Shown here piece by piece: positions 1 to 64,000 of a stretch of DNA of 64,000 nt. The stretch spans positions 124,001 through 188,000 of IMG/VR virus record IMGVR_UViG_3300019458_000020. One strand, written 5' to 3'. Both the position numbers and the translations under genes were made by a program. Origin of the DNA: a virus. Numbering within the stretch: position 1 is the first letter of the stretch; each line of letters starts with the position of its first letter. The notes beneath the pieces were generated by a model, which had not been told where the DNA came from, made no database searches, and saw nothing but the letters and a program-made list of their open reading frames with translations.

Positions 1-1344
1 TCTATATGCTTCGGAACCAGAATATTCAAAAATTACTCTATCTGTAGGCGCACCAACTACAGCAGTGTCTCCCCAAATACTAACGGAATATCCAAATGAA
101 TCAGTTCGAGAACTTGTATAGGATGCAGAAACTTGAGGATATACAGTGTCAAAATTTAATTGATATAGATTCAAGTCAGGATACAAAGTATATTTTAATT
201 CCCAACCAGAACCAGTTGTATATTCATAAACAAATGCTAATGATGCACTAGGTTTGAGTGAACCTATTATCATACTTCCAGTAAATGAACCTGTGGCCTT
301 ATTTAATTCAATAGAATGACCAAAGTAATCACGAGTACCTATTCCCAATACAGAACTTCCACTAATAACTTGCTGTAACGACCAACTAGCATCATTACCG
401 AATGGTCCTCCACTCTTCTTATACATGTAAACGGCGCCAAACTGATTAAGTTCGTAAATTGAGCCGATGGCTAACCACTCATCGTTTATAGATACCGAAT
501 ATCCGAATGAACCTGTTAATGTTGGATTTGGATTTTGTATTGTTACCAAATATGGATTGGTAGAAACTATTCCACTTACTCTAATATTCGGAGCAACATT
601 TGAGTCGGTATTAAGAGATGCCGTAACTATATATCCGATAGTAGTAGAATCAGAGGTTATAGTGAACACCACATTTCCACCATCACTGGTAACAGGAGTA
701 ATTTGCAATTTCTGATATGGATTGGATGATGTAATAAATCTACCTTCCAATAAAGCGAATCCAAATCCTTGTCCTCCGGGAACAAATGCGGTAATATTTG
801 CTACAGTGGCCGAAGACGTTGTTACGGAAGTTATGAATGGATTAGAAGTGACAGCAAATGGGTCAAGATTTAATTTAGCTAAATCAAATAAGCTCACTTC
901 TCCTGAACCACTAAATACAAACGATGCCGTGTCAATCAAAATTTCACTTCTAAAGTATCTATTTCCTACTGCTAACAAATTTCTATTTAAATCAATTGCA
1001 TGACCATAATCATCTTCTGATGCAGTGAAATATGTTCCGGGGTCGATAATAATATCTAAATCGGATGTAAGAGGAACCGTTCCGGTTAATTCGGTATGAA
1101 GAATTTGGTCGGTTTCCGTGGTCAACCAAACAAATTCTGCAGCAGAAATAGGTCTATAAATCGTTGTTTTTAAATCGTGACTATCTCTATTAAGATTATA
1201 TCTAAAAACTTCCAAAGAGCCTGTTTGAGATAAACTTGCTGAGGCTGCTAACCATCGAACGGTTGCCGGATTTCCTACCACAGCCCATCGGTCGTAACAT
1301 GTAACGGTCGAACCGTATCCTTCATTATGTATGTTCGATATCAT
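1..1344 (-). CDS. FG-GAP repeat (beta-propeller) virion protein, 3' end outside window
   Basis: An open frame starts at an ATG at 1344 and runs off the window at position 1, giving at least 448 residues. It repeats blocks of the form (F/Y)G-x-(S/A)-(V/I)-x(4-6)-(W/L)-x-A-(V/I)-G-(N/S/A), for example FGYSVSINDEWLAIGS, FGYSVSIWGDTAVVGAP and YGHAIDLNRNLLAVGN. This is the FG-GAP signature of integrin-alpha-like beta-propellers. It is the last visible gene of the minus-strand virion block, so a fibre or adhesin role in host recognition is inferred. No clear Shine-Dalgarno sequence precedes the ATG. The C-terminus is missing. Confidence 0.8.
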   Translation of the reverse strand, partial: MISNIHNEGYGSTVTCYDRWAVVGNPATVRWLAASASLSQTGSLEVFRYNLNRDSHDLKTTIYRPISAAEFVWLTTETDQILHTELTGTVPLTSDLDIIIDPGTYFTASEDDYGHAIDLNRNLLAVGNRYFRSEILIDTASFVFSGSGEVSLFDLAKLNLDPFAVTSNPFITSVTTSSATVANITAFVPGGQGFGFALLEGRFITSSNPYQKLQITPVTSDGGNVVFTITSDSTTIGYIVTASLNTDSNVAPNIRVSGIVSTNPYLVTIQNPNPTLTGSFGYSVSINDEWLAIGSIYELNQFGAVYMYKKSGGPFGNDASWSLQQVISGSSVLGIGTRDYFGHSIELNKATGSFTGSMIIGSLKPSASLAFVYEYTTGSGWELKYTLYPDLNLYQLNFDTVYPQVSASYTSSRTDSFGYSVSIWGDTAVVGAPTDRVIFEYSGSEAYR

Positions 1345-1402
1345 TCTATAAAATAAGTAGTATTTTTATTGGTTTGTTGGTTGTTATAATTGATATTCGT
1401 GG

Positions 1403-2797
1403 TTAATTTTCGTCTTCCCATAACACAGTCCAGCCACGGCCTTGAAGAGTTGCAATATTGGCTAAATCTTGTGCTGTCTCATTTTGGTCAAATGGTGTCA
1501 ATTGACCACGTACTACCACCAATCCGTTATTTACTCCATTATCTACCAATTGTTGTAAAATATCTCCTACATCCGTTGGACTAAAATTGTCAAATTCAAT
1601 ACTTATTTCATTAATTAATGGAGGTAATAATAGTGGACCGGTCAATCCACTGTTATTATTTAATGATAATACTAATAAATTAGTTAAGGTATGAACATCT
1701 GTAATAGAAGTAATTCCTTGGGATACTAGACTTACTGATGTCACACTTTCTGAATCAGTAGCATTTGCATAAAAATAATCCAAATCTCCAGAAAAGGGCC
1801 CAGCCACACCTTCAAACCACGTTATTATACCAGAGTCCGGTTCATAAGCAAAAGTAAAATTGCCTGGTTCGCTCGGAGTAAAATCAATAGATTGACTTGC
1901 ATAAGCAGAAATACCAAAAGTATTAAATGCATATACACGATAAAAATTGATAGTTTGTTCCGGCGTTGTATCAATATAAGTTCCAGTAGAACCACTGGGT
2001 CGAAGAGATAATAATTGATAATTTGTTTGATCTCCGATGCTTCGTTGAACGCCAAAGCCTTCTAATCTAATTCCTGGGCCTGAAGGCATATATGACCAAG
2101 ATAAGATGGCACTACCAGAAGAAACACTCAAACTGATTGGGGCATCTGGAACAGAAAAGTTAAAATAATTTGCACAAGTATTTATACTGCCAGAAACAAA
2201 TTCGTTAGTGAAATCCCCAACTTCCTGTTGTTTAGAAAACAAATCACTACCTGCAAAAAGATTATTATGTCCATCGTCAAATATGGCATAAGAATTATCC
2301 AAAGAATTATCCACTAATTCTACTGTTGTTTCTTGTAATTTTTCTCCAAATACTCTAGTCGGAATATGAAATACTTTTATTTTATCTGCCAAAAATTTAC
2401 TGGTCATAGATTTAGGAAAATCTATATTTTCTAATCCATAAATTTTTGTTGGGTCAGAATAATGATTATAAAACATTAATTTTGTTTGACTGTAAATTAC
2501 CCTTTTAAATGTTCCATCGGGATTCATAGGTTCTAAATCAGGATAGAAAATTCCTTTTCTATCTAAACCTTCTTGAATAACTGCTCGATCATTCGTTTGT
2601 TGTTCGAGAGCAATTAAGCAATCAGTATTTATTATTGGCAATCCACTACCATCTCCATAATCTGCATATTCTAATATAACTCCTTCATCCGCCTCAGTTA
2701 AGAGTAAATCATCGTTTTCTACGTTAGATAACGTTCTATCTTTGAACGTCAAAAACGGAGAAACGTATGTATTACTTTTCTTTAGCGATTTTAACAT
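1403..2797 (-). CDS. Tail/adhesin protein with fibronectin III and leucine-rich repeat modules
   Basis: 464 residues. The first ~225 residues are clearly paralogous to the gene at 3903-4892, sharing LTEADEG, GIFYPD, DGTFKRV, FTNEF and DGHNNLFAG. A fibronectin type III-like domain follows (about 225-320). The C-terminus has a leucine-rich-repeat segment (TNLLVLSLNNNSGLTG near residue 370) and ends in a compact segment closing with RGWTVLWED. The ATG lies 4 bases from the stop of the upstream gene, so it is probably translationally coupled. The module order suggests a virion-anchored N-domain carrying exchangeable binding domains; that role is inferred. Confidence 0.75.
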   Translation of the reverse strand: MLKSLKKSNTYVSPFLTFKDRTLSNVENDDLLLTEADEGVILEYADYGDGSGLPIINTDCLIALEQQTNDRAVIQEGLDRKGIFYPDLEPMNPDGTFKRVIYSQTKLMFYNHYSDPTKIYGLENIDFPKSMTSKFLADKIKVFHIPTRVFGEKLQETTVELVDNSLDNSYAIFDDGHNNLFAGSDLFSKQQEVGDFTNEFVSGSINTCANYFNFSVPDAPISLSVSSGSAILSWSYMPSGPGIRLEGFGVQRSIGDQTNYQLLSLRPSGSTGTYIDTTPEQTINFYRVYAFNTFGISAYASQSIDFTPSEPGNFTFAYEPDSGIITWFEGVAGPFSGDLDYFYANATDSESVTSVSLVSQGITSITDVHTLTNLLVLSLNNNSGLTGPLLLPPLINEISIEFDNFSPTDVGDILQQLVDNGVNNGLVVVRGQLTPFDQNETAQDLANIATLQGRGWTVLWEDEN

Positions 2798-2800
2798 AGT

Positions 2801-3898
2801 TTAATAAATTTTTCTAACGGCGAACGCGGCTAATTCTAGGGAAGAAGAATGTTGCCAGGAAAAATTAAATGTATCCAATTTACCATTCGATTGCTCAAAA
2901 GCAAATTGAGTCATTTGTGTTACGCCTCCTGCTCCGGATGGATTTATTATTCCTACAGAAAATCCACCTAATGTGGCTCCGGTTGGATTATCACCAACGG
3001 CATCCAATATTTGTGATTTTGCCATACTATATTCAACGCTTCCGGTATCAGACATTCTGAAAGATTGATTATAATTGACACTGGCCGAATCATTAACATA
3101 TAATACTCTAGCCATTTCAATCATTAATAATGAATAGAATCCAAGTCCCTGATTTCCAACTAAGGTTGATGCTGCCAATTTATTTCCAGCCGTCCCAGCT
3201 CCACTCCCTCTATCTGTAACAGTAGTTCCTCGTTTTGTACAAAAACGTGGAGCAGGATTAATATTGTAATTACCTGACCCACTTGGATTCGTTGCACTTC
3301 CAGAAGCAAAACTTCCAGATGACCATGTTGCAGTATTTGGTGACGCACCGTTATCACCCCATTGCCATCCGAAAAAGTTATCACAAGTTGCACTAGCAAC
3401 CATATTGGTTGTTCCTGAACAAATTCCAATTTTACCATCGACCGTCATTTGAGATGCGGTATTATTAACTCTCATCATGACACCTATGATTAATCGATTC
3501 CATGCATCACCAAAAGGCAACCGGCGGCCAAATTGGGCACCATTCGACAAAGCAAGACATTTACCAATATTTTGTCCTCTATCAAAACTTCTAGTAATAA
3601 TACTTGAGCCGGTAGAACATACTCCGACCGAAGTCCAACCGAATCCTCCATTCAAAGAAGTTATGGTTCCCATAGGATAAGATTCAAAATCATCCCACGC
3701 CCATCCCTTATTATATTTTCTAAATAATTCCGAAGCAAAACTCGCTGTAGAGGATACTAAACTAGCAGTTACGGCCACCCTACTTGCACTAGTATCCAAA
3801 AGTATCATATCAAAATTGATTATCGCAGAACCAGACCGTAAGGAATTTCCTGTTCCGTCATCGCCGGTTGAACCTGAATTTATTAGTAGAACATTCAT
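2801..3898 (-). CDS. Virion structural protein of the 'WDDFESY...GGFGW' type
   Basis: 365 residues from the ATG at 3898; an in-frame ATG at 3937 would overlap the upstream gene by 35 bases, so the later start is preferred. It contains WAWDDFESYPMG followed by NGGFGW. Related motifs occur in the protein at 43229-43627. The rest is Ser/Gly/Asn-rich and beta-strand-like, as in phage tail or fibre proteins. It lies between two paralogous fibronectin proteins. I cannot assign a specific role. Confidence 0.7.
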   Translation of the reverse strand: MNVLLINSGSTGDDGTGNSLRSGSAIINFDMILLDTSASRVAVTASLVSSTASFASELFRKYNKGWAWDDFESYPMGTITSLNGGFGWTSVGVCSTGSSIITRSFDRGQNIGKCLALSNGAQFGRRLPFGDAWNRLIIGVMMRVNNTASQMTVDGKIGICSGTTNMVASATCDNFFGWQWGDNGASPNTATWSSGSFASGSATNPSGSGNYNINPAPRFCTKRGTTVTDRGSGAGTAGNKLAASTLVGNQGLGFYSLLMIEMARVLYVNDSASVNYNQSFRMSDTGSVEYSMAKSQILDAVGDNPTGATLGGFSVGIINPSGAGGVTQMTQFAFEQSNGKLDTFNFSWQHSSSLELAAFAVRKIY

Positions 3899-3902
3899 AA
3901 TT

Positions 3903-4892
3903 TTATATATTGTCGAAAGTGAAAACGGTGCTATCAAACGTTATAATGGTACTATCAAACGTAGGATTTTGAGTTATTATAATACTAGCAGTATTACTAT
4001 ATGAAGATGTGCCGAATGTATTGAAAGCAGCAACTCTATACCAATAGGTACTGCCTGTTACTACAGACGTGTCGTGAGAACCGGTAATGTTTGTACCAAC
4101 AATAATATGTGGTATATATGTTGAACCAGAATCCACAGACCGTTCTATTACGAAACCATCTTCATTAATTGATGTATCTACCCAAGTTATTAATACATCA
4201 CTAATACTAACTTGAAATAGACTTAAACTTATTGGGGCAGAAGGAACAGAAAAATCAAAATAATTTGAACAGTTATTAATGCTTCCTGTAGCAAATTCGT
4301 TTGTAAACTCTCCTATTTCCTGAACCCTAGAAAAAATATTTGTTCCCGCAAAAAGATTATTGTGACCATCATCAACAATATCGTAATTGTTATCTATTGA
4401 GTTGTCAGTAATATGAACCGAATTTTCAAGAATCTTTTCTCCCAACACACGAGGAACCACATCAAAAATTCTCATTTTATCTGTGATGAATTTTATTGTC
4501 TTAGAATTAGGAAAATCGATATTTTCCATTCCCCATAATTGGGCGGGATTTTTATAATTATTATAGAATAGAGTCTTGATTTGAGAATAGACGACTCTTT
4601 TAAATGTCCCATCTTGATTTACTGGTTCATCATCAGGATAGAATATTCCGGTTCGTTTCTGACCCTCTCGAAATTTTAATTTATCATCCTCTTGTTGTTC
4701 AAGAGCAATCAAACATTCGGTATTCAGTTCTGGTAATCCACTTCCATTACCATAATCTACATACTCCATTAAAATGCCTTCATCGGCTTCGGTCAAAACC
4801 AAGTCATCATTAATAACATTCGACAACTGCCAATCTTTGGTAGTTGTGAACGGTACAGTATTTATCTGATACTTTTTAAGTGACTTAATCAT
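3903..4892 (-). CDS. Tail/adhesin protein with fibronectin III domain, paralogue of 1403-2797
   Basis: 329 residues. The N-terminal ~225 residues parallel those of the 464-residue protein at 1403-2797; a fibronectin-like domain with WVDTSINEDGF and SVDSGSTY follows. It then ends with a short duplicated tail (FDSTIITFDSTVFTFDN) in place of the leucine-rich repeats. The start is preceded by TATTTATT with 7 bases between the box and ATG. The pair looks like a duplication in which the C-terminal binding module diverged. Confidence 0.75.
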   Translation of the reverse strand: MIKSLKKYQINTVPFTTTKDWQLSNVINDDLVLTEADEGILMEYVDYGNGSGLPELNTECLIALEQQEDDKLKFREGQKRTGIFYPDDEPVNQDGTFKRVVYSQIKTLFYNNYKNPAQLWGMENIDFPNSKTIKFITDKMRIFDVVPRVLGEKILENSVHITDNSIDNNYDIVDDGHNNLFAGTNIFSRVQEIGEFTNEFATGSINNCSNYFDFSVPSAPISLSLFQVSISDVLITWVDTSINEDGFVIERSVDSGSTYIPHIIVGTNITGSHDTSVVTGSTYWYRVAAFNTFGTSSYSNTASIIITQNPTFDSTIITFDSTVFTFDNI

Positions 4893-4907
4893 CTTATAGA
4901 ATAAATA

Positions 4908-5721
4908 TTACTCTGTTAGGGTATTTAAAATAATCATTGGGTCTTTCTTTATATCCGATTCCCACAATCGTATAACTTTATAACCTTTCTTTTTTGCTAT
5001 ATCTTCTTTTAATTTGTCATTATCTTTTATTTCATTTACATATTTATAATAATGTTTTTTCTTTGGATTACCGTGCCAATAATCTCCATCAACTTCAATA
5101 ATAATTGGTTTGTTTTTGATTTTAAAATCATAAGATTTACAAACGCCGGTGTCATTTATAAAAAACTGAAAAAACATATTCTATTCCAGCAGAATCTAAA
5201 GCGTTTGCTACTATTTTTTCTAATTTATTCATTTTACGATGAGAAAATATTTTCTGTATTGTTTCTAGTGTATGAGTTTTTCCGTACATTGGGTTTTTAT
5301 TACCCAACAAAGACCCATTTTTCTTTTTTGTTAGTATTGCCTTATCTTTTACTTCTTTTTTATGCATAGGATTATTTTTTCCTTGAATAGATGGAACCTC
5401 TCTACCAAGATTAGAAATAGATATTTTTTGTTTTGTTTCTTCAGAAAGGGTTGTTCCATATCTGATAGAATTTTCTCCCGTCCACGTTTTTCTTAATTCC
5501 GTCAAACACTTTGTAGAACAAGTAGGTTGTTTATGTGACTTGGAATAAGACCTACAAATATTTTCACACATTACACATTTTACCCAATTAAACTGTTCAA
5601 ATTCTTTTAGATTTTCCTTTACATAATCTAAAAAATTAATAGAATGATGTGATTTTAAATGAATCGAAATAACTTTTGGATGAATAGGGAAGTGACAATA
5701 TTTACAAATGAGATGATTCAT
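4908..5721 (-). pseudogene. Frameshifted VSR-fold homing endonuclease with NUMOD3 motifs
   Basis: Two overlapping minus-strand frames form one gene. The upstream frame (5152-5742; likely start MNHL at 5721, 4 bases after TATTTATT) has Cys/His pairs (CKYCHFPIH, CVMCENIC) and two NUMOD3-like repeats (GENSIRYG..., GNKNPMYGKTH). The downstream frame (4908-5177) holds the nuclease core, IIIEVDGDYWHGNP and GYKVIRLWESDI, as in Vsr-like homing endonucleases. They meet in a T-rich stretch (6 T, CAG, 6 T; 5160-5174), where removing one T restores one frame. It is either inactivated or joined by ribosomal slippage. The N-terminal part begins before 5721 if MDSYLLD at 5742 is used. Confidence 0.75.
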
Positions 5722-5781
5722 ATCTAATAAATATGAATCCACTATCTGAACAAAATTCCTAAATCACCTATAATTAGTGTA

Positions 5782-6942
5782 TTAAAAGTCTATCCTGACC
5801 TTAATTAGAAGTTCATTAGAAAAATCTTTCAAAGCTGGACGACTCAACTTAGCCACAGCCACCAATTCGTTGTTTTCGTTGTAAAGACCTATGGATGTTA
5901 TATATGTTCTTGGATCTGATATAAAATCCTCATTTCTTATTGTTCCCTTAGCATGAATATTATCTTCGGTTCCATCGAACACATAAGTTGGGTTATTTGA
6001 ATAATTGAAATCTCGGTTCTTGACACGAACGAAATAGTGCCGAGCAGGAACAAATTCCGTTTTTCTGACTTTGAAAAGTTGGCCGGAATTATTTAATGAC
6101 CAGAAAAATGCCTCATGGTTGGCCGTCGTTTGAATGGTTTGGTTAGCAACTTGAATTGCAGCGATGCTTCCTGTATTGTAATTAGCAAAACATACACTCA
6201 CACCACCATTAGAACCACTGATGTTATTTAATCCTACCAATTGATTAATCTTTGCAGCATTAAAGACAACTACGCCATCGGCTGGATAAAACAATCCTAT
6301 ACCTTGATATGAAGGTAAAACATCTGTTGGGTCATTAATAGAACCAGTAATCAGATTATATACCGCAGATTGTTGAGTAAGGAATGGAGAATCGTCTCGG
6401 AAAGTAAAATTGCCGTTAGAACCTGTAAGAGATATTTCAAGAATACCTTCATCAACTCTATCCTTCATCTTGTAAGATGAAAAGGATATTACAAAAATGT
6501 CATCGGCATTTACCGTTTCACTTGAACTTCCGGTTTTAAAGCTAAATTTACCATCTGTATCTGCTGTTCCTAACAAAAGATTTTTGTATTGAGTATAGAT
6601 AGTTTTCGTAGGAAATACCTTGATACTACCCGTATCCAAATTGAATGAACCACTTCCTAAATTCCCATAAAAATGACCATAAGAAATAGAAAAATATGGA
6701 TCATTGTTTGCTTTATAGGTGGTATCAGGAAAAACATCTACATAAAACATTGTTCTACGAACATCATAAATAGATGAACCGAACGAAGGTGATGGAGTAA
6801 CAGATGATTGCGTCAGAGAAAAGAAATTATCGACAAGGCTGCTGGCACTCCAGTTGGTGAACCCACCTGGCCAAAACCCACTAGCAACTCTGTTCGTCTT
6901 GCCAGCAACAATATCTGTCGTTTCAAATGCTTTGAATATCAT
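5782..6942 (-). CDS. Virion structural protein, probable tail/baseplate component
   Basis: 386 residues with alternating Gly/Ser/Thr-rich beta segments and the motif TEDNIHAKGTI near the C-terminus, followed by GLYNENNELVAVAKLSRP. The latter reads like a phage structural beta-sandwich with a conserved end. It starts 10 bases after the stop of the gene at 6953-7597 and probably shares its transcript. Its place downstream of the baseplate block supports a tail role. Not recognised further. Confidence 0.65.
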   Translation of the reverse strand: MIFKAFETTDIVAGKTNRVASGFWPGGFTNWSASSLVDNFFSLTQSSVTPSPSFGSSIYDVRRTMFYVDVFPDTTYKANNDPYFSISYGHFYGNLGSGSFNLDTGSIKVFPTKTIYTQYKNLLLGTADTDGKFSFKTGSSSETVNADDIFVISFSSYKMKDRVDEGILEISLTGSNGNFTFRDDSPFLTQQSAVYNLITGSINDPTDVLPSYQGIGLFYPADGVVVFNAAKINQLVGLNNISGSNGGVSVCFANYNTGSIAAIQVANQTIQTTANHEAFFWSLNNSGQLFKVRKTEFVPARHYFVRVKNRDFNYSNNPTYVFDGTEDNIHAKGTIRNEDFISDPRTYITSIGLYNENNELVAVAKLSRPALKDFSNELLIKVRIDF

Positions 6943-6952
6943 AAACTATACC

Positions 6953-7597
6953 TTATACCGTATTTGTAGGAACCACGACCGTCACTTCAATGCTGATGCT
7001 TCCTCCGCTTTCATTTCCAATAATAGTGAGTGTGGTGCTGGTCGTTTTTCCTAAGCTGCTGTTTGGTAAAAATCTAAATTTTCTACCTACCACTACTTGA
7101 GCGCTAGTCGTATTAATATCTCCTGCGAAAGTAGGAATCGTACTAGAAACCGAGTTAATAGAATTGGATTCTTCGACAACCAATACACCGACATTTTTAT
7201 TTCCAAGAATTGCCGTATAACCCAAACTAAGGTTATATGCTGGATTGGTACTAGGAGAAATAATAATGTCTCCCGTGAAGTCTCTGGAAACAGAAATTTT
7301 ATCTTGAGCGATAGAAATAACCGGAATAGATGTTACACCTTGATTCAATGTAACCAGTTTGTATTTCATGACCTGCGTTTCGTCCGAAACGGGTTCGAAA
7401 ACCGGAGTATTTCTGATAGCAATGTCATAAAATGCGCTACCGTTAGGATGATTTGGTTGGTAAAGAGTGTAATCAATTTCATCGTCAGCCAATGCAAACG
7501 ACGTGATGTTCAAATTTCCATTTTTTGCCAGCAATTCACGTCCTTTTTTGGTAAGAATTGCATCTACAGTGATGGTCTGGTTATCGATATAGCTCAT
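6953..7597 (-). CDS. Virion structural protein (DAILTKKGRELLAKNG family)
   Basis: 214 residues. The N-terminus DAILTKKGRELLAKNG followed by FALADDEIDY is a pattern I know from T4-like environmental phages, annotated there only as structural. The middle contains QVMKYKLVTL. A good ribosome-binding sequence (GGGAGTG) lies about 8 bases upstream of the ATG, one of the few in this block. The homing endonuclease at 7599-8375 ends just upstream, so it has inserted between this gene and the 1550-residue tail gene. Confidence 0.7.
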   Translation of the reverse strand: MSYIDNQTITVDAILTKKGRELLAKNGNLNITSFALADDEIDYTLYQPNHPNGSAFYDIAIRNTPVFEPVSDETQVMKYKLVTLNQGVTSIPVISIAQDKISVSRDFTGDIIISPSTNPAYNLSLGYTAILGNKNVGVLVVEESNSINSVSSTIPTFAGDINTTSAQVVVGRKFRFLPNSSLGKTTSTTLTIIGNESGGSISIEVTVVVPTNTV

Positions 7598-7598
7598 G

Positions 7599-8375
7599 TT
7601 ATTTCACTCCCATTTTTATTAGTAATCGGGCCATAGATGGTGGTGTCACGCCATACTTAAATGCCAATTTTCTCTGATTCATACTACCAGATAAATATAA
7701 TGATTTTATATTTTCGTATTCACTCTTTGGTACTTTGCCTTTTTTATATCGTCCCTCAAGAATGGCATTTCTGACTCCTATACGTATTTTTTGTAGTTCC
7801 GATTCATCAAATTTTTTGGGGTTTAAGAGTTTGCCCTTAGAAATGTTTTGTCCATGTTCCTTTGGATAAATTCTACCATCGTTCATTTTTTGTGCTTTTA
7901 CTATGCCAGTATAGACGAATTTGGGTCTATTTTTAAACTTTTTAATGGTTTCGGATGTATGTCTTCGACCCTTCCTATCAACGGACATTTGTATTTTCTG
8001 TTCTTCGGTCCAACGTGGAACGCCTTTTTGTGTATCAGAAATTTTCCGTTTAACTTCTTCGGACCTCTTTTCTCCTGGACTAACAGGACAAGTCGCCGAG
8101 GAACGAATGTTGTAACACTCTTCTTTTCCAACCCACATATCCAATTCTTTTTGTTCTTCGATTAAAAGTTTCGTCTCTTCACATAGTCTATAAATTTGAA
8201 ACATGAAATTTTGTTCACCATAAAGATTCCACGCATTCTGTAAATGTGGGTTGACGTGTTGGTTTCTATTCAAATCAAAAACATGGGCATACCATCTACG
8301 AGAAAAGTCATTGGTAGAACCAATATAGAATTTTCCATTCAGTTTGTTAATTATTTTATATAAGCCCTGGTTCAT
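7599..8375 (-). CDS. GIY-YIG homing endonuclease
   Basis: 258 residues. The N-terminus LYKIINKLNGKFYIGSTND is a GIY-YIG catalytic start; Arg and Glu residues follow in the expected region (RRWYAHVFDL, ETKLLIEEQKELDMWVG). NUMOD3-type repeats come next (GEKRSEEVKRKISDTQKG; RKGRRHTSETIKKFKNRP), and a C-terminal helix-turn-helix ends the protein (MNQRKLAFKYGVTPPSMARL). It is freestanding between structural genes, typical of segment-type homing endonucleases that target a neighbouring gene. Frame and catalytic motifs look intact. Confidence 0.88.
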   Translation of the reverse strand: MNQGLYKIINKLNGKFYIGSTNDFSRRWYAHVFDLNRNQHVNPHLQNAWNLYGEQNFMFQIYRLCEETKLLIEEQKELDMWVGKEECYNIRSSATCPVSPGEKRSEEVKRKISDTQKGVPRWTEEQKIQMSVDRKGRRHTSETIKKFKNRPKFVYTGIVKAQKMNDGRIYPKEHGQNISKGKLLNPKKFDESELQKIRIGVRNAILEGRYKKGKVPKSEYENIKSLYLSGSMNQRKLAFKYGVTPPSMARLLIKMGVK

Positions 8376-8440
8376 TGTTAAGTATAAAATTTTTTCTTTC
8401 GAGTGTGAGTATAGTCTTCATATTCTCTTTTAATCTTAAC

Positions 8441-8560
8441 TTATAAATTCCCGTTCGTGTTTGTGTGATTGTCATAATCATAAATTTCTCCCATACAAAA
8501 TGCTGATTTACCGATATGTTCTCCAATTAATATTGTAACTGTTAAATCAGTGGGATTCAT
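8441..8560 (-). CDS. Small protein, 39 residues, coupled to the large tail gene
   Basis: A 39-residue frame (MNPTDLTVTILIGEHIGK...) whose ATG overlaps the stop of the 1550-residue gene in a TAATG arrangement, so it is positioned for coupled translation. It is followed by about 65 non-coding bases and then the GIY-YIG gene. It could be a real small tail protein or the remnant of one displaced by the homing endonuclease insertion. No homologue recognised. Confidence 0.4.
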   Translation of the reverse strand: MNPTDLTVTILIGEHIGKSAFCMGEIYDYDNHTNTNGNL

Positions 8561-11500
8561 TATTGTTCCAGAACGTTGTCCGAGTTAACGATATTTACAT
8601 TGTTTACGTTGATTGTTTGAACAGGGAACGTTCCGTCATCAATACCATCTAATCCAATTGTGGTAGAAATAGTCTGTCTTCCCTTCACATATACGGAGCT
8701 GGAACCTTCTGAGGCAGCCGCTGAAGAATACTTGTCAGGAGTGAATTGTTGTCTCTTATGGATGTAATGGTTTCTTGGATAACCACTCACAATTTCAAAA
8801 AATGTATTATTATCAATTGGTACCAAATCAAATTGAGATGGGTCGAAAACATTGATGTTAATTGCCATCAACACATTAATCGTCTGATCAGGTGTATTTT
8901 TGAATGTGTTGATGCTATGGGTATATTGAAAACCAAAGAATGTAGGTGATGGGTCATTTACACCTGATGGGTCATTAGTCTTCATATAAACCATTCTATC
9001 CATGAATGGCTGGTCAACAGTAATATATTTATACAAATAGATAGAATTGGAAATATACGTGTTATCTGACATGACGTTGGAGTGTGTATATGGACCGACT
9101 AATTCGTATATATTTTTCTTTTCCCAAACTTTTAATAAATAGAAGGATTGGTTGACCTGTGGCGTGTCACCATTTTTCCTTCTACTTAATGAACCGTTTA
9201 TTACGTTACTGGAAGTAACTTCTGGATGTAAACAATTTTCATAATCAGGATACGTAGTAAATTGTATAGAATCATAAAAATCAGGAACTTGATTACCGTC
9301 CCAGTTTCTTGGAAATTCTCTGATAGGATTATTAATATAAGTCAAATCCAAAACCTTATTGTAGCTTGGAGGAAGACTATTTAATAATGTTTGTGACGAT
9401 TCCGAAAAATTAGTATTGAAATTTGCCCATTCCAAAGACATCGAAAGACGAGAAGCTCTTTCGGATACCCGTGTAGTATTAGCTTCAAATGTCAATGACC
9501 TAGCTACTGAAGATGTTATTGGTCGAGACTGATACTTTGGACGTTCCAACAACGTCGGTTCAACAACCACTCCAGCGACGATATTAGCACGGGCCGGAAT
9601 GGTATTCTTTATTGCTGAAAATACCGATTTATCAAAAAAGAATTTGTAAACCGTTATTAATTCGTTAAACAAAGTCTTTTTATTACCAAAGGCATGATAT
9701 TCCGAATTTTTATTCTTTAAGTTAGGATACCTATCACGATAAATATCTTCCGGGTCACCAATTATGTCGATGACTCCGGTACTTCCAATATATCTTGACA
9801 TGTCTTTATTCTTAGAATCTTGTGGATCTATGAATAATCCAAGTAAATTAGAATCGGGTGTAACTAAAGCATTAGGTAATGTGGTTGACCGTTCATTTAC
9901 ATCTAATCTAGCATCTAAATTCAATTCAATTTTTGTTATCTTATCATTCTTGAATTTATTTGGGCCATATTTTGATATATCTAATCCATTTTGAATTAAC
10001 AACTCTCGGAAACTAAATGGATAAGCAGAATCAGTCAAATATACACAACTGGATGAATCAAAAGAAGAAGTCCAATTTGGATCAATAATTCTCTGAAAAT
10101 TGAATGCCGTTAGTTGTGCAGAACCGCTTGGTAAATTTGTCCTCCATCGGTTATTTGTTATATCCACCGATGCAGAATAAAGTGAAGGAATCAATGAACT
10201 ACTCAAACTCTGACTCGAATAGAAATTAGGCAATGCATAATATGAAGAGCGATTATCTACCCACAATGAAGACGAGCCACTTAAATTAAAATACAACAAT
10301 TGTGGATAATCCCAAGATAATCTTACCCACAAGTGTTGATTAGCAATCGAACCACTGTAACTGTAAGAATTAAAATCATTGACGTGATTGTTGAAATCTA
10401 CGTCTGAAATAGGTTCATCCCATAACTGAACCTTATCTAGTGTTCCATTAAATTGATTTCCGGTCGGAAAGTATCCGTTACCTGTCTTGAATATACCGGG
10501 GTTAGAAAATACTCGGTTGTTGCCTGCTTCCATTATGATACTAGAGGTTGAGCAAAATATTTTTCTTCCATTTTCATTTCTCTGAACATACAAATCGTAT
10601 CTCAACGGGACGGCGTTTACATCCTCACTATTTTCAAATCTTTCAATTGGATTATTTCTTCGTAACATTACACTGAATACGTCACCATTGAATATTGGCA
10701 ATACACTACTAGTGATAGTTTGTCCGTTGGAGCCGGAACCCATCTCAAATATTATTTCTCCAAGAAATTCGCCGGCAACCTTCTTAAATCCTATTGCCCA
10801 AGAATGTGAAGGAAATTGATTATACGAATATGGATATTTGGTAAATAAAGGATTAAATTTTTGTTCAATGTAACCTTCTGGATTTTCTATTGAAAACTTA
10901 AACTCAACTGTTTCAATGTTATTTGGAAATGGGCCCTGAATATGGTCATTATTTCCGGAATACTTGGTCATGAAAACCTTTTCATCAACCACATACGTCT
11001 GTTTGAATTCTTCTGTAAAGTCTATTCCTCCAAATTCTCTAATACTTAATAAATTCGATGGAATTCCATAACAAGATAATAAGAATCTTACACATTCTTC
11101 CGAACCTTTTGTTTTGTATATTCCCGGAAGACTGATAAGAATTCTATTCCAAATTGTTCTCAATCTTTCTTCTGCTGATATGGCATTATATGTCGATGAG
11201 TCGAGACTATTTAGATAAACCTCATCCACATTCAAATCAGCCAAAACGTCATCAACATTCCATCCATAAGAAGTCAATATTTCTTGTAAAGTTTTCGTTG
11301 GGAGACTGGATGTAAGTTCGTTTTGAACCTGTCTTTCAATTGGGACGGAAGATATATAAGAATAGATGTTATCAAAATGATGGCCAGTCATCGATAAGAA
11401 TGTTAAATATTCATCGTTGTTTTCATCTAATTTGATAAAATCGGGTGTATTATTTATTAAACTGTCTCTATTCGATTTGTCATATTCTGCGGCTAATTCG

Positions 11501-13212
11501 TCTTGGTCTTCTACATAACTTGCACTCACAAAAGTTGCCGAACTTGTAGAATATTGATAAAATCCTTGTTTAAAAAGGTAAGACTCAAAACCATCAAAAG
11601 AATCTACTACTTCATCTATTTGAGTGGTTAATAGGTCTTTGTTATTCTGATAATATGGATAAACAGTAGAAGACGAAAGTGAATTTAAATACGAGATTTC
11701 TAATGATGCCAATGAACCACTGAATGTGTAATATTGTTTTATCTTATTTTTGAAAACATTTAGTCGGTCTGATATAGAAGAAAATACTATGAAGTTTGAA
11801 AAATCCGAATAATCAATATTCAACCTTGCAAGACGTTGATTAATGGTTATATCATGTGATATCTGTAAATTTGATTGTTCCAAATCTTCTATTGCAAATT
11901 GTTGATTGGTATTTTCTCTGTTTGTAAGAGTCTTATCCAAATTAAAATTTGCTGGAGAAATTTTTACTGTCCTGTATTTTGTTGGATTTCTTAATATTGC
12001 AGTGAAGACATAAGGAACCATGCTGAAGTTGGATACCCAACATGTATTTTTTTCTGCAATATCAGATGGCAATTCCGATGCTAACTTTATGACTAATGTT
12101 AATGGGTCGGTAGGTTCAACTCTTTCATCCAAGAAATCATGAACTAATATAGGAAAGTATCGGTTATTTCCAAAATTTAATACGTTCTTAAAGAAAGAAA
12201 GATATTTAATTCGATACGTTTCTTCGATTGGTTTTACTACATTTTCATAGAAATGAAGAACGAAAAATTCGTAAACAAACCGTCTGGCTCCTTTATAGTC
12301 ATCACCTTGTTGAACACTAAATTGACCGAATCTTTGATCTAATCTTCTATTTGTAAACTCTTTGAATTTATCTTCAATGGAAGTAAAATCCGAAATAGAG
12401 TTGTAATTCGTTAACAAATAATTGTTGAAATACGTTCTTATACCTTGAATTCTTAAAATTCTAGTAGGTTCGGAACCATCTAAAATTTCTTCTTCAGATA
12501 GACTGGTGTATTTGATAAAATCTTCATACACATTTCTAAGAAAGGTTAATACCGAACCATCATCAGGTAAAAAGAAAATAAACTTTAAAAATTCGATTTC
12601 ATCTTCATACTGGTCTTTTACTCTTTGATAAATTTGGTCGTATGGACATTGTTTCACCGCAGATATCAAAACCGGAGAAACATCGCTAACCGGAAATTTC
12701 TTTTGACAGAATGCACTATATTGAATAGAAGTTTCTTTAGATGGAACCAATTTAATTTCTTTTCGTGAAGGAGAAATTTGTTTGATAGAAAGAGTATTAG
12801 TTGAATCACCGGCCATGAACCGATTAAAAACATACGATACCTTATAACTTCCATCCATTATACCAATCGAATGTAAGTGATTAATTGGATTTACTAAAAT
12901 TCTATCATTCTTATAGGTTAAGAATTGATTTTGTAATTCTTGATACGAGAAAGTTTGAACTCGGTCTAAATCGTCAATATAACTTAATGTTACATCTTTG
13001 TAAATTTTCTTATTTTCTACTACACCCCAGGATACAAGAGAATCGTCTTGTGTGTTGTATGTAGAAATTTCGATGGTATCATTTGGAGAAAAACCGAACC
13101 ACAAATCACCCACATTGCTTCGAAATAATAAAGGAGTATCCGTCTCGCTCAGATAAGACCCTGAGAAGATGCTCCCCGTTACATTTCCTAAAACTTGGTA
13201 TGGTAGAGACAT
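8560..13212 (-). CDS. Giant baseplate/tail protein with a LamG-like region (gp7-position)
   Basis: 1550 residues, the longest gene here. Order: N-terminal beta segment, long helical Asp/Asn-rich stretch (about 150-750), a concanavalin/LamG-like region (about 770-970, ending FNGTLDKVQLWDEPISD), then a further Ser-rich beta region to the C-terminus. Gene order on the minus strand is gp5-like, gp25-like, gp6-like, two genes, then this one, which places it where T4 has gp7. The positional match suggests a baseplate wedge protein, but I see no motif that proves it. Confidence 0.7.
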   Translation of the reverse strand: MSLPYQVLGNVTGSIFSGSYLSETDTPLLFRSNVGDLWFGFSPNDTIEISTYNTQDDSLVSWGVVENKKIYKDVTLSYIDDLDRVQTFSYQELQNQFLTYKNDRILVNPINHLHSIGIMDGSYKVSYVFNRFMAGDSTNTLSIKQISPSRKEIKLVPSKETSIQYSAFCQKKFPVSDVSPVLISAVKQCPYDQIYQRVKDQYEDEIEFLKFIFFLPDDGSVLTFLRNVYEDFIKYTSLSEEEILDGSEPTRILRIQGIRTYFNNYLLTNYNSISDFTSIEDKFKEFTNRRLDQRFGQFSVQQGDDYKGARRFVYEFFVLHFYENVVKPIEETYRIKYLSFFKNVLNFGNNRYFPILVHDFLDERVEPTDPLTLVIKLASELPSDIAEKNTCWVSNFSMVPYVFTAILRNPTKYRTVKISPANFNLDKTLTNRENTNQQFAIEDLEQSNLQISHDITINQRLARLNIDYSDFSNFIVFSSISDRLNVFKNKIKQYYTFSGSLASLEISYLNSLSSSTVYPYYQNNKDLLTTQIDEVVDSFDGFESYLFKQGFYQYSTSSATFVSASYVEDQDELAAEYDKSNRDSLINNTPDFIKLDENNDEYLTFLSMTGHHFDNIYSYISSVPIERQVQNELTSSLPTKTLQEILTSYGWNVDDVLADLNVDEVYLNSLDSSTYNAISAEERLRTIWNRILISLPGIYKTKGSEECVRFLLSCYGIPSNLLSIREFGGIDFTEEFKQTYVVDEKVFMTKYSGNNDHIQGPFPNNIETVEFKFSIENPEGYIEQKFNPLFTKYPYSYNQFPSHSWAIGFKKVAGEFLGEIIFEMGSGSNGQTITSSVLPIFNGDVFSVMLRRNNPIERFENSEDVNAVPLRYDLYVQRNENGRKIFCSTSSIIMEAGNNRVFSNPGIFKTGNGYFPTGNQFNGTLDKVQLWDEPISDVDFNNHVNDFNSYSYSGSIANQHLWVRLSWDYPQLLYFNLSGSSSLWVDNRSSYYALPNFYSSQSLSSSLIPSLYSASVDITNNRWRTNLPSGSAQLTAFNFQRIIDPNWTSSFDSSSCVYLTDSAYPFSFRELLIQNGLDISKYGPNKFKNDKITKIELNLDARLDVNERSTTLPNALVTPDSNLLGLFIDPQDSKNKDMSRYIGSTGVIDIIGDPEDIYRDRYPNLKNKNSEYHAFGNKKTLFNELITVYKFFFDKSVFSAIKNTIPARANIVAGVVVEPTLLERPKYQSRPITSSVARSLTFEANTTRVSERASRLSMSLEWANFNTNFSESSQTLLNSLPPSYNKVLDLTYINNPIREFPRNWDGNQVPDFYDSIQFTTYPDYENCLHPEVTSSNVINGSLSRRKNGDTPQVNQSFYLLKVWEKKNIYELVGPYTHSNVMSDNTYISNSIYLYKYITVDQPFMDRMVYMKTNDPSGVNDPSPTFFGFQYTHSINTFKNTPDQTINVLMAININVFDPSQFDLVPIDNNTFFEIVSGYPRNHYIHKRQQFTPDKYSSAAASEGSSSVYVKGRQTISTTIGLDGIDDGTFPVQTINVNNVNIVNSDNVLEQ

Positions 13213-13214
13213 GA

Positions 13215-13679
13215 TTATTGAATAGTGTCAATGATATCTTTTGGTAAATATGGAAAATCCGGCTCGAAATCGGATTCCGTTTTTCCTTGTCCCAAGGATA
13301 TTCTCAATTCCAAAATAATATCTTTTATGGCCACTGCATCTGCCGTGTTTCCATTTTGTTCGCTTGTTTGAATTATCGAATCCAATTGAGTTCTTAGTGA
13401 TTCGTTTTCTTTCTTTATATTGTCCAACTCTATTTGAGTTTCTACTGCTGATTGTGCGGCTGCTTCTTCCACAGGCTTAACAAACTCTACAAATTCGGTA
13501 TTATAAAAAGTTTTCACTTTATTTTCATTATAAATCGCATTTCTTAGGTTAAATAATACATAATGTTCTTGAAATATGGATGAAGAGGGATTTAGAATGA
13601 CGTTACCAATTTCATCGAACTTATAGTCAAAAGTTCCATGAAAAACAAAGTCATTAATTTGTTCGGAAAAATCTATCAT
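13215..13679 (-). CDS. Small baseplate-region protein with central coiled coil
   Basis: 154 residues with a beta-rich N-terminus (about 1-65), a clear heptad-type coiled coil (about 75-115, ELDNIKKENESLRTQLDS), and an acidic C-terminus. Its stop is 2 bases before the start of the 1550-residue gene. The start is preceded by TATTTATA with a 7-base gap. Two strong stem-loop elements separate it from the gene upstream. Probably an assembly or connector protein; function unknown. Confidence 0.65.
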   Translation of the reverse strand: MIDFSEQINDFVFHGTFDYKFDEIGNVILNPSSSIFQEHYVLFNLRNAIYNENKVKTFYNTEFVEFVKPVEEAAAQSAVETQIELDNIKKENESLRTQLDSIIQTSEQNGNTADAVAIKDIILELRISLGQGKTESDFEPDFPYLPKDIIDTIQ

Positions 13680-13760
13680 ATTATTTTATAAATATCAAAA
13701 TACCGATAAATTTGGATTAGTTTCTACATTATACAAACGACTTTCTTTTTCATAATCTTT

Positions 13761-13808
13761 GTGGCGGGGAAACCCCTATCCCTTTAGGGTAGGGGGAGGA
13801 ACCGCCAC
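13761..13808 (-). other. Nested stem-loop element 1 between baseplate genes
   Basis: A 7-bp outer stem (GTGGCGG at 13761-13767 with CCGCCAC at 13802-13808) encloses an inner 9-bp hairpin (CCCCTATCC pairing with GGGTAGGGG across CTTTA). It is much more GC-rich than its surroundings. There is no T-run, so it is not a standard intrinsic terminator. The same loop CCCTTTAGGG recurs in element 2. Confidence 0.7.
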
Positions 13809-13818
13809 CAATACATAT

Positions 13819-13867
13819 TGTCAAACTCTGGCAAGCACCGACCCTTTAGGGTCGTGTGTATTTGACA
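13819..13867 (-). other. Nested stem-loop element 2, abutting a stop codon
   Basis: A 7-bp outer stem (TGTCAAA at 13819-13825 with TTTGACA at 13861-13867) encloses CGACCC-TTTA-GGGTCG with a further CAC/GTG extension. It ends one base before the stop codon of the 700-residue gene (13868). The shared core with element 1 suggests duplication of a structured unit. It may set mRNA stability or processing within the operon; no function is shown. Confidence 0.7.
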
Positions 13868-15970
13868 TTATCTCACTACTTTAAAAGTATTACCGTTGTC
13901 AAAAGTATAAACAGAAGAAGACATCTCGGTTTTTATTAATATTTTAAAATATCTTTCCTGTGGAAGACCGCTCGTATCTAATAAGAAATAATTTCCATTC
14001 AAATCACAACTTAATTTTGTATTGTTGTCAAAATCAATTATGAATCTTTCTGTCAAATTATCCTGTATTGCATAATATGACGATGTAGGCAAATAACTTG
14101 CCGTTATAAATTGTGAAAATTGTGTCAGTCTTTGAAAATTCTTCAATACAAATTCCGATTTAGCAAATACATCCACTCTTATAATATTACCACTTCTTAC
14201 TTCTGGTTTTAAATTCTGAATAGTAATTGTAAATGGATTGTGGAATTCAACCGGACGTAAACTACTTGAACCAATAATTGATGACGTAGTTGCGGAACTC
14301 GTCGAATATGACCCTGTTAAGCTGCCGGTTATAAATCTTCCCGGAAATATTCCGCCTTGTAGAACACCAGTAAATTGTCCACCGTTATATATTCCAACTA
14401 CACTGGAATCAAATAGACTTCCCGATAAAATCACACTCACTTGATTAGATGGATTTGAACTTCCACTTAATCTACTTCCACTCAATAAGAAACTGCCTGT
14501 AGTAACTATATTGAAAGAGCCTGTTCCATTAATACTTCCGGTAAAATATCTTCCTGCTAATTTTCCGGATAAAAATGTTCCTTCGATGGATTGTGTCACT
14601 GCACTTCCTGTTACTCTTCCATCAACTAGAGATCCACTTAACACAGTATCATAGAATACACCTTGAATACTTCCGGTCAAATTTGTTCCACTAATGTATG
14701 CCGATGAAGTGAATGACCCTGTTAAACTAGCTGATAATGGAGTGAATAGAATTTGTCCATCAGTGAAAAACGACAAGATACTTCCTGAAGCAACATATTG
14801 TTGAACACTAGAAGTATAAGTGCTTCCTGTAGTAAATGTTTGGTCGTCCCAACCGACATCCAAACGAGGAATGTAAATAGTATTAGTATCCTTACTAAAG
14901 AAAAATAATCCCATTTCAGAACCGGTAGATTCAAATTCATCACTACTTAATAACAAAAATCCTTCGTTTGCAAAACTTCCTGATAACCATCCATATACTA
15001 TTCTACTAACATCCATGTCAATGTCAGATGTTTGATAATTAAAGGATTGACTACATACCGATTGAGTGTACCAATTACCACCACCACGAGCAAACGATTC
15101 AGTGGCTTGTGAAGGATTGGATATAAAGTTGATAATATCGGTTCTTGACGACGTAATTGAATACCATCTTGACCCACTTACATAATCTCTAAAATTCCAA
15201 CTTGCACCTTTTATGTCCCCACCATCGTAAAAATATCCTCTACCCATTTCCCAACTTTGGCTAATAGGCAAGGCGTAGATTGTATAAGGTATAGGAAGAT
15301 TTTCTTCCCTAACCACATCAATTTTCAATCTAAAAGATGGACTTTCTATATCACCGGAAGCAATAGATGTTGAAATGGCAGTGATGTCAAATTTGACCAA
15401 CGAACGATTCAAAAACTTTCTTTGGTCAATGGATGTATTTGGAATATTTTTTACATCTATTCCATCTATAGAGCCTGAAATTATGGCTCCAGTAGAACCG
15501 GAGATGATTCCGTTGAATACCGAGAAAAATCCAGCGGTAGTAATCAACGAACCTGACACCACACCGATTAAATCGGTTGATACGATACTTCCACTAAAAT
15601 TTATTAAGCTTCCTGTGTGATTGTTGCTTGATGCTGGAGAGCCTGTTGCCCATCCATTATAACTTCCTGTGAAATTTCCAGAAAAATATGATGCAGTAAA
15701 TGCATTAGAACCGCTTTTTACTAAGGTTCCTGATACAAATGATGTCATTCCTGACAATGAACCAGAAACGATAGTGCCTGTAAAGTTATCAACCGGAAAG
15801 TTATTGACAACTACGTTGTCATAAAAGAAAGTTTTAGTCGAATTACGTGTTCTTATTTCTTGAACATTGGTTCCGATACGCAACATTTCATCCAAACCGA
15901 AATTTCGATTAACATAATCGAATCTATCGGTCAAGAACGTGTCTTTACTTGGAAAAATAATGTGATGCAT
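13868..15970 (-). CDS. Large Gly/Ser-repeat tail protein with a DNRLRE-like region
   Basis: 700 residues. Two tracts of short repeats built on G-S-(hydrophobic)-x-G (about 65-185 and 440-600; e.g. SGSLSG, TGSFTSS, LSGSL) flank a globular region (about 185-430) with SWEMGRGYFYDGGDIKGASW and FANEGFLLLSSDEF. This resembles the DNRLRE domain of bacterial surface and phage proteins. It lies between the gp6-like gene and the 1550-residue gene, 1 base from the former. Likely a peripheral baseplate or tail-fibre attachment protein (inferred). Confidence 0.7.
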   Translation of the reverse strand: MHHIIFPSKDTFLTDRFDYVNRNFGLDEMLRIGTNVQEIRTRNSTKTFFYDNVVVNNFPVDNFTGTIVSGSLSGMTSFVSGTLVKSGSNAFTASYFSGNFTGSYNGWATGSPASSNNHTGSLINFSGSIVSTDLIGVVSGSLITTAGFFSVFNGIISGSTGAIISGSIDGIDVKNIPNTSIDQRKFLNRSLVKFDITAISTSIASGDIESPSFRLKIDVVREENLPIPYTIYALPISQSWEMGRGYFYDGGDIKGASWNFRDYVSGSRWYSITSSRTDIINFISNPSQATESFARGGGNWYTQSVCSQSFNYQTSDIDMDVSRIVYGWLSGSFANEGFLLLSSDEFESTGSEMGLFFFSKDTNTIYIPRLDVGWDDQTFTTGSTYTSSVQQYVASGSILSFFTDGQILFTPLSASLTGSFTSSAYISGTNLTGSIQGVFYDTVLSGSLVDGRVTGSAVTQSIEGTFLSGKLAGRYFTGSINGTGSFNIVTTGSFLLSGSRLSGSSNPSNQVSVILSGSLFDSSVVGIYNGGQFTGVLQGGIFPGRFITGSLTGSYSTSSATTSSIIGSSSLRPVEFHNPFTITIQNLKPEVRSGNIIRVDVFAKSEFVLKNFQRLTQFSQFITASYLPTSSYYAIQDNLTERFIIDFDNNTKLSCDLNGNYFLLDTSGLPQERYFKILIKTEMSSSVYTFDNGNTFKVVR

Positions 15971-15971
15971 A

Positions 15972-17957
15972 TTAAATTATAGACCCCTTAATATCTTTAT
16001 CTGGAAACTTTACTTCAAATATCGATGGGTCCAGAGAAGGATATATAATGTCATTCTGAGTGGCAGCCAATATATCGTATTCTACTTCCGAATAATCTTC
16101 GCCGTTTGTAGTAAGAGGGGTTAGATTCTTAATTTTTAACGAGGCAACTGATTGTACTCCTTCAACCTTTGCAATTTCCAATCTAAGTTGACTCAAATTG
16201 ATTGGTTGAGAAAATTCCCAACTATCGATATCAAAAAATTCCTTCACTACTGCTAGAACATTTCCTAATACTTCCTTTTTGTTGTATCCTTTGAATACAG
16301 TAATAGAAAATTCTACACCAATGTTGATTACATATCCATCTATTACATTGATTCCATCCGTTAACATTCTAAATTGTCGCAAATATGTTAGTATGTTGTT
16401 TACTAACGCTTCATTGGCTGGTGTAAGATTTTTATTTTCGTCATACGACAAAACATAAACATTGATAGAAAATGGATTTCCTCTATCATAAGTGATTTTT
16501 CGGAAGAAATTCTGAGTATTATCGTTGTTTATTGTTGCTTGATTCATCTCATTGACTGTTCCAGATAAGACTTGATTTACATTTACATCAAGACTGTTAT
16601 ATGGTATAATTTGAGCCTTTGCTATACTTCCATATTTAGGAGGCATAGCATATAATCTTGTTAAATAATCTGTTTGAGTAATGGTTCGGTTCTGTGCTGC
16701 AAAGGATGCTAATGCATTTTGTCTAATTTCCTCTACGGATTCCGGTCCTTTTCCTCCAGTTGTTGCATCAGGATTATTCACTCTCAGAGAAGTTTGAACG
16801 GTATTTAATAAATCCGACTCTTCAGGAGTCAACCCTTCAACCGAATTATCGATTGTTAAAGATTCGACATTAATTACCGAATTAGATGGGGAGTTTGACT
16901 CAATTCCGCCGCCGACAGTATAAGTTACAGTGATGGTTGTTTCAGATGGAGCCAATCCATAAGTATCATTCTTCAAAAAGTTAGATGGGTCTAGTGAAAC
17001 ATTTACACTGTTTAGATTGGATAATCCAACACCTACTTGTTCGGAACTTAAATTAATAATTTCATCGGTGGTACTGTTAATTCCTGCACCAAACTCAAGA
17101 TACGTCTGATTATCTGCATTAACATTCACTACGAATCTCCGAGACGTTCTCAAATATTTCAGAATTGTAGGAACGGTGGCTTTATATTGAGCAAGTGTTC
17201 CTTCGAATGATTCATTGTTTGGAGCACCGTAAAGAACTAATTCTTGAGCCAAGAAATCAACCTCATACCACTTGTTATTATCCGAATCCCGAACGTCTAT
17301 AATCTCCAAAACGTTTTCTTCATCCAAAAATAACTTTAAGAATGATTGAGCTTGTCCAACAGGAAAAGTTTTTGTTACAACTTTTCCAGATTTTATATTG
17401 GCTGTTTTTTTAAGTAAGAAAAACGTTGGAACGCCGGTCGAATCTCTGGAATAAACGGATAATTCTCTCTTAGAAAGGGGAGTATCTACAGCGAAATTGA
17501 TGGGTTCGGTTGTTAAAAATGATGTACCTACGTTATTAGAAACTTGCATACCTTCTCTGATATTCAAAGCAAATTTCTCGTCAGGAATATACTCCCCACC
17601 ATCGATTGTAGATGGAATAAGTTGAAAAACTTCAATTTTTCCGGTCGATCCACGAACAGGCTTTGTAACGTGACCCATAAATCTAGCCAATGGAATAATA
17701 TTTTTTCTTTCTTGGGTGTTAGCTATCAATCCTTCTTTGAAGTTATAATCGGTATAATAAGAAAGAACATCACCGACGTATGACGCCATTTCAATGAACA
17801 TCATACCTGGGTTAGCATCTGAAAAATCCTTATAAGTATTTGGAAAATAATACTTAGCAAAATTTATAAGTCCTTCTTTAAATTGAGAGAAGTCTCGATT
17901 TAAATACCTAACATCTCGACTATTAGGTTGAAATAATTTATTCGTATTCGTTGACAT
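15972..17957 (-). CDS. 6: Baseplate wedge protein, T4 gp6-like (baseplate J family)
   Basis: 661 residues, the size of T4 gp6 (660). The N-terminus has the gp6/baseplate_J pattern RDFSQFKEGLINFAKYYFPN, DANPGMMFIEMASYVGDVLSYY and LIANTQERKNIIPLARFMG. The C-terminal half has GGKGPESVEEIRQNA and ITQTDYLTRLYAMPP, which are conserved in the family. gp6 forms the wedge ring that contracts during infection. It starts 1 base after the gp25-like stop, and the pair is a standard T4-type baseplate neighbourhood. Confidence 0.92.
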   Translation of the reverse strand: MSTNTNKLFQPNSRDVRYLNRDFSQFKEGLINFAKYYFPNTYKDFSDANPGMMFIEMASYVGDVLSYYTDYNFKEGLIANTQERKNIIPLARFMGHVTKPVRGSTGKIEVFQLIPSTIDGGEYIPDEKFALNIREGMQVSNNVGTSFLTTEPINFAVDTPLSKRELSVYSRDSTGVPTFFLLKKTANIKSGKVVTKTFPVGQAQSFLKLFLDEENVLEIIDVRDSDNNKWYEVDFLAQELVLYGAPNNESFEGTLAQYKATVPTILKYLRTSRRFVVNVNADNQTYLEFGAGINSTTDEIINLSSEQVGVGLSNLNSVNVSLDPSNFLKNDTYGLAPSETTITVTYTVGGGIESNSPSNSVINVESLTIDNSVEGLTPEESDLLNTVQTSLRVNNPDATTGGKGPESVEEIRQNALASFAAQNRTITQTDYLTRLYAMPPKYGSIAKAQIIPYNSLDVNVNQVLSGTVNEMNQATINNDNTQNFFRKITYDRGNPFSINVYVLSYDENKNLTPANEALVNNILTYLRQFRMLTDGINVIDGYVINIGVEFSITVFKGYNKKEVLGNVLAVVKEFFDIDSWEFSQPINLSQLRLEIAKVEGVQSVASLKIKNLTPLTTNGEDYSEVEYDILAATQNDIIYPSLDPSIFEVKFPDKDIKGSII

Positions 17958-17958
17958 A

Positions 17959-18378
17959 TTATGTTGTCGTGTCTATTACTACCGTCACAGTATCCTTCTG
18001 TTTAGTAAGATTCAGCATAAAATCGACCTTTACGCTTAATCTATAAATATCGATATCATCTTGTCTTTCTTCATTTTTCAATAATGTAGGGGTTACATTG
18101 ATGACAGATACATTTGGAATCCATTGGGCAATGTCTTCTTTTATAATATTGGAAGCAATTTCTGGTAATATTTCCACATTTTGTTCAAAAACCAAAGAAT
18201 GAAGTCTTGAACCAAAGGTAGGCTGCATTCTACGTTCTCCGGGACGAGTATTTAGTAAATTATAAATATTAGAACGAACTTGAGTAATGGTATCAAATGA
18301 TTGTTCAAAATAACCATTATTCCCATCACGTATGGGCAATGTTATTCCTACAGGTTCTTTTAATGGTTTTGATGCCAT
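17959..18378 (-). CDS. 25: Baseplate wedge protein, T4 gp25-like
   Basis: 139 residues, close to T4 gp25 (132). It shows the family pattern FDTITQVRSNIYNLLNTRPGERRMQPTFGSRLHSLVFEQN, with the invariant RPGER-x(3)-P-x-F-G-(S/C) turn. gp25 links gp6 and gp53 and nucleates sheath assembly. It lies directly upstream of the gp6-like gene. No lysozyme activity is expected despite the historical family name. Confidence 0.93.
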   Translation of the reverse strand: MASKPLKEPVGITLPIRDGNNGYFEQSFDTITQVRSNIYNLLNTRPGERRMQPTFGSRLHSLVFEQNVEILPEIASNIIKEDIAQWIPNVSVINVTPTLLKNEERQDDIDIYRLSVKVDFMLNLTKQKDTVTVVIDTTT

Positions 18379-18384
18379 ATTGCG

Positions 18385-18990
18385 TTATCCCATCGTTACT
18401 CCGGGAACCATACCACTTCCACCATTTTTCTGTACTTCTTCGACTTTATTAAGAAGTTTTCTATAATCTTTCTTAAATACACTTTTTAATACATCAGGAA
18501 CGGCACCAGGAATTTCAGTAACCGAAGGCGGAACGGAATCGGTGACACCTACCATTGTTTTTAAATAATCTATTTTTGTTTCTGGACGTTTAGGTTGACC
18601 AGCTTCAAATGAAGTCTCAGTATCATTTACTCCGATTTTATCAAATCTTACTAAATCCTCATAATTAACCGATTCATCTCTTGGAATTCTTATACCCGAC
18701 GCAGCAGTTTCTTGTAAAACACTATCTAATGCCGGGTTTCCGGTATTTATTTTAACCGGAGTTCTAGCCACAACCGGTTGTTCTACAACTTCTTCTAAGG
18801 TTTCTTGTCTTTCTTTTTTGGTGATTTTACTAGCTGTTTCAGATAATACATCTCCTTTTGATAAAATAAGTTCAGCGATTACATTACCCATTGCTTTAGT
18901 CACTTCTTCTTTAACCAATTCTCTAACGGAACGGTTAACTTCTTCTTTTACAACCATTTTTATAAGTTTTGCTAATTCTTTAGTATTCAT
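18385..18990 (-). CDS. Unknown protein of the baseplate operon with N-terminal amphipathic helices
   Basis: 201 residues. Residues 1-60 form charged helices with repeated KEEV (MVVKEEVNRSVRELVKEEV), then a low-complexity linker and a C-terminal helical segment KSVFKKDYRKLLNKVEEV, ending in a Gly-rich tail. It sits between the gp5-like and gp25-like genes with 3-6 base gaps. An assembly or connector role is plausible. No homologue recognised. Confidence 0.6.
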   Translation of the reverse strand: MNTKELAKLIKMVVKEEVNRSVRELVKEEVTKAMGNVIAELILSKGDVLSETASKITKKERQETLEEVVEQPVVARTPVKINTGNPALDSVLQETAASGIRIPRDESVNYEDLVRFDKIGVNDTETSFEAGQPKRPETKIDYLKTMVGVTDSVPPSVTEIPGAVPDVLKSVFKKDYRKLLNKVEEVQKNGGSGMVPGVTMG

Positions 18991-18993
18991 ATA

Positions 18994-20637
18994 TTATCTT
19001 TTACTTCTGCCTTTCCAACCACCAGGAACTCCTGTTCCGCTCGATACATTTATTTTTGTTGGCGCATTCAAGGTAGGAATATTCCCACCATCCGCACCTG
19101 GAGCAAAACCTCCACCTGTAATAAATACTCTCCGACTTAACAGAGTTTCAAGTTTCTCTCTCATAACTATGAGTTTAGCTACCTCAACAGGCGTTTGAGT
19201 TTTATCTGGTTTAGCTTGTCCGGCATCTGGGTGTTTGTGTTTGTACCAATGTGTGTGTTTTATTAACCAATCACACAAATCATATAACCAATTGACCGTC
19301 GTTTGTCCTAACAATGCCGGTTCATCCGTTACATCCGGTGAACCAAGATATATTACAGGAGAATTTATGACAGTTTTTGTATTGGTTGTTAAAATTATTT
19401 GATTATGAGCATCAACGGTATATTCATCATCTGTTACTACAGCATATCTCTTTTTAGAAAAGTGAAACGTTTCTCCCCTTTTTGAAGATACAATTACTCT
19501 ATCTGAATTCAATACTATCTGATCTCCATTTAGTATTGGATATGTAAATTTGGTTGGACCATTAAAAACGCCTTGTTCTTCGGAACCATTTCCCCACATT
19601 TTCTTTAAACAGTTAGTGACAAATCCACTAATAGTTGTACCAGATGTAATATGAATTGAACTTCCGTCGTTGTTTATATCTTCGGAGACATACCCACCAA
19701 CATTTTTTTCTTCTATTGTTCCCATTACAGGAGGAACATTTTCATATACTCTTGTTGATTTTCCTGGTTCTGTTAACGGTCGTTGACGATTACGAATTAA
19801 TATCATTGGATTTCCACCACCAGCTTCGTAAATTTTACCGTCAATATTTTTGTATTTTAAGCCAGACCCTTTATAATCTGCGTATCCACTGAAATTATCA
19901 TCATGTCCACGATCATTTAAACGATTATCATCGTATGCACCAAATCTAATAGATTGACCAAATCTACTTTCAACTATTAAATCTCCTTCTCTTCTCTTCA
20001 AACTCCTAATTCGATGATTCAGTATAAAATATCTTCCGGCTGCCCCATTAAATCCAGGTCCACCATCAACTCTTGTTCTTGATTCTGGCCCAATAAAATC
20101 AACATAACTGTTTCTTTTAATATCTCCCTCTATCGTTTCTCTGTTTCCCTTTTGTTGATTACTGGAAGGGTCAACGTATCCGCCGTTATTTAATTCTACT
20201 TGAAAATCTACGTTGTTATTAGGAAAATTATTTAGATTAATCTTTCTGGTATAGAAAAATTTTTCCAGATGTCTTATTACTCCCACTACTTCATTAACAA
20301 CAGGATATTCTGTCACATTAGATTCTAAGGGAAGTGCCCACACCAATTCTTCTTTTTCTACAGACCTATTAGAATGAAGTAATCGAATTTGAACTCTACC
20401 TACCCAAGACAAATCAATATCTTGTTCACTTGGTTTTTTTCCATTAATAGATGGCGGCCATACATCCAAATCAATGAGATTATTTTTTAATTTTGGATGA
20501 GTAGAATCTAAAATAACATCTAATACGACTGCCGGCTCAATTTCATAAAATTCAGCTTGTTGAAATGCCGTCGGATTATTACCCCCAAAATTATCCAAAG
20601 AAGCATCTGATGTAGTTCCTGTTCGTTTCCAATACAT
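18994..20637 (-). CDS. 5: Baseplate hub / central spike protein, gp5-like, without a lysozyme domain
   Basis: 547 residues. The N-terminal ~130 residues read as an OB-fold (VGRVQIRLL, WALPLESN, YPVVNEVVGVIRH). The C-terminal part has the repetitive VGS-like pattern of a trimeric beta-helix (QIVLNSDRVIVSSKRGETF, HNQIILTTNTKTVINSPVIYLGSPD). These are the parts of T4 gp5 that form the membrane-piercing spike; the central lysozyme domain of T4 gp5 is absent. Neighbours gp25-like and gp6-like fit. The gp5 label rests on layout and fold pattern rather than identity. Confidence 0.75.
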   Translation of the reverse strand: MYWKRTGTTSDASLDNFGGNNPTAFQQAEFYEIEPAVVLDVILDSTHPKLKNNLIDLDVWPPSINGKKPSEQDIDLSWVGRVQIRLLHSNRSVEKEELVWALPLESNVTEYPVVNEVVGVIRHLEKFFYTRKINLNNFPNNNVDFQVELNNGGYVDPSSNQQKGNRETIEGDIKRNSYVDFIGPESRTRVDGGPGFNGAAGRYFILNHRIRSLKRREGDLIVESRFGQSIRFGAYDDNRLNDRGHDDNFSGYADYKGSGLKYKNIDGKIYEAGGGNPMILIRNRQRPLTEPGKSTRVYENVPPVMGTIEEKNVGGYVSEDINNDGSSIHITSGTTISGFVTNCLKKMWGNGSEEQGVFNGPTKFTYPILNGDQIVLNSDRVIVSSKRGETFHFSKKRYAVVTDDEYTVDAHNQIILTTNTKTVINSPVIYLGSPDVTDEPALLGQTTVNWLYDLCDWLIKHTHWYKHKHPDAGQAKPDKTQTPVEVAKLIVMREKLETLLSRRVFITGGGFAPGADGGNIPTLNAPTKINVSSGTGVPGGWKGRSKR

Positions 20638-20638
20638 G

Positions 20639-21028
20639 TTAATCTTTTTTAATGGATTTTATAGATATCGATGTAGCTTCTTGTTCTTTTTTCAAATCGG
20701 TGACAGAAGTTTCTACTTCTTTCATAATTTGATTTCGTTCTTCATCGGTTAACCACGATGAACCTTGTGGACCTTCGGTTTCTACTTTAGAAGACACCAA
20801 TCTTTGTATGATTGCGGCTAATTTTACAAGATGGTCATCGTTGTGAATACCCGCATCCAAGTATTGCTTAATAAGAGGAACTATCATCATTGCGTCGTTT
20901 GTGGTTTTTATAAGGGGACGCAATTCAGTAACTAAGGCATCAATCTGTGACTTCGTTTCATTTTGATTAGTAACGATGTCTTTACACAAGTCCTCGAAAG
21001 TCTTGCCGTCAAATATTTGAAACTTCAT
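20639..21028 (-). CDS. Small helical baseplate-region protein
   Basis: 129 residues from MKFQIF at 21028; starts at 21034 and 21058 are also open. TATTTATA within a 14-base palindrome (21037-21050) lies just upstream, consistent with a promoter element and favouring the later starts. The protein is helical and charged with a Ser/Lys-rich C-terminus. It ends 1 base before the gp5-like start. Unknown, probably a hub assembly factor or structural component. Confidence 0.6.
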   Translation of the reverse strand: MKFQIFDGKTFEDLCKDIVTNQNETKSQIDALVTELRPLIKTTNDAMMIVPLIKQYLDAGIHNDDHLVKLAAIIQRLVSSKVETEGPQGSSWLTDEERNQIMKEVETSVTDLKKEQEATSISIKSIKKD

Positions 21029-21058
21029 GTCCATACCTATAAATAGGTAGAAACGCAA

Positions 21059-21826
21059 TTAGTTTGAAGTCATTATAATAATATTTGTCCTCTTCTTTTT
21101 TCTATTTTTCCACAGATTTTCTCTGTGTTCTTTACTTTTAGGTTGATTTTTAAGTTTATTACTGATTTTCAATCTTCGGCTTATTTCAATCTCTTCTTTG
21201 GATATTCCTAGACTCCATCCTTTAACGGATTTTCTTTTTCCACTTATCATATAATGTACTGCGGAGGAATCCAGATTATATTTTTTCCTTAAATCATATT
21301 GTGTACATTCTTCAACCAAATTTAATTTGGCATTTATAAACTTGTATAATTGGTCGTCGTATCGAGCATTATTACTTCCAGTATGGGCTAATCGGTTTTT
21401 ATGTTTTTGTTCCTCGGTCTTAGGTGTACCGAACATATAAGACCTGTCTCCTTTTAAGGCGTAACTTTGTCTTTTTCTGGTTTTTTCTGACCGGAATGAA
21501 TTCCCACACCAACTCATTAAATAATTACATAGATTATCTATTCCATAGAAATCAATACATGCAGTTTCTAATGCCAACGATTCTAATTCCTCCATGTCTT
21601 CTTTTACTTTTTCGTATATAATGTGGTCACCAGAATCTATGATATTTTTGATTCTATAAAACAAGTCATAATTGGTTTTATTTGGGATTTTATTTAATAG
21701 AACATCCTTTTCGTGTTTATACATTCTACTTCCACAACCTTTACCAACATAAAAAACAGAACTATCCTTAGAATCCAATAACAAATATGTGTAATATTTA
21801 TTACTTTTCGATGTGGACATAACCAT
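21059..21826 (-). CDS. GIY-YIG homing endonuclease
   Basis: 255 residues (start MVMST at 21826; MSTSK at 21820 is equally possible). The catalytic start is YYTYLLLDSKDSSVFYVGKG (GIY-YIG variant YTY...YVG). Downstream are NUMOD-like segments (GDRSYMFGTPKTEEQKHKN) and a helix-turn-helix (YDLRKKYNLDSSAVHYMI). It is inserted between the late sigma factor and the baseplate operon. The frame looks intact. Confidence 0.85.
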   Translation of the reverse strand: MVMSTSKSNKYYTYLLLDSKDSSVFYVGKGCGSRMYKHEKDVLLNKIPNKTNYDLFYRIKNIIDSGDHIIYEKVKEDMEELESLALETACIDFYGIDNLCNYLMSWCGNSFRSEKTRKRQSYALKGDRSYMFGTPKTEEQKHKNRLAHTGSNNARYDDQLYKFINAKLNLVEECTQYDLRKKYNLDSSAVHYMISGKRKSVKGWSLGISKEEIEISRRLKISNKLKNQPKSKEHRENLWKNRKKKRTNIIIMTSN

Positions 21827-21832
21827 TTTACA

Positions 21833-22699
21833 TTATGATTTTATATAATTGTTAACGTTGACTTTTCCTTCATTCATATAAGACATAGAAACAGTATTTT
21901 GATATTGTTTCATTTTATTTATGACTTTTGTTATCTGCTGTGTTTTACACTCGGCAATTTCTCGTATGTAAAGATACAATGCTTTCTTATTATAAGCTTC
22001 TATTCGGTCGGAATTTCTAAAGAGTTCTATAACCGCGTTAGCAATATCTAAATCTCTTTGTTTGGTGAATATTTTGTTAACATTATTTTCCCAAAATTTT
22101 ACCATTAAATTCATGAATTCTGTATTCTCAGAATTTTTATAGTGTTTGTCTTCACTTTGAAGTTGGACGGTATTTTCATCCTTTTCTTCACTAATATCTA
22201 CGTGTTGATTGAATCTTTTATAATTTCCATTGTTCAGAGCAATAAGATAATGTTTTGCAACCACTGAAAAATAAGAATATGCTTTGCTTCCCTTGTTAGC
22301 ATCGAATTTATGTAACACAGACACTAAAAATCCTACGACATCTTTTTGTACATCAATTGGACTCGTATCAAAATAAGTAAATTTGAAAGTGTTAAATACA
22401 TTTTCTACCAATTTTTCGAACGCATATTTAATCTTCTCATTATAAATTGTATTTCTTTTTTCTTGGTCCTGTTCAAGATTATAATCGATGATAGCTTGTT
22501 CGGTTTCAGAAGTAAAATACATTTTATTGACTGAAGGTTTCTTTTCCTTTTCTACTGAAACAACAGGAGCAGTTTCTACGGTTGGAACTTTTTCAACTTT
22601 CTTTTCCACTACAGGAGTCAATCGCATTGATTTCTTTGAATGTTTCTTAACCTTCACGGATTTTAATTTCTTAGGCTTCATTTTCGACGTTTTTTTCAT
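21833..22699 (-). CDS. 55: Late-transcription sigma factor, T4 gp55-like
   Basis: 288 residues. A basic N-terminal extension (~60 residues, Lys-rich) precedes a sigma70 region 2-like domain: DVQKDVVGFLVSVLHKFDANKGSKAYSYFSVVAKHYLIAL aligns in pattern with T4 gp55 (helix, K-x-(Y)-x-A-(Y/F)-x-Y-(F/I)). gp55 directs RNA polymerase to late promoters with only a -10-like element. Here it sits inside the virion block it would control. The N-terminal extension is longer than in T4. It overlaps the upstream gene by 29 bases. Confidence 0.8.
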   Translation of the reverse strand: MKKTSKMKPKKLKSVKVKKHSKKSMRLTPVVEKKVEKVPTVETAPVVSVEKEKKPSVNKMYFTSETEQAIIDYNLEQDQEKRNTIYNEKIKYAFEKLVENVFNTFKFTYFDTSPIDVQKDVVGFLVSVLHKFDANKGSKAYSYFSVVAKHYLIALNNGNYKRFNQHVDISEEKDENTVQLQSEDKHYKNSENTEFMNLMVKFWENNVNKIFTKQRDLDIANAVIELFRNSDRIEAYNKKALYLYIREIAECKTQQITKVINKMKQYQNTVSMSYMNEGKVNVNNYIKS

Positions 22700-22991
22700 T
22701 TTGTTCTCCTTCTTCGGTTTCCAATCCTTGAGTTCGAATGTTTAGTCGTTCTATGAGTTCTAACATTTGTTGAAATATGACACCAACATCGTCATCCTTT
22801 TCAAACATTTGTTTCTTGTCTATTTCTTTTATATTTTGGTAGGTAGATAGAACGTCTTCAGAAAATTCTAGTATCCATCGTTCATATAACTCGGCCTTCA
22901 GCATTTGCCATTGGCCAGCTTTAAATAAATAAACATTCAATACTAAAGAAACAATCAATAGTACAGACAAAACAACAATTGTTAAAATCAT
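22671..22991 (-). CDS. Small single-span membrane protein
   Basis: 106 residues. Residues 1-23 form one hydrophobic helix (LTIVVLSVLLIVSLVLNVYLF), followed by a cytoplasmic-type charged helical region and an acidic C-terminus. The 3' end overlaps the sigma gene start by 29 bases. Function unknown. Confidence 0.6.
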   Translation of the reverse strand: MILTIVVLSVLLIVSLVLNVYLFKAGQWQMLKAELYERWILEFSEDVLSTYQNIKEIDKKQMFEKDDDVGVIFQQMLELIERLNIRTQGLETEEGEQNEKNVENEA

Positions 22992-22994
22992 ATA

Positions 22995-23132
22995 TTACTC
23001 ATCCACTTCATCGATAGGATTTTCGAGATACTCTTGAAGATAATCTAACGCTTCTTCAACACCATCCCAGTCTTCCGATCTTTTGGCATCCTTGAGTAAT
23101 TTTACTAAGTAATTAATATCAGATTGATTCAT
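22995..23132 (-). CDS. Small acidic helical protein, 45 residues
   Basis: A 45-residue frame, MNQSDINYLVKLLKDAK..., rich in Asp/Glu and predicted helical. It ends 3 bases before the next gene starts, in an otherwise tightly packed operon. Codon use matches its neighbours. Unknown. Confidence 0.5.
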   Translation of the reverse strand: MNQSDINYLVKLLKDAKRSEDWDGVEEALDYLQEYLENPIDEVDE

Positions 23133-23264
23133 GTTGGCTAAAATTTATTTCTATAACCAGACACATACATAGTAATATTTTTTCAATTCTGCCTTTAATA
23201 TTTGAAGTTACTATTAAAATGTACTTCTGGCAAGTACAATTAATAATTATAATTCATAATGTTT
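23133..23264 (-). other. Intergenic spacer with hairpin after the membrane-protein gene
   Basis: 132 bases without a gene. It contains GTACTT-(5 nt)-AAGTAC, which on the minus strand is followed by ATTTTAAT. This may be a weak terminator for the gene ending at 23265. Confidence 0.4.
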
Positions 23265-24272
23265 TTATTTAAAATAACCTTTAGCAAAAGTATCATAGTG
23301 ACCAGCGGAAGTAGATGGCGTGGCTGGTGGTTGTTCAGGTGCCGGAACGGGGGCAGGTGGTTCGACTGAAACAGGCTCTATTTTCTCTTGTATAATTTCT
23401 TTTACAGGCGGAGTCTCTGGTATAATTACATTTTTTGTAGTAGATGCGATTGGTAAGTCGTGAACAGAATCATCCTCTTTTCTATAAACTGACACGTTAT
23501 AAGCAAGTATTAAACATATAGCTAATGGGTCAAATACAACAATAATCATTAAAATGAACCATCTAGCAACAGAATCCAATGATATACCCAAAGCGTCGGC
23601 CACGAATTTAAAAGTTTGTATATCTTTCTTCTCAGAAGAACCCAATTTCATTTCATTGATTTTGCCATCTATTTTTATTAATTCGTCTGTTGCTCTGTTG
23701 ATTCTTCCGTTCTCATCTTTTATATTAATTTCAGTCTGTTGAATAATTTCTGCCGTTTGTTCCTGAATCTGTCTAAGTAATATCGGATTTCTATTAATAG
23801 TTGAATTCGTCAATACTTCACTCAGACGTGATTCCTGCATCGAACGTAATTTATTTAATTCTTCTATTCTAGTTTTGGCTGATTGGATTATACTCTCCTG
23901 ATTCGGTTTTTGTGCAACGAGTAATTCTATTCTTTCTTGAGAAACCTTGAACTCAATAGATGATTTTTGATATGCTGAAGAAAGATATCCAAATATTCCT
24001 AACGATGTTATTATCATTAAGAGAATAACCGATGCACAGAGATATGATTTCAAAAGTGTTTTGGTTTTTGTCCAGTATCTATAAAGATATGTTGTCGCAA
24101 CTATTTTTCCTATTTCTAATACTGATGCCATGACCATAGATGCAATAGCTGCTCCCGCAAACAGTGTGCCTACTCCATAAACCGAAAACGCAGCGGCACA
24201 TAATGCAATTAATAATGATGTACATCCCAATATAAATGGAAATTTTTTCATTGATAACAATATGTTTTTCAT
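23265..24272 (-). CDS. Multi-span membrane protein with periplasmic/cytoplasmic coiled coil
   Basis: 335 residues. Hydrophobic segments lie at about 12-34, 36-58, 72-95 and 228-258. Between the third and fourth is a long helical coiled-coil region (about 100-215), and the C-terminus is a Pro/Val/Glu-rich tail (PPAPVPAPEQPPATPS). Proteins of this layout are common in environmental T4-like phages without an assigned function. It lies between fibre genes and the late sigma factor. Confidence 0.6.
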   Translation of the reverse strand: MKNILLSMKKFPFILGCTSLLIALCAAAFSVYGVGTLFAGAAIASMVMASVLEIGKIVATTYLYRYWTKTKTLLKSYLCASVILLMIITSLGIFGYLSSAYQKSSIEFKVSQERIELLVAQKPNQESIIQSAKTRIEELNKLRSMQESRLSEVLTNSTINRNPILLRQIQEQTAEIIQQTEINIKDENGRINRATDELIKIDGKINEMKLGSSEKKDIQTFKFVADALGISLDSVARWFILMIIVVFDPLAICLILAYNVSVYRKEDDSVHDLPIASTTKNVIIPETPPVKEIIQEKIEPVSVEPPAPVPAPEQPPATPSTSAGHYDTFAKGYFK

Positions 24273-24280
24273 AAATTATT

Positions 24281-25771
24281 TTAAGCAAATGGTATCCACG
24301 AACTTGATATATCTGTTCTAATAGGAACGGAAGATAGAGGAAATCCTTGAACAATAACCGATACCGTAAAGAAATTGGCTATAGCCGGCAAACTGACTGT
24401 AGTTGCATAGACTACATCCCCAACGGATAATCCTGATGTAGATGCTGAAAAGCTCGCACTCAAATATCTTGACCCGGACCAGAAATTACAAGATGCCGAT
24501 ACGTATCCTGCCGACAATGCACCTGCAGTCACCGAAAAAGGAAGAATATAATTTCTTCCGTGATTACCATTTTTATTTCCATGAAAATTATATACCGCAC
24601 CTACGTGATTCATTGACGATGTTGGAGCAACCATAATTCCCTGAACAACCTCTTTATCAGAATGAATGATAGCTTTTAATGATTCGCTAGCAGGATATAA
24701 CCATTTTTCATATTGATTATTATCTATCGATGCACTGAAATTTTCTGGAAGAAGATAAAGTCCTGTAGCTTGTCCAACATCTGTACTACTATCATTTCTG
24801 TGTGCTCTATCGGATAATAGTATCGTATCTCCCAAACTAGGTGGAATATACATTCTATTGACCACCCACATAATATAACTTCCTGCAGCAACATTATCTT
24901 TCTTGAACATTAAGTTGTGACAATAATTATGAACAAATGTTATGGCATTGTCCGTACCATTTACTGATCTATATCCTTGAAATAATTTATAGTCATCCGC
25001 AGTTCCTAATCTATCATTATATGAAGCCGTTCTATATATTCCAGGTGCAGAAGACTCGGTTATAGGCAACCATCTTACTTCTACGGTTGTAAATCCAACT
25101 GGAGGACTAGTTCCATCACATCCTAAAACAGCTCTCATAAAAACTACTATATCTGTGTCGTTTTCTGTTACAATAATAGGGACGCCTCTTTCTGTTGGAT
25201 CCGTCCAGCCCCACCTAGAACTTGTAAATCCACTTGCAGTAAATGGACCAAAAACTTGTTGAAAATTAATATCCGTTTCTGCCAAATTAATATATGATGC
25301 GGTGATTGCTAAATCCGACTCAAGTGTATAAGTTGATACAGGTGCGGAAGGAGTAAATAAAGCATAAGAAGTAGAAAATACATTACTTGTACTTATTGCC
25401 AATTGAGCAAATGACGCTGTATCTACTAGAGACGCTGTTATAGATGTTAATGCAAACCCACCCCCCAATGTATTTGATGAAGATATTGCAAATGATGCTG
25501 TACCGTTTGTTGGAGTTGTATTGTTTATAAATAATCCAACAGATGAAGTAAATACCGAACTAGCTGTAGCAACAAATGATGAAGATACAGAAAATAATGA
25601 AGAACTTGCCCAACTACCGGATGCAAACGAACCACTCAGAGATGTCCAATTATTAAATGTAAATATTGTAGCTTTTTTGGAAGTCAATGATCCACTATCC
25701 ACAACATACAAGAAATCATTTCCTGTTGATGAGGTTATAGAGGCCGTTAGTTGTGATATCGTCGTTGGCAT
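24281..25771 (-). CDS. Tail-fibre protein, paralogue 1 of a tandem family
   Basis: 496 residues. The N-terminal domain ends in (V/I)VDSGS (ISQLTASITSSTGNDFLYVVDSGS), followed by an Ala/Ser-rich repeat zone (units of the type ATASFV, TSSVG). The C-terminal domain (~300 residues) is shared with the next two genes: WGWTDP(T)ERGVPI, IIHSDKEVVQGIM, GRNYILPF, then SSVPIRTD-SSSW. Only 3 bases separate the members. Receptor-binding diversification is inferred. Confidence 0.75.
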   Translation of the reverse strand: MPTTISQLTASITSSTGNDFLYVVDSGSLTSKKATIFTFNNWTSLSGSFASGSWASSSLFSVSSSFVATASSVFTSSVGLFINNTTPTNGTASFAISSSNTLGGGFALTSITASLVDTASFAQLAISTSNVFSTSYALFTPSAPVSTYTLESDLAITASYINLAETDINFQQVFGPFTASGFTSSRWGWTDPTERGVPIIVTENDTDIVVFMRAVLGCDGTSPPVGFTTVEVRWLPITESSAPGIYRTASYNDRLGTADDYKLFQGYRSVNGTDNAITFVHNYCHNLMFKKDNVAAGSYIMWVVNRMYIPPSLGDTILLSDRAHRNDSSTDVGQATGLYLLPENFSASIDNNQYEKWLYPASESLKAIIHSDKEVVQGIMVAPTSSMNHVGAVYNFHGNKNGNHGRNYILPFSVTAGALSAGYVSASCNFWSGSRYLSASFSASTSGLSVGDVVYATTVSLPAIANFFTVSVIVQGFPLSSVPIRTDISSSWIPFA

Positions 25772-25774
25772 AAA

Positions 25775-27259
25775 TTATGGATTTCCTATAATTACAAATG
25801 AACAACTCTCATTCGTGCGTATAGGTACAGGAGACAAAGGTATTCCACTCACTACGACGGATGTAGTCCATCTATTTGCTACGGCTGGTAATCCATCCAT
25901 GAAAGCAACTGCAACATCTCCTAAAGATAATCCGGTTGTTGGAATACTTGCTGAAGCACTATGGCTAGCCGATAAAACATTAGAACCAGACATATACATA
26001 AATGATGCTGAACAAAATCCTAAACTTAAAGATTGACTATTGACTAAAAACGGAAATGCATATACTCTTCCGAATCTCCCGGCGTGCCTTCCACCAATCA
26101 AATTATTGTTTGATACAGATGACGTAGAAGCAAACATAATTCCTTGTTGAACTTCTTTATCAGCATAAATTAATGTACGAACGGAACCACTTGTATATTG
26201 AATCCATTGATGCAATGAATGGTCAGGAGTTTCATTTGGTAGGGCAGTATCTACTAATACATCCGGAAAAGATTCTCTGAACATACCACTTTCTAATGGA
26301 ACTTCGATTTCTTGTGCATTAGAATCTTCTGGAGAATCAACACGATATCCTTTATTTTCTATCCAAAGAATATGATTTCCTCTATTCAGTGTTTTTCTAA
26401 AATATAATTTTACAGAATCGGCGACTAAACGATTAACGTCATTTAAACATGGCATCAAAGGAACATAATCTTCCGAAGAATCTAATGATTCAGTATATGG
26501 CGAACGAGGAAAAATATAATCGCCAGCAGAAGAAGTAATATTTCTAAATCTGGCTTCAATCGTGTTAATTGAAAAATAACCACCTTCTCTATTATCTCCA
26601 CGTCCACTAATTTTAACTGTTATATCAAATAATACATTTGTTCCATCGTTTAATACCATAATAGGAACACCTTGAAATAATGGGTCTGTCCAAGACCAAG
26701 GAGAACCAGAATGAGCACTTGAAGTAAATGGTCCATACCAAAGTGGAATTCCTTGAGCTAAATCTAAATTAATATATGATGCAGTTTGTGCGTGCTTGGT
26801 ATAATTTGTAGTTGATGCGGTGATTGTATTTTTTGTTACTTGAGAGAATGAAGAAGATACAACATTGCTTGCTGTTTTTGCTAATTGAACGAACGATGCA
26901 GTATTTGCTAGAAATGAACTATTTGCTCGGTCTATTACGGAACCTGTTCTAGCATACGATGAAGTAATTGCCCACCATACTGTACCGTTATTATCCGTGC
27001 CATTATAATATAAAAATAATCCTACTCCTGCATTTATTGCATAACTGGCGGATGGGTTAAAGGATGTGGTGACAGCAGTAAATGATCTACTTACCCAACT
27101 TGCACTTAATGCCGAACCACTGTTTTGAAACCATGTATTAAATGCAGATAAAGACGTTCGGAATGTTTGCATTACCGAACCACTATCAACTACAACGATA
27201 AAATCGTTGGATGATATATTTACTATTTCATTTAGTTCGCTGACTTTTATATTTGCCAT
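25775..27259 (-). CDS. Tail-fibre protein, paralogue 2 of a tandem family
   Basis: 494 residues with the same three-part layout: VSELNEIV...IVVVDSGS at the N-terminus, Ala/Ser repeats (TASFVQL, SSSFSQV), and the shared C-terminal domain (WSWTDPLFQGVPI, LIYADKEVQQGIMFA, FGRVYAFPFLV, SPVIRTN type ending). The central part of the C-domain differs most from its siblings, as expected for a receptor-contact surface. Confidence 0.75.
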   Translation of the reverse strand: MANIKVSELNEIVNISSNDFIVVVDSGSVMQTFRTSLSAFNTWFQNSGSALSASWVSRSFTAVTTSFNPSASYAINAGVGLFLYYNGTDNNGTVWWAITSSYARTGSVIDRANSSFLANTASFVQLAKTASNVVSSSFSQVTKNTITASTTNYTKHAQTASYINLDLAQGIPLWYGPFTSSAHSGSPWSWTDPLFQGVPIMVLNDGTNVLFDITVKISGRGDNREGGYFSINTIEARFRNITSSAGDYIFPRSPYTESLDSSEDYVPLMPCLNDVNRLVADSVKLYFRKTLNRGNHILWIENKGYRVDSPEDSNAQEIEVPLESGMFRESFPDVLVDTALPNETPDHSLHQWIQYTSGSVRTLIYADKEVQQGIMFASTSSVSNNNLIGGRHAGRFGRVYAFPFLVNSQSLSLGFCSASFMYMSGSNVLSASHSASASIPTTGLSLGDVAVAFMDGLPAVANRWTTSVVVSGIPLSPVPIRTNESCSFVIIGNP

Positions 27260-27262
27260 AAA

Positions 27263-28747
27263 TTACGTTGCTACCCAAGAACTACTTACATCTGTTCGAA
27301 TTGGTATTTGTGATAGTAATGCTCCTTGTGTAACAGATAATACTTTCCAATTTGTAGCCACACTCGGAATCGACCCTAAATATGCTACGACCATTGCATT
27401 TTCTGTCGAACCAGCAGACGCTGAAAAACTTGCTGTATAAATAGATGATGCACTTGTATAGGTAAATGATGCTCTACAATTTCCATTAGAAATTGCTCCA
27501 GCAGTAACTAAAAATGGTAAAGCATAAACTCTCCCAAATGACCCGGCAAACAATCTTCCTATAAAATCGTATCGTGGAGACGGACTGCTTCTAAATGAAA
27601 TTGACGCCGTTGGTGCAAACATAATTCCTTGTTTTACTTCATTGTTGGCGTAAACAAGAGCCTTTACAGAACCACTGGTAGGCCATATCCAACATTCCAA
27701 CTCTTCATCACTAGAAATAGATGGTGCTTGGTCATAAAGATAATATTGAGATGGTATGGCATCACCACTACCATTATAATATGCTCGATCGGTGACAATA
27801 TTTCCGATAGTTTTATTTGATATAAATGCTTTTCTCGTTACTCTCGAATAAAACCATAAAATATAACTACCTCTTTTTACTCCGGTTTTTTTAAATGTGC
27901 TTGTTAGTGTATGATTATACGAAAAATAAGAAGGACTCCAACTCATTATATACTGAAAATCGTCCGACGTTCCTACTACTTCCGATGTAGATGGAATATC
28001 ATATACTCCAACGTTTGTAGATGCTGAGATGGGTTTCAATCTTACCTGTAACGTATGTAATCCACCACTACTATCTGCATCATTCATTATATTGCATGTC
28101 GCCATTATTGTTATGTCTGTATCATCATGTAATACACAAATAGGAATTCCTCGTTCTATTGGATCCGTCCATCCCCATTTTGAACCAGAGTAACCACTTG
28201 CTGTAAATGGTCCATACCACTTAGGAATATTTGTTGAAAAAGTGCCCAAGTTAATATACGAAGCAGTTTCGGCAAAAGATGAAGTTTTAACGAATGAAGC
28301 AGTTTGTGCTAATAAGGTCAATAAAGAAAATGATGATGATAACACAAAACTTGCACTATTAGCATTTATTGCTAAAGATGCACTAGTTGCAATAGATGCA
28401 CTGACCGCATTAATAGCAACTGAACTTGTGTGTGCCCACGATGAAGATACGGCATTAGATGCTGTACCATTGAATCCACCATCATATTTTAAAAATTCTA
28501 TAAATGAGGATGTTTTTGCATAACTTGCCGACGGAATATAAGAAGCCGACGTGGAGTTTATAGCAAATTGAGCTAAACTTGCAGATAATACCGAACCACT
28601 CAGAGAAAAGAATCCATCATTTAAAGATTGAACCGATACTCTAAATGTTGTTAAAGAAGGCGCAGACCCGCTTTGAACAATTACTAAAAGGTCATCCCCA
28701 GTAATTGTTGTTAATGTCGCTAATTGACTTATTCTTATCTGAGCCAT
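27263..28747 (-). CDS. Tail-fibre protein, paralogue 3 of a tandem family
   Basis: 494 residues. N-terminus IRISQLATL...LLVIVQSGS; Ala/Ser repeats with SASYIPSASYAKTSSF; shared C-domain with WGWTDPIERGIPI, LVYANNEVKQGIMFAP, FGRVYALPFLV and LSQIPIRTDVSSSW. It is closer in places to paralogue 1 (ERG-I/V-PI) and in others to paralogue 2 (FGRVYA-PFLV), suggesting recombination among copies. Confidence 0.75.
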   Translation of the reverse strand: MAQIRISQLATLTTITGDDLLVIVQSGSAPSLTTFRVSVQSLNDGFFSLSGSVLSASLAQFAINSTSASYIPSASYAKTSSFIEFLKYDGGFNGTASNAVSSSWAHTSSVAINAVSASIATSASLAINANSASFVLSSSFSLLTLLAQTASFVKTSSFAETASYINLGTFSTNIPKWYGPFTASGYSGSKWGWTDPIERGIPICVLHDDTDITIMATCNIMNDADSSGGLHTLQVRLKPISASTNVGVYDIPSTSEVVGTSDDFQYIMSWSPSYFSYNHTLTSTFKKTGVKRGSYILWFYSRVTRKAFISNKTIGNIVTDRAYYNGSGDAIPSQYYLYDQAPSISSDEELECWIWPTSGSVKALVYANNEVKQGIMFAPTASISFRSSPSPRYDFIGRLFAGSFGRVYALPFLVTAGAISNGNCRASFTYTSASSIYTASFSASAGSTENAMVVAYLGSIPSVATNWKVLSVTQGALLSQIPIRTDVSSSWVAT

Positions 28748-28764
28748 ACATAATTATTCATTCA

Positions 28765-30537
28765 TTAAATATACAATGGAATGTATGCGATTGTTCCTCC
28801 AACGTTCACCTGCATCCATCCTGAAGCCGTCGTCTGTAATGTTGGGCCTGTTGAAGAACTTTGTATTAATCTTAACATAGATGATGTCACTGCTTGACTA
28901 GCGGTACCATACAATGATGCCGATACAATACCTTCAAAGTAATTAATGTTATCAGCGCCTAATTGATAAATACCAAATTGATTTGCTGCTATAGATGCAG
29001 AATTTCTATTCAAATACAATCCGTATGAAGCCGAATTAGCAGTGATTGGGTCACTATAGAATGATGAACCACTTACTATAACACCACCACCACGATTTCT
29101 CAAAAGAGATCTAAAACCATAAGCATTCAATACTGTAGCAACACTAGAACCTGGGAATAGTGTATCAAAATTAGAATAGAAACTGACCGATGCTGTTACG
29201 CTACAGCTACTAGCAAATGTTGGTGTATAGGTAATTCCGGATGCAGTTGGATAAGTTTTTAATCCTGTAAGAGTATTGTATGCATTAATTGTAGTGATGT
29301 CATTTGTTATTTCGACTGTATTACCTACACCGACAACAGTTCCAATCGTCATTGCTTTAGCATCAGTATAACTTCCGGTTGTTCCGGCAGTAGATGTATC
29401 GGTTTCTATAAACAAAGTTCTTGGTAACAATGATTGAGAATTTTTCATCGTTATCTGATGAAAAGAATCAGGAGAAATAACACCAAGACCAATTCTTCCT
29501 GTGGAGTTGATAGTTGCCCATCGGTTTTGATTCGTTTTTATTGTGAAAGCATTACTATCATCCGTTCCAATGGTCGCTATTGCTCCAAAAGAATTACCGT
29601 TTTGTAAGAAAGCATTGGAATCCGAAGTAAGTTTACTTGCAGATACGGCATAAGATGAACTGAACGATGCAGAGGCCCACGATGCCGATGTTGCAGCAAA
29701 TGACCTAGATGCCCATGAGGCCGAAGTCGCAAAATCAGCAACAACAGCAAATACTGTATAAGAAGACGTGACGTTTATTTGAGAAAAAGATGCACTTCTG
29801 GCAAATAGAGCAAAGGATGAAGACAATGCATAAGACGAAGAAATTGCTAACGATGCGGTTCCATTTGGTGTTATTCCATCATAATTTAAAAAGTCTGCGG
29901 ACAAAGCCAGGGTTGCCACGTCAGAAGTATCGGAATCAAGAGCATGAAGTGCCTCATAAGCCCATGATGCAGTAGCAAATGATGCCGAACCTACAGCTGG
30001 ATTAAAATATGATGCAGTTACAGAATTAACTGCATTAGCAGCCTGAATAGCATAGGAAGCGGTTCCATTTCCTGTACCAGTGTAAATCAAAAATGAAGAA
30101 CTAAAAGCGTTTCTTGCCGTTGAAGCAGTCATTGCAAATGAAGCGGTTCCATTTGATGTTCCTGGAGTAAATACTAAAAATGATGCACTCGTTGCAAGTC
30201 CTGGAGTTGCCGCACCAATTACAAATGATGCAGTAACAGCAAATGATGCAGTTGTTGCTAATGGAGTAGTTAAAGCAAAACTAGCAGTCCTTGAAGTAAT
30301 TCCGTGAGATGCACTAGGAATTAAGCCGACATTATTTGGATCTATGTAAGAAGCTGTAGCAGCGGTTGTTGCAGTGGTGGCATTAAAACTTCCACTAGCT
30401 ACAATATAAGATAACAATTGACCGGCTTGAAGTTTCTTTGATTCTCTGGCACTCGAATCGACTATTAATAATAAATCGTTCGATGATACTTCTCCGGCAG
30501 TAAGTTCTACAAGTTGTGATACTCTTTTATTGGACAT
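28765..30537 (-). CDS. Tail-fibre protein with long Ala/Ser repeat shaft
   Basis: 590 residues. The N-terminal domain VSQLVELTAGEVSSNDLLLIVDSS is homologous to those of the three downstream genes. A long shaft follows with ~25 short repeats of the type (T/S)ASFAxx(A/S)S (about 60-310). The C-domain differs: RWATINSTGRIGLGVISPDS is typical of phage beta-helix fibres. An SD-like GAGGATAT precedes the ATG and TATTTATT lies 18 bases upstream. Probably the main fibre, with the three paralogues as alternatives or tips. Confidence 0.75.
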   Translation of the reverse strand: MSNKRVSQLVELTAGEVSSNDLLLIVDSSARESKKLQAGQLLSYIVASGSFNATTATTAATASYIDPNNVGLIPSASHGITSRTASFALTTPLATTASFAVTASFVIGAATPGLATSASFLVFTPGTSNGTASFAMTASTARNAFSSSFLIYTGTGNGTASYAIQAANAVNSVTASYFNPAVGSASFATASWAYEALHALDSDTSDVATLALSADFLNYDGITPNGTASLAISSSYALSSSFALFARSASFSQINVTSSYTVFAVVADFATSASWASRSFAATSASWASASFSSSYAVSASKLTSDSNAFLQNGNSFGAIATIGTDDSNAFTIKTNQNRWATINSTGRIGLGVISPDSFHQITMKNSQSLLPRTLFIETDTSTAGTTGSYTDAKAMTIGTVVGVGNTVEITNDITTINAYNTLTGLKTYPTASGITYTPTFASSCSVTASVSFYSNFDTLFPGSSVATVLNAYGFRSLLRNRGGGVIVSGSSFYSDPITANSASYGLYLNRNSASIAANQFGIYQLGADNINYFEGIVSASLYGTASQAVTSSMLRLIQSSSTGPTLQTTASGWMQVNVGGTIAYIPLYI

Positions 30538-30592
30538 AGTTATATCCTCTACTCCAATAAATATGTATGGGTTAAAATAACAGGACGAATAA

Positions 30593-31327
30593 TTACTTTA
30601 CCGAAGTCTTTCTGAGTCTATTTATTATAAATTGAACCAATCCACTACGTACAATATCCTCTTCCGTAAAGATAAAGGTTTTGATTCCTTGTGATTGACT
30701 TTCCTCATCATTGAATTTGTTCATCAACTTTGTGAATCCGCTTTTATCTCTTATATCCGATTGGTCCGGATCTCCCAAAACAAATACCTTACTAAATTCA
30801 CCAATACGAGTAATTAAGGTAGTTAATTCCTTTTCGGTAAGATTTTGAGCCTCGTCAGCGATAATAACTTTAGCATTCCAGTTCAATCCTCTTAAAAATC
30901 CAACAGGAACAGCAGTAATTCTATTATCCTTCATTAATTTATCAATATCTCCCTTTGGTAATAATTCTATTAATTTATCCAATAGAGGTTGAATGTATGG
31001 TGCCATTTTTTCGTCTGCTTCTCCTGGCAAGAATCCTAACTTGGAATCCGAACTCTCTACGGCACTTCTGATGTATATTAAGTCACTCACTCTTTTTTCG
31101 TTCATCATCATCAATGATACTAGAACGGAAAGATATGTTTTTGATGTACCTGCTGGACCGGAAACAAACATTAATTTTGTAGATTTATCCAACGCCATTT
31201 CCATGAACTTTTCTTGAATCGGTTTTAATTCCCTACGAAATATATTTAATGAATCATTAAGTTTATTCCTCTGTGGGATTACAGGACTGTTGTCCCGAAC
31301 TTCTCTGTTCTTTTTGTTCTTTTTCAT
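30593..31327 (-). CDS. phoH: PhoH-like ATPase
   Basis: 244 residues. Walker A is VSGPAGTSKTYLS (about 55-67), Walker B is VIIADEAQN, and LGDPDQSD matches the PhoH third motif. PhoH-type ATPases are common in T4-like phages; their role is unsettled, with links to RNA metabolism and phosphate stress. The N-terminal 20 residues overlap the upstream gene by 65 bases. It is separated from the fibre genes by a short spacer. Confidence 0.88.
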   Translation of the reverse strand: MKKNKKNREVRDNSPVIPQRNKLNDSLNIFRRELKPIQEKFMEMALDKSTKLMFVSGPAGTSKTYLSVLVSLMMMNEKRVSDLIYIRSAVESSDSKLGFLPGEADEKMAPYIQPLLDKLIELLPKGDIDKLMKDNRITAVPVGFLRGLNWNAKVIIADEAQNLTEKELTTLITRIGEFSKVFVLGDPDQSDIRDKSGFTKLMNKFNDEESQSQGIKTFIFTEEDIVRSGLVQFIINRLRKTSVK

Positions 31328-31646
31328 TATGGTTTGAGGTTTCCTTGAGAATGTTTTGTAATGTCACGACCCTTTTACAAAGTTCATACAATTCTTTATC
31401 CATGTAGAATTTGTATATATTATTTAAATTTGATAAATAATCTTTGGTGGATAGTGTGATTACAAACTTGGAATCTTTAAACTGAAAAACTTCAACTATT
31501 GGTAAGTTGTTTTCGATTGCAAATTGTATCGAATTAATAGTATGTTCCATCATCGGAACCTTATTACTCTTTACGAAGGACAATAATTCTGTATTTGCTG
31601 TTGGAAGAACATACTTAGCTAATCCTTTGGTGTTCTTATTAGCCAT
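31263..31646 (-). CDS. Unknown protein, 127 residues
   Basis: A mixed alpha/beta N-terminal ~85 residues with FQFKDSKFVITLSTKDYL, then a helical, Lys/Gln-rich tail ending within the phoH gene. TATTTATT lies 14 bases upstream of the ATG. Codon use and tight packing support it as a real gene. No function recognised. Confidence 0.55.
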   Translation of the reverse strand: MANKNTKGLAKYVLPTANTELLSFVKSNKVPMMEHTINSIQFAIENNLPIVEVFQFKDSKFVITLSTKDYLSNLNNIYKFYMDKELYELCKRVVTLQNILKETSNHNEKEQKEQRSSGQQSCNPTEE

Positions 31647-31754
31647 AATTTTGTTGTACTAATAAATATTCCCAACAAATCCGATTGTTTAAAAAATAAA
31701 GCGTGCGTGGAAAGGAACACACCCTTATTATTTAACTAAAACGTATGAATGGAT

Positions 31755-32108
31755 TTACACACCAAATTCACGTAATTTTTGTTCAGCTAATCGTTCCCAT
31801 CTACGAACGGTGCTGGCAGAAGCATTCTTATAAGCTTTTCCAATGTCAAGAATAGACTTTATTTCATCAGTACTAGAAGCATTTTGTATTCTATCCTTTA
31901 TACTTTTCGATTCGTATTTATTGGGTCTTAACCAAGCTCTCTTTGGAACATAGAATGTGGGAACCGTTCCATACTTCATATATCGGTTCGACTCAATATT
32001 GACTTGTCTATTAATTTCGTCAATTTCTTGAGAAAGAGTATTCACACCTTCTGGTAATGGAGAATTATTTACCGCATTGGTGCTAAGGATTTCGTTTGAA
32101 TTATTCAT
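31755..32108 (-). CDS. Unknown protein, 117 residues, helical
   Basis: A low-complexity N-terminus is followed by YMKYGTVPTFYVPKRAWLRPNKYESKSIKDR and a helical C-terminus (TVRRWERLAEQKLREFG). The FYVPKRAW segment suggests a structured binding region. It starts a compact run of four small genes transcribed together with the gene at 32725. Unknown. Confidence 0.55.
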   Translation of the reverse strand: MNNSNEILSTNAVNNSPLPEGVNTLSQEIDEINRQVNIESNRYMKYGTVPTFYVPKRAWLRPNKYESKSIKDRIQNASSTDEIKSILDIGKAYKNASASTVRRWERLAEQKLREFGV

Positions 32109-32114
32109 AACAAT

Positions 32115-32387
32115 TTACCAGATTCGATGAAGTTTTTTATTGAACGGTACAATTTCTACCTTTGTACCGTCTGGATGTTTATCTACAACTCTTTGCCAAA
32201 AATCCTTTTCTGTATAAGCGGCTGAGTCAATAACCACACCATTAACTGTGGTTTCGAGAGAATATTCTTTATCTGATACTCTATGTCCTCCACGAGTAAC
32301 AACATATTTTTCAGGTTGTTCCTCGGATATATTAGTTGCCGGATTCGGAACCACATCCGGAACAGTCTTCTTTGATGGTTTCGCCAT
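32115..32387 (-). CDS. Unknown protein, 90 residues
   Basis: Basic N-terminus and a compact C-terminal beta-rich part (KYVVTRGGHRVSDKEYS, DGTKVEIVPFNKKLHRIW). It lies 6 bases from its downstream neighbour and 3 from its upstream neighbour. Unknown. Confidence 0.5.
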   Translation of the reverse strand: MAKPSKKTVPDVVPNPATNISEEQPEKYVVTRGGHRVSDKEYSLETTVNGVVIDSAAYTEKDFWQRVVDKHPDGTKVEIVPFNKKLHRIW

Positions 32388-32390
32388 AAG

Positions 32391-32744
32391 TTATTTAGAC
32401 TTTTTTTGTTTTATTTGAGTTGTAATGAAATTAGCTAATTCTTTTGCTTTGTCATCGTTGATTATTACCATATCCGACCAAGGGTTTCCGGTTTTAATAA
32501 TATTCCAACACCATCGAATTCGTTCACGCCAACAAAGAGGACGATGACTACCCATAGTTTGCCAAACAGAAACCTCAAAACTTTTATTCGGCCCATCGAC
32601 CACTCTACAAACTTCAAGAATTTCACACCCACCATCACATTTAACATAATGTGACTTTGTAGTAAACTCGATGGGAGAAAATTTTATTTCTACGGTTTTC
32701 ATCTTTGGTATATTTACTATTCTCTTATTCTTCCGATTTGTCAA
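32391..32744 (-). CDS. Unknown protein, 117 residues
   Basis: Beta-rich protein (TVEIKFSPIEFTTKSHYVKCDGGCEILEVCRV) with three Cys in CDGGCEILEVC and a conserved-looking WRERIRWCWNIIKTGNPWSDMV segment, typical of small phage proteins in replication/early clusters. A later ATG at 32702 is possible. It overlaps the upstream gene by 20 bases. Unknown. Confidence 0.5.
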   Translation of the reverse strand: MTNRKNKRIVNIPKMKTVEIKFSPIEFTTKSHYVKCDGGCEILEVCRVVDGPNKSFEVSVWQTMGSHRPLCWRERIRWCWNIIKTGNPWSDMVIINDDKAKELANFITTQIKQKKSK

Positions 32745-33216
32745 CTTCTAATTCCTGCTTAAAGTGATGAAACCGTTTTGTGCCGCCTTCGGGATGAATA
32801 GCAACGGAATCGTAATAAAATGCTTGAACTTGACCAAATGCTTCATTCCACACTCTCACTCCACCCAAAGGATACGATGGTTCTCCTATTTGATGATAGG
32901 AATAAAGATACATTTTATAAAAATCCGGATATCGAGCAACTAATACTCTTATTCCGATTGGAGTAGTAATATCAATTTTTTGATTATCTTTTACACCAAT
33001 AAAAACTTTATGAGTCGTTCCACTGTTTGAAAAGGTTTTTTCAACTCTATCGTAATAACTTTTTTCTTCTTCTGGTGTCTTGGGTTTTCTTCCTCGTTTT
33101 TTGGTATCAACGACTGGTTCTTCATTTAATTCCTCGGAAATCATTGATTTAAAGTCGTCAGTATTTTCTACGACGCCAGAAGATTTTTTTGTTGTTACGC
33201 TTTTCTTTTTCGACAT
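32725..33216 (-). CDS. Unknown protein, 163 residues
   Basis: Lys-rich N-terminus with KKRGRKPKTPEEE, an AT-hook-like RGRKPK, then a globular domain (GTTHKVFIGVKDNQKIDI, YHQIGEPSYPLGGVRVWNEAFG). The start lies only 9 bases after a -10 box (promoter 33226-33254), so the mRNA is nearly leaderless. It is the first gene of the 33216-30593 transcript. DNA binding is possible from the AT-hook but not shown. Confidence 0.55.
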   Translation of the reverse strand: MSKKKSVTTKKSSGVVENTDDFKSMISEELNEEPVVDTKKRGRKPKTPEEEKSYYDRVEKTFSNSGTTHKVFIGVKDNQKIDITTPIGIRVLVARYPDFYKMYLYSYHQIGEPSYPLGGVRVWNEAFGQVQAFYYDSVAIHPEGGTKRFHHFKQELEVDKSEE

Positions 33217-33225
33217 ATATGTTAT

Positions 33226-33254
33226 ATTGTAACATGGTTTAGATGTATTGTCAA
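33226..33254 (-). promoter_or_regulatory. Sigma70-type promoter for the 33216-30593 gene run
   Basis: TTGACA (33254-33249), 17-bp spacer, TACAAT (33231-33226). The ATG at 33216 begins 9 bases downstream of the -10 box, leaving a leader of about 2-3 bases. Confidence 0.75.
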
Positions 33255-33278
33255 GATGAATGATATTTATTAATTACC

Positions 33279-34637
33279 ATGAAATTATCAAAAATAGCAT
33301 CGCAAGTCATTAAGGAGAATGATGTTAAGTTGGATAGTTTGTCACAGGAGTTTGAAGTTTCTGAACCAACATTAGAGTCTCTAAAGGATGCCGTAGATAA
33401 ATTAAATGTCAAGGCAGCAAAATGGAAAGTTCCTCCACTGAAAATAGATGTGGTCAGCGAAAGAACCGAAAATACCACCGAAAAATCACCTTGGGGAGAC
33501 GATGAAGTAGTCGGCATAACCAAATTTCTAACCATCAAAATCGTTGGTGATGTTCCGAGAGTAGATGGATTTGAATTCGTTGGTAAAATAGAACATACCC
33601 CAACAGGAGAAAATATCTTAAATATTGCTCCCGGTTCGCCCGTCAAGAATCTTCCAGAATTATACAGAAATATCAAAGGCAAATGTGATGTCTGTCAATC
33701 GAATCGAGAAAGATTTAATACCTTCGTTTTACAATTGGAAAAAGAAAGCGAAAAGTTTCCTGACAAAAAAGCCGGAGACTTGATTCAGGTAGGAAGTGGT
33801 TGTTTGAAGAGATTTTTACCAAACATGAGTGTTGATTCTTTGGTAAATTATGCAAAAATGTTGTCTGGAATTCGTTTAATGAAGGATGAAGAACCTAAAG
33901 ATTCATTACGTGGAGATAAAAGTGCACCAGACCAATACAAAAATCATATACCAACGGATATTTTATTGAAATATGTGATTTTGGCATACGTTGGTACCGG
34001 AAAATTTGTATCAAAAAAGAAAGTAGATATCGCCAGCGGCGAAATTTCTACTGCTGAAGAAGCATTAAAGATGATGTTTGATAAGGATAGAGAAGAAAAT
34101 AACATTGTTAAAAGGTTGAAGGCGAATCCTCATTTATTAGACCACGCTAAGGATTTAGAAGGGAAGGTTAAAACGTGGATGGAGGCTACTAATTTTAACG
34201 ATTTTAGTAAAAGTAATCCTATTTTTTCTGACTATTACCACAACATAAACATTTTATCTAAATCACCAACTATTAACACTCGTAACGTCGGATATTTTGC
34301 GAGTATCTTATCAACTTATTTAAGAAATAATAAACCATCGAATGAAAAAACCGAAGATTCGGAAAAAACATTCGTGGGAAGAATCGGAGAAAGAATTAAC
34401 TTTCATGGAAAACTTTTAAGTATGAAGTCCTTTCCCAGTAAATTTGGATCTAACGTAACTTTGTATAAATTTGAAAATCTTGATGGTAACAGAATTGATT
34501 GGTGGTCTTCTCTCGACCCCGGATTCATTCAGGGAGAAATTTATTCTCTTTCTGGATTAGTTAAAGAACATAAAATCGACGGATATACGAAACTTCCGAC
34601 TACGATGGTCAAAAATGTCAAAATCAACAAAATGTAA
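33279..34637 (+). CDS. Zinc-motif protein of unknown function, plus strand
   Basis: 452 residues on the plus strand, divergent from the cluster at 33216. The middle has GKCDVCQSNRERFNTFVLQ, followed by LIQVGSGCLKRF, so a four-ligand zinc site is likely (about 130-175). The C-terminal ~100 residues read like an OB-type beta domain (FVGRIGERINFHGKLLSMKSF ... YSLSGLVKEHK). Nucleic-acid binding is therefore plausible. TATTTATT lies 7 bases before the ATG. It ends at a strong intrinsic terminator. Confidence 0.7.
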   Translation: MKLSKIASQVIKENDVKLDSLSQEFEVSEPTLESLKDAVDKLNVKAAKWKVPPLKIDVVSERTENTTEKSPWGDDEVVGITKFLTIKIVGDVPRVDGFEFVGKIEHTPTGENILNIAPGSPVKNLPELYRNIKGKCDVCQSNRERFNTFVLQLEKESEKFPDKKAGDLIQVGSGCLKRFLPNMSVDSLVNYAKMLSGIRLMKDEEPKDSLRGDKSAPDQYKNHIPTDILLKYVILAYVGTGKFVSKKKVDIASGEISTAEEALKMMFDKDREENNIVKRLKANPHLLDHAKDLEGKVKTWMEATNFNDFSKSNPIFSDYYHNINILSKSPTINTRNVGYFASILSTYLRNNKPSNEKTEDSEKTFVGRIGERINFHGKLLSMKSFPSKFGSNVTLYKFENLDGNRIDWWSSLDPGFIQGEIYSLSGLVKEHKIDGYTKLPTTMVKNVKINKM

Positions 34638-34722
34638 GAATGCCTTAACTCGTAGTGAACAAATAAAACTACATTATGGATGTTTATTGCGTCTTATTAA
34701 AGAACAATCTATTCCTAAAAAG

Positions 34723-34762
34723 AAAAAACCCGTTGGAATTTTGTTCCAACGGGCGTTTTTTT
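34723..34762 (+). terminator. Bidirectional intrinsic terminator
   Basis: CCCGTTGGAA / TTCCAACGGG (10-bp perfect stem, TTTTG loop) with A6 before and T7 after. It ends the plus-strand gene at 34637 and the minus-strand HD gene at 34775. Confidence 0.93.
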
Positions 34763-34774
34763 GTTTAAAAGGAA

Positions 34775-35461
34775 TTATACGTGCTCTACTTCTCCCTTAA
34801 CATCTCTATAATACCATTGGTCATATTCGGCACGACATGAAGTATAATCTGCTTGATGAATTACTCTTGGTAAGTTAGTTCTCAAATAATGGTCAGGATT
34901 ATATTGTTTCAAATATCTCTCTGCCGCTTCATTATACATTCCATCTGCTAACTTAATGCCAAGATATTCTTTCCAAGACATCGGAATTCCATTCTTCTGA
35001 AGAATGAAAACTGCACGGTCAGTAACTTCCATATATTGAATATTAGAATTCAACTTATAAAGTTCTCCCTTTCTTGCTTTCCAATCTTGGTCTTGTTGAA
35101 CATAGTATTCTCCTTGTTCCAAGTCTCCTAATTTTCCTAAATCATGATGCATGGCAGCAAAAACCATTTCTTCGTCGGTAAAATCAATGACACAACCCGC
35201 CATTTCAAATAGTTTTTTACATCCAAATGAAAGTTTAATAACGTGCATGATATGAATCAAATATCCGCCTGGTTGAGCCAAATGGAAGTGTTCACACACA
35301 GAAGCCGGAGACATCAATGCAGTCATTCCGTATTCTTCCGGTGAATAAAGTTTCAGAAGTTTTTTTCGTCTATCACCGGTAAAAGATGATTTTACACAGT
35401 CAATAAATTCTTCATAGTTTTGTTGAAGTTCTACTTCCGTTAATACAGGTTTTTCAATCAT
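34775..35461 (-). CDS. HD-domain phosphohydrolase
   Basis: 228 residues from MIEKP at 35461; the upstream ATG at 35491 is less likely. Metal-binding HD pattern: His70/His73 (LIHIMHV), HHDLGK at about 105-110, and later acidic residues (LADGM). Such proteins hydrolyse nucleotides or cyclic nucleotides. A second HD protein is at 39805. It is convergent with the plus-strand gene and shares the terminator. Substrate unknown. Confidence 0.75.
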   Translation of the reverse strand: MIEKPVLTEVELQQNYEEFIDCVKSSFTGDRRKKLLKLYSPEEYGMTALMSPASVCEHFHLAQPGGYLIHIMHVIKLSFGCKKLFEMAGCVIDFTDEEMVFAAMHHDLGKLGDLEQGEYYVQQDQDWKARKGELYKLNSNIQYMEVTDRAVFILQKNGIPMSWKEYLGIKLADGMYNEAAERYLKQYNPDHYLRTNLPRVIHQADYTSCRAEYDQWYYRDVKGEVEHV

Positions 35462-35541
35462 ACACACATTATAATATGACATCAAATACAATTCAAATTA
35501 TAATAAATCTGTTACCTTCTTTTATTTATATTTATTTCATT

Positions 35542-36078
35542 ATGAGTAACAACAATTCGCCATTTGGTCATTATAATGCTTGGAGATCGGGCCCTGCCCA
35601 TCGTTCTGAAATCGACGAAGAAGAAGCGTTGATGCAGAGAATTATTCAAGAGCAGGTTGCTGCTCAAAACGCCGCTGCTGCGGCAGCAGCAGCCGCTGGG
35701 GCTGGAGGAACTCCACCATACAGATTTTTTAATCCTGTTGCTCCTATTGCTCCTACGGCAACGTCAGCATCGCAAGTCAGCGGAACCTTGTCTGTAAGAA
35801 TTGCGTGGACAAGTGCAGATAATGACGGAGAAGGATTTGTATTACAACGTTCAACAAATAATGGAACTTCGTGGAATACATTACCCTCGACGGGTTCAAT
35901 TACAACAGGCTCATTTGCTGCTGGAACAGTTGTAACATACCTCGATAAGACTGTATTTACGCCAAGTACTTCTTCTTATAGAATTTTCGCTGTTAAATTG
36001 AACGTCGCTACGCCTTCTAGTTCGAGCTTCAGCGTTTCATCCAGCGTATTTGTATTAAGTGGTTCTATCGTTCCATAA
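35542..36078 (+). CDS. Fibronectin III-type protein with Ala-rich helix, plus strand
   Basis: 178 residues from MSNNN at 35542, which follows TATTTATTTCATT; an in-frame ATG at 35476 is unlikely. Residues ~30-60 form an Ala-rich acidic helix (EEALMQRIIQEQVAAQ then nine Ala). Residues ~80-175 form one fibronectin III domain (VRIAWTSADNDGEGFVLQRS). The domain is like those in the tail genes at 1403 and 3903, so a virion or decoration role is likely. It ends at a terminator. Confidence 0.7.
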   Translation: MSNNNSPFGHYNAWRSGPAHRSEIDEEEALMQRIIQEQVAAQNAAAAAAAAAGAGGTPPYRFFNPVAPIAPTATSASQVSGTLSVRIAWTSADNDGEGFVLQRSTNNGTSWNTLPSTGSITTGSFAAGTVVTYLDKTVFTPSTSSYRIFAVKLNVATPSSSSFSVSSSVFVLSGSIVP

Positions 36079-36092
36079 TTAAATTATTGCAC

Positions 36093-36126
36093 AAAAAAGA
36101 GCCGGATTTTATTCCGGCTCTTTTTG
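36093..36126 (+). terminator. Bidirectional intrinsic terminator before the tRNA array
   Basis: AAAAAGAGCCGGA / TCCGGCTCTTTTT (13-bp stem, TTTTAT loop), flanked by A and T runs. It stops the plus-strand gene and the minus-strand tRNA transcript coming from above. Confidence 0.93.
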
Positions 36127-36136
36127 TTTTATAAAT

Positions 36137-36223
36137 TGGCGGATGGTGTAGGTCCCGCCCCCAAGACCCGTAGGCCCCATCTGATTTCGAATCAGTGATG
36201 AACACTCATTCATTTCACCATCC
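36137..36223 (-). tRNA. tRNA-Ser (CGA)
   Basis: Acceptor GGATGGT/ACCATCC, G73, encoded CCA, long variable arm as expected for Ser, and loop TTCGAAA. The T-loop reads GGCGGGA instead of TTCRANY, with G at position 55. Confidence 0.8.
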
Positions 36224-36229
36224 GTAAAG

Positions 36230-36317
36230 TGGCGGAGAGTAGAGGGATCGAACCCCTGCATCCCGAAGGATGGCCACAGATTTCCAATCTGGCTCATTGC
36301 CACTCTGACAACTCTCC
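36230..36317 (-). tRNA. tRNA-Ser (GGA)
   Basis: Acceptor GGAGAGT/ACTCTCC, G73, CCA, loop TTGGAAA, long variable arm, and a normal T-loop TTCGATC. Confidence 0.9.
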
Positions 36318-36490
36318 AATGGTGACGAAACTTATTACCTACTCCGAATCACGTCGTAGTGCGCATGTTCTGCTTTAGGTCAGCATCTACCTATACGATC
36401 TTCGATTGAACTAAACAATCTACTTATTACTCGTATTTACACCGTTAGTATAAAATACAGCGGCGATTGATATTAGGCGTCCATCACCTA
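36318..36490 (-). ncRNA. Unassigned RNA between a promoter and tRNA-Ser
   Basis: About 170 bases from the promoter at 36497-36525 down to tRNA-Ser(GGA), with no gene. It contains a T-arm-like hairpin (GATTG-TTTAGTT-CAATC) and CTAC/GTAG pairing, and ends in GTCACCA two bases before the tRNA. It does not fold as one tRNA by inspection. It could be a degenerate tRNA pair or an independent RNA. Confidence 0.4.
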
Positions 36491-36496
36491 CGGATA

Positions 36497-36525
36497 AATA
36501 TATCACCAAAGAGAAAAATTGTCAA
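36497..36525 (-). promoter_or_regulatory. Sigma70-type promoter of the terminal tRNA-Ser unit
   Basis: TTGACA (36525-36520), 17-bp spacer, TATATT (36502-36497), reading into 36490-36137. Confidence 0.75.
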
Positions 36526-36530
36526 TAAAA

Positions 36531-36890
36531 TTAACGAAACCAAAGTGATTCTTCTGGATTTAACTTACCGTCTTTGAATCTCTTTTCCCAGTCTATAGAT
36601 TTTTCTCCTAAAGCGAGTGATTCCATTATATGATGTTTGATTCGAAGACTTTTCTTATAGATAATTCTTTCTGCTTCAGATAGATATTCTTCTACACAAA
36701 CCTTACATTCATTAAAATCTTTTGCGTCTTGGTCATTAATACAAACATCGCACCCTCCGCCGTTACAAGAACCATTATGACATTCAGGACAAATGATTAT
36801 GGCAATGTCACACAGGTCACACCACACAATAGGATATTTTCCTCTCCACTTTTCAAGAAATGGGTCAACGATTAATTGATTGTTATTCAT
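36531..36890 (-). CDS. Cysteine-rich zinc-finger-like protein
   Basis: 119 residues. Four or more CxxC-type knuckles lie at about 20-55 (CDLCD, CPECHNGSCNGGGCDVC, CKVC), so two zinc sites are likely. The C-terminal part is helical and ends GKLNPEESLWFR. It overlaps the next gene by 4 bases (ATGA), so the two are co-translated. Unknown role. Confidence 0.6.
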   Translation of the reverse strand: MNNNQLIVDPFLEKWRGKYPIVWCDLCDIAIIICPECHNGSCNGGGCDVCINDQDAKDFNECKVCVEEYLSEAERIIYKKSLRIKHHIMESLALGEKSIDWEKRFKDGKLNPEESLWFR

Positions 36891-37117
36891 TTTATGCCTA
36901 ATGCTTTTCTTTCTTGTAATATTCTCTGATGTTCACGATTACAATTGTCATGATGGGCTTTTAATCCACTTATTTTTGCACACACAATACACTCATATCC
37001 TGTATCCGAATCTCCACCAGCCCAGCCAGGATAATATATACAGTTTTCTTTTAAAGTCAGTTGACCACATTTCATACATGTGGCAGACTTGAACCAATTA
37101 ATAATTCGTTTAATCAT
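36887..37117 (-). CDS. Small zinc-ribbon-like protein
   Basis: 76 residues with CMKCGQ and CIVCAK pairs (~30 residues apart) forming a likely zinc ribbon, then H-x2-NCNREHQ. Partner of the Cys-rich gene it overlaps by 4 bases. Unknown. Confidence 0.55.
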   Translation of the reverse strand: MIKRIINWFKSATCMKCGQLTLKENCIYYPGWAGGDSDTGYECIVCAKISGLKAHHDNCNREHQRILQERKALGIK

Positions 37118-37124
37118 ATTTTTA

Positions 37125-38159
37125 TCATTGTTTATAATCTACGTTTAAAATTTTGACCGATAGTTGTCTTCCAAGAACAGAAGAATAACGTGGTTTACAC
37201 GGTCGAAGAACGATTCCCTCTCCGTTATTTTTTCCATACTTAAAATTATTAGCAATTTCCTGTAGTCGTGCTACATTCCAAGTTTCATCTAAAATAAAAC
37301 AGTCTCCAATTTGGTCAACTGTTGGAATATCCAATATTGCACAAGTCAACACAATTTGTCCCCAATCGAGCCATGCGCCATTGTCCAAATCACGAATATT
37401 GAATACACGGAATGATTTTTCCGATATTTCCATTTTGTTTCCCTGAATGGTTGGTCCAACGGCCTCGGCCTGAATTGCAATATTTCGATTGAACTTGGTC
37501 AGTTTCTCAACCAAATTTAACTTATTCACGATTGACCAAAACCCCGTTCCTTCTTTTTGTTCTAGTTTTCGGCTACAAACACGAACCTTTCCATCTTGAT
37601 AAATGATAGTACAAGAACTACCATCGGCCTTGCCTGTGATATAACACAAATCGCCACGAAGTTCATTCAATACTTCATCACCATAATTTAATAGATTGTG
37701 TTCATCCGTCATTGGTATAAGATTTGTTGGAAAATTACCTACTGCTTCAGAACTAATTGGTTCTGGCTTTTCGTATTTGATGATACCAAGAATTTCAGTA
37801 ACGTCGTCGCCCTCCTTTAGATTAGCGATGTTTTTTTCAACTTGAAATACCTCATTACCAATTTCTTTTGAATTTTTAAGAAGAATATCACACGGACATA
37901 CCAATCCCTGAGATGGTGCCCCTTTGAATCTACAATTCCAGATCCGATACTTTTGACGTTCCAAAAAAGAAAAAAATGGATTGGTAGAAGGAACAATGGT
38001 GTCAATAGTAATAAAAACAACCAAATCACCTTCTTTGAATTCGCCTTTCTTGATAACGACCGGCCATTCTTTGATTTTGGCTACCTCTAATCTTTCAACC
38101 TCTTTATTAGGATGTGGTTGAATCAAGTGGATTCTTTGAATTGTTGCTAAATTTTTCAT
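37125..38159 (-). CDS. RNA ligase, DraRnl (Rnl5)-like
   Basis: 344 residues from MKNLAT at 38159; the stop of the upstream 45-residue gene overlaps this ATG (TAATG), which fixes the start. An OB-like N-domain (about 1-60, GEFKEGDLVVFI) precedes the nucleotidyltransferase core: GKADGSS (Lys177 is the adenylated residue), IAIQAEAVGP, GEGIVLRP and VKILN. DraRnl-type ligases seal 3'-OH/5'-phosphate nicks in RNA. Beside a tRNA array the likely role is repair of tRNA cut by host anticodon nucleases (inferred). Confidence 0.85.
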   Translation of the reverse strand: MKNLATIQRIHLIQPHPNKEVERLEVAKIKEWPVVIKKGEFKEGDLVVFITIDTIVPSTNPFFSFLERQKYRIWNCRFKGAPSQGLVCPCDILLKNSKEIGNEVFQVEKNIANLKEGDDVTEILGIIKYEKPEPISSEAVGNFPTNLIPMTDEHNLLNYGDEVLNELRGDLCYITGKADGSSCTIIYQDGKVRVCSRKLEQKEGTGFWSIVNKLNLVEKLTKFNRNIAIQAEAVGPTIQGNKMEISEKSFRVFNIRDLDNGAWLDWGQIVLTCAILDIPTVDQIGDCFILDETWNVARLQEIANNFKYGKNNGEGIVLRPCKPRYSSVLGRQLSVKILNVDYKQ

Positions 38160-38296
38160 TAGATGTATAAAATTTCGTCGGTTTTTACTAAAAAATATTG
38201 ATAACAAGACCCACCATCTCGTCTCACATACGACATGCCGTTACAAAAGTGACAAACGAGTTCTAAAGAATGAGTTTTCCATTTTATTTGTTTCAT
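38159..38296 (-). CDS. Small zinc-motif protein, first gene of the RNA ligase transcript
   Basis: 45 residues (MKQIKWKTHSLELVCHFCNG...) with CHFC. The ATG lies 7 bases after a -10 box (TATATT), so the transcript is leaderless. Its stop overlaps the ligase start. Unknown. Confidence 0.55.
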   Translation of the reverse strand: MKQIKWKTHSLELVCHFCNGMSYVRRDGGSCYQYFLVKTDEILYI

Positions 38297-38303
38297 GGGG
38301 ATT

Positions 38304-38331
38304 AATATACGAGATTTTTAGAAAAAGTCAA
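38304..38331 (-). promoter_or_regulatory. Sigma70-type promoter for the RNA ligase operon
   Basis: TTGACT (38331-38326), 16-bp spacer, TATATT (38309-38304). ATG of the first gene at 38296. Confidence 0.72.
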
Positions 38332-38351
38332 GAAGTTATGAGGAAGAAAAT

Positions 38352-38425
38352 TGGCTGGGGATGATGGAGTTGAACCACCGTCTTTCGATTCAGAGCCGAT
38401 TATAATACCGTTATACTAATCCCCA
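38352..38425 (-). tRNA. tRNA-Gln (CTG)
   Basis: Acceptor TGGGGAT/ATCCCCA, G73, CCA, loop CTCTGAA, and T-loop TTCAACT. Typical Gln start TGGGG. Confidence 0.88.
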
Positions 38426-38430
38426 ATAAA

Positions 38431-38586
38431 TTATGGCCAGTTGGTTACGTTAAACCAAGCCCGGCAACCTTGTCCATCGAATGTAGAATATCCTTCGATC
38501 CATCTTTGTTCTACTGGTTTCGGTTCCGCCACCTTAACCGTCTTTTTCTTGGACCTAATAACCTTGGATTTCTTTTTCGATTTCAT
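38431..38586 (-). CDS. Small basic protein, 51 residues
   Basis: 51 residues: Lys-rich N-terminus (MKSKKKSKVIRSKKKTVK), then WIEGYSTFDGQGCRAWFNV. Its start lies within the end of the next gene upstream. Small but with a coherent second half. Unknown. Confidence 0.45.
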   Translation of the reverse strand: MKSKKKSKVIRSKKKTVKVAEPKPVEQRWIEGYSTFDGQGCRAWFNVTNWP

Positions 38587-38725
38587 AAAATTGGTGTTCC
38601 GTTTGGGAATTCAACCCATAGTTTCTTAATCCATTCAATTTCTTTGGATTCAAACACTCACGTAACTTCATGAAGGCGACAAACTCTTCAATCCACCACC
38701 CAAATACACGCTCTATGAACACCAT
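38555..38725 (-). CDS. Hypothetical protein, about 56 residues
   Basis: The frame is open from 38815 (TTG). The ATG at 38725 begins a coherent helical protein, MVFIERVFGWWIEEF..., ending EKEIQGY. It overlaps the basic protein by 32 bases. No clear RBS. Weak support. Confidence 0.35.
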   Translation of the reverse strand: MVFIERVFGWWIEEFVAFMKLRECLNPKKLNGLRNYGLNSQTEHQFYEIEKEIQGY

Positions 38726-38815
38726 CAGATTGTCATCCCTACTATGTTCGACAGCAGTGCATCCAGCAAGACCATATTGGTTTGGTGGTTTTTGTTTGTG
38801 TTTCCTTTGAAACAA

Positions 38816-39100
38816 CCTAACACTAAAATCGTGAGAGTAGTTACCTACTCCCGAGCACCCCCTATGGTGCGCCGTTCCTGAGAGGCGTCGGAGGTTTATT
38901 AAAAAATTACAAGATGCCAGATTTACTCTTATCTGAGTGTAGAGTTTACAACTAACAACGTTGGATGACTTTTATTGTAACATCACCTACAACCTACCAT
39001 CGGTAGGATTTATGTGCCTCTCGGCTTTTCTTTTATAATAGTTTGCTGCTGTAACAGCATCTTATTTCATAATAATAATGTCATACATTACCATTACAAA
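38816..39100 (-). other. Non-coding stretch with several hairpins
   Basis: 285 bases without a convincing gene or tRNA. Hairpins seen: CCTACC-GAT-GGTAGG (about 38990-39007), GAGTAG-GTAA-CTACTC (about 38833-38850), GCTGTTACAGC (about 39047-39058) and GCC-GAGA-GGC. The string GGAGTAGGTAA also occurs at about 36340. Likely structured RNA in the tRNA transcript. Confidence 0.4.
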
Positions 39101-39189
39101 TGGTTGCGGAGCGTTGGAGTTACACCAACCATAGAGACTTTCATCTCCCACCTTATGAGGGTGGCCAGCATCTTCCGGCTTGTGCCCGC
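39101..39189 (-). tRNA. tRNA with CAT anticodon and long variable arm
   Basis: A perfect anticodon arm CCACC-CTCATAA-GGTGG and T-arm GTTGG-TGTAACT-CCAAC. The variable region has a GAGA/TCTC stem, so the body is class II (Leu/Ser-like) while the anticodon is CAT. Acceptor pairing is 5 of 7 (GCGGGCA with GCTCCGC), with an extra A before CCA. Identity uncertain; it may be non-functional. Confidence 0.55.
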
Positions 39190-39208
39190 GAAATCAAAGA
39201 ACAAAAAT

Positions 39209-39284
39209 TGGTAGCGGATAAAAGAATCGCACTTTTCTAAAAATGCTTATGAGACATTCCAGTTCACTAGAACTGTAATCCGCA
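39209..39284 (-). tRNA. tRNA-Met/Ile2 (CAT)
   Basis: Acceptor TGCGGAT/ATCCGCT with a T1-T72 mismatch, A73, CCA, anticodon arm AATGT-CTCATAA-GCATT, and T-loop TGCGATT (G55). The unpaired first position recalls initiators, but the three G-C pairs of initiator anticodon stems are absent. Could be Met or lysidine-dependent Ile. Confidence 0.78.
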
Positions 39285-39302
39285 GTAAATTCATCTATAA
39301 AT

Positions 39303-39331
39303 ATAATACACTCGAACAAATCGATTGTCAA
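39303..39331 (-). promoter_or_regulatory. Sigma70-type promoter for the 39284-38352 RNAs
   Basis: TTGACA (39331-39326), 17-bp spacer, TATTAT (39308-39303), just upstream of the CAT tRNA. Confidence 0.75.
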
Positions 39332-39780
39332 ATCAAATTCCAGAGAGTTTTTAAAGATTCATCTGGTGTTTGACGGGTAGTGTTGATAGGTATAAAATTC
39401 TCCAAAGGTTCTTCGAACTCTTTGCAGTGGAAGGATTCACGGCCACGAACTTCGTTAGTATAAACATAAATTTCTTTTATACCAAATTGAGATTTCTTGA
39501 ATTTTTCTCTAACTTCTCTATAAGGATTTACTGTTGAAATGATGACACAAATACCTTGGTTATTAATATGTCTTACTAAATTTTGAAGTATTTCAGTTTG
39601 TTGAATTCTATATTCTTTGGTAAAATTTTCCTTATTGTAAGAATTACCAAATATTGTTCTAAGGTCGTCTCCATCGAGATGAAGAATCGTATCAGACCCT
39701 AACGCTTCGAATGCGTTTTTTAATTTTTTAGCTAATGTGGTCTTTCCACAACCAGGCTGACCTATGAACCAATATATCAT
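39328..39780 (-). CDS. APS kinase-like P-loop kinase
   Basis: 150 residues. Walker A is GQPGCGKTT at 7-15; LHLDGDDLR follows and matches the adenylylsulfate kinase signature; CVIISTVNPYREVREKF matches the family's third block. The C-terminal substrate region differs (KEFEEPLENFIP). True APS kinases are ~200 residues, so this is short. It may phosphorylate a nucleotide or RNA end instead. Its stop overlaps the -35 of the tRNA promoter downstream. Confidence 0.72.
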   Translation of the reverse strand: MIYWFIGQPGCGKTTLAKKLKNAFEALGSDTILHLDGDDLRTIFGNSYNKENFTKEYRIQQTEILQNLVRHINNQGICVIISTVNPYREVREKFKKSQFGIKEIYVYTNEVRGRESFHCKEFEEPLENFIPINTTRQTPDESLKTLWNLI

Positions 39781-39804
39781 AAAATAATTGTTGATGTTTC
39801 TTTT

Positions 39805-40368
39805 TTATTTTTTTACAAAATCGATTTTATTCCAATCATCCATTCTTGCACTTAATCCATCACAAAGATGCAAAATCCAAGCAACTTTTGTGTTCGGAGA
39901 AACCGGACTTCCCCATTCTCTATGTCCGTGGTGAGCTAAAATTGCATGTAAAACCGAGTCGTGATATTTTGATTTTACTTCGGGGAAAGATTCTACAGCG
40001 TGACTCCACATTAAAGCCGAACGAGAGATATGATGAATCATTCGTTTATGAACTGTAGGGCCCCAAACGTTAAAATCTTTCTTTTCATAATCATGAATTT
40101 TTCCAACATCATGATACAAAGCAGCAAGAAACAATTCCACGTCATCTACATCTTTTAGCTTTAAAGTTTCTTTGGTAGAAAAACAAAGACGAATAACTTC
40201 TAATGTGTGTTCGGATAATCCATTATCACGATAATGATGATGGTCTGATTTTGCACTTCCCGACCATGTTTGGGGTCGATGGTCATGTAATACATGATGT
40301 ATTAAACTAATAACATCACTTGAAAAGTGAAATGTTTTTGCTAAGTCGTATATTTCATCTACAAACAT
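39805..40368 (-). CDS. HD-domain phosphohydrolase, YhaM-like pattern
   Basis: 187 residues from the ATG at 40368; the in-frame ATG at 40392 would lie inside tRNA-Ala, so it is rejected. Motifs: His54 (LSEHTLEVIR), HDVGK at 86-90, HAILAHHGHREWGSPVSP, and LHLCDGLSARMD. The HHGHxEWGSP block is typical of YhaM-family 3'-5' exoribonucleases and related HD proteins. Within a tRNA module an RNA-processing role is attractive but unproven. Confidence 0.75.
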   Translation of the reverse strand: MFVDEIYDLAKTFHFSSDVISLIHHVLHDHRPQTWSGSAKSDHHHYRDNGLSEHTLEVIRLCFSTKETLKLKDVDDVELFLAALYHDVGKIHDYEKKDFNVWGPTVHKRMIHHISRSALMWSHAVESFPEVKSKYHDSVLHAILAHHGHREWGSPVSPNTKVAWILHLCDGLSARMDDWNKIDFVKK

Positions 40369-40380
40369 AAAATCAAATCT

Positions 40381-40454
40381 TGGTGGAGCCAAAGAGAATT
40401 GAACCCTTATCTATTCATTGCGAATGAATCATCCTCCCGTTGAACGATGACCCC
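40381..40454 (-). tRNA. tRNA-Ala (CGC)
   Basis: Acceptor GGGGTCA/TGGCTCC, A73, CCA, anticodon arm ATTCA-TTCGCAA-TGAAT, and T-loop TTCAATT. Its 5' end lies 3 bases from the 3' end of the RNase P RNA. Confidence 0.9.
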
Positions 40455-40457
40455 ACA

Positions 40458-40748
40458 TTGATAAACTAAAAGTATAGCCGCGGTTCTGTTATTTCAATCA
40501 AACATTTATCTCAGATTTTCATCTGGTTTCTTACTAATAGAAACTGCTCCAACCTTGTCTTGATACCGAATAACTCACATTCTCAGACTTTTTAGGATTG
40601 CTGCGGATTTGTGGTAATAACGCAATTCAACTCTTTATAGACTCGGCCCGGACTCCGAATTGCTCCCAAACAACGAGTTAAGCAGCCACGAACTTCCTCT
40701 AATCACAGGTTTTACTGTGACCAGCGTTTGATTCTTTTAATCAATCAA
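40458..40748 (-). ncRNA. rnpB: RNase P RNA (rnpB-like), phage-encoded
   Basis: About 291 nt. P1: 40748-40734 pairs with 40472-40458 (14 of 15, two G-U). P2: AATCAAACG (40733-40725) pairs with TGTTTGATT (40504-40496), 9 of 9. P3: TCACAG/CTGTGA. CR I: GAGGAAGTTCGTGGC (40699-40685; E. coli GAGGAAAGTCCGGGC). CR V: ACAGAACCGCGGCTATAC (40489-40472; E. coli ACAGAACCCGGCTTAT). P4 forms between them with the universal bulged U. A GAAA-capped P18-like hairpin (CAGAT-GAAA-ATCTG) followed by AGATAAATG completes the 3' domain. Order P1-P2-P3-P4...P2'-P4'-P1' is exact. RNase P makes tRNA 5' ends; the host protein subunit is presumably used. Confidence 0.88.
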
Positions 40749-40762
40749 AATTACAAAGAACT

Positions 40763-40927
40763 TTATCTGTTCATCCATTTACAATAAACGGCTATAGGCC
40801 AAAATAGTAAATGAATAAAAAAACTACAAATCATAACATACCACGTCTTATCAAAACGATAAGTTTCATACATGGCAAATATACACCATAACATACCAAA
40901 AGTCAAATAGATTAATAATAAGTTCAT
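40763..40927 (-). CDS. Small membrane protein, 54 residues
   Basis: 54 residues with two hydrophobic helices (LLLIYLTFGMLWCIFAMY and VMICSFFIHLLFWPIAVY) joined by a charged turn. It sits between tRNA-Thr and the RNase P RNA. Holin-like size, but function unknown. Confidence 0.5.
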   Translation of the reverse strand: MNLLLIYLTFGMLWCIFAMYETYRFDKTWYVMICSFFIHLLFWPIAVYCKWMNR

Positions 40928-40932
40928 AAAAT

Positions 40933-41007
40933 TGGAGCCTCAGGAGGGAGTCGAACCCTCTTTTCTTCATTACCAATGAAGTGTAATAGCCGTTATACTA
41001 CAGAGGC
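40933..41007 (-). tRNA. tRNA-Thr (GGT)
   Basis: Acceptor GCCTCTG/CTGAGGC (one mismatch), T73, CCA, anticodon arm CTTCA-TTGGTAA-TGAAG, and T-loop TTCGACT. All Thr tRNAs here have T73. Confidence 0.88.
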
Positions 41008-41013
41008 TTAAAA

Positions 41014-41268
41014 TTATTCGGATTTTTCTCCGAATCGTTGCACACCTTTTACGGTAGCTAATCCCAACGTTAAAGTAACGACATTCGTTGGAATGTCAAC
41101 TAATTCTTTTTTTCTAATACAAGTAATTGTCCACAATAAACACAAAATTACTATCCAAAGAGATAACACCATTCTAATAGTAGAAAATCCTCCTGTATTA
41201 TCTTCGAGAAAGGTCCACCACTTTACTTTTTGTTCAGTATCCGTTGAAGCTTCTTTTATGTCACTCAT
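41014..41268 (-). CDS. Small membrane protein, holin-like layout
   Basis: 84 residues: charged N-terminus, amphipathic segment, hydrophobic helices at about 35-53 (LSLWIVILCLLWTITCI) and 60-78, then a charged tail. Two spans and this size fit a holin or membrane anchor, but there is no lysin beside it. It lies directly after the 54-residue gene at 41270. Confidence 0.5.
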   Translation of the reverse strand: MSDIKEASTDTEQKVKWWTFLEDNTGGFSTIRMVLSLWIVILCLLWTITCIRKKELVDIPTNVVTLTLGLATVKGVQRFGEKSE

Positions 41269-41269
41269 A

Positions 41270-41434
41270 TTATTTAAGTATTTTCAAGACTAATTTTGAT
41301 TTTTTGAGTTTATTTTGTGTTTTTTCAAATTCTTCCTTACTCACATTCTTTTTAAAATTGTCACTATTTAAACGTTTTTCCAAAAAGGAAATATAATCTT
41401 CCTCATGTTTAATACGCTTTTCTTTTTCATTCAT
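41270..41434 (-). CDS. Small Lys-rich helical protein, 54 residues
   Basis: 54 residues, entirely charged and helical (NEKEKRIKHEEDYISFLEKRL...), likely a coiled coil. One base separates its stop from the next gene. Unknown. Confidence 0.5.
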   Translation of the reverse strand: MNEKEKRIKHEEDYISFLEKRLNSDNFKKNVSKEEFEKTQNKLKKSKLVLKILK

Positions 41435-41440
41435 AAATTT

Positions 41441-41518
41441 TGGTGGTCGTGGTGAGATTCGAACTCACACTGTCAACGTTCTCAACGTTGTGCCTGCTGC
41501 CAGTTGGGCTACACGACC
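41441..41518 (-). tRNA. tRNA-Leu (GAG), short variable loop
   Basis: Acceptor GGTCGTG/CACGACC, A73, CCA, anticodon arm CAACG-TTGAGAA-CGTTG, T-loop TTCGAAT. The variable region is only 5 bases (ACAGT), whereas bacterial Leu tRNAs normally have a long arm. The 3' end abuts... the stop of the gene upstream is at 41519. Confidence 0.85.
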
Positions 41519-42394
41519 TTAACTAATCTTAACAACATGTAAATCTCTTATAGCTAATTTCGCATTAACATTGCTACATGTCCAATAAAAATTAACGGTA
41601 TTCAATATTCCTAAAGTAGTTTCTAACATTGACCTCACTGTAGTTCCGGACTGTCCTCCCAAATTAATACTTGAAGTAGTATCTACAAACCATTTTTGCC
41701 ATGTAGTTTGAGGACTTCCTTGACCAGAAAATAATCCTGGAAATACTGTGACAGATTGAAGACCTGCTAAAAATATGCCGCGAGGAATATTAAATTCCGA
41801 ACCTGTTGCCGTTCCACCAACAACATCTCTCCATGCTACAACACTCATTGAATAATTATTCGTTCCTCCCTTTTTAATTTCTACTCCATGACATTTCCAA
41901 GGATATCCAGCTAAACTAGCCGATGGGTGAGACGGTGAATAAACAGTATCATATCTTGGTACGTATGTTGTTGTTCCTGAACCACCAACGAATGACCCTG
42001 TAATGACTGTTTGTGTCCATTGATTTGAAGTCCATGCTTGTGTACTTCCGGTCGGCACAGTGGTTCCAGCTTGTACTCTTGTGAGAGTTACACTTTCGGA
42101 ATTACTTGGGTCAGCAACAATTGATAAACCCATACAATGTGCATCGCCAGCCACCTTGTAACCTCTATTTTGACTAGAAATTCCTGCAAAATATTTAAAA
42201 TTTGTGAGACTTTCACTAAAATTTGTGCCAACGATTGTTTCTCTCCAATACATTCTAATGTGATTCCAACTAGCAGAATCAGGAATAGTAAACATTCTAT
42301 AAAATTGTTCTCCGGGGTCTAACAAGAGAACGTCAACCGACGAACTTACAGAATTCGTTAATTCGTTCATTGCAAATAATGTAGTAACTCTCAT
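41519..42394 (-). CDS. Virion structural protein
   Basis: 291 residues, Ser/Thr/Gly-rich and beta-type (FYWTCSNVNAKLAIRDLHVVKIS at the end). Paralogous in style to the gene at 42398 and to 2801-3898: the same 'value-type' tail vocabulary such as RMYWRETIVGTNFSES and FAGISSQN. It forms a three-gene virion island in the tRNA region. Stop codon abuts tRNA-Leu. Confidence 0.65.
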   Translation of the reverse strand: MRVTTLFAMNELTNSVSSSVDVLLLDPGEQFYRMFTIPDSASWNHIRMYWRETIVGTNFSESLTNFKYFAGISSQNRGYKVAGDAHCMGLSIVADPSNSESVTLTRVQAGTTVPTGSTQAWTSNQWTQTVITGSFVGGSGTTTYVPRYDTVYSPSHPSASLAGYPWKCHGVEIKKGGTNNYSMSVVAWRDVVGGTATGSEFNIPRGIFLAGLQSVTVFPGLFSGQGSPQTTWQKWFVDTTSSINLGGQSGTTVRSMLETTLGILNTVNFYWTCSNVNAKLAIRDLHVVKIS

Positions 42395-42397
42395 ATC

Positions 42398-43225
42398 TTA
42401 AATAAATTTCATAACAAAATCGCTCACGTCCAGTGTTTCATAATATCGTGGCCAAGAGATAAATGCTCCGTCAAAATATCCGTTTGACGACCTACTAAGA
42501 GGCAGAGAATTTACCGAAGACGATGCATATCCTCTTGATATTAAAAATCCTGCTGCTGCTTCCCACGTCGAAAAATTCATTGTACTTGCCAAATATACAG
42601 AGGAAGATACATCACTAATAGAATCGGCCGTTTGTGGTGCTAAACATTGAAATGTCCACAAATCAGGAACTACGCTTCCTGTTCTCATTCTCACTATAAA
42701 CATATTCCTACTACCTTGTGGATAAGGAGTTACTGGAATTTTTTCCACAAATCCAGTACCATCCAGTTGAGAAGAACTATGACTTCCTGTTACCATTACT
42801 CTGATTGTGAACCTATTTTGAATATATGATTCCGTTATCGATGAACCAATACTTTGTGTTTGTTGCATCGACCAAGTATTTTCTCCGAATTGATTCTGAG
42901 CAGAAAATCCTACGGCAGCATAATGTTGTGGCTGTGCAGAACTACTAACACTTCCCGTTTGTCCAAATACAAACCCATCCGTTCTACAAACTCCTGCTAA
43001 AAATCTTGTAAAATCATTAGGAAATCCATTTGAATTGACTCTATTCCAGTTCCAAGCAGTAGTTATTCTCCATCTAAAACCGATCCACACTTCATTCCAT
43101 GAACCACTAGGAAAGAGAGAATCATTAAATTTTCTGACTAAAACCGATTGACCACATTTTAGGTAGGTATCATCAATAGAATTAACGGTTCTAGTATTTA
43201 CAGACGTAATGGATGAAGTAATCAT
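42398..43225 (-). CDS. Virion structural protein
   Basis: 275 residues: SGSWNEVWIGFRWRITT near the N-terminus, then FTRFLAGVCRTDGFVFG and a C-terminal DVSDFVMKFI. WNEVWIGFRWRI resembles RMYWRETIVG of the downstream neighbour, so the two may be homologous tail or capsid decoration proteins. Gaps of 3 bases on each side. Confidence 0.65.
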   Translation of the reverse strand: MITSSITSVNTRTVNSIDDTYLKCGQSVLVRKFNDSLFPSGSWNEVWIGFRWRITTAWNWNRVNSNGFPNDFTRFLAGVCRTDGFVFGQTGSVSSSAQPQHYAAVGFSAQNQFGENTWSMQQTQSIGSSITESYIQNRFTIRVMVTGSHSSSQLDGTGFVEKIPVTPYPQGSRNMFIVRMRTGSVVPDLWTFQCLAPQTADSISDVSSSVYLASTMNFSTWEAAAGFLISRGYASSSVNSLPLSRSSNGYFDGAFISWPRYYETLDVSDFVMKFI

Positions 43226-43228
43226 ATA

Positions 43229-43627
43229 TTAATTTCCTCCCAGCGATTCTCCCCAACCCCAACCACCAAATGTTCCAACAGGATTACTTCCACTGCCATA
43301 AAAACTAAAATCATCTACGGCGATAATTAAAGGAAAATCTTCATTGGATGTAGGAATTCTGATTTGCCAAGCCGATTCCCAACCATATCCTCGGTTTGCT
43401 GGATCGGAACCAGATGTGTAAGCCTGAAAAGTATCGTATGGTCCGCCAACGTATGTAGAACCACTTAAATCGATTAATGAATCATCAATTACAGGAGCGG
43501 AACCTGTTTCTACTGAAGATGTTCCGGCACTAGCAACGTCACCGCCTGCCATTGCACCAGCATCATTAAAATCAGAATAACTAGGTATATTTACAAGATA
43601 CCTTTTCCCGTTCTGGATCTTTACCAT
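43229..43627 (-). CDS. Virion-type protein, 132 residues
   Basis: 132 residues from MVKIQ at 43627. Contains YDTFQAYTSG, RGYGWESAW and DDFSFYGSG, echoing DDFESY/GGFGW of the protein at 2801-3898. It begins the virion island and probably attaches the larger proteins. Function inferred only from style. Confidence 0.6.
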   Translation of the reverse strand: MVKIQNGKRYLVNIPSYSDFNDAGAMAGGDVASAGTSSVETGSAPVIDDSLIDLSGSTYVGGPYDTFQAYTSGSDPANRGYGWESAWQIRIPTSNEDFPLIIAVDDFSFYGSGSNPVGTFGGWGWGESLGGN

Positions 43628-43682
43628 TCGTATCACGAACAATACATATAAGAAGTGAAACGATTTGGAGTTTAAAAAAAAG

Positions 43683-43757
43683 TGGTACGGGTAGAAGGAT
43701 TTGAACCTCCGGCCTTTTCCGTGTAAAGGAACTGCTCTTCCACTGAGCTATACCCGC
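43683..43757 (-). tRNA. tRNA-Val (TAC), copy 1
   Basis: Acceptor GCGGGTA/TACCCGT, A73, CCA, loop TTTACAC, T-loop TTCAAAT. Confidence 0.88.
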
Positions 43758-43763
43758 ATAAAA

Positions 43764-43841
43764 TGGTCGGAAAGACAGGATTCGAACCTGCGACATCTTG
43801 CTCCCAAAGCAAGCGCTCTAGCCAAGCTGAGCTACTTTCCG
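43764..43841 (-). tRNA. tRNA-Pro (TGG), copy 1
   Basis: Acceptor CGGAAAG/CTTTCCG, A73, CCA, anticodon arm CTTGC-TTTGGGA-GCAAG, T-loop TTCGAAT. C1-G72 as typical of Pro. Confidence 0.9.
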
Positions 43842-43850
43842 ATATTAATA

Positions 43851-43879
43851 ACTATAGTTGGGTTACACGTAAATGTCAA
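43851..43879 (-). promoter_or_regulatory. Sigma70-type promoter for tRNA-Pro/tRNA-Val
   Basis: TTGACA (43879-43874), 17-bp spacer, TATAGT (43856-43851), 10 bases before tRNA-Pro. Confidence 0.75.
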
Positions 43880-43992
43880 TCAAACATTTTTACTTGCCTT
43901 GTACTTTGGCAAACGCACTCACTCTCCATCATTCTTATTGGTGATCAATCCAATAGTTGTTCAGCATCGTGAGCCTGCTGACTATAGTTAAA
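43880..43992 (-). other. Spacer after the 244-residue gene
   Basis: No gene. Contains CAGCA/TGCTG (about 43965-43980) and ATTGG/CCAAT pairing. It could hold a degenerate tRNA; nothing definite. Confidence 0.3.
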
Positions 43993-44727
43993 TTAGAAAA
44001 AGTTTTTAGGAAATTTATGTGTTCTAGCGTAACGAAGAATAGTTAATCGAAATTTTTCCTTATCCTTTTCTTCTACTTGACCACAACCACAAGCGACTTC
44101 AGCATTAGACCAAGAATTAGATTCTAAAGAATTTCCATTATATTTCTTATCACGATAAATTTGTTCTCCATATTGAACAACCAATTTTTCGTCGAATCCA
44201 AGCGAACGTCTTCCTTCATTTTTTCTTTTTCTTGAAAGAGTTTGAAATCGTTTGATACGAGCTTCATAAGACCGGCATGTATCAAGAAGAGTATTGATTG
44301 TTTTTTCCTTTTCTTGACATTCTACACAACGATTCTTATAAATTTCTTTACAATCCTTACAATCCGCCGTTGGTGGGCGAATCGCTTTATATGTTGGGTG
44401 TTTCTGACACGTATTTATGTGCTCCTCGTCATTCAATTCATGAAGATTCTTCACCAAGACTTGTAACCATTGTTCATCTTCTTTAGAAATCGGTGCATCG
44501 GATAAGTATGTTACTCCGTATGGAACATTTTCACCACGTTTCCATGTATCCAAAACCATTTTACGAAATTTTGGTTTGACCTTCTTTAAATCTTTTTGTT
44601 GTAAACATTTTTTAACTGTAGTCGTGTCAGTATGACTATCCAACACTTCTTCCAAATGTTTTTTAGCATCCTCCATCCGATTCAATGCAAGTTGAATGTA
44701 ACCTTTATTCAAATCTACGTTTTTCAT
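43993..44727 (-). CDS. Unknown protein with CxKH-PP-DCxxC zinc motif
   Basis: 244 residues. Helical N-terminal half, then CQKHPTYKAIRPPTADCKDC followed by CVECQEKEK (about 110-145), then a coiled coil and a C-terminal CGCG. The CQKH-(Y)-(I)-PP-(DC)-xx-C block recurs in the protein at 46149. Probably a family of small zinc proteins. It overlaps the next upstream gene by 4 bases. Confidence 0.6.
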   Translation of the reverse strand: MKNVDLNKGYIQLALNRMEDAKKHLEEVLDSHTDTTTVKKCLQQKDLKKVKPKFRKMVLDTWKRGENVPYGVTYLSDAPISKEDEQWLQVLVKNLHELNDEEHINTCQKHPTYKAIRPPTADCKDCKEIYKNRCVECQEKEKTINTLLDTCRSYEARIKRFQTLSRKRKNEGRRSLGFDEKLVVQYGEQIYRDKKYNGNSLESNSWSNAEVACGCGQVEEKDKEKFRLTILRYARTHKFPKNFF

Positions 44728-44990
44728 AATCTATTTTTTGGAAAATGTGTGTAAAATAATACAACTAACCAAGACAATCCTTCTACACCATAAACCGCAG
44801 CAATAATTGGGTCAAATCCGTGACTTAAAAATAAGTAACAATACAATAATATTACTCCCATGAATATTGGCCAAGAAGTAAGTTTTGGAATATAGGTGAA
44901 TCCCTGTTTCATTGCTTGAACAGCACTAGGTATTCCGGCCACAGCGAAACAACCACCCCCTAAAATTCCTAGTATAGATATTGTATTCAT
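44724..44990 (-). CDS. Three-span membrane protein, SemiSWEET/PQ-loop-like
   Basis: 88 residues with three hydrophobic helices: about 5-24 (ILGILGGGCFAVAGIPSAVQ), 38-56 and 62-80. The Pro and Gln at the end of helix 1 (GIPSAVQAM) and the size match half-transporters of the SemiSWEET type. Homology not certain. A phage-encoded sugar transporter would be unusual; another small membrane role is possible. Confidence 0.5.
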   Translation of the reverse strand: MNTISILGILGGGCFAVAGIPSAVQAMKQGFTYIPKLTSWPIFMGVILLYCYLFLSHGFDPIIAAVYGVEGLSWLVVLFYTHFPKNRL

Positions 44991-44994
44991 AATT

Positions 44995-45465
44995 TCACCA
45001 CGTAAATTCTACGTATGTTAGATTTTCCATCCAACTACAATATTCAATACTATTACTTTCACTGTAGAGATATTCACCCATATTATCAGTCTTCATTCCT
45101 TTAACGAAGATTCTTGGAGAGAATTTTTTAAGTTCATCAACAATGGCTTTCATGTGTATAACATTGTCAGTAGAATATTCAGAGAGAAATGTCTTGTTGA
45201 ACTTCCCTCTATTATAAACGTTGCCGGTGAAATCTTTAGGATTATGGTAAAGACAAATTCGGTATCTATTTCTTCCTCTTCTAGCTGCCTCTTTGATTTG
45301 ATCCACATAAAACGAAACATCTTTCAGTTCTTTGATTTGTTCTCTCCTTGCGTTTCGTTCTTTAACTAAAGATTCTTTTTTCTTCTTAATAAGATTTAAT
45401 GTGATTCGTTTCTTGGAAGACGCGGTCAGATCTTGAATATCATTTAAGTTTGGTATTGTTTTCAT
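44995..45465 (-). CDS. Unknown protein, 156 residues
   Basis: Helical Lys/Arg-rich N-terminus (RITLNLIKKKKESLVKERNARREQIKELK), then a mixed domain with YRICLYHNPKDFTGNVYNR. Overlaps the upstream gene by 4 bases. Unknown. Confidence 0.55.
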   Translation of the reverse strand: MKTIPNLNDIQDLTASSKKRITLNLIKKKKESLVKERNARREQIKELKDVSFYVDQIKEAARRGRNRYRICLYHNPKDFTGNVYNRGKFNKTFLSEYSTDNVIHMKAIVDELKKFSPRIFVKGMKTDNMGEYLYSESNSIEYCSWMENLTYVEFTW

Positions 45466-45920
45466 ACTAAATCTTTCAATATGTCAGATAATTCTTCTTC
45501 TAAATCCACATATCTTTGAAATTCGTATTCACCGAAACCAAAACGTCGTTCTCTATCATCAGAAGACAGTGACAGACCGGGGGTTTTCAAAACTGCTCGC
45601 TGAGAATAATATTCTTCCTCAGGCGATTCATCAGAACCTCTCCACGTTCCGAACCAATCATCATATTTTAGAGAAAATACGAATATATCATTATGACCAT
45701 CTTTTCTTTTAATAGACACAACTCCCTTATTTACAGTGAGTGTTCCTAGTTTTACTGGTTGACCGTCAAGAGGAGATAAAATCTTGTTGATTGCGTGGCG
45801 AATTCGTTTTTCAAGTTCATTTCTACTTTTTTGAATTCGTTTCGACCTATTACGTTCTTCATCCATTGCATCTTGTTCCTTTTTGGATTTTTCTTTGGCT
45901 TTATCGAGAATGCTTTTCAT
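45462..45920 (-). CDS. Unknown protein, 152 residues
   Basis: Charged coiled-coil N-terminus (about 1-45), then a beta-rich domain (VSIKRKDGHNDIFVFSLKYDDWFGTWRG) and an acidic C-terminus. Co-translated with the gene at 44995 through a 4-base overlap. Unknown. Confidence 0.55.
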   Translation of the reverse strand: MKSILDKAKEKSKKEQDAMDEERNRSKRIQKSRNELEKRIRHAINKILSPLDGQPVKLGTLTVNKGVVSIKRKDGHNDIFVFSLKYDDWFGTWRGSDESPEEEYYSQRAVLKTPGLSLSSDDRERRFGFGEYEFQRYVDLEEELSDILKDLV

Positions 45921-45965
45921 GTCCAGAAGATAATATAGAAATAGGGAAGGTCAAATTATAAAAAG

Positions 45966-46039
45966 TGGTGGGCAATAATGGATTCGAGCCAGTTTCTTGA
46001 GTATGTGACACTCACGTTTTGCCATTAAACTAATTGCCC
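45966..46039 (-). tRNA. tRNA-Val (CAC)
   Basis: Acceptor GGGCAAT/ATTGCCC, A73, CCA, anticodon arm TGAGT-GTCACAT-ACTCA, T-loop CTCGAAT. Confidence 0.87.
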
Positions 46040-46040
46040 A

Positions 46041-46148
46041 TGATTGTTGTGACGGAATTCCGTTATGTCACCGTCTCCTGCCTCGAATCTTATTAGACTT
46101 GCTATGGAACCGTGCTATTTTACGTCTTTTACACTAAACAACAAATTA
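46041..46148 (-). other. Spacer with tRNA-like traces
   Basis: No gene. GACG-x-AA pairs with TT-x-CGTC (6 of 7), and GACGG/CCGTC pairing is present, but no complete cloverleaf. Possibly a decayed tRNA. Confidence 0.3.
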
Positions 46149-46496
46149 TTAACATTTCAAACCATCGAAGTCATCCATTGCTTTCCAAAAAAGTTTTACG
46201 GATTCTTCGGTTTGATGTTTATCGATATATGCCGACCAACAATAATAACAATCATTATTGGGAGGATTTATCATATCATATTCATTATGTTTTTGGCAAT
46301 GAGCATTTTCACGTCGTAATCTTTTACAAGTTTCAAATTGTTGATGAACTTCTTCAGGAGTAGGTGGAGGAAGTTTTCTAAGAGCTTCCATTCTTTCAAT
46401 ATACCATTGTGGAGGTCCAATAACCTTTTTATCATCAAACATCGTATGGATTTCTCTTCCGTCTTCGGTGAATTCTCTTGGTTTTTGTTCACTCAT
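46149..46496 (-). CDS. Zinc-motif protein, shares CQKH-PP-DCxxC with 43993
   Basis: 115 residues from MSEQK at 46496; the open frame further upstream lies in tRNA-Ser. It contains a Pro-rich helix (ALRKLPPPTPEEV) and CQKHNEYDMINPPNNDCYYC (about 75-94). The motif parallels CQKHPTYKAIRPPTADCKDC of the 244-residue protein. Unknown function. Confidence 0.6.
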   Translation of the reverse strand: MSEQKPREFTEDGREIHTMFDDKKVIGPPQWYIERMEALRKLPPPTPEEVHQQFETCKRLRRENAHCQKHNEYDMINPPNNDCYYCWSAYIDKHQTEESVKLFWKAMDDFDGLKC

Positions 46497-46508
46497 AACA
46501 TTAAAAAG

Positions 46509-46599
46509 TGGCGGAAGGCAGAGGTCCCGACCCTCAAGCTCAATTAAGGCTCCCACAGTTTAGCAAACTGGTCCGGTTCCCCGACACGGTTTACCTTCC
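46509..46599 (-). tRNA. tRNA-Ser (GCT)
   Basis: Acceptor GGAAGGT/GCCTTCC, G73, CCA, long variable arm, loop TTGCTAA. T-loop is GTCGGGA, lacking T54 and A58. Confidence 0.82.
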
Positions 46600-46603
46600 A
46601 TAA

Positions 46604-46708
46604 ATTTTGTTACCTACCGAGATTTGAACCTCGCCCAATGTTCGACGACATTATTTTTATACCGTTACTCTTCCCTTCGGAGTCTTTACGGGCCCTTATC
46701 GGTAACAT
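46604..46708 (-). other. tRNA-like locus, disrupted
   Basis: GTTACC pairs with GGTAAC as an acceptor-like stem, and CGAG-(GTTCAAAT)-CTCG looks like a T-arm with one extra base. The middle is about 30 bases too long, with CCGT/ACGG and ACTC/GAGT nested stems, and has no clear anticodon loop or CCA. Read as a decayed or interrupted tRNA. Confidence 0.45.
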
Positions 46709-46713
46709 TAAAA

Positions 46714-46801
46714 TGGCGGAAGAGTGAGGTCCCGCCCCTCACACCCGAAGGTGCATACTGATTTCAAGTCAGTTCCGGCACGCTTGTCCGGTTACTCTTC
46801 C
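46714..46801 (-). tRNA. tRNA-Ser (TGA)
   Basis: Acceptor GGAAGAG/CTCTTCC, G73, CCA, anticodon arm ACTGA-CTTGAAA-TCAGT, variable arm CACC-TTCG-GGTG. T-loop GGCGGGA as in tRNA-Ser(CGA). Confidence 0.87.
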
Positions 46802-47037
46802 ATAGGACCGTATGGTCCAAAAAAATCTTTAGCAAAATTAACACCAAAACTACTCTTTGTCAATCCACCTTCTGGAGAAATAGCAATTAAATCGAATGGA
46901 AGATGTTCGGATAGAGGCAAAGCAATCTTTACATCTTTCTCAGTTAAGTCGGCAATGATCTGAGTCAATCCGATATCTCCTTTATCCTTAGTAATTACGT
47001 TCTTCACAAATTCAAAATCCAGAAATTTCCCAAGCAT
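46792..47037 (-). pseudogene. Truncated PD-(D/E)XK homing-type endonuclease fragment
   Basis: 81 residues. LDFEFVKNVITKDKGDIGLTQIIADLTEKDVKIALPLSEHLPFDLIAISPEGGL matches the N-terminal half of I-Ssp6803I-type nucleases (KGDIxxxxIIADL ... LP-x(5-7)-(F/Y)DL). The expected (V/Q)VK catalytic strand is missing; the frame runs on into tRNA-Ser. The replacement tail carries a promoter (46835-46863). Start chosen at MLGKF. Confidence 0.6.
46835..46863 (-). promoter_or_regulatory. Sigma70-type promoter for tRNA-Ser (TGA)
   Basis: TTGACA (46863-46858), 17-bp spacer, TAATTT (46840-46835), inside the truncated nuclease frame and 33 bases before the tRNA. A GGACC/GGTCC palindrome (46805-46818) lies between. 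Confidence 0.6.
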
Positions 47038-47176
47038 TATACAAACCATCCATTGATTCTTGTTCTGCTTGTCTTATTTCATCAAGTTCTTCTTCCGACA
47101 TATTACATCGGCAAGAACCGTGTTCAAATCCACAATCATTACAAATAATTGGAGACTCAACATAAAAATCACTCAT
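47012..47176 (-). CDS. Small zinc-knuckle protein, 54 residues
   Basis: 54 residues with CNDC and CRC (ICNDCGFEHGSCRCN), then an acidic helix. Overlaps the next upstream gene by 4 bases and the nuclease remnant by 26. Unknown. Confidence 0.5.
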   Translation of the reverse strand: MSDFYVESPIICNDCGFEHGSCRCNMSEEELDEIRQAEQESMDGLYNAWEISGF

Positions 47177-47370
47177 AATTTTACCAAATTTCCATTACAG
47201 AGTTCATACAACCAAGGAACTCCATCGTTTGTCTTTCCTGACGGTAAATATGCTTTATGTTTATAATAAATTTTACCACAAGTTTCACAAACACAATCAC
47301 CGGAAGTTCTATATGACTTCAATATTCTTTCATCTTCTTCTGGTGTCAACTCTTCAAAATTATCCATCAT
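47173..47370 (-). CDS. Small zinc-ribbon-like protein, 65 residues
   Basis: 65 residues: acidic N-terminus, then DCVCETCGKIYYKHKAYLPSG with CxxC. TATTTAT lies 5 bases before the ATG at 47370 (or directly before the following ATG). Unknown. Confidence 0.5.
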   Translation of the reverse strand: MMDNFEELTPEEDERILKSYRTSGDCVCETCGKIYYKHKAYLPSGKTNDGVPWLYELCNGNLVKL

Positions 47371-47379
47371 AGATAAATA

Positions 47380-47484
47380 TCAATTAAAAACCATTTTACA
47401 AACACAGTTGATACACAAAATCCAGAAAATTGATAAAACAATCAAAACTAATGCGATGCTCATTCCGATTATAAAATTTCTCAT
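47380..47484 (-). CDS. Small membrane peptide, 34 residues
   Basis: 34 residues, mostly one hydrophobic helix (IGMSIALVLIVLSIFWILC). The ATG follows TATAAT by exactly 6 bases, so the mRNA starts at or next to the A of ATG. Such a strong promoter for a tiny gene supports its being real. Confidence 0.55.
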   Translation of the reverse strand: MRNFIIGMSIALVLIVLSIFWILCINCVCKMVFN

Positions 47485-47490
47485 GACTTA

Positions 47491-47519
47491 ATTATAATCT
47501 TGATTCATCCGTTTGTCAA
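47491..47519 (-). promoter_or_regulatory. Consensus sigma70 promoter, leaderless
   Basis: TTGACA (47519-47514), 17-bp spacer, TATAAT (47496-47491); both boxes match consensus fully. ATG at 47484 after TAAGTC. Confidence 0.88.
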
Positions 47520-47839
47520 CTTCCTATTTTTATACTGTCTTCTCTGGCTTGGTCAATTGATGAATTAATTAACATATAAAGATTGACAGGGTGGAAACCA
47601 TCCAACCAAGTCTTGCCGCCACTTATATGGAATTGTTCTGCGCTCCAGTGATGAACTTCACAAAGAGTTATGCCGTTTGATAAAACGTAACCACCATTAG
47701 GCATTTCTTTACGGTCTGTAATGTGATGGGCATCCAAATTTTCGGTCTTACCACATATTATACATTTATGGCCGTCTCTTTTGAAGACTGCCTTATTAAA
47801 CTTCTTTCGAAGTTCTTTATGTAGTTGTTTGTTTGACAT
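47516..47839 (-). CDS. HNH endonuclease
   Basis: 107 residues from MSNKQ at 47839. HNH core: FKRDGHKCIICGKTENLDAHHITDRKE, then NGITLCEVHHWSAEQFH. CxxC and the HH and H ligands are all present. Small freestanding HNH of phage type. Its stop overlaps the -35 box of the promoter downstream and its start overlaps the upstream 58-residue gene by 23 bases. Confidence 0.82.
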   Translation of the reverse strand: MSNKQLHKELRKKFNKAVFKRDGHKCIICGKTENLDAHHITDRKEMPNGGYVLSNGITLCEVHHWSAEQFHISGGKTWLDGFHPVNLYMLINSSIDQAREDSIKIGS

Positions 47840-47993
47840 ACTCCATCTCAAATTCTTTCATTTTTTCTAAAACCATCTTTTCAGGCAATCCAACCAAGGA
47901 CATCATTTGTTCGTATGATACAATAGACATCCAAGGATGATATTTGGCAAATGCCGGTCTAAGGTTTTTATAATATTTCTCTTCGTTACTCAT
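47817..47993 (-). CDS. Hypothetical protein, 58 residues
   Basis: 58 residues, helical and charged (SNEEKYYKNLRPAFAKYHPWMSIVS...LVGLPEKMVLEKMKEFEME). It begins 5 bases after tRNA-Arg. Unknown. Confidence 0.45.
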   Translation of the reverse strand: MSNEEKYYKNLRPAFAKYHPWMSIVSYEQMMSLVGLPEKMVLEKMKEFEMEYVKQTTT

Positions 47994-47997
47994 AAAT

Positions 47998-48073
47998 TGG
48001 TGCTCCCAGTAGGATTCGAACCTACAACCTTCTCGTTAGGACCGAGATGTTCCTCCAATTGAACTATGAGAGC
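47998..48073 (-). tRNA. tRNA-Arg (CCT)
   Basis: Acceptor GCTCTCA/TGGGAGC, A73, CCA, anticodon arm TCTCG-GTCCTAA-CGAGA, T-loop TTCGAAT. Confidence 0.9.
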
Positions 48074-48074
48074 A

Positions 48075-48204
48075 TTTTCAGTAACAGTTTAGCTTTTGTT
48101 TAACTGGTGTAATCTCCGTGTGTCAACCTCTGTTACCCGATAGTAAACTTTTCCTTCCTACTTCATTACGCTTCAGTCGGCCATATTTTGAACTACCGTT
48201 GAAA
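48075..48204 (-). other. Spacer with GTAACAG/CTGTTAC inverted repeat
   Basis: No gene. A 7-bp inverted repeat GTAACAG...CTGTTAC about 55 bases apart encloses TTGACA, which could be a -35 box with a poor -10 (TTAAAC). Function unclear. Confidence 0.35.
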
Positions 48205-49071
48205 TTATTGAACAAACATTCCACACGATGCTTTAACATCAAATCCAACACGAGGAATAACTTGAACTTTTGTATTAAATAAAAATCTATTTTGAATCAT
48301 TCGAATATTTCGTTCAATGACATTTGCTGAACTTTCTTTTCCCTGTTCTGCTGAAGCTGGATTGTAACGGACCAAATTAAATTCGCAAACAAGGTCATGT
48401 AAATGAATAGCATTACAAATGTTATCAATGTCTTCCTCAGAATCGTTTTCTCCAGCAATAAACGGAAAATGTATTTTCACAACCTTTTTTGAAAAATCTT
48501 GATATTCTCGGAGCATTTCCAATGCTATATATGGTTCCATTGCTGATGGCATCCATTTCTTTCTCCACGCCGGGTTTGTTGAATATAATGAGTAATAAAT
48601 CGTAGGAGTGACATAGTTAAAAATCTTATTCAATGGTTTATTCAATGTCATTGGCATAATAGTTGATACATTGAATTTGGCAGGAAGACCTTCATCTTTA
48701 GCAATCTGACCAAGTTTGGAGAGTAATTCATCTCCATGATTCAAAATGGTGTCGTTTGCTAAAGCTTCACCCCGAGCCATAAAATTATAATGCATGTATT
48801 TAGCAGGTTTCTTTTGCTTTCTGTAATGCTTGAATACTTGAATGGCTTGTGCCATGAAATCATTATGACTGGAATCAACGAAAGAAGTCTGACCCGTTGC
48901 GGTCAAGTGACAGAATGCACACCCTCGATTACATCCGGTTTGAGAAGAAAGATAAGCAATGAAATAATCATCCGTTTTACGGACAAATCTTGATTCAAGA
49001 AACCCAACTAATTGTTCTTCAACAAAATTGACAGAAGAATCTATCTGGGAATTTAATTGATTGATAGTCAT
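48205..49071 (-). CDS. RlmN-like radical SAM methyltransferase
   Basis: 288 residues. The radical SAM motif CNRGCAFC (Cys47, 51, 54) is followed by HLTATGQ. FMARGEALAN matches the RlmN GMGEP-type block, CEFNLVRYNP matches its NLIPFNP block, and the C-terminus DVKASCGMF has the methyl-accepting Cys (Cys283; DIDAACGQL in E. coli RlmN). RlmN methylates C2 of A2503 in 23S rRNA and A37 of some tRNAs. This copy lacks most of the N-terminal domain (288 versus ~380). In a tRNA module, A37 modification or protection is the natural guess. Confidence 0.8.
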   Translation of the reverse strand: MTINQLNSQIDSSVNFVEEQLVGFLESRFVRKTDDYFIAYLSSQTGCNRGCAFCHLTATGQTSFVDSSHNDFMAQAIQVFKHYRKQKKPAKYMHYNFMARGEALANDTILNHGDELLSKLGQIAKDEGLPAKFNVSTIMPMTLNKPLNKIFNYVTPTIYYSLYSTNPAWRKKWMPSAMEPYIALEMLREYQDFSKKVVKIHFPFIAGENDSEEDIDNICNAIHLHDLVCEFNLVRYNPASAEQGKESSANVIERNIRMIQNRFLFNTKVQVIPRVGFDVKASCGMFVQ

Positions 49072-49077
49072 CCTTAT

Positions 49078-49106
49078 ATTCTACCTTATAAATACTTTTT
49101 TGTCAA
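49078..49106 (-). promoter_or_regulatory. Sigma70-type promoter of the RlmN-like gene, leaderless
   Basis: TTGACA (49106-49101), 17-bp spacer, TAGAAT (49083-49078), then ATAAGG and ATG at 49071. TATTTATA also lies in the spacer. Confidence 0.8.
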
Positions 49107-49116
49107 AGTAATAAAA

Positions 49117-49193
49117 TGGAGCCAGTTTCGGGAGTCGAACCCGATACGGAAATAAAACCGTGTCACCGTAGGTTTTAGCGTCACCAGACTCCC
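49117..49193 (-). other. Degenerate tRNA-like gene
   Basis: A good T-arm TCGGG-TTCGACT-CCCGA, T73 and CCA. The anticodon stem ACGG/CCGT has an 8-base loop TTTTATTT, almost no variable loop follows, and the acceptor pairs 5 of 7. The anticodon cannot be fixed (TTA or TAT). Probably a dying tRNA. Confidence 0.5.
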
Positions 49194-49354
49194 CCCTCCA
49201 GTCTTTTTCTTAACCTTTTTATATTGGATGTTTGGGGTGAAATGTCTATTTGTTTAAGAATTTGAGCGTAGGATATAGAGTCATTAACCAATCGTTTTAA
49301 TTCTTCTTTATTTATCTGGTAAATTTTCCCATTCATATCAATACATATATTCAT
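49181..49354 (-). CDS. Small helix-turn-helix protein, possible homing-endonuclease remnant
   Basis: 57 residues: NGKIYQINKEELKRLVNDSISYAQILKQIDIS... resembles the DNA-binding HTH tail found on phage HNH enzymes (S-x-AxIL-xx-(I/L)xI-x(5)-N). No catalytic part. The stop lies in the degenerate tRNA. Remnant or solo HTH. Confidence 0.4.
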   Translation of the reverse strand: MNICIDMNGKIYQINKEELKRLVNDSISYAQILKQIDISPQTSNIKRLRKRLEGGVW

Positions 49355-49389
49355 ATCGATAAAAACTTCGGAGGAGTTTATTCAAATAC

Positions 49390-49467
49390 TGGCGCTCACG
49401 GTAGGATTCGAACCTACATAATCCTGATTAGAAGTCAGGTGCCTGTTCCATTTCGAGCCACGGGAGC
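49390..49467 (-). tRNA. tRNA-Arg (TCT)
   Basis: Acceptor GCTCCCG/CGTGAGC (one mismatch), G73, CCA, anticodon arm CCTGA-CTTCTAA-TCAGG, T-loop TTCGAAT. Confidence 0.88.
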
Positions 49468-49524
49468 ATTAAATTTTTTCGGAGCAACTCTTTCGAATCA
49501 CTCCATCGTCTTTCGACGAGAAGA

Positions 49525-49605
49525 TGGTCACGGTCCGTGGACTTAAACCACGTAATTGCCGGCTCCATGAGATGCCGGTGACTCGTAAACTTTGTCTTAA
49601 CCGCG
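49525..49605 (-). tRNA. tRNA-like with CAT, enlarged anticodon loop
   Basis: Acceptor CGCGGTT/GACCGTG, A73, CCA, T-arm CGTGG-TTTAAGT-CCACG. The anticodon stem CCGGC/GCCGG closes a 10-base loop containing CTCATGG. The D-loop lacks GG. Probably CAT-decoding in origin, but the loop is too large for a normal tRNA. Confidence 0.55.
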
Positions 49606-49611
49606 ATAAAA

Positions 49612-49764
49612 TTACTTACCCTTACCACTCAATTCCTTCGTTAATTCAGCAAGTCTTTGAGTTTTCATACTTCTTTGTTCCGAAGTAAGTTCCTTGTCTG
49701 ACAAACGACGATTGAGACGGTTCAATCTATTTCTCTTTTTTCCTAAAATGTGTGCATCATTCAT
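49612..49764 (-). CDS. Small basic helical protein, 50 residues
   Basis: 50 residues from MNDAH at 49764: KKRNRLNRLNRRLSDKELTSEQRSMKT..., highly charged and helical. Nucleic-acid binding is plausible. Unknown. Confidence 0.45.
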   Translation of the reverse strand: MNDAHILGKKRNRLNRLNRRLSDKELTSEQRSMKTQRLAELTKELSGKGK

Positions 49765-49784
49765 AATATTTGATTGTATAATTT

Positions 49785-50366
49785 TTAAATAACATTGTAT
49801 TGTTTTGCCCATTTTCTAATTGAATTATCAGTTACTCCATAAATTCTTGAAATAGATAATATAGAATTTTCCTTTATTAACTTAATCAATTCTTTTTTAG
49901 ATGGTCTTTCACACTTTCTGTAACTCATATCTCTACAATTAGTAGAACAAAACTTTTGTTTACCTCTGGCATCAAAATCCTTTTTACAATGTCCACAAAT
50001 CTTCATATTCTTCTGAGTAATATGTATTTTATTTTTCCACGGAATAGTAGATATAATTAAATCTCTTCCACCGTATTCTTCTACATCTTTAAGAAATTGT
50101 TCATTTTCATAATCAGAATGATGTATTGAATGACAATTAGAACATAATAAATCACATTTTTCTACTTCTTTCCAATATTTTTCCCAGTTTGTTGTTACCA
50201 TATTAGATATACCAAATTCTTTTCCCCTCGGGTCTCTATGATGAAAATCGAAGGCCGCTATGTTTCCACTCCAACCACAATTTTTACATTTTCCACCTTT
50301 AAGCCTGACAGCTTCTCTTTTTAATCTAAACCTTCTTATTTTTGTTAAATATGCTTGTTTTGTCAT
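49785..50366 (-). CDS. HNH homing endonuclease with zinc finger and HTH
   Basis: 193 residues. HNH with zinc knuckles: CKNCGWSGNIAAFDFHHRDP and CDLLCSNCHSIHHSD. A second zinc finger follows (CGHCKKDFDARGKQKFCSTNC), and a C-terminal helix-turn-helix ends it (LSISRIYGVTDNSIRKWAKQY). The related enzyme at 57532 shares the FHHRDP...LLCSNCH core. Intact. Confidence 0.86.
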   Translation of the reverse strand: MTKQAYLTKIRRFRLKREAVRLKGGKCKNCGWSGNIAAFDFHHRDPRGKEFGISNMVTTNWEKYWKEVEKCDLLCSNCHSIHHSDYENEQFLKDVEEYGGRDLIISTIPWKNKIHITQKNMKICGHCKKDFDARGKQKFCSTNCRDMSYRKCERPSKKELIKLIKENSILSISRIYGVTDNSIRKWAKQYNVI

Positions 50367-50422
50367 ACCAATACATATTGGTAATCACATCATGATTATT
50401 ACTTTATACAAGGGTTCAAAAT

Positions 50423-50496
50423 TGGTGCTCAGAGCCAGAATCGCACTGGCAAAACACACTTATCGGGTGTGCAGTTTACTATTAACTTATCCGAGC
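50423..50496 (-). tRNA. tRNA-Ile (GAT), copy 1, with C33
   Basis: Acceptor GCTCGGA/TCTGAGC, A73, CCA, anticodon stem CACAC/GTGTG, loop CCGATAA. Position 33 is C instead of the near-universal U. T-loop TGCGATT (G55). Confidence 0.8.
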
Positions 50497-50503
50497 AAAA
50501 AAT

Positions 50504-50577
50504 TGGAGCCGAATGTCGGTACTGCCCCGACGCATTTAGTTTACGAAACTAACAGGCTGCTTTTACATCAATTCGGC
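50504..50577 (-). tRNA. tRNA-Thr (CGT)
   Basis: Acceptor GCCGAAT/ATTCGGC, T73, CCA, anticodon arm TTAGT-TTCGTAA-ACTAA, T-stem GTCGG/CCGAC with T-loop GGCAGTA (G55). Confidence 0.85.
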
Positions 50578-50624
50578 AAAATTTTAAAACATTTTATAAT
50601 CCTTACGAAGATATTTATAATTAT

Positions 50625-51185
50625 ATGATTTCTCTAATAATTTTGATTCTCATATCCATCGTTTATCTTTCATTTTTCGAATGGACTCTACATCGTTATG
50701 TCATGCATCGTCCGTTTTGGTTAACGAATTATCCATTCAAACATCATGTTCAAATTCATCATCATATTTTCAATGTCGATGAAACATATCATCTTATAAA
50801 CGAAAAGGATAAATTCACAATTCCTATGGCATGGTGGAACGGACCAGTATTGATATCCATTGCATCACTTCCATTCTTATTAATAAGTTTGTTAACAGGA
50901 TTATGGAGTGTATTCTTTACATTTTCCATTGTTGGATATTTGTATTATGCAACCTATGAATATATTCATTGGTGTATGCATCTTCCAAAAAATAGAAACG
51001 TTGAACGTTCTGGATTATTCTTTCGTTTGAACGGCCATCATTTACTTCATCATCGTTACATGCACAAGAACTTTAATGTTGTATGTCCTATAGCAGACTT
51101 TTGCTTGGGAACGTTATTATTACGTTCAAAAGTTAAGTTTGCTCAAGCTAGAGGAAATTCTGTTCCAGACGTTCAACCCAAGTAA
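50625..51185 (+). CDS. Fatty acid hydroxylase / sterol desaturase superfamily membrane enzyme
   Basis: 186 residues, plus strand. Membrane helices at about 1-20, 68-100 and 105-115. Di-iron histidine boxes: HRYVMH (23-28), HHVQIHH (40-46), HWCMH and HHLLHHRYMH (about 140-149). These are the ligands of the superfamily that oxygenates lipids or carotenoids. Host-derived and alone on the plus strand, it looks like a recently acquired metabolic gene. TATTTATA lies 5 bases before the ATG. Confidence 0.83.
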   Translation: MISLIILILISIVYLSFFEWTLHRYVMHRPFWLTNYPFKHHVQIHHHIFNVDETYHLINEKDKFTIPMAWWNGPVLISIASLPFLLISLLTGLWSVFFTFSIVGYLYYATYEYIHWCMHLPKNRNVERSGLFFRLNGHHLLHHRYMHKNFNVVCPIADFCLGTLLLRSKVKFAQARGNSVPDVQPK

Positions 51186-51191
51186 ATTAAT

Positions 51192-51289
51192 TCGATAAAT
51201 TGAGGGATTCGAACCCCAGTTGTGACCAACAACATTTCTCATCAGCTACTAACTGACTTTGCCATGACTTGTACTTCATCATTTATCGA
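51192..51289 (-). other. tRNA-like gene with AGT loop and long variable arm, no CCA
   Basis: Acceptor-like helix TCGATAAAT/ATTTATCGA (9 bp), T-arm with TTCGAAT, anticodon-like TCAG-TTAGTAG-CTGA (AGT) and a variable arm GTTG/CAAC. CCA is not encoded and the T-stem has a mismatch. Perhaps a decaying Ser-type tRNA. Confidence 0.45.
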
Positions 51290-51292
51290 AAT

Positions 51293-51368
51293 TGGCAGCC
51301 CCATTCGGAGTCGAACCGAATTCTACAGATTGAGAATCTATAATCCTTTCCTATTAGACGATGGGGCC
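51293..51368 (-). tRNA. tRNA-Glu (CTC)
   Basis: Acceptor GGCCCCA/TGGGGCT, G73, CCA, loop TTCTCAA, T-loop TTCGACT. D-arm TCGTCTAATAGG typical of Glu/Gln. Confidence 0.9.
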
Positions 51369-51373
51369 TTAAA

Positions 51374-51832
51374 TTACGAAACGACTTCTTTTAATTCTGC
51401 AATCAATTCACTCTTATCGAAGAAAATATTCGTTGCAAATTGATACATTACATCCCATCGTTCAGGTTCTTTATCAAAGAGAATGTATCCCCTTTTTCCT
51501 TGACCTAACATATAACCTAATTCCAAATGTCCGGATTTTCCAGCAGGCATATAAAGAACGCCAATGGATAATCTATCAATGTGATGTTTGTCAAATTCAA
51601 ATACATGCTTTCCAGCATAATTGTTGAGAGCTTGTTTGTATGTACTTCCTCTCAATTTTTCATAGTCTCTCCAGTAATCGTCAGCTTTTGGGCCGGGTGA
51701 AAACCAATCATCGAATATTTCGATGTTAAGATGTTCTCGAAGTTCTTTCGCCAACATAGGAACGTTTTCGTTTCTTAGGCTTCCAATTAGATAAATTCCG
51801 TTTTCGGTAGATTTTGCTTTTGTGGTATTCAT
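51374..51832 (-). CDS. Nucleoside 2-deoxyribosyltransferase-like protein
   Basis: 152 residues. IYLIGSLRN at the N-terminus, then FDDWFSPGPKADDYWRDYE and VLYMPAGKSGHLELGYMLGQGK match the deoxyribosyltransferase family: Asp nucleobase site, and GxSxxxELG with the catalytic Glu. Such enzymes swap bases on deoxynucleosides and appear in phages for nucleotide salvage or modification. Confidence 0.8.
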   Translation of the reverse strand: MNTTKAKSTENGIYLIGSLRNENVPMLAKELREHLNIEIFDDWFSPGPKADDYWRDYEKLRGSTYKQALNNYAGKHVFEFDKHHIDRLSIGVLYMPAGKSGHLELGYMLGQGKRGYILFDKEPERWDVMYQFATNIFFDKSELIAELKEVVS

Positions 51833-51903
51833 AATTTTTCTGTTTTAAACAACGAATATTATGAATCTACCTCGATAAGAGGAATGTATCAATTTATTTT
51901 AAA

Positions 51904-51979
51904 TGGTAGTCACATCCGGACTCGAACCGGAAACTTAACCTTCGTAGGGTTTTATGATATCCAATTTCACCATGCGACC
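51904..51979 (-). tRNA. tRNA-Arg (ACG), copy 1
   Basis: Acceptor GGTCGCA/TGTGACT, A73, CCA, loop CTACGAA, T-loop TTCGAGT. Confidence 0.88.
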
Positions 51980-52077
51980 ATAAAAATCTGGCATCTCCTT
52001 TCAGATTGTCAATCTTCGGATCTGAGGGTTGGAACCCCTGCTTCCTGACGGAACGATTTGCCGTTTGTTTCACAAAT
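51980..52077 (-). other. Spacer with T-arm-like hairpins
   Basis: No gene. CAGGG-(GTTCCAA)-CCCTC and TCAGAT/ATCTGA pairing are visible, with an isolated TTGACA at about 52006. Ends in ATGCCA but no 5' partner is found. Possibly a decayed tRNA. Confidence 0.35.
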
Positions 52078-52154
52078 TGGAGCAACATGTGGGTAACGCT
52101 CCCACTCGGTATTCTGCTTGGAAGGCAGACGCCTCACTTCTCGGCCAATGTTGC
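52078..52154 (-). tRNA. tRNA-Gly (TCC)
   Basis: Acceptor GCAACAT/ATGTTGC, T73, CCA, anticodon arm TCTGC-CTTCCAA-GCAGA, T-stem GTGGG/CCCAC with T-loop AGCGTTA (G55). Confidence 0.87.
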
Positions 52155-52163
52155 AATTTAAAA

Positions 52164-52242
52164 TGGTATCGGTAGGGGGAGTCGAACCCACCATGTCTTC
52201 TGGTTGAAAGCCAGATGTGTTAGCCAATTACACCATACCGAC
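52164..52242 (-). tRNA. tRNA-Glu (TTC)
   Basis: Acceptor GTCGGTA/TACCGAT, A73, CCA, anticodon arm TCTGG-CTTTCAA-CCAGA, T-loop TTCGACT. Confidence 0.88.
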
Positions 52243-52250
52243 ATAAAATT

Positions 52251-53015
52251 TTATTCTTTTGAAACATCGAATGTTTCATTGAAAGTTTTTATGGCATTTT
52301 TATACCCGGCCTTCGATTCATCGAATTTGTCGGCAGTATATTGCCAATTCCAATATAAATCTTTTGGAGTTTGGAATCCATAAAAATGATGAACTTGTTT
52401 TTGGGTTTCCAAAACATCTTTTCCGTTCCAATTCTGTCCAATCAAAATCATTCCGGAGTCAATATCCTTTAGAAGATTCGATTCGCCTAATGTTGAGTGA
52501 CGATTTTCTAACCAACAGAGTCTTTCAATTAATTTTTGATAAATGCTGTTTGTCTGTCCCCAACGAACAGAGACAAAAAATACTATTGCATCCGATTCAA
52601 ATAAAGGTTTTGAAATTTTCCAAAGTTCATCGGACTTATTATTGATATTACACCAACATCTATGATGTCCGGAAGGATTTTTTTCTTTATCTTTTAATAC
52701 AGAATCTTTAGTTCCACAGTGATTTCCATATTTACTTGAAACATTTCCTTCACAAACAAAAATACTTAACTTGCTTACATCAATAAATTGAGATTTGTCT
52801 TTTCCTAATCGTTCATGAACTAATTTAGCCAATTTAGTAGATTTGGCTTCATCATCTTTATGTCCTTCAAATCTATTAGATGTTGAAATCAACAAAACTT
52901 GTTTTTTGTTTTTGAGATAATCGATGGTTTTTTCCAAAAGAAGTGAATTCTTTTCTGCATCTTTATCACTGGATGCTAGTTTTCTTTCTATTAATAGGTC
53001 TTTTAGAAAAATCAT
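52251..53015 (-). CDS. Flavodoxin-fold NAD(P)H/FMN-type oxidoreductase
   Basis: 254 residues. A Rossmann-like start (QVLLISTSNRFEGHKDDEAKSTKLAKLVHERLG) corresponds to the FMN phosphate loop of the NADPH-dependent FMN reductase family. DAIVFFVSVRWGQTNSIYQKLIER matches the second flavin-binding block. The substrate is unknown; it may act with the deoxyribosyltransferase neighbour. TATTTATA is 5 bases before the ATG. Confidence 0.7.
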   Translation of the reverse strand: MIFLKDLLIERKLASSDKDAEKNSLLLEKTIDYLKNKKQVLLISTSNRFEGHKDDEAKSTKLAKLVHERLGKDKSQFIDVSKLSIFVCEGNVSSKYGNHCGTKDSVLKDKEKNPSGHHRCWCNINNKSDELWKISKPLFESDAIVFFVSVRWGQTNSIYQKLIERLCWLENRHSTLGESNLLKDIDSGMILIGQNWNGKDVLETQKQVHHFYGFQTPKDLYWNWQYTADKFDESKAGYKNAIKTFNETFDVSKE

Positions 53016-53059
53016 ACAGATATAAATATCAAACAGATTTTATAATTATTGATTTAAAT

Positions 53060-53134
53060 TGGCCCGGACAGTCGGTAACGCTCCGACCTATATGGGGTTT
53101 CAATCTATCACTAATCTATCTCAGTTATGTCCTG
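53060..53134 (-). tRNA. tRNA-like, probably Phe (GAA), weak anticodon stem
   Basis: T-arm GTCGG-AGCGTTA-CCGAC, G73, CCA, acceptor CAGGACA/TGTCCGG (one mismatch), loop TTGAAAC. The anticodon stem ATAGA/CCCAT has two mismatches. May be a decayed duplicate of the next tRNA. Confidence 0.55.
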
Positions 53135-53138
53135 AAAA

Positions 53139-53214
53139 TGGTCCCCATACCCGGATTCGAACCGGGCTCTCTCGGTCTTCATCCGAGGGCTATCACCAGA
53201 TTAGCTAAATGGGG
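53139..53214 (-). tRNA. tRNA-Phe (GAA)
   Basis: Acceptor CCCCATT/TATGGGG, A73, CCA, anticodon arm CTCGG-ATGAAGA-CCGAG, T-loop TTCGAAT. Confidence 0.88.
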
Positions 53215-53223
53215 ATAATTAAA

Positions 53224-53298
53224 TGGCGAACGTGAAGGGAATCGAACCCTCCTAATCGCAGAGACAGTGCGATCGATGACCCAGCCTCTTCCACGTCC
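53224..53298 (-). tRNA. tRNA-Asp (GTC), copy 1
   Basis: Acceptor GGACGTG/CACGTTC, G73, CCA, anticodon arm TCGCA-CTGTCTC-TGCGA, T-loop TTCGATT. Confidence 0.9.
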
Positions 53299-53299
53299 A

Positions 53300-53405
53300 T
53301 TAAATTAAATTTCTGGATTTCACAAAGAGTAATTAAACGTAGTACTCCATCTAATTACTGGTTCCGCACGTTGGCGTCTATCAGGTTCTTGTAGTATTAC
53401 CTTAC
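53300..53405 (-). other. Spacer with 8-bp inverted repeat
   Basis: No gene. AGTAATTA...TAATTACT (about 53328-53357) encloses AGTACT. Followed by GCGGAACCA, which lacks a tRNA partner. Confidence 0.35.
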
Positions 53406-53482
53406 TTCATCAACTCTTTGGAATCGAACCAAATCCTCAACGGCAAATCGTTGACCAATGCTACCATTACACTATTAATTGC
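53406..53482 (-). other. Degenerate tRNA-Gln-like gene
   Basis: A perfect T-arm TTTGG-TTCGATT-CCAAA and a D-arm GTGTAATGGTAGCA; the anticodon stem CAACG/CGTTG closes a 6-base loop ATTTGC (would be TTG with one base lost). Acceptor pairing is poor and CCA absent. The intact tRNA-Gln(TTG) is at 56857. Confidence 0.5.
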
Positions 53483-53691
53483 CTTCGGTATAATACACAA
53501 TAAAAATCATCCCAGAGTATCGTTGCAACTAGCTTTAAGAAAGTCGAATTTGACACCGTTACAAGTCGCCATTCAAAAGGAGTAATGAATGTCTGAACAG
53601 AGTTTAGCTCCACGTTCTCCGGGGGAAAATTTACAAGGATTTCACTACGATTCTAATGATCACTCGAATCTTAATATTCCATAACAACGAC
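53483..53691 (-). other. Non-coding stretch, 209 bases
   Basis: No convincing gene; the best frame is 21 codons (ATGGCGACT...). No full tRNA. It may carry a decayed tRNA or an unknown RNA. Confidence 0.3.
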
Positions 53692-53757
53692 CGGAGTTGC
53701 ACTCGGTACTGTCGGCACTGGGCCGATATGCTTACTACATTACACCACAGTTGTTAA
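53692..53757 (-). other. Degenerate tRNA-like gene
   Basis: Acceptor ACAACTG/TCGTTGT (6 of 7), D-arm-like GTGTAATG, anticodon stem TCGG/CCGA with loop CCCAGTG (CAG, but C33), T-arm with a bulge. No CCA. Confidence 0.4.
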
Positions 53758-53774
53758 TGTCTATCTTGTATAAA

Positions 53775-53851
53775 TTGGAGGCCCGTGTTGGAATCGAACC
53801 AACATATATCGTTTTGCAGACGACCGCTTGGGCCACTCAGCCAACGAGCCT
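53775..53851 (-). tRNA. tRNA-Cys (GCA)
   Basis: Acceptor GGCTCGT/ACGGGCC, T73 (typical Cys), CCA, loop CTGCAAA, T-loop TTCGATT. Confidence 0.9.
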
Positions 53852-53858
53852 TAAAAAT

Positions 53859-53931
53859 GGCGAGCGTAAACGGTTCTGCCCCGTTGCATTCCGATAGACA
53901 GTCGGATAGGCTTCTATTACATCATACGCCC
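53859..53931 (-). tRNA. tRNA-Asp (GTC), copy 2
   Basis: Acceptor GGGCGTA/TACGCTC, G73, CCA, anticodon arm TCCGA-CTGTCTA-TCGGA, T-stem AACGG/CCGTT with T-loop GGCAGAA (G55). The stop of the HNH-like gene lies in its 5' end. Confidence 0.85.
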
Positions 53932-54246
53932 GTTATTATAAATTTTATCTATAAGATATTTGAACCGTTCCACAGTGAAATCCCACTTCATTAAATTGAC
54001 ATGTTTATGAAGCCATTGAACATTCTCTCTGGTATATCCCTTAGAACTATCAATTCTATCCATCGAGTCGGTTCTATCAAACTTATGAACTTTTGAACTA
54101 AATTGTATGGGTTCTCCGGATAATGCACACTTTCTATCTTGTTTTAAGAAGAGATTCCACAAAAATTTTGTATCAAGGTTTTTGGAAAAAGGAATATTGA
54201 CACAATATATTCTTTTAAATTGATTAATTTTTTCTTTATTGTTCAA
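53917..54246 (-). CDS. HNH-type endonuclease, TTG start
   Basis: 109 residues; no ATG, the frame opens at TTG 54246 just after a stop. FLKQDRKCALSGEPIQFS, then DRTDSMDRIDSSKGYTRENVQWLHKHVNLMKWD matches small phage HNH nucleases (D-R-I-(D/N)-x(2)-KGY-x(2)-(E)NVQW). Only part of the zinc ligands are visible. The C-terminus overlaps tRNA-Asp by 15 bases. Possibly N-terminally clipped. Confidence 0.65.
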   Translation of the reverse strand: MNNKEKINQFKRIYCVNIPFSKNLDTKFLWNLFLKQDRKCALSGEPIQFSSKVHKFDRTDSMDRIDSSKGYTRENVQWLHKHVNLMKWDFTVERFKYLIDKIYNNGRMM

Positions 54247-54282
54247 GTGTGACTTGAACTATTCATCTGAATCTAAACAAAA

Positions 54283-54361
54283 TGGTGCGTGTGGAAGGAC
54301 TTTCACCGACACTCTTTCCTCCATTACAGGGAGGCGCCTCTTATATTTGGGCTACACACGG
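54283..54361 (-). tRNA. tRNA-Tyr (GTA), copy 1, atypical
   Basis: Anticodon arm CCTCC-CTGTAAT-GGAGG, A73, CCA, acceptor CCGTGTG/CACACGC with a C1-C72 mismatch. T-loop TGAAAGT with a weak T-stem, and only a short variable region although Tyr is normally class II. Copy 2 is canonical, so this one may be decaying. Confidence 0.65.
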
Positions 54362-54368
54362 CATAAAT

Positions 54369-54506
54369 TTCATTTTCACATCGTATCGTCAGACGATTCA
54401 ATGTGAAAACGTAAAAATCCGTCAAGGCTGCTAGTATTCAGCAATATTAACCAAATACTTGCCTTATTTAAAGTGTCCTACACTCACCTTGAGTTTTACG
54501 TAAAAT
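54369..54506 (-). ncRNA. Two stem-closed RNA elements between tRNAs
   Basis: Element one: TTTTCACAT/ATGTGAAAA (9 bp) with an inner ATCG/CGAT hairpin (about 54372-54409). Element two: CGTAAAA with TTTTACG plus CAAGG with CCTTG around AGTATT/AATACT (about 54400-54502). No protein and no full tRNA. They occupy a tRNA-sized slot. Confidence 0.45.
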
Positions 54507-54580
54507 TGGTAGGAGAGGCCGGTTACGCTCCAGCGCCAAGACTTTGTAAGAGTCCCAATCTACTATTAATATACTCCCCC
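54507..54580 (-). tRNA. tRNA-Val (TAC), copy 2
   Basis: Acceptor GGGGGAG/CTCTCCT, A73, CCA, loop CTTACAA, T-stem GCTGG/CCGGC with T-loop AGCGTAA (G55). Confidence 0.85.
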
Positions 54581-54589
54581 ATTGAAAAC

Positions 54590-54654
54590 AAGAATCAGAA
54601 ATGACTCCATATCTCATACGACTATCAGGAACTAAACCTGTTCCACTGATTCTT
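54590..54654 (-). ncRNA. Repeated small structured RNA, copy 1
   Basis: A 9-bp closing helix (AAGAATCAG/CTGATTCTT) encloses GGAAC-(AGGTTTA)-GTTCC and then a single-stranded TAGTCGTATGAGATATGGAG. Copy 2 (56790-56850) has the same interior but a different closing helix, so the pairing is conserved while the bases are not. 65 nt, lying between tRNA-Leu and tRNA-Val. No known family recognised. Confidence 0.6.
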
Positions 54655-54662
54655 TAACAAAT

Positions 54663-54740
54663 TGGTAGCACCTGACGGATTCGAACCCTCACTATCTAGT
54701 TTCTGAGACTAGCGACTCCTACCAGTTGGTCTAAGGTGCC
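54663..54740 (-). tRNA. tRNA-Leu (CAG), short variable loop
   Basis: Acceptor GGCACCT/AGGTGCT, A73, CCA, anticodon arm CTAGT-CTCAGAA-ACTAG, variable loop ATAGT only. Confidence 0.87.
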
Positions 54741-54747
54741 ATGAAAT

Positions 54748-54832
54748 TGGTAGTCGTGGTCCGATTCGAACGGGCAAAGAATACTACATTTTGAGTGTAG
54801 CGGTTGTTCCAGTTTCCCTTATCCACACGACC
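54748..54832 (-). tRNA. tRNA-Leu (CAA)
   Basis: Acceptor GGTCGTG/CACGACT, A73, CCA, anticodon arm CTACA-CTCAAAA-TGTAG, 8-base variable region and an enlarged D-loop. Confidence 0.82.
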
Positions 54833-54833
54833 A

Positions 54834-54899
54834 TAATGTTCAGGATATTGACTATGTACACGAATACGTGAACATGACTGGTTTCCTGAACATGAAAAA
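54834..54899 (-). ncRNA. Stem-closed RNA element between tRNA-Leu genes
   Basis: ATGTTCAGGA/TCCTGAACAT (10 bp) encloses a second hairpin ATGT-TCACG-TATT-CGTGT-ACAT. Not a tRNA and not a terminator (no T-run). Confidence 0.5.
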
Positions 54900-54900
54900 T

Positions 54901-54978
54901 TGGTACCTGCAGTGGGATTCGAACCTACACTACACAAATTTTAAGTTTGTTGACTGCTTCCAATTGGTCTATACAGGC
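54901..54978 (-). tRNA. tRNA-Leu (TAA), short variable loop
   Basis: Acceptor GCCTGTA/TGCAGGT, A73, CCA, anticodon arm ACAAA-CTTAAAA-TTTGT, variable loop GTAGT. D-arm close to that of tRNA-Leu(CAG). Confidence 0.87.
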
Positions 54979-54985
54979 ATTAAAT

Positions 54986-55072
54986 TGGTCCCCCATGTAG
55001 GTATCGATCCTACCCTGCCCGTAGGCGTTTGTTTTACAGACAAACCTTCGTCCTTAGAAGTATAATGAGGGG
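54986..55072 (-). tRNA. tRNA-Tyr (GTA), copy 2
   Basis: Anticodon arm TTTGT-CTGTAAA-ACAAA, long variable arm GCC/GGC as expected for Tyr, A73, CCA, T-loop ATCGATA. The acceptor has 5 of 7 pairs. Confidence 0.82.
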
Positions 55073-55264
55073 TTAACCTCTGCATTTTTTACAGAGAAAT
55101 TGTTTTCCATTAAATTCCATAAAATCTTTTCCATCATGTTCATTAATGATTGGTTTGTAATCATGACAACAATCACATTCTTCAACGAGTGAATAATTGG
55201 CATAATATATGAATTCCGCGTCGGTCAAACCTTCTGCTAATTTTTCGTGTGTGTTTATTATCAT
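55073..55264 (-). CDS. Small zinc-motif protein, 63 residues
   Basis: 63 residues with CDCCHDYKP and a C-terminal CKKC (about 20 apart), a likely zinc ribbon. Its stop directly abuts tRNA-Tyr. Unknown. Confidence 0.55.
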   Translation of the reverse strand: MIINTHEKLAEGLTDAEFIYYANYSLVEECDCCHDYKPIINEHDGKDFMEFNGKQFLCKKCRG

Positions 55265-55464
55265 AAATCGGCGCCGTTGAATCTTATTTCAGAATCGTCT
55301 CCTTCTTTTATTATCTATGGATGAGCCACAATCACCACAGACTCACAGACATGGAGCAATAACTATGTCCACCTTACAACGAGCAGTGACGCCCTAATTG
55401 CTATATGCTTACGATTGATTACGTAATACCGTAAAGGCCCAGAAACATAGTCCACGGCATAAAT
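55265..55464 (-). other. Non-coding slot with tRNA-like fragments
   Basis: 200 bases, no gene. GCAATTA pairs 6 of 7 with TTATTGC-T-CCA, like a tRNA acceptor with T73-CCA, but only about 32 bases lie between, too short for a tRNA. A GACAT/ATGTC hairpin is also visible. Confidence 0.4.
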
Positions 55465-55554
55465 TGGTGCGCCGGGTGGGATTTGAACCCACAGTGGAGG
55501 ATTTCCCTCATTAGGTTAAAAGCCTAATAGTTTCAGCCGTTTACTTACCGACAT
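55465..55554 (-). tRNA. tRNA with TTT (Lys) anticodon and long variable arm, copy 1
   Basis: Anticodon arm TTAGG-CTTTTAA-CCTAA, T-arm GTGGG-TTCAAAT-CCCAC, A73, CCA. The variable arm is GAGG-GAAAT-CCTC (18-base region), and the D-arm is Leu/Ser-like. Acceptor ATGTCGG/CCGGCGC pairs 6 of 7. Lys tRNAs are class I, so body and anticodon disagree. Confidence 0.75.
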
Positions 55555-55555
55555 G

Positions 55556-55715
55556 AAAAAACTGACTGGCCCACAAGATAGCAGGCACTTAGGTTGACTC
55601 ACGAATTGTCTTAACCTGTCTTAGAAATGATAATTACGGGTAAAGGCATTTCACCTTTACATCTTCTCTATTAAATGAAATATGCATCTTCCAAATAACT
55701 TTGATTTACTATCCA
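55556..55715 (-). other. Non-coding slot with hairpins
   Basis: No gene. GTAAAGG-(TGAAATG)-CCTTTAC (7 bp, 7-base loop) looks like a T-arm; GGTT-x2-GAC...GTC-AACC is nested. A 5' GATAGTA/TAATTATC match suggests a decayed tRNA. Confidence 0.35.
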
Positions 55716-55718
55716 CCA

Positions 55719-55791
55719 TCATCCGGCGGGACTCGAACCCAGCTGTTATTCCGGCGCAATGCGGAACGGCACTCCCTTAGCCATCGGAGCT
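55719..55791 (-). other. Degenerate tRNA-like gene
   Basis: T-loop TTCGAGT, anticodon stem TTCCG/CGGAA with an 8-base loop CATTGCGC (Ala TGC or Arg GCG), only 4 acceptor pairs, no CCA. Confidence 0.45.
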
Positions 55792-55792
55792 T

Positions 55793-55952
55793 TTAGGATA
55801 ACATGACTCTCTTGCATCACCATCAACACTATCATTTTTTAAATTGGTCAACATCATCACCGCCTGAGAGCATGAACCTTATACGGTCTAAGAGGGTCAC
55901 TGACATGCCTCGAATGTTACTCATACTACTTCTGCCGCAGCTGTTGACTAAA
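55793..55952 (-). other. Non-coding slot with acceptor-like helix
   Basis: CAACAGC pairs with GATGTTG followed by A-CCA (6 of 7), about 90 bases apart, with GAGG/CCTC and GTCA/GTGAC pairing inside. It does not form a cloverleaf by eye. Confidence 0.35.
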
Positions 55953-55953
55953 T

Positions 55954-56028
55954 TGGTCAGGTAGATGGGACTTGCACCCATACAGTTTCCTTCACAGGGA
56001 AAGATGCTACTATTACATCACGTACCTG
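55954..56028 (-). tRNA. tRNA-His (GTG), without G-1
   Basis: Anticodon arm TTTCC-CTGTGAA-GGAAA, acceptor CAGGTAC/CTACCTG, A73, CCA, T-loop TGCAAGT (G55). The base before position 1 is T and position 73 is A, so the usual G-1:C73 pair is absent. Confidence 0.87.
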
Positions 56029-56029
56029 A

Positions 56030-56216
56030 TTTAAGATAAAAATGATATGGGTCGATACCTGACATGAATCTCCACCATCCTAAGATGGATATTTAATGAG
56101 TGAGTCATTTCTTAGATTACCATATCCTACTCGTAACTGCGTAGTTTATCCTAAAAATACAAGATACCGTTTTGGTTTGTTCATTAGACAAGTTTTTTTG
56201 GTTGCTGTTTGGTATC
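56030..56216 (-). other. Non-coding slot with two stem-closed units
   Basis: GATATGG/CCATATC (7 bp) encloses CCATC-TTAG-GATGG; next, AAGATACC/GGTATCTT (8 bp) encloses TTGT-CTAATGA-ACAA. No gene. Confidence 0.45.
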
Positions 56217-56388
56217 TTAAATCTTTATAGTTTCAAACCAATAATTTAAATTTTCAATTTCTTTTTTCTTAACTATTAAAAGTTTTTTTGGAAATTGTTT
56301 CCATTTTGCATCATCTTTAGGAGTTTGATACCCCTTTACTTCAATGTATATTTCTAGTAGAGCAAACAATTGATTTTTCTTAGGAATT
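56217..56388 (-). pseudogene. C-terminal remnant of a PD-(D/E)XK nuclease
   Basis: An open frame without start codon, ending TAA at 56217-56219. It encodes ALLEIYIEVKGYQTPKDDAKW...FPKKLLIVKKKEIENL. E-V-K-G...D-x(2)-KW and the ending resemble the C-terminal nuclease part of VSR-type homing endonucleases. It begins right after tRNA-Ile. Only the end of the gene is left. Confidence 0.6.
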
Positions 56389-56465
56389 TGGTGGTAGATG
56401 CAGGATTCGAACCTGCTACCTCAATCTTATCAAGATTTTGCTCTACCATGATGAGCTAATCTACC
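56389..56465 (-). tRNA. tRNA-Ile (GAT), copy 2
   Basis: Acceptor GGTAGAT/ATCTACC, A73, CCA, loop TTGATAA with normal T33, T-loop TTCGAAT. Confidence 0.9.
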
Positions 56466-56466
56466 A

Positions 56467-56600
56467 TTAAAATTGCCGGTTACTCTCTCCCGGAAGTCAT
56501 ACCACTTTCCTTTGAATCGCCACGGCGACTTTTTTCACCGAATGTTTAGGAACTGACAGCACCCCCGTCACAAACATTGATTGGTTGTAGGTATCACAAA
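56467..56600 (-). other. Non-coding slot with three hairpins
   Basis: AATGTTT/AAACATT (7 bp, about 56541-56577) around TGAC/GTCA; TCGCC-GT-GGCGA (about 56517-56528); GGAAGT/ACTTTCC. No gene and no tRNA. Confidence 0.45.
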
Positions 56601-56601
56601 T

Positions 56602-56676
56602 TGGTGGAGCCACGGGGAATCGAACCCCGATCTATGGATTGCAAATCTACCGTATTACCATTATACAGATGACCCC
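56602..56676 (-). tRNA. tRNA-Ala (TGC)
   Basis: Acceptor GGGGTCA/TGGCTCC identical to tRNA-Ala(CGC), A73, CCA, loop TTTGCAA. The anticodon stem GTAGA/TCCAT has one A-C mismatch. Cys (GCA) is excluded because its loop would need T38 and an unpaired stem. Confidence 0.82.
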
Positions 56677-56710
56677 ATGAAAAATTGGCTGTTCATATAT
56701 GAACAATAAA

Positions 56711-56787
56711 TGGTTGGGTAGGGGAGAATCGAACTCCCGACCTCTACAATGTCAATGTAGCATTCTTCCGTGCTGAACTACCACCCA
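56711..56787 (-). tRNA. tRNA-Val (GAC)
   Basis: Acceptor TGGGTGG/CTACCCA, A73, CCA, anticodon arm CTACA-TTGACAT-TGTAG, T-loop TTCGATT. Confidence 0.88.
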
Positions 56788-56789
56788 AT

Positions 56790-56850
56790 AAATGACAACA
56801 TGACTCTATCACTCATACGACTAGCGGGAATGAACCCGTTCCGGTCATTT
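56790..56850 (-). ncRNA. Repeated small structured RNA, copy 2
   Basis: Closing helix AAATGAC/GTCATTT around GGAA-(CGGGTTCA)-TTCC and TAGTCGTATGAGTGATAGAG. Matches copy 1 at 54590 through most of the interior. It sits 2 bases from tRNA-Val and 6 from tRNA-Gln, so tRNA processing would release it. Confidence 0.6.
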
Positions 56851-56856
56851 TTAAAC

Positions 56857-56933
56857 TGGCTCCCTCTGATGGAATCGAACCACCGCTTTCAGGTTCAAAG
56901 CCTGAGTTGCTGCCATTACAAACCAAGAGGGAA
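56857..56933 (-). tRNA. tRNA-Gln (TTG)
   Basis: Acceptor TCCCTCT/AGAGGGA, G73, CCA, anticodon arm TCAGG-CTTTGAA-CCTGA, T-loop TTCGATT. Confidence 0.9.
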
Positions 56934-56934
56934 T

Positions 56935-57100
56935 AAATTAATGTTCTGAGATTTCACAAACGTTCCATCCTACTTTGCTAGCAATTTTGGATGTCTTTTC
57001 AGTAAACCGTCGGCACCATCATCTCCGGAGCGAAACCCGGTGTTCTTTATTTAAACTATTCAGTCCTTGAGACTGACGATGTTCTCCTGGTTATTTAAAA
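56935..57100 (-). other. Non-coding slot with acceptor-like helix
   Basis: CATCGTC pairs fully with GATGATG (about 57082 and 57025) around CAGTC-TCAAG-GACTG and CCGG/CCGG hairpins, about 68 nt with no anticodon stem. Further down CATCC/GGATG encloses TTGCTAGCAA. No gene. Confidence 0.45.
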
Positions 57101-57191
57101 TGGTCGGAGTGGTGGGATTCGAACCCACAAGGTCATAAAAGACGCCGAGTTCCAAGCTCGGGTGGCTACCAAGTTACCTCCCTACACTCTG
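57101..57191 (-). tRNA. tRNA with TGG (Pro) anticodon and long variable arm
   Basis: Anticodon arm CCGAG-CTTGGAA-CTCGG, acceptor CAGAGTG/CACTCCG (one mismatch), A73, CCA, T-loop TTCGAAT. The variable region CGTCTTTTATGACCTT forms GTC/GAC, and the D-loop reads like a Leu tRNA. Two normal class I tRNA-Pro(TGG) also exist, so this is probably a Leu body with an altered anticodon. Confidence 0.75.
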
Positions 57192-57198
57192 AAAAATC

Positions 57199-57276
57199 TG
57201 GTCTCCCCGGTCGGATTTGAACCGACATTATTCTTGACCCCAAATCAAGTGCCATACCAAGTTAGGCGACGAAGAG
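57199..57276 (-). tRNA. tRNA-Pro (TGG), copy 2
   Basis: Acceptor CTCTTCG/CGGGGAG, A73, CCA, anticodon arm CTTGA-TTTGGGG-TCAAG, T-loop TTCAAAT, short variable loop. Confidence 0.88.
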
Positions 57277-57286
57277 AATTAAAAAT

Positions 57287-57359
57287 TGGCTCCAGCATCG
57301 GGACTCGAACCCAAACTAACAGCTATAAGGCCGTCGTGCTGCCTACTAGAAATGCGGAA
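57287..57359 (-). tRNA. tRNA-Ile (TAT)-like, 6-base anticodon loop
   Basis: Anticodon stem ACGGC/GCTGT with loop CTTATA (TAT, one base short), acceptor TTCCGCA/TGCTGGA (one mismatch), G73, CCA, T-loop TTCGAGT. Confidence 0.6.
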
Positions 57360-57360
57360 T

Positions 57361-57450
57361 CTCAACGGTTACTACATCATTTTTATTACGTATTCAAAAC
57401 GCCTTCATCCGTTTACTACACCCGACTAGCAATTACACTATACCGGAATT
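57361..57450 (-). other. tRNA-like slot with Phe-like loop
   Basis: AAACG-(GATGAAGG)-CGTTT looks like a GAA anticodon arm with one extra base; a D-arm-like TAGTGTAATTGCTAGTC precedes it. No T-arm or CCA. Probably decayed. Confidence 0.4.
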
Positions 57451-57456
57451 TAAAAT

Positions 57457-57530
57457 TGGCTGGGACGGCTCGAATCGCACGAGCATCATGCGGGTAACAG
57501 CCGCAGGTCCTACTGTTGAACGACATCCCA
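57457..57530 (-). tRNA. tRNA-Asn (GTT), copy 1
   Basis: Acceptor TGGGATG/CGTCCCA, G73, CCA, anticodon arm TGCGG-CTGTTAC-CCGCA, T-loop TGCGATT (G55). Confidence 0.87.
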
Positions 57531-57531
57531 A

Positions 57532-57963
57532 TTAAATTGTAATTAATCCTGCATGAACTTCTCCGTGACAATTCGAACACAGAAGAGAACATTTATTTAC
57601 TTCTTTCTTTAAGGATTCAAAAGATTTTGATTTTGAAGTAATTCCAAAACTTTTCTGTTTAGGATCACGATGATGGAAAATTAGACTGGCCATACATCGG
57701 CTGTAACCACATTTTTCACATTTACCTCCTTTATATGTTACTAATCTAATTTTTATTTTACGTCTCCACGTCACCACTTTTCCGCTTCTTCGTTGTCTTC
57801 TTTCTTCATCAGATAATCTAGCTCTACGAACATGAAGAACTTTAATTAATGTTCTTTTACACCAGCCAAACTTTTTGGTAATATCATCTAAAGTATTACC
57901 TTTATTGTAAAAAGATTGGAGAATTTTTATTTCGTTTTCAGTAGGTGGTACACTTCTTTTCAT
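57532..57963 (-). CDS. HNH homing endonuclease with N-terminal HTH
   Basis: 143 residues. N-terminal helix-turn-helix (NEIKILQSFYNKGNTLDDITKKFGW), then HNH: CEKCGYSRCMASLIFHHRDPKQKSFGI and CSLLCSNCHGEVHAG. The core is closely similar to the enzyme at 49785 (FHHRDP, LLCSNCH) but domain order is reversed. The ATG follows TATATT by 6 bases. Intact. Confidence 0.86.
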   Translation of the reverse strand: MKRSVPPTENEIKILQSFYNKGNTLDDITKKFGWCKRTLIKVLHVRRARLSDEERRQRRSGKVVTWRRKIKIRLVTYKGGKCEKCGYSRCMASLIFHHRDPKQKSFGITSKSKSFESLKKEVNKCSLLCSNCHGEVHAGLITI

Positions 57964-57969
57964 TTATCT

Positions 57970-57999
57970 AATATACCACAAAAGTTGATTAAATCAACT
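57970..57999 (-). promoter_or_regulatory. Promoter overlapping a hairpin upstream of the HNH gene
   Basis: TTGATT, 16-bp spacer, TATATT, then AGATAA and ATG at 57963. The -35 lies in a GTTGATT/AATCAAC palindrome (57984-57998) followed by TTTT, so it may also act as a terminator for upstream transcription. Confidence 0.55.
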
Positions 58000-58005
58000 A
58001 GAAAT

Positions 58006-58093
58006 TGGCTCCAGGAGATGGATTCGAACCACCGGCGGGCTATTCACCTACAGATTAACAGTCTGTCGTCTGCTACCACTCGACTACCCTGGA
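58006..58093 (-). tRNA. tRNA with GTT (Asn) anticodon and long variable region
   Basis: Anticodon arm ACAGA-CTGTTAA-TCTGT, acceptor TCCAGGG/TCCTGGA, G73, CCA, T-loop TTCGAAT. The variable region is 16 bases (GGT-GAATA-GCC stem), unlike the class I tRNA-Asn at 57457. Confidence 0.75.
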
Positions 58094-58106
58094 ATAAAAA
58101 ATTGAA

Positions 58107-58168
58107 TTGATGGAATAGGAATTGAACCTATATGTCGGGGCCCCAACGTTTACCAAAATCACCCATCA
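58107..58168 (-). other. Degenerate tRNA-like gene
   Basis: Acceptor TGATGGG/TCCATCA, A73, T-arm ATAGG-TTCAATT-CCTAT. The anticodon hairpin GTTGG..CCGAC has a GC-only loop without U33. Only 62 nt and no CCA. Confidence 0.45.
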
Positions 58169-58169
58169 A

Positions 58170-58247
58170 ATTTAATGGAGGTAGCGATCCTAATATGGGG
58201 ACTAATCAAACGGACTATATTCCATACTCACGCTGATTCCTCTAAAA
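58170..58247 (-). other. Spacer, tRNA-like trace
   Basis: No gene. GAGG/CCTC and TATGG/CCATA pairing but no cloverleaf. Confidence 0.3.
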
Positions 58248-58248
58248 T

Positions 58249-58337
58249 TGGTGGTGCCGGTGGGAGTCGAACCCACGGTGGATTATTAATCGTCGGATTA
58301 AAAGTCCGGTGCTTTCGGCCTCTAAGCAAACGACACC
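58249..58337 (-). tRNA. tRNA with TTT (Lys) anticodon and long variable arm, copy 2
   Basis: Acceptor GGTGTCG/CGGCACC (all paired), A73, CCA, anticodon loop CTTTTAA, T-arm GTGGG-TTCGACT-CCCAC, variable arm GATT-AAT-AATC in a 16-base region, D-arm TGCT/AGCA with GGCCGAA. Structurally sound, so the class II body with a Lys anticodon is real. Confidence 0.82.
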
Positions 58338-58351
58338 ATTAATTAAAAAAT

Positions 58352-58430
58352 TGGTGCGCCGAGTGGGAGTTGAACCCACACGAATATTCCGATTAAGAGT
58401 CGGATGCCCGTCCACTGTAGCTTTCGACGC
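58352..58430 (-). tRNA. tRNA-Lys (CTT)
   Basis: Acceptor GCGTCGA/TCGGCGC, A73, CCA, anticodon arm TCCGA-CTCTTAA-TCGGA, T-loop TTCAACT, short variable loop. Confidence 0.88.
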
Positions 58431-58436
58431 GTAAAT

Positions 58437-58514
58437 TGGTGTTATTAGGAGAATTGAACTCGTATCAAGATCAACCTTCGTAGAAGGATGCCATACCGTC
58501 CGGCATTACGATAC
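58437..58514 (-). tRNA. tRNA-Arg (ACG)-like, copy 2, degenerate
   Basis: Loop CTACGAA, T-loop TTCAATT, A73, CCA. The anticodon stem is shifted by one base and the acceptor barely pairs. Probably inactive. Confidence 0.5.
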
Positions 58515-58529
58515 AAACAACATATAAAT

Positions 58530-58606
58530 TGGTACCCCAGGTAGGAATTGCACCCACTATTCTCTACGTTCGAAGCGTAGCATGATTCTATTATCACCAC
58601 TGAGGC
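58530..58606 (-). tRNA. tRNA-Arg (TCG)
   Basis: Acceptor GCCTCAG/CTGGGGT, A73, CCA, anticodon arm CTACG-CTTCGAA-CGTAG, T-loop TGCAATT (G55). Confidence 0.86.
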
Positions 58607-58619
58607 ATTATACTAAAAA

Positions 58620-58694
58620 TGGAGCCTGTTGTCGGAATCGAACCGACTCTTCAGCTTTACAAGGGCCGAGTGCTACCGTTATCACCAAACAGGC
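58620..58694 (-). tRNA. tRNA-Thr (TGT)
   Basis: Acceptor GCCTGTT/AACAGGC, T73, CCA, loop CTTGTAA, T-loop TTCGATT. Confidence 0.87.
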
Positions 58695-58703
58695 ATTAAA
58701 AAT

Positions 58704-58777
58704 TGGCAAGCGCCGTCAGAATCGAACTGACATCTTTCGTTTTGGAGACGAAGGTAATACCATTATACAAGACGCCT
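58704..58777 (-). tRNA. tRNA-Trp (CCA)
   Basis: Acceptor AGGCGTC/GGCGCTT, G73 (typical Trp), CCA, anticodon arm TTCGT-CTCCAAA-ACGAA, T-loop TTCGATT. First tRNA of the main array in transcription order. Confidence 0.9.
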
Positions 58778-59198
58778 AATAATAAAAAAATTTCCGAGAA
58801 GAAATTTCTAAATAATCTTCTCCTATCAACCCCTTCGCTTTTAATAACGAAGTTAATTCCAAAAGGTTCATGTTTACCATTTTTGCTACACGTTTCAAAC
58901 AACGTCTTCTAAGACGTTTTCGATAACGAAAATCTTCTTTTTTAGACTCTTCATTCTTTTCTTTGTCTAATTTTAGATGAATCTTTTTATGACATCCACG
59001 ACAAAGAACAATTAAATCTCTTAATGAGACATCATACAAATTTTTATATCTTTTATGATGAACATCTAAAACATGAATAGAATTACATCTTTGACAACAA
59101 GGATTGTATAGAAATTTTTTCTTCTTTAATTCTTTCCAATGGTCGCTTTTAAGATAATCATTTCTATAATACTCTCGTTTGTCGTTAATTTTCTTCAT
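58776..59198 (-). CDS. HNH endonuclease
   Basis: 140 residues from ATG 59198. WKELKKKKFLYNPCCQRCNSIHVLDVHHKRYKNL then LRDLIVLCRGCHKKIHLKL is a complete HNH zinc core; a basic C-terminal tail follows. The ATG is 7 bases after TATATT. It precedes the tRNA array and may have entered with it. Confidence 0.84.
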   Translation of the reverse strand: MKKINDKREYYRNDYLKSDHWKELKKKKFLYNPCCQRCNSIHVLDVHHKRYKNLYDVSLRDLIVLCRGCHKKIHLKLDKEKNEESKKEDFRYRKRLRRRCLKRVAKMVNMNLLELTSLLKAKGLIGEDYLEISSRKFFYY

Positions 59199-59205
59199 TG
59201 ACAAT

Positions 59206-59233
59206 AATATATAACAAAATTCTATTTTGTCAA
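59206..59233 (-). promoter_or_regulatory. Sigma70-type promoter of the HNH gene and tRNA array, leaderless
   Basis: TTGACA (59233-59228), 16-bp spacer, TATATT (59211-59206), ATTGTCA, ATG at 59198. It can transcribe HNH and the tRNAs from tRNA-Trp on. Confidence 0.8.
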
Positions 59234-59401
59234 TGAATCAATTACGTTCCTATATCGTGGGAACTCTCACGCTTGACCTATCGTTGGTGATATCAGTTCC
59301 GCGCTCTCGACTGCCTGATACCGGCCCTACAGCTTTTACTGTTCCGCCTCTACGCCTCATTCCATGAGGATTTTTAACTAACTATCTAACAAATCTTTCC
59401 A
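59234..59401 (-). other. Non-coding stretch after a terminator
   Basis: No gene. Hairpins CCTCAT-GGA-ATGAGG (about 59358-59372) and GTTCC/GGAAC (about 59244-59262). Probably dead space between two transcripts, or an unknown RNA. Confidence 0.35.
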
Positions 59402-59437
59402 ACAAAAAACCACCGAACTTTTCAGTTTCGGTGGTTG
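59402..59437 (-). terminator. Intrinsic terminator, minus strand
   Basis: AACCACCGAA(AC)/(GT)TCGGTGGTT stem with TGAAAA loop followed by TTTTTTG on the minus strand. Ends the transcript from the promoter at 59612. Confidence 0.88.
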
Positions 59438-59460
59438 TCAAATCGTAATATTCTTTCTGG

Positions 59461-59601
59461 TTACGTTTGGCAACCTCCGATAGCATAATTTCTTGGTTGA
59501 CGATTATGCCATAGGCAGCCTTTCTCTGCCTTCGAATCAAACGGGAGGCAGCTTCCGGCTGTCAATACCGTCGATTTAATCTGTTCAAATGATAATTTCA
59601 T
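59461..59601 (-). CDS. Possible 46-residue protein, or non-coding RNA
   Basis: The ATG at 59601 has AGGT 6 bases upstream and a good promoter, and the frame reads MKLSFEQIKSTVLTAGS... to a stop at 59461. The codon content is odd (Cys- and Arg-rich) and the RNA has GCATAAT/ATTATGC and GGCAG/CTGCC hairpins. A regulatory RNA of ~190 nt ending at the terminator is an equal alternative. Confidence 0.4.
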   Translation of the reverse strand: MKLSFEQIKSTVLTAGSCLPFDSKAEKGCLWHNRQPRNYAIGGCQT

Positions 59602-59611
59602 GTTACCTATA

Positions 59612-59639
59612 AGTATATCTCAACTTTTCTTTTTGTCAA
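59612..59639 (-). promoter_or_regulatory. Sigma70-type promoter of the 59601-59402 transcript
   Basis: TTGACA (59639-59634), 16-bp spacer, TATACT (59617-59612). Confidence 0.78.
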
Positions 59640-59655
59640 ATCTTTTTTAACTTTT

Positions 59656-59832
59656 TCAGTGATATCCGATTATACGGTCGTCACTATGAATCACATTACC
59701 ATTCTTCTTTTCGATTGGCAAATCTTTTTTGACATTGTTTGTATCATCCACCAAATCAACACGAAACGACTCCTTATTCAACCAACCTGCCAACGTACCA
59801 TCTTCGTAAAATAATGGAATTCTGTCATTCAT
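59656..59832 (-). CDS. Hypothetical protein, 58 residues
   Basis: 58 residues: MNDRIPLFYEDGTLAGWLNKESFRVDLV..., a small alpha/beta pattern ending SDDRIIGYH. 15 bases after its upstream neighbour. Unknown. Confidence 0.5.
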   Translation of the reverse strand: MNDRIPLFYEDGTLAGWLNKESFRVDLVDDTNNVKKDLPIEKKNGNVIHSDDRIIGYH

Positions 59833-59847
59833 TGTCTTATATCCATG

Positions 59848-60459
59848 TTATTTACCTTGTTTCTTGAAGAGATCATCTTTACTTCTCTTCTTCAATTCTT
59901 TAGAAACTTGATTTTTGAATTCTAAAAAGGTAACAGGCTCAAATTCATCGGTATCTAAATGAACGAATCCTAACATTTTACCTGTTTCATCATAAACTGC
60001 TGGCATTTTTGCCACCAAACCATCAAATTTTCGAAGAACTTTCTTACTACAATTGATATCTATCAACATATCTCTGACCGAACTATATCTTTTACCAGTC
60101 GATTTTGGTTCAACATAAGATTTCGTTTTTTCCGGAATAACTTTCAACGCTTCTTCAGCATATTGAACCACGAAATCCACATCGAATCCTTTTAGTGACT
60201 TTCTTGCACAATTAGAATTCAATAACCAAACACATCTTTGAAGTGCATCCCGCATACGGTCTTTAGGAGGTAAAGTTGGAACAACTCCTGTTTCAATAAA
60301 ATCATTCAATTGTAATTCTTGAAGATGTTTTCTCTTTTCAACTTCTTTTAACAATTTTTCTTTAGATGTTTTATCTAAATATTTTTTCAATTTACGTTTC
60401 ATCGATTTTACGTTCGGCTTTTTCATAATTAAACTCTCGTTTTGTAACTTCGTATCCAT
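59848..60459 (-). CDS. Unknown helical protein, 203 residues
   Basis: 203 residues (start 60459; MKKPN at 60426 possible). Basic coiled-coil N-terminus (SMKRKLKKYLDKTSKEKLLKEVEKRK), then MRDALQRCVWLLNSNCARKS and a C-terminal domain with GLVAKMPAVYDETGKMLGFVHL. Unknown. Confidence 0.6.
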   Translation of the reverse strand: MDTKLQNESLIMKKPNVKSMKRKLKKYLDKTSKEKLLKEVEKRKHLQELQLNDFIETGVVPTLPPKDRMRDALQRCVWLLNSNCARKSLKGFDVDFVVQYAEEALKVIPEKTKSYVEPKSTGKRYSSVRDMLIDINCSKKVLRKFDGLVAKMPAVYDETGKMLGFVHLDTDEFEPVTFLEFKNQVSKELKKRSKDDLFKKQGK

Positions 60460-60475
60460 TACCTAAATAAATCAT

Positions 60476-60814
60476 TTATCCCATTCCAAAAGAAATCACA
60501 CCCAACATTGATTTTGGTTCAAGACAAGGAACCCACTTATTTAATTCATAATCTCGTTTGAACCACCATTCCGTTTGTTTTTCTTTATCTCTACAGCCAG
60601 GATATAATCCTTCGGTAAATCTTTCAATTACTAAATGACTATAATAGCCAAACTCATTTAAATCGCCCCAATCTTCCTCAACGCACTGTTTGGCTTTTTT
60701 CAAACTGAAAAAGAATCCGACACACCTATCTCTATATTCTCTGAAATCAACTTCGTCAAGTCTTGTTGCACGTTTTGTTATATTCAAAGTCGTAATAGTA
60801 TAAATTTCTTCCAT
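60476..60814 (-). CDS. Unknown protein, 112 residues
   Basis: 112 residues. EIYTITTLNITKRATRLDEVDFREYRDRCVGFFFSLKKAKQCVEEDWGDLNE is a small alpha/beta domain of a kind common in phage early regions (DRCVGFF-x(4)-A-x(2)-CVxx(N/D)). 2 bases from the next gene. Unknown. Confidence 0.6.
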   Translation of the reverse strand: MEEIYTITTLNITKRATRLDEVDFREYRDRCVGFFFSLKKAKQCVEEDWGDLNEFGYYSHLVIERFTEGLYPGCRDKEKQTEWWFKRDYELNKWVPCLEPKSMLGVISFGMG

Positions 60815-60816
60815 AT

Positions 60817-61047
60817 TTAAAAGTGTTTTTTAATCAATTTAACAAGTTCATTTCGGAATTTTCGGGGATTTTTCAATGAAGCAATAGGATAGCAATCGTA
60901 TTTAACTTGTCCGGCAAAAAAATTATGTTCTACCCATTTTACATCTCTAAAATGGATGCCACAAGAATCGATGGAAATAACCACACGTTTTTTCCCTTTA
61001 ACACGTCTAAGAATTTCTTTATTGGACGATTTGGTTTTAATTGCCAT
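60817..61047 (-). CDS. Unknown protein, 76 residues
   Basis: 76 residues from MAIKTK at 61047. Basic, with RRVKGKKRVVISIDSCGIHFRDVKWVEHNFF and a short helical end. Unknown. Confidence 0.5.
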   Translation of the reverse strand: MAIKTKSSNKEILRRVKGKKRVVISIDSCGIHFRDVKWVEHNFFAGQVKYDCYPIASLKNPRKFRNELVKLIKKHF

Positions 61048-61051
61048 ACGA

Positions 61052-61189
61052 TTAGAATATACCATTCATTACATTTCCTGGCAACCCATCATTCATCATA
61101 AATCTATCGTCTTGTAATCCATATCCGTGTGTGCCTATTATTTCATTACGACGTTCTTTTCGCCGACTTTTTTTGGATTTATTCTTCAT
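61052..61189 (-). CDS. Hypothetical protein, 45 residues
   Basis: 45 residues: KNKSKKSRRKERRNE basic start, then GTHGYGLQDDRFMMNDGLPGNV. Overlaps the next gene by 11 bases and is followed 4 bases later by the next start. Unknown. Confidence 0.45.
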   Translation of the reverse strand: MKNKSKKSRRKERRNEIIGTHGYGLQDDRFMMNDGLPGNVMNGIF

Positions 61190-61421
61190 TGAGATTGTGT
61201 CTTTTTTCTTTTTCACTTTGTTTTATTATTTTAACAATCTCTTTGGAAGAAATCAGTTGACATTTATTGGTGATTTCTTCTATCCTTCTTTTAGGAATGT
61301 CGTAGTGATTTTTATGAAACCAACAACGGCAGATATCAAGCTCGTCGGCCATTTTATGTAGATTTTCTTTGGAATAAGGAAGACATATTAAATGTCGTTT
61401 CGTATCACAGAGAAATTTCAT
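61179..61421 (-). CDS. DUF4031-like protein
   Basis: 80 residues from MKFLCD at 61421. HLICLPYSKENLHKMADELDICRCWFHKNHYDIPKRRIEE matches the DUF4031 pattern (HL-x-D/S-x2-E(L)-HxxA-xxL-x(2)-(R/C)-W(F)...HYD(I/L)...R). Function of the family unknown. Confidence 0.65.
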   Translation of the reverse strand: MKFLCDTKRHLICLPYSKENLHKMADELDICRCWFHKNHYDIPKRRIEEITNKCQLISSKEIVKIIKQSEKEKRHNLNEE

Positions 61422-61627
61422 ACATCCTCCAACCAATCAACCGGCACGACATCATTCATTTGAACATCCACCAGTTTCGGACTCATGGTGGCTCGTTTTT
61501 CCATCCAAATGATTCCAACCCACGTTTTATTTTTATAAAATTGGGTAGTGGTTATTATTTGAGGGTCTTTATCAGGCCAAACACAACGATACGTTTGATT
61601 AATCTTTACAGATTTGGTTGGATTCAT
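61418..61627 (-). CDS. Unknown protein, 69 residues
   Basis: 69 residues: beta-rich (KINQTYRCVWPDKDPQIITTTQFYKNKTWVGIIW). Overlaps both neighbours by 4 bases (ATGA). Unknown. Confidence 0.5.
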   Translation of the reverse strand: MNPTKSVKINQTYRCVWPDKDPQIITTTQFYKNKTWVGIIWMEKRATMSPKLVDVQMNDVVPVDWLEDV

Positions 61628-61719
61628 GGCATCAAGTTACATGTTCTCACCAAGATAGCTATCAGAAGTAATGAAGCAATCCAAATTATACTAGAAAGAA
61701 TACATTCTTTTAGGCTCAT
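61624..61719 (-). CDS. Small membrane peptide, 31 residues
   Basis: 31 residues with one hydrophobic helix (ILSSIIWIASLLLIAILV). Stop and next start overlap (ATGA), which supports translation. Unknown. Confidence 0.42.
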   Translation of the reverse strand: MSLKECILSSIIWIASLLLIAILVRTCNLMP

Positions 61720-61737
61720 ATTATAACTTATTAAAAA

Positions 61738-61812
61738 TGGTAGCTGTAGAGAGAATCGAACTCGTCATTTTGTCCTTATGAGAGACCTGTCTTACCATTG
61801 GACGATACAGCC
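61738..61812 (-). tRNA. tRNA-Met (CAT)
   Basis: Acceptor GGCTGTA/TACAGCT, A73, CCA, loop CTCATAA, T-loop TTCGATT, class I. The most normal of the four CAT tRNAs and probably the elongator. Confidence 0.88.
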
Positions 61813-61823
61813 ATTCATGTATA

Positions 61824-61852
61824 ATTATACTACATCATAAAGAAAATGTCAA
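61824..61852 (-). promoter_or_regulatory. Consensus sigma70 promoter of tRNA-Met
   Basis: TTGACA (61852-61847), 17-bp spacer, TATAAT (61829-61824), 11 bases before the tRNA. Both boxes match consensus. Confidence 0.88.
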
Positions 61853-61890
61853 AAGAAATTTTGAAAATTCTTTCTCTACAAACTCTTTAT

Positions 61891-62498
61891 TCACTTATCC
61901 TCAATGACATAGGGAGTGTATCCCGATTTCTTAATACACTCTATTTTGATTCTATCTCTATTCTGAACTTGTTCTACGGAGTGATTGTGTTTTATTTTTT
62001 AAAATGCCATACACCGTTCCACAATACAGTAACTTTTATATCATCGACAATTATATATGCATCCCATCCATCAAACATTCTTTCATTTGTTTTTACGGAT
62101 TGAAATCGATTTAGACATAAATTTGCAAATTGTATTTCGTTTAGGCTTCTTTTTATATTCTTTTGTTTTTCTACAGAAATTCTTCCTCCTAAACTCACTC
62201 TATGAATCTTACACGATTTACTACAACACCGCCTTCTTTTTTTGGAATGAAATATTTTTGAACAATGATTACAAATTTTTTTCGAAGAACTTCTTTTAAA
62301 TATTCCATCCGCCCATTGTTTTCGTGTTCTATCCGAACAGTTCTTTCGGTTGGATGAAGACTTATTATCATTTACAGAACATTGAATTTTACAATAAAAT
62401 TTTTTCTATAATTTCTTTTTTAGATAATTGTATCTCTTTAATGAAGATAAAAAATTAGCTTTACAAAATGAACATTTTAAAGTTACAAGTGTTATCAC
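61891..62498 (-). pseudogene. Disrupted PD-(D/E)XK (EDxHD-like) homing endonuclease
   Basis: Starts GTG at 62498, 4 bases after the upstream gene. Zinc pairs CSFC, CNHC and CCSKSC lie in the N-terminal part; the nuclease core is NEIQFANLC, MFDGWDAYII and VLWNGVWHF. There is an in-frame TAG at 62407-62409, and after WHFKK a one-base loss in an A run (61994-62001) shifts the frame; the expected continuation HNHSVEQVQNRDRIKIE...VIEDK is present in the next frame to 61891. Clearly decaying. Confidence 0.75.
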
Positions 62499-62502
62499 AC
62501 AT

Positions 62503-62715
62503 TTATACTCTATCAACTTCTGGAGTCTCGTCTTTGAATTCTACAATACTCTGACATTCTTGAATATATCTTCTTCTAATACGATTATTTGAACAATCAC
62601 AATGGTCTTCTGGACTCCAAAAATTATTCATATTACATCCATCGGCGTGAGGATTTTTATTCATAAATTCTCTAGCTAAACTTAATAGTTCTTCTGTAAC
62701 AATATATTTTTTCAT
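62503..62715 (-). CDS. Hypothetical protein, 70 residues
   Basis: 70 residues from MKKYIV at 62715. Helical N-terminus, then HADGCNMNNFWSPEDHCDCSNN with several Cys/His. Overlaps its upstream neighbour by 4 bases. Possibly zinc-binding; unknown. Confidence 0.5.
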   Translation of the reverse strand: MKKYIVTEELLSLAREFMNKNPHADGCNMNNFWSPEDHCDCSNNRIRRRYIQECQSIVEFKDETPEVDRV

Positions 62716-62792
62716 AATTCTTCGAGATAAAATCCAGCCGAAGGCCAAGTTTTAAAATTAACTATAGCATTTTGACGGTCCGTTTCACTCAT
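62712..62792 (-). CDS. Hypothetical peptide, 26 residues
   Basis: 26 residues (MSETDRQNAIVNFKTWPSAG...) ending in an ATGA overlap with the next gene. Weak support by size; supported by the coupling. Confidence 0.35.
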   Translation of the reverse strand: MSETDRQNAIVNFKTWPSAGFYLEEL

Positions 62793-62825
62793 AATCATTG
62801 TAGGGAAAATGGATACACATATTCC

Positions 62826-63284
62826 TTACCTAATAGATACCATTTTGACCACTCCATTTTTCATTCTCATGAATACAGGCAAAGCCTTATATCCTTCCAA
62901 TACACTAGAATTTTTATCCACTCTTGCTAAAGAATTCACCAATTCTTTTAAATCATTTAGACGCATTTGTGATTCCATATATTTGTTCATTTTTTCGGAT
63001 ACGAGAAATATTTTCTCCATGTGAGTCAATTGTTTAATCTGATGTTCTCTTTTCATGGCTTCCGACTTTGTAGGAAATTCTTCTTGATACAATAATACAA
63101 CAGGCAACCTTCCTCGTGTATATTTTGCCCCTTTGCCAGCATTATGTTTCAAAACTCTGGCATCAACGTCATTTGTGTATCCGGTATATAATGTATTATC
63201 CGAACAAATGACTATATAAACGTAAAATTTCGTTCTTATCTGAATACGATTTTTACGATTTTGGTTGCGTCGTCGGTTGTCCAT
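62826..63284 (-). CDS. Standalone GIY-YIG nuclease, YhbQ/UPF0213-like with extra C-domain
   Basis: 152 residues. A basic N-terminal ~18 residues precede [49 protein letters not shown], the UPF0213/UvrC-type GIY-YIG domain (YVYIV...LYTGYT, Arg, and Glu in [12 protein letters not shown]). The C-terminal ~55 residues are extra and helical. Unlike homing enzymes it has no NUMOD or HTH, so a DNA repair or processing role is more likely. Overlaps the upstream gene by 49 bases. Confidence 0.78.
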
Positions 63285-63430
63285 GTATTACTTTCTGGAA
63301 TGTAATTAGAAAACTTTAATAAATATGGTTCCATTGTTCGGCTTAATTCACACGTACCTTCATGGGGAGTAATAGAAACCATACCATCTATTATGGTCTT
63401 CATGTGATTTAATTTTTCTGTTTCATTCAT
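63236..63430 (-). CDS. Hypothetical protein, 64 residues
   Basis: 64 residues: [31 protein letters not shown]... ending [12 protein letters not shown]. Overlaps both neighbours. Unknown. Confidence 0.48.
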
Positions 63431-63693
63431 AATTTTCTTACTTTATTCAACCATTTATTGAAATTATCGTCGTATTCTCCCAATTTACAATTAGGTTCTG
63501 GCTTCAAATTCTCACCGTTCAATAAATACTTATAAACTTCGTGAAAAAATTCCGCACCAAATCTTGTAGAAAAAATAAAAGGAGACTGAAATCTAATATA
63601 AAATTCTCTCTTTAATTTTACGTAATCGACTGCATATTGTTGTGATTGTGACAACAATTTCATGGCATCAGAACAAAATATTATATCATTCAT
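63427..63693 (-). CDS. Hypothetical protein, 88 residues
   Basis: 88 residues, helical with aromatic clusters (YVKLKREFYIRFQSPFIFSTRFGAEFFHEVYKYL). 4-base and 8-base overlaps with its neighbours. Unknown. Confidence 0.52.
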   Translation of the reverse strand: MNDIIFCSDAMKLLSQSQQYAVDYVKLKREFYIRFQSPFIFSTRFGAEFFHEVYKYLLNGENLKPEPNCKLGEYDDNFNKWLNKVRKL

Positions 63694-64000
63694 TGGAATT
63701 TTTATTTAATGAATCTACCATGAATTTTAAAAATGGTAAAGTATTCATATCTACTGCACCATCTCTTTCTAATACTACTCCTTCTCCTAAATTCCAAGGA
63801 TGTCCTTCACGACTCATTAAATTTGACCAAATTCCCATCCTTTTAACCGATTCTTGCCATTCTTCTTTTGAATAAATAAAATTTCTTTTGAATAGTTGCC
63901 ACGTTAATGGGTCTTTTTCTTCCCACCTACTCAATTCTATAAAGTATAGTGGTTTATCATCACTATCTTTATATTCCGGATAAATTTCAAATGTATGTCT
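63686..64000 (-). CDS. Hypothetical protein, 5' end outside window
   Basis: The frame is open to the window edge: RHTFEIYPEYKDSDDKPLYFIELSRWEEKDPLTWQLF... and ends SLNKNSNE at 63686. At least 104 residues. There is no ATG near SRWEEK, so the gene starts beyond 64000. WEEK-DPLTWQLFK and HPWNLGEGVVLERDGAVD suggest a folded protein; unknown. Confidence 0.6.
   Translation of the reverse strand, partial: RHTFEIYPEYKDSDDKPLYFIELSRWEEKDPLTWQLFKRNFIYSKEEWQESVKRMGIWSNLMSREGHPWNLGEGVVLERDGAVDMNTLPFLKFMVDSLNKNSNE

Follow-up and report, generated by a model that had tools for sequence, protein, structure and literature searches.

A phage-type RNase P RNA gene within a viral tRNA array

Background

RNase P RNA, the ribozyme that trims the 5' ends of tRNAs, is among the most ancient ribozymes and, to our knowledge, has so far been regarded as a gene of cells and organelles. 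A stretch of viral DNA lying between two tRNA genes raises the question of whether a phage carries this catalytic RNA itself and, if so, of what type it is and what it would do. The DNA analysed here (the window) is a stretch of 64,000 nt from a 250,813-base IMG/VR virus record (G000). A first-pass annotation, made from the sequence alone, had read positions 40458-40748 as a phage-encoded RNase P RNA of the bacterial type.

The locus and its setting

The record contains a terminase and 46 tRNAs and no ribosomal protein S3, which bears out the earlier assignment of the DNA to a phage. No ORF of at least 100 aa overlaps 40458-40748, thus the stretch is non-coding. It sits on the minus strand between tRNA-Thr (40933-41007) and tRNA-Ala (40381-40454). 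The features of the locus are as follows.

40458-40748, minus strand: RNase P RNA gene of the phage type, 291 nt from P1 5' to P1 3', with a match to RF00010
40381-40454, minus strand: tRNA-Ala(CGC) with encoded CCA, 3 nt downstream of the RNase P RNA; RNase P cut predicted before 40454
36230-61812, minus strand: surrounding tRNA array, 32 ARAGORN tRNAs and 34 Rfam matches, all on the minus strand
40878-40906, minus strand: weak candidate promoter upstream of the RNase P RNA, TTGACT-17-TATATT, 10/12 consensus

Each of the 32 ARAGORN tRNAs in the window has its terminal CCA encoded. The last base of the P1 3' strand is 40458 and tRNA-Ala(CGC) starts at 40454, so that three bases separate the two, the spacing given in the first-pass annotation. 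The number of TTGACT-TATATT-like promoter sites was near chance (8 against 5.1 expected), and a test for Bacteroidetes-type promoters was also at chance (4 against 2.6).

Match to the covariance model of bacterial RNase P RNA

A cmscan search covering 40370-40930 showed that RF00010 (bacterial RNase P class A) matches 40743-40459 on the minus strand over model positions 1-367, with a score of 44.1 bits and an E-value of 1.8e-12 that refers to the 561 bases searched. The first-pass annotation had named a search with the bacterial RNase P model as the check on its proposal; the result was this significant full-length match and not the empty search that would have spoken against it. The curated gathering cut-off of RF00010 is 100 bits, and since the score falls short of it, standard annotation overlooks the RNase P RNA of the window: a gathering-threshold Rfam search of the locus listed the tRNAs alone. 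Free-energy folding of the locus was not unusual (z -0.88). The identity of the RNA is proven by the covariance model and the related sequences described below, to which folding energy adds no help.

Helices and conserved elements

P1 with 14 of 15 pairs, P2 with 9 of 9, P3 and a P4 with a bulged U had been described in the order of bacterial RNase P RNA, together with near-matches to CR I and CR V and a GAAA-capped P18-like hairpin. All of these were found in place, among the following elements.

40734-40748, minus strand: P1 5' strand, 14 of 15 pairs with 40458-40472
40725-40733, minus strand: P2 5' strand, 9 of 9 pairs with 40496-40504
40700-40723, minus strand: P3 hairpin, 40723-40715 with 40708-40700, 9 pairs including G.U, loop UAAAAC; covariation partial
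40685-40699, minus strand: CR I, GAGGAAGUUCGUGGC, with the P4 5' strand and its bulged U; P4 covariation
40682-40685, minus strand: P5 5' strand (CUGC), pairing with 40601-40604
40605-40681, minus strand: reduced specificity-domain region, 77 nt between the P5 strands, without a GUAAGAG motif
40601-40604, minus strand: P5 3' strand (GCAG), pairing with 40682-40685; covariation in alignment A2
40588-40600, minus strand: J5/15, CAAUCCUAAAAAG, region of E. coli A248; conserved in alignment A2
40557-40588, minus strand: P15 arm with outer GUCU/AGAC pairs; weak support across relatives (59% of cells)
40552-40554, minus strand: GGU, predicted partner of the tRNA 3' RCCA; columns G193, G194 and T195 invariant in alignment A2
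40512-40544, minus strand: P18-like region of two hairpins, the second with a GAAA loop at 40517-40520
40503-40510, minus strand: CR IV, GAUAAAUG; RF00010 match and alignment A2
40496-40504, minus strand: P2 3' strand, pairing with 40725-40733; partner-swap control and covariation
40474-40489, minus strand: CR V, ACAGAACCGCGGCUAU, containing the P4 3' strand (40476-40483)
40458-40472, minus strand: P1 3' strand, predicted mature 3' end just downstream

P4 consists of 40694-40692 and 40690-40686 paired with 40483-40476 (8 of 8 pairs) around a bulged U40691, with which U40692 is interchangeable in this role. CR I runs from 40699 to 40685 and CR V from 40489 to 40474, and the GAAA-capped hairpin, CAGAU-GAAA-AUCUG, occupies 40525-40512 of the minus strand.

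Three features that define the RNase P RNA class (Rfam clan CL00002) are present, namely a model match, P4 with a bulged U, and the P2/P4 pseudoknot with P1 and P3. Of the features of RF00010 as curated, the window RNA has the GGU loop for the tRNA RCCA (40554-40552) and lacks a 100-bit score, the bacterial P4 sequence and a complete P7-P14 specificity domain with GUAAGAG. The description of the RNA as bacterial in type is therefore right for the core and its order and does not extend to canonical type A, given the altered P4, the reduced specificity domain and the sub-cut-off score.

Re-pairing of P4 and covariation

The bacterial P4 sequence, AAGUCCGGG/CCCGGCUU, is replaced in the window by AGUUCGUGG/CCGCGGCU. 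We compared phage-type P4 without gaps with that of 16 canonical RNAs, 14 of them bacterial or bacterial-looking and two (L148 and L149) from viral contigs. AAGUCCG is kept in 16/16 of these references. In E. coli numbering, the phage type has G-C for A67-U359, U.G for G68-C358 and G-C for C71-G356, while pair 72-355 is free (G-C, C-G, A-U or U.G) and U69 is still bulged. In the phage signature, then, other pairs take the place of three that never vary among the bacteria examined, and the bulged U is kept. Because these changes hit positions invariant in those bacteria, activity of the phage RNA is not to be assumed.

Among distinct sequences, 96.9% of P4 cells were paired, compared with 76.8% after shuffling, and double-change cells numbered 26 against 6.7 in shuffled data, with six of the eight pairs changed on both sides. 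The covariation of P4 (0.510 against 0.155 shuffled) was reached by none of 500 shuffles. A wider fold of 34 pairs in P2, P3, P4, P5 and P15, with P2/P4 as a pseudoknot, was tested on alignment A2, which holds the nine closest relatives of the window aligned by sequence only. This fold was 84.2% paired, compared with 28-44% when slid, and its covariation was 0.337 against a maximum of 0.111. P5 was paired in 100% of cells with double changes in 3 of its 4 pairs; P15 and inner P3 were weakly supported. For P1, the matched count in 32 family members was 345, against 255.7 (sd 8.9, maximum 275) with swapped partners; for P2 in the family the count was 224 against 194.4 (sd 3.7, maximum 206 in 1000 swaps). 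Covariation backs P1, P2, P4, P5 and the P2/P4 pseudoknot at levels well beyond those of the controls. Chance pairing as the source of the helices is ruled out by the RF00010 match, the partner-swap controls on P1 and P2 and the covariation. With the RF00010 match and an independent phage family that shares the fold through compensatory changes, the first-pass identification holds, and it is near certain that the element is an RNase P RNA.

Related loci on viral contigs

An IMG/VR scan for CR I spaced from CR V, supplemented by further motif scans and followed by inspection, yielded 36 related loci (34 non-redundant), nearly all on uncultured viral contigs with GC contents from 33 to 62%. They share the signature GAGGAAGUUCGNGGC ... 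ACAGAACCNCGGCUAU, and most have a recognisable J5/15 (typically CAAACAG), GGGUUGG and CR IV. Matches on L089 and L139, tRNA-rich contigs with a single motif, were rejected as chance motifs in coding sequence.

Four distinct RNase P RNAs on viral contigs exceed the Rfam cut-off, at 191-255 bits: L144 and L057, which have the phage-type P4, and L148/L152 and L149, which have the canonical one. The remaining members mostly score 19-68 bits and are window-like. The L148 and L152 RNAs both score 247.4 bits and lie on IMG/VR contigs of 372 kb and 497 kb; a search of these two contigs for Terminase_6N gave no match, and they are putative phage contigs by their listing in IMG/VR. The L149 RNA (4462-4786, 209 bits) lies 6 nt from the next tRNA within an array of tRNAs on a viral contig of 100 kb, and may be a separate capture. 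A further RNase P RNA on a phage contig, L125:1055-1314, has its best Rfam match with the archaeal model RF00373, at 39.2 bits and below cut-off. In a tree built with P4 masked, the phage-type rows require two changes and L144 falls near the Bacteroidetes rows (93/87), while a single clade of phage-type rows was not rejected (AU p 0.31); one capture and several are therefore both compatible with the tree.

At L140:7460-8175, a GIY-YIG endonuclease ORF is immediately followed by a 3' fragment of a phage-type RNase P RNA. The 5' half of the RNA was looked for upstream and not found, and its gene looks broken by endonuclease insertion. Such a fragment, the score under the Rfam cut-off and the shortened specificity domain would suit a relic, a captured bacterial rnpB that is now decaying and without function. 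Against decay, compensatory changes preserve the helices in many divergent phages, CR I, CR IV and CR V are nearly invariant while the remainder of the RNA diverges, and the position beside a tRNA is kept. We consider a relic very improbable.

Occurrence in viral and cellular genomes

Terminase_6N was found in 15 of 29 carrier records, that of the window included, and ribosomal protein S3 in none of the 29. All 12 carrier records tested for tRNAs have 25-56 of them; in a comparison set of 25 other viral contigs the maximum was 21, and most had none or one.

The CR IV-CR V signature gave 15 matches across 84,980 species genomes of bacteria and archaea; 14 of these, mostly within protein-coding genes, were judged to be due to chance. 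The one real copy, L168 (JANWKP010000389.1), belongs to a Nitrososphaerales MAG and lies on a contig of 12.7 kb; its phage-type RNase P RNA groups close to the phage sequences L132 and L138 in the tree, and the contig is probably misbinned. The exact CR IV-CR V pattern recovers 21 IMG/VR contigs and hence catches a part of the phage loci only, so rare cellular copies may exist. The signature is absent from 50,697 GenBank phage records, in which a query of 14 concatenated phage-type cores had no match; against the same records the window locus gave tRNA-like and chance matches only.

Canonical-type matches in GenBank phage records (Salmonella, a record labelled Acinetobacter phage, fecal contigs and a Microcystis 'phage') were set aside as they look bacterial. 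In the last of these, L176 (MW495066.1, Microcystis phage MaAM05), an unannotated RNase P RNA-like match lies beside engB, fabI and mtgA, and the record looks like a bacterial contig. Such records lend some weight to the idea that the gene of the window is itself bacterial and entered the record by contamination or misassembly. That idea is hardly credible here: apart from the single 12.7 kb contig, the 3' part of the signature has no real match in the species genomes, the carriers have a terminase and many tRNAs and no S3, the gene lies inside the tRNA array, and the L015 arrangement is repeated in five separate contigs.

Neighbouring tRNAs and partner genes

A tRNA begins no more than about 31 nt past CR V in the window and nine relatives (L015, L047, L049, L079, L090, L110, L120, L126 and L133); in the L126 record, G008, the tRNA directly abuts the end of the RNase P model. 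Nearly all tRNAs near the RNase P RNA genes are on the same strand. The position of the window gene fits a shared processing with tRNA-Ala, and the similar arrangement of about nine relatives points the same way.

The CCA-adding enzyme family PF01743 was found in 10 of 12 carriers (9 over cut-off), including the phage of the window, and in none of the 25 other viral contigs, which are shorter than the carriers. In the phage of the window, outside the window, a 708-aa protein in which a GNAT acetyltransferase domain is fused to a CCA tRNA nucleotidyltransferase is encoded at G000:C1:70523-72649 (L194:24-2150, plus strand). A tmRNA scoring 107.5 bits, which exceeds the Rfam cut-off, is encoded in the same genome at G000:C1:197242-197649 (L195:9242-9649, minus strand), also outside the window, and the relatives G001 and G011 each have one over cut-off. 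tmRNA is another substrate of RNase P (PMC4919922). No RnpA (PF00825) over cut-off was found in 20 records searched (G000 and 19 others), nor a peptidyl-tRNA hydrolase in 12 records. Three protein genes lie within about 4 kb of the RNase P RNA.

37125-38207, minus strand: RNA ligase (PF09414, E 1.1e-18; TIGR02306, E 2.8e-37, below its cut-off)
39328-39780, minus strand: P-loop kinase, polynucleotide-kinase-like (PF01583, E 1.2e-13; phrog_505 polynucleotide kinase, E 5e-9)
39805-40392, minus strand: HD-domain protein resembling the YhaM 3'-5' exoribonuclease (PF01966, E 3.8e-13; NF010007, E 1.2e-15, below its cut-off)

The region 37125-40392 of the window is possibly a cluster for RNA repair and trimming.

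Specificity domain and proposed function

The window RNA has 77 nt between the P5 strands and six relatives (L056, L110, L090, L143, L136 and L047) have 44-61, compared with 164 in E. coli; L144 keeps the full specificity domain. By its sequence, the window copy is without about half of the domain and retains the catalytic core and the GGU, and the part that binds the T loop looks missing. Loss of that part usually costs rate. The C-domain RNA of E. coli alone cleaves with reduced efficiency (PMC5839562). From the retained GGU, the CCA encoded by 32/32 window tRNAs and the reduced specificity domain, we infer recognition of the acceptor end without that of the T loop.

The comparisons establish, at the level of sequence, an RNase P core and fold and membership in a phage lineage with a re-paired P4, and they suggest that the RNA is catalytically active. 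Our main reading, with a probability of roughly 0.8, is that the RNA is a phage-encoded catalytic subunit which borrows the host RnpA, matures the phage tRNAs and has its 3' end freed at tRNA-Ala. The RNA would be co-transcribed with the flanking tRNAs, fold into its catalytic domain and join RnpA, presumably that of the host, as the phage has no recognisable one. Together they would cut the 5' leaders of the 46 phage tRNAs, and probably that of the tmRNA, recognising substrates mainly by the acceptor stem and the CCA tail. By cutting at tRNA-Ala, three bases beyond P1, they would liberate the 3' end of the ribozyme as well. In this way tRNA maturation could be sustained under a high load of phage tRNAs after host transcription has shut down. 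Against this reading count the sub-cut-off score, the apparently missing T-loop-binding part, the changes at P4 positions fixed in the bacteria compared and the insignificant folding energy.

A different role would be that of a decoy or regulator, a mimic that, by binding host RnpA or host tRNA precursors, slows down or diverts the host RNase P without cutting phage tRNAs. The absence of an RnpA over cut-off from the phage, the reduced specificity domain and the altered catalytic helix P4 would accord with this. However, the RNA retains the catalytic bases near P4 along with the bulged U, J5/15, GGU and CR IV, and in phages that diverged deeply the changes in P4 compensate one another; both are what selection for catalysis would lead one to expect. 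Blocking RNase P would, moreover, harm tRNA-rich phages, which need it, and carriers tend to have a CCA-adding enzyme, a partner in maturation. A decoy is improbable on this evidence. We regard it as unlikely that this tailed-phage lineage, with its recoded P4 and in part a catalytic domain only, functions independently of host rnpB, and perhaps of host RnpA as well; the RNA, alone or with a phage protein, would then be the phages' own enzyme for tRNA 5'-end maturation.

Relation to known systems and significance

The gene for the yeast mitochondrial RNase P RNA, RPM1, lies between tRNA genes. Like the phage RNA in our main reading, RPM1 is transcribed beside tRNAs and freed by tRNA processing. 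The mitochondrial RNA (reviewed in PMC4919922) is, however, organellar and AT-rich, and its protein partner RPM2 is unrelated. Bacterial type A RNase P RNA (rnpB, RF00010) shares with the window RNA the P1-P5 order, the P2/P4 pseudoknot, the bulged U in P4, J5/15, the GGU loop, the P18-like hairpin and CR I, IV and V; the window RNA differs from it in being phage-encoded within a tRNA array, in three replaced P4 pairs, in the 77 nt set against 164 in E. coli, and in scoring 44 bits where 100 are demanded. The minimal RNase P RNA of Pyrobaculum (type T/P; PMC4919922, PMC5839562) consists of a catalytic domain with little or no specificity domain and may be comparable to the window RNA in this respect. 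It is archaeal and cellular, works with archaeal proteins and lacks P18, whereas the phage RNA gives a match with the type A model of bacteria, and its phage relatives include some (L144) with the full specificity domain. The translation gene sets of huge phages (tRNAs, synthetases and CCA-adding enzyme; PMC7162821, PMC7824862) belong to the same class of phage and follow the same tRNA-function logic; the main texts of these huge and jumbo phage surveys report CCA-adding enzymes and RNA ligation and do not mention RNase P.

We found no report of a phage RNase P RNA in the open-access (PMC) literature, and such an RNA is likely new to the literature. The first-pass annotation had called a phage with its own catalytic subunit unusual; with 36 related loci the case is not a one-off. 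What is likely new is a virus-specific type of RNase P RNA, homologous in its core and falling short of the curated type A cut-off and the specificity-domain features. Most of these RNAs are hidden by the curated Rfam cut-offs. With their swapped P4 pairs and cut-down specificity domains, they are natural experiments on parts of the ribozyme supposed to be fixed. A virus-specific lineage, if real, would place the catalytic subunit of a near-universal enzyme among phage genes and would explain how tRNA-rich phages obtain mature tRNAs after host shut-off.

Follow-up and report, generated by a model that had tools for sequence, protein, structure and literature searches.

A small folded RNA, for which we found no description in the literature, occurs as a previously unrecognised component of phage tRNA arrays. 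Two copies lie in the window (the whole 64,000-nucleotide stretch analysed here, bases 124001-188000 of a virus record of 250,813 bases, G000) and five more were found, each on another IMG/VR contig, so that the family comprises seven copies in six records (Table 1). All seven are placed among tRNAs and oriented on the tRNA strand. The element is almost certainly a real conserved structured RNA, and comparison of the copies predicts a three-way junction composed of a closing helix (P1), a first hairpin (P2), a UAGUCGU linker, a second hairpin (P3) and a conserved GUU at J3/1.

Two related elements between tRNA genes

The virus record contains 46 tRNA matches, and all 32 tRNAs called by ARAGORN in the window are carried by the minus strand. 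The initial annotation had proposed two copies of a structured RNA with a similar interior, different closing helices and close tRNA neighbours. The two paralogous elements were located exactly at 54654-54590 and 56850-56790, on the same strand as the tRNAs, and a search within their own genome found them 78% alike over 58 nt (E 1.4e-6), the window copies matching only each other in this genome comparison. Their closing helices do differ, being AAGAATCAG/CTGATTCTT (9 bp) in copy 1 and AAATGAC/GTCATTT (7 bp) in copy 2, and the closeness to tRNAs was confirmed, copy 1 being separated from its flanking tRNAs by 8 and 9 nt, and copy 2 by 6 and 2 nt.

Table 1. Positions of the element, its parts and neighbouring RNAs (window coordinates unless a contig is named)
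Feature	Position	Strand	Basis or remark
Copy 1, whole element (65 nt)	54590..54654	-	sequence, Rfam scan (no match), covariance model
Copy 1 flank, tRNA-Leu(CAG)	54740-54663	-	
Copy 1 flank, tRNA-Val(UAC)-like gene	54580-54507	-	
Copy 1 P1 5' strand AAGAAUCAG	54646..54654	-	perfect pairing with 54590-54598; shuffle p 0.0046
Copy 1 J1/2 invariant GGAA	54641..54644	-	partner of UUCC in alternative fold
Copy 1 P2 hairpin CAGG-UUUAGUU-CCUG	54626..54640	-	CM alignment, covariation
Copy 1 J2/3 AUAGUCGU	54618..54625	-	UAGUCGU invariant in 7/7 copies
Copy 1 P3 hairpin AUGA-GAUAUGGAG-UCAU	54601..54617	-	covariation, CM alignment
Copy 1 P1 3' strand CUGAUUCUU	54590..54598	-	pairing, shuffle test
Copy 1 order: AAGAAUCAG-U-GGAA-CAGG-UUUAGUU-CCUG-AUAGUCGU-AUGA-GAUAUGGAG-UCAU-UU-CUGAUUCUU	54654-54590	-	
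Copy 2, whole element (61 nt)	56790..56850	-	sequence, covariance model
Copy 2 flank, tRNA-Gln(UUG)	56932-56857	-	
Copy 2 flank, tRNA-Val(GAC)	56787-56711	-	
Copy 2 P1 5' strand AAAUGAC	56844..56850	-	pairs with 56790-56796; shuffle p 0.033
Copy 2 P2 hairpin CGGG-UUCAUU-CCCG	56825..56838	-	loop 1 base shorter than in other copies
Copy 2 J2/3 CUAGUCGU	56817..56824	-	conservation, CM alignment
Copy 2 P3 hairpin AUGA-GUGAUAGAG-UCAU	56800..56816	-	covariation, CM alignment
Copy 2 P1 3' strand GUCAUUU	56790..56796	-	pairing, shuffle test
Copy 2 order: AAAUGAC-C-GGAA-CGGG-UUCAUU-CCCG-CUAGUCGU-AUGA-GUGAUAGAG-UCAU-GUU-GUCAUUU	56850-56790	-	
Further copies	L003 (G001), L004 (G002), L012 (G003), L014 (G004), L016 (G007)		
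tRNAs with T-loop RGYRKNA, window	54580-54507, 53931-53858, 52154-52078, 50577-50504, 46801-46714	-	
tRNAs with T-loop RGYRKNA, elsewhere	L105, L106, L107, L108, L016, L111		
tRNAs with T-loop UGCRANN	58606-58530, 57530-57457, 56028-55954, 50496-50423, 39284-39209	-	
CCA-ended RNA	39205-39098	-	CAU anticodon-like loop, long variable arm, T-loop UGUAACU
CCA-ended RNA, 80 nt	38667-38588	-	T-arm (UUGAAUU loop), apparent 11-nt anticodon loop
Second closed element between tRNAs	54896-54836	-	UGUUCAGGA/UCCUGAACA around another hairpin
CCA-ended RNA, about 105 nt	55957-55845	-	GUCAACA/UGUUGAC acceptor-like stem, no recognisable T-loop
Closed RNA directly after the L016 element	L016 340-265	-	13-bp helix GAAUCAUACUAGC/GCUAGUAUGAUUC

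A rare family in viral tRNA arrays

When 2.9 million viral contigs were scanned with TAGTCGTATGAGNNATNGAGTCAT, GGAACNGGTTNNNTTCCNGNTAGT, GGAACNNGTTNNNTTCNNGNTAGTCGT and looser patterns, the same five further carriers came back repeatedly, from four different patterns; since such scans require near-exact matches, this count is a minimum for the family. The covariance search that had been suggested as a check was run with a model (R1) seeded exclusively with non-window copies (four sequences), from which P1 and, to let P3 align, three loop bases in L012 and L016 were left out. R1 recovers both window copies, at 53.9 bits (copy 1) and 53.8 bits (copy 2), with an E-value of about 2.5e-12, or 7e-13 with filters off, a setting under which the next-best site in the array scores 8.7 bits. 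No third copy was found in G000 with this model. Judged by such scores, the window copies stand far beyond chance, recovered as they are by a model that contains no window sequence.

R1 found nothing real in 26 other viral records, mostly fragments that carry a relative of the baseplate gene found in the window, and nothing in named relatives. Two exact patterns gave no match in 84,980 prokaryote genomes, one query gave none in plasmids, and four queries did not find the element in 50,697 named phages. The family is rare, with six records carrying it. Several matches were rejected as chance: those in L013, L015, L114 and L115, obtained with loose patterns or from R1 at 25-28 bits, lie outside tRNA arrays and lack UAGUCGU, the ones in L015 and L114 apparently within coding sequence, and five Aeromonas phage matches to L012 extend over 22 nt in its P3 region, with the one inspected lying inside a coding gene. 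Separately, an exact GAGTCATGTT, which is the P3'-J3/1 sequence of copy 2, is present in a tRNA gap at 55809-55800 (minus strand); it could be a remnant of a third copy, but its match count is at chance level and R1 misses the site.

Three of the carriers (G000, G001 and G002) share genes: the baseplate wedge of G000 is 66% identical to that of G002, and its PhoH-like protein is 70% identical to that of G001. Copy 1 and its upstream tRNA-Leu align jointly with G001 at 79%, which indicates that this slot was inherited. The neighbouring tRNA is not constant in the family and may be Leu, Gln, His, Ser or others. In the stretches compared, the remaining carriers (G003, G004 and G007) have no proteins in common with these three or with each other, barring one weak 71-aa match, and the core is maintained across phage groups that lack detectable common proteins in those stretches. 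The element was not found in LR756508, a related huge phage with 28 tRNAs, and is therefore dispensable. It is an accessory module, spread over phages with large tRNA arrays. A gene for an RtcB-type tRNA splicing ligase is present in the carrier G004 (L110, 15714-16907).

A variable closing helix around a near-invariant core

P1 varies from 7 to 20 bp and is unrelated in sequence in most copies, yet it is fully complementary at a fixed offset in every one of them. Against shuffled flanks, its helix length gave p values of 0.0046, 0.033, 0.0019, 0.0028, <5e-5 and <5e-5; part of P1 is common to L012 and L016, and L014 nearly repeats L012. P2 has the form CxGG/CCx'G, where x:x' is A:U, G:C or C:G over all copies, and an additional swap from G:C to A:U is found at the next pair in L016. 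Four copies have AUGA/UCAU as P3, the other three GCCA/UGGU. All 32 cells pair in the four seed sequences, with double-sided change at four pairs, and slid registers of the seed alignment contained no double change; these covariation counts are small because only about three independent lineages are known. Compensatory change, initially noticed in the closing helix, is therefore seen in three helices (P1, P2 and P3). The near-invariant core consists of GGAA, the P2 loop UUUNGUU, UAGUCGU, the P3 loop AUGRAG and GUU. The predicted minimum-energy fold departs from this consensus in several copies, and the structural model rests on comparison and not on energy, since single-sequence folding prefers other structures for some of them.

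For the first hairpin, the initial annotation implied a GGAAC/TTCC pairing. Its conservation stands; its pairs are invariant and show no covariation, and the covarying stem is CxGG/CCx'G. The GGAAC/GUUCC pairing overlaps P2, so the two folds are mutually exclusive, and their energies lie within 1.5 kcal/mol of each other in five of six copies; in copy 2 the evaluated energy favours P2 by 4 kcal/mol. Because both sides of both pairings are conserved, the alignment suggests that P2 may be a two-state hairpin, alternating between CxGG/CCx'G and GGAAC/GUUCC.

Neighbouring RNAs in the carrier arrays

A structural scan of the carrier records for CCA-ended tRNA genes gave two classes with odd T-loops, of which none were found on antisense strands. 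In the first class the T-loop reads RGYRKNA (e.g. GGCAGUA, AGCGUUA) in place of UUCRANN. By automatic call, the D-loop GG is absent from 14 of 16 such tRNAs and from 2 of 76 canonical ones (Fisher p 1e-12); the two remaining cases apparently have GG in the D-stem, not in the loop. The second class has the T-loop UGCRANN, with G for U at position 55, and 6 of its 10 members lack GG in the D-loop region, again by automatic call. The D-loop of the odd classes often contains AAUAG or AAAAG in place of GG. The pattern looks like a coordinated alternative tRNA elbow (18:55 with 19:56) that is common to unrelated phages, and several of these tRNAs were missed by ARAGORN. Among the other RNAs of the window array, the one with the CAU anticodon-like loop is 80% identical to L108 14577-14680 and was not called a tRNA, the 80-nt RNA is 92.5% identical to L106 9864-9943, and the second closed element has no homologue in the compared arrays.

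Discussion

We propose that the element is transcribed as part of a long tRNA precursor, from which a 60-90-nt RNA would be freed by RNase P, cutting the 5' end of the following tRNA, and by 3'-end processing of the preceding one. Such release is plausible from the 2-9 nt spacing, and we consider co-transcription with the tRNAs followed by release to be probable. The freed RNA would keep short tails, and the P1 clamp would close and protect its ends; both the release and the short-tailed, P1-closed product are extrapolated from established tRNA maturation. The near-invariant core might then fold into a binding surface that acts in trans on a protein or RNA of the host or the phage; the near-invariant unpaired bases point to either a partner or an active site, and toggling of P2 between CxGG/CCx'G and GGAAC/GUUCC may be part of the function. 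Action in trans is a tentative assignment, to which we give slightly less than an even chance; the mechanism as a whole, in which a small self-contained structured RNA is freed from a tRNA precursor and acts in trans, we judge to be evenly balanced. It is quite unlikely that the element represents a new class of phage small RNA, freed from tRNA precursors, in which a P2 flipping between the two pairings makes a bistable trans-acting switch, decoy or ribozyme directed against host translation or tRNA-directed defence machinery.

A trans-acting RNA ranks first among the readings considered, followed by a cis element, a ribozyme, a derived tRNA and a DNA site. As a cis-acting element within the polycistronic tRNA transcript, the RNA could, like the put RNAs of phage HK022, modify RNA polymerase so that it reads through a long untranslated operon, or it could guide precursor processing. 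It always lies within a tRNA operon on the tRNA strand, the copies in G004 and G007 are near the 5' end of the array portion examined, and put RNAs are likewise small two-hairpin elements; the copies in G000, G001 and G002, however, lie well inside the array with varying neighbours, and the tightly closed P1 suggests a domain that is insulated from its own transcript. We regard a cis role as possible but rather unlikely, and from sequence alone it looks the same as a role in trans. It is improbable that the element is a small self-cleaving ribozyme serving to detach itself or adjacent tRNAs. The three-way junction, the conserved unpaired core and the sequence-variable P1 are typical of small ribozymes, and tRNA precursors require cutting, but hammerhead, twister, pistol, hatchet and the other self-cleaving ribozymes of Rfam gave no covariance match at E up to 10, hammerhead core strands misfit in every permutation checked by eye, and outside P1 we saw no conserved step resembling a cleavage site.

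A decayed or extremely derived tRNA, with P1 as the acceptor and P2 (loop UUUNGUU) as a T-arm-like hairpin, would explain the occupation of tRNA slots; the top covariance match outside the family is the T-arm of the L012 tRNA-Gln (17.8 bits), and the same phages carry other odd tRNAs. This reading is very improbable and already largely refuted. The tRNA family (RF00005) matches neither copy, though more than 30 others in the array pass the cut-off, and no CCA follows P1, copies 1 and 2 continuing with GUUUUCAAU and AUU and L003 and L004 having none either; the array's other tRNAs encode CCA. The order of D-arm, anticodon arm and T-arm is also missing, as both the D-arm and the anticodon arm are absent and two hairpins lie within P1, the T-arm-like one first and on the wrong side of the acceptor. 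Across unrelated phages the non-tRNA core hardly varies, which is the opposite of decay and points to a working RNA, not a broken tRNA. The initial proposal of a functional structured RNA of no known kind holds up, with homologues all in tRNA slots, no Rfam family matched up to E 10 and no decayed tRNA recognised. A DNA-level recombination or integration site is the least probable reading and hardly credible: inverted repeats that could act as DNA do flank the element, and its presence in unrelated phages means that it moves horizontally, but orientation and placement always follow tRNA transcription, G:U pairs occur among the P2 and P3 covariation, neither a common flank nor a duplicated target was observed, and the ends of attC (RYYYAAC/GTTRRRY) do not match.

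The gaps in the long tRNA arrays of huge phages usually go unannotated, and here at least one element in such gaps proves to be a conserved RNA, common to phages without detectable common genes. At about 65 nt, with its helices and invariant bases defined, it is a compact and testable RNA for studying roles of tRNA arrays beyond tRNA supply. With tRNA (RF00005) it shares genomic slots, a near-tRNA size, a closing helix of at least 7 bp and a T-arm-like hairpin, and it differs in that an 8-nt single-stranded linker replaces the anticodon arm with its 7-nt loop. The put RNAs of HK022 are small, cis-acting RNAs with two hairpins that lie near early-operon promoters and have no closing P1; the element is a small two-hairpin phage RNA too, set apart by description through its P1. 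Purine riboswitches and hammerheads are three-way junctions with a variable closing helix, conserved junction strands and two conserved-loop hairpins, and the architecture of the element is alike, without a sequence match, mRNA context or Rfam match.

ROOL and GOLLD, structured noncoding RNAs of unknown function from phages and prophages, are often found near tRNA islands, measure hundreds of nucleotides and form multimeric cages (PMC12286853). Neither gave a covariance match to the element at E up to 10. The element resembles them as a structured noncoding RNA of phages located by tRNA islands, and differs in its size of 61-90 nt and its single three-way junction.
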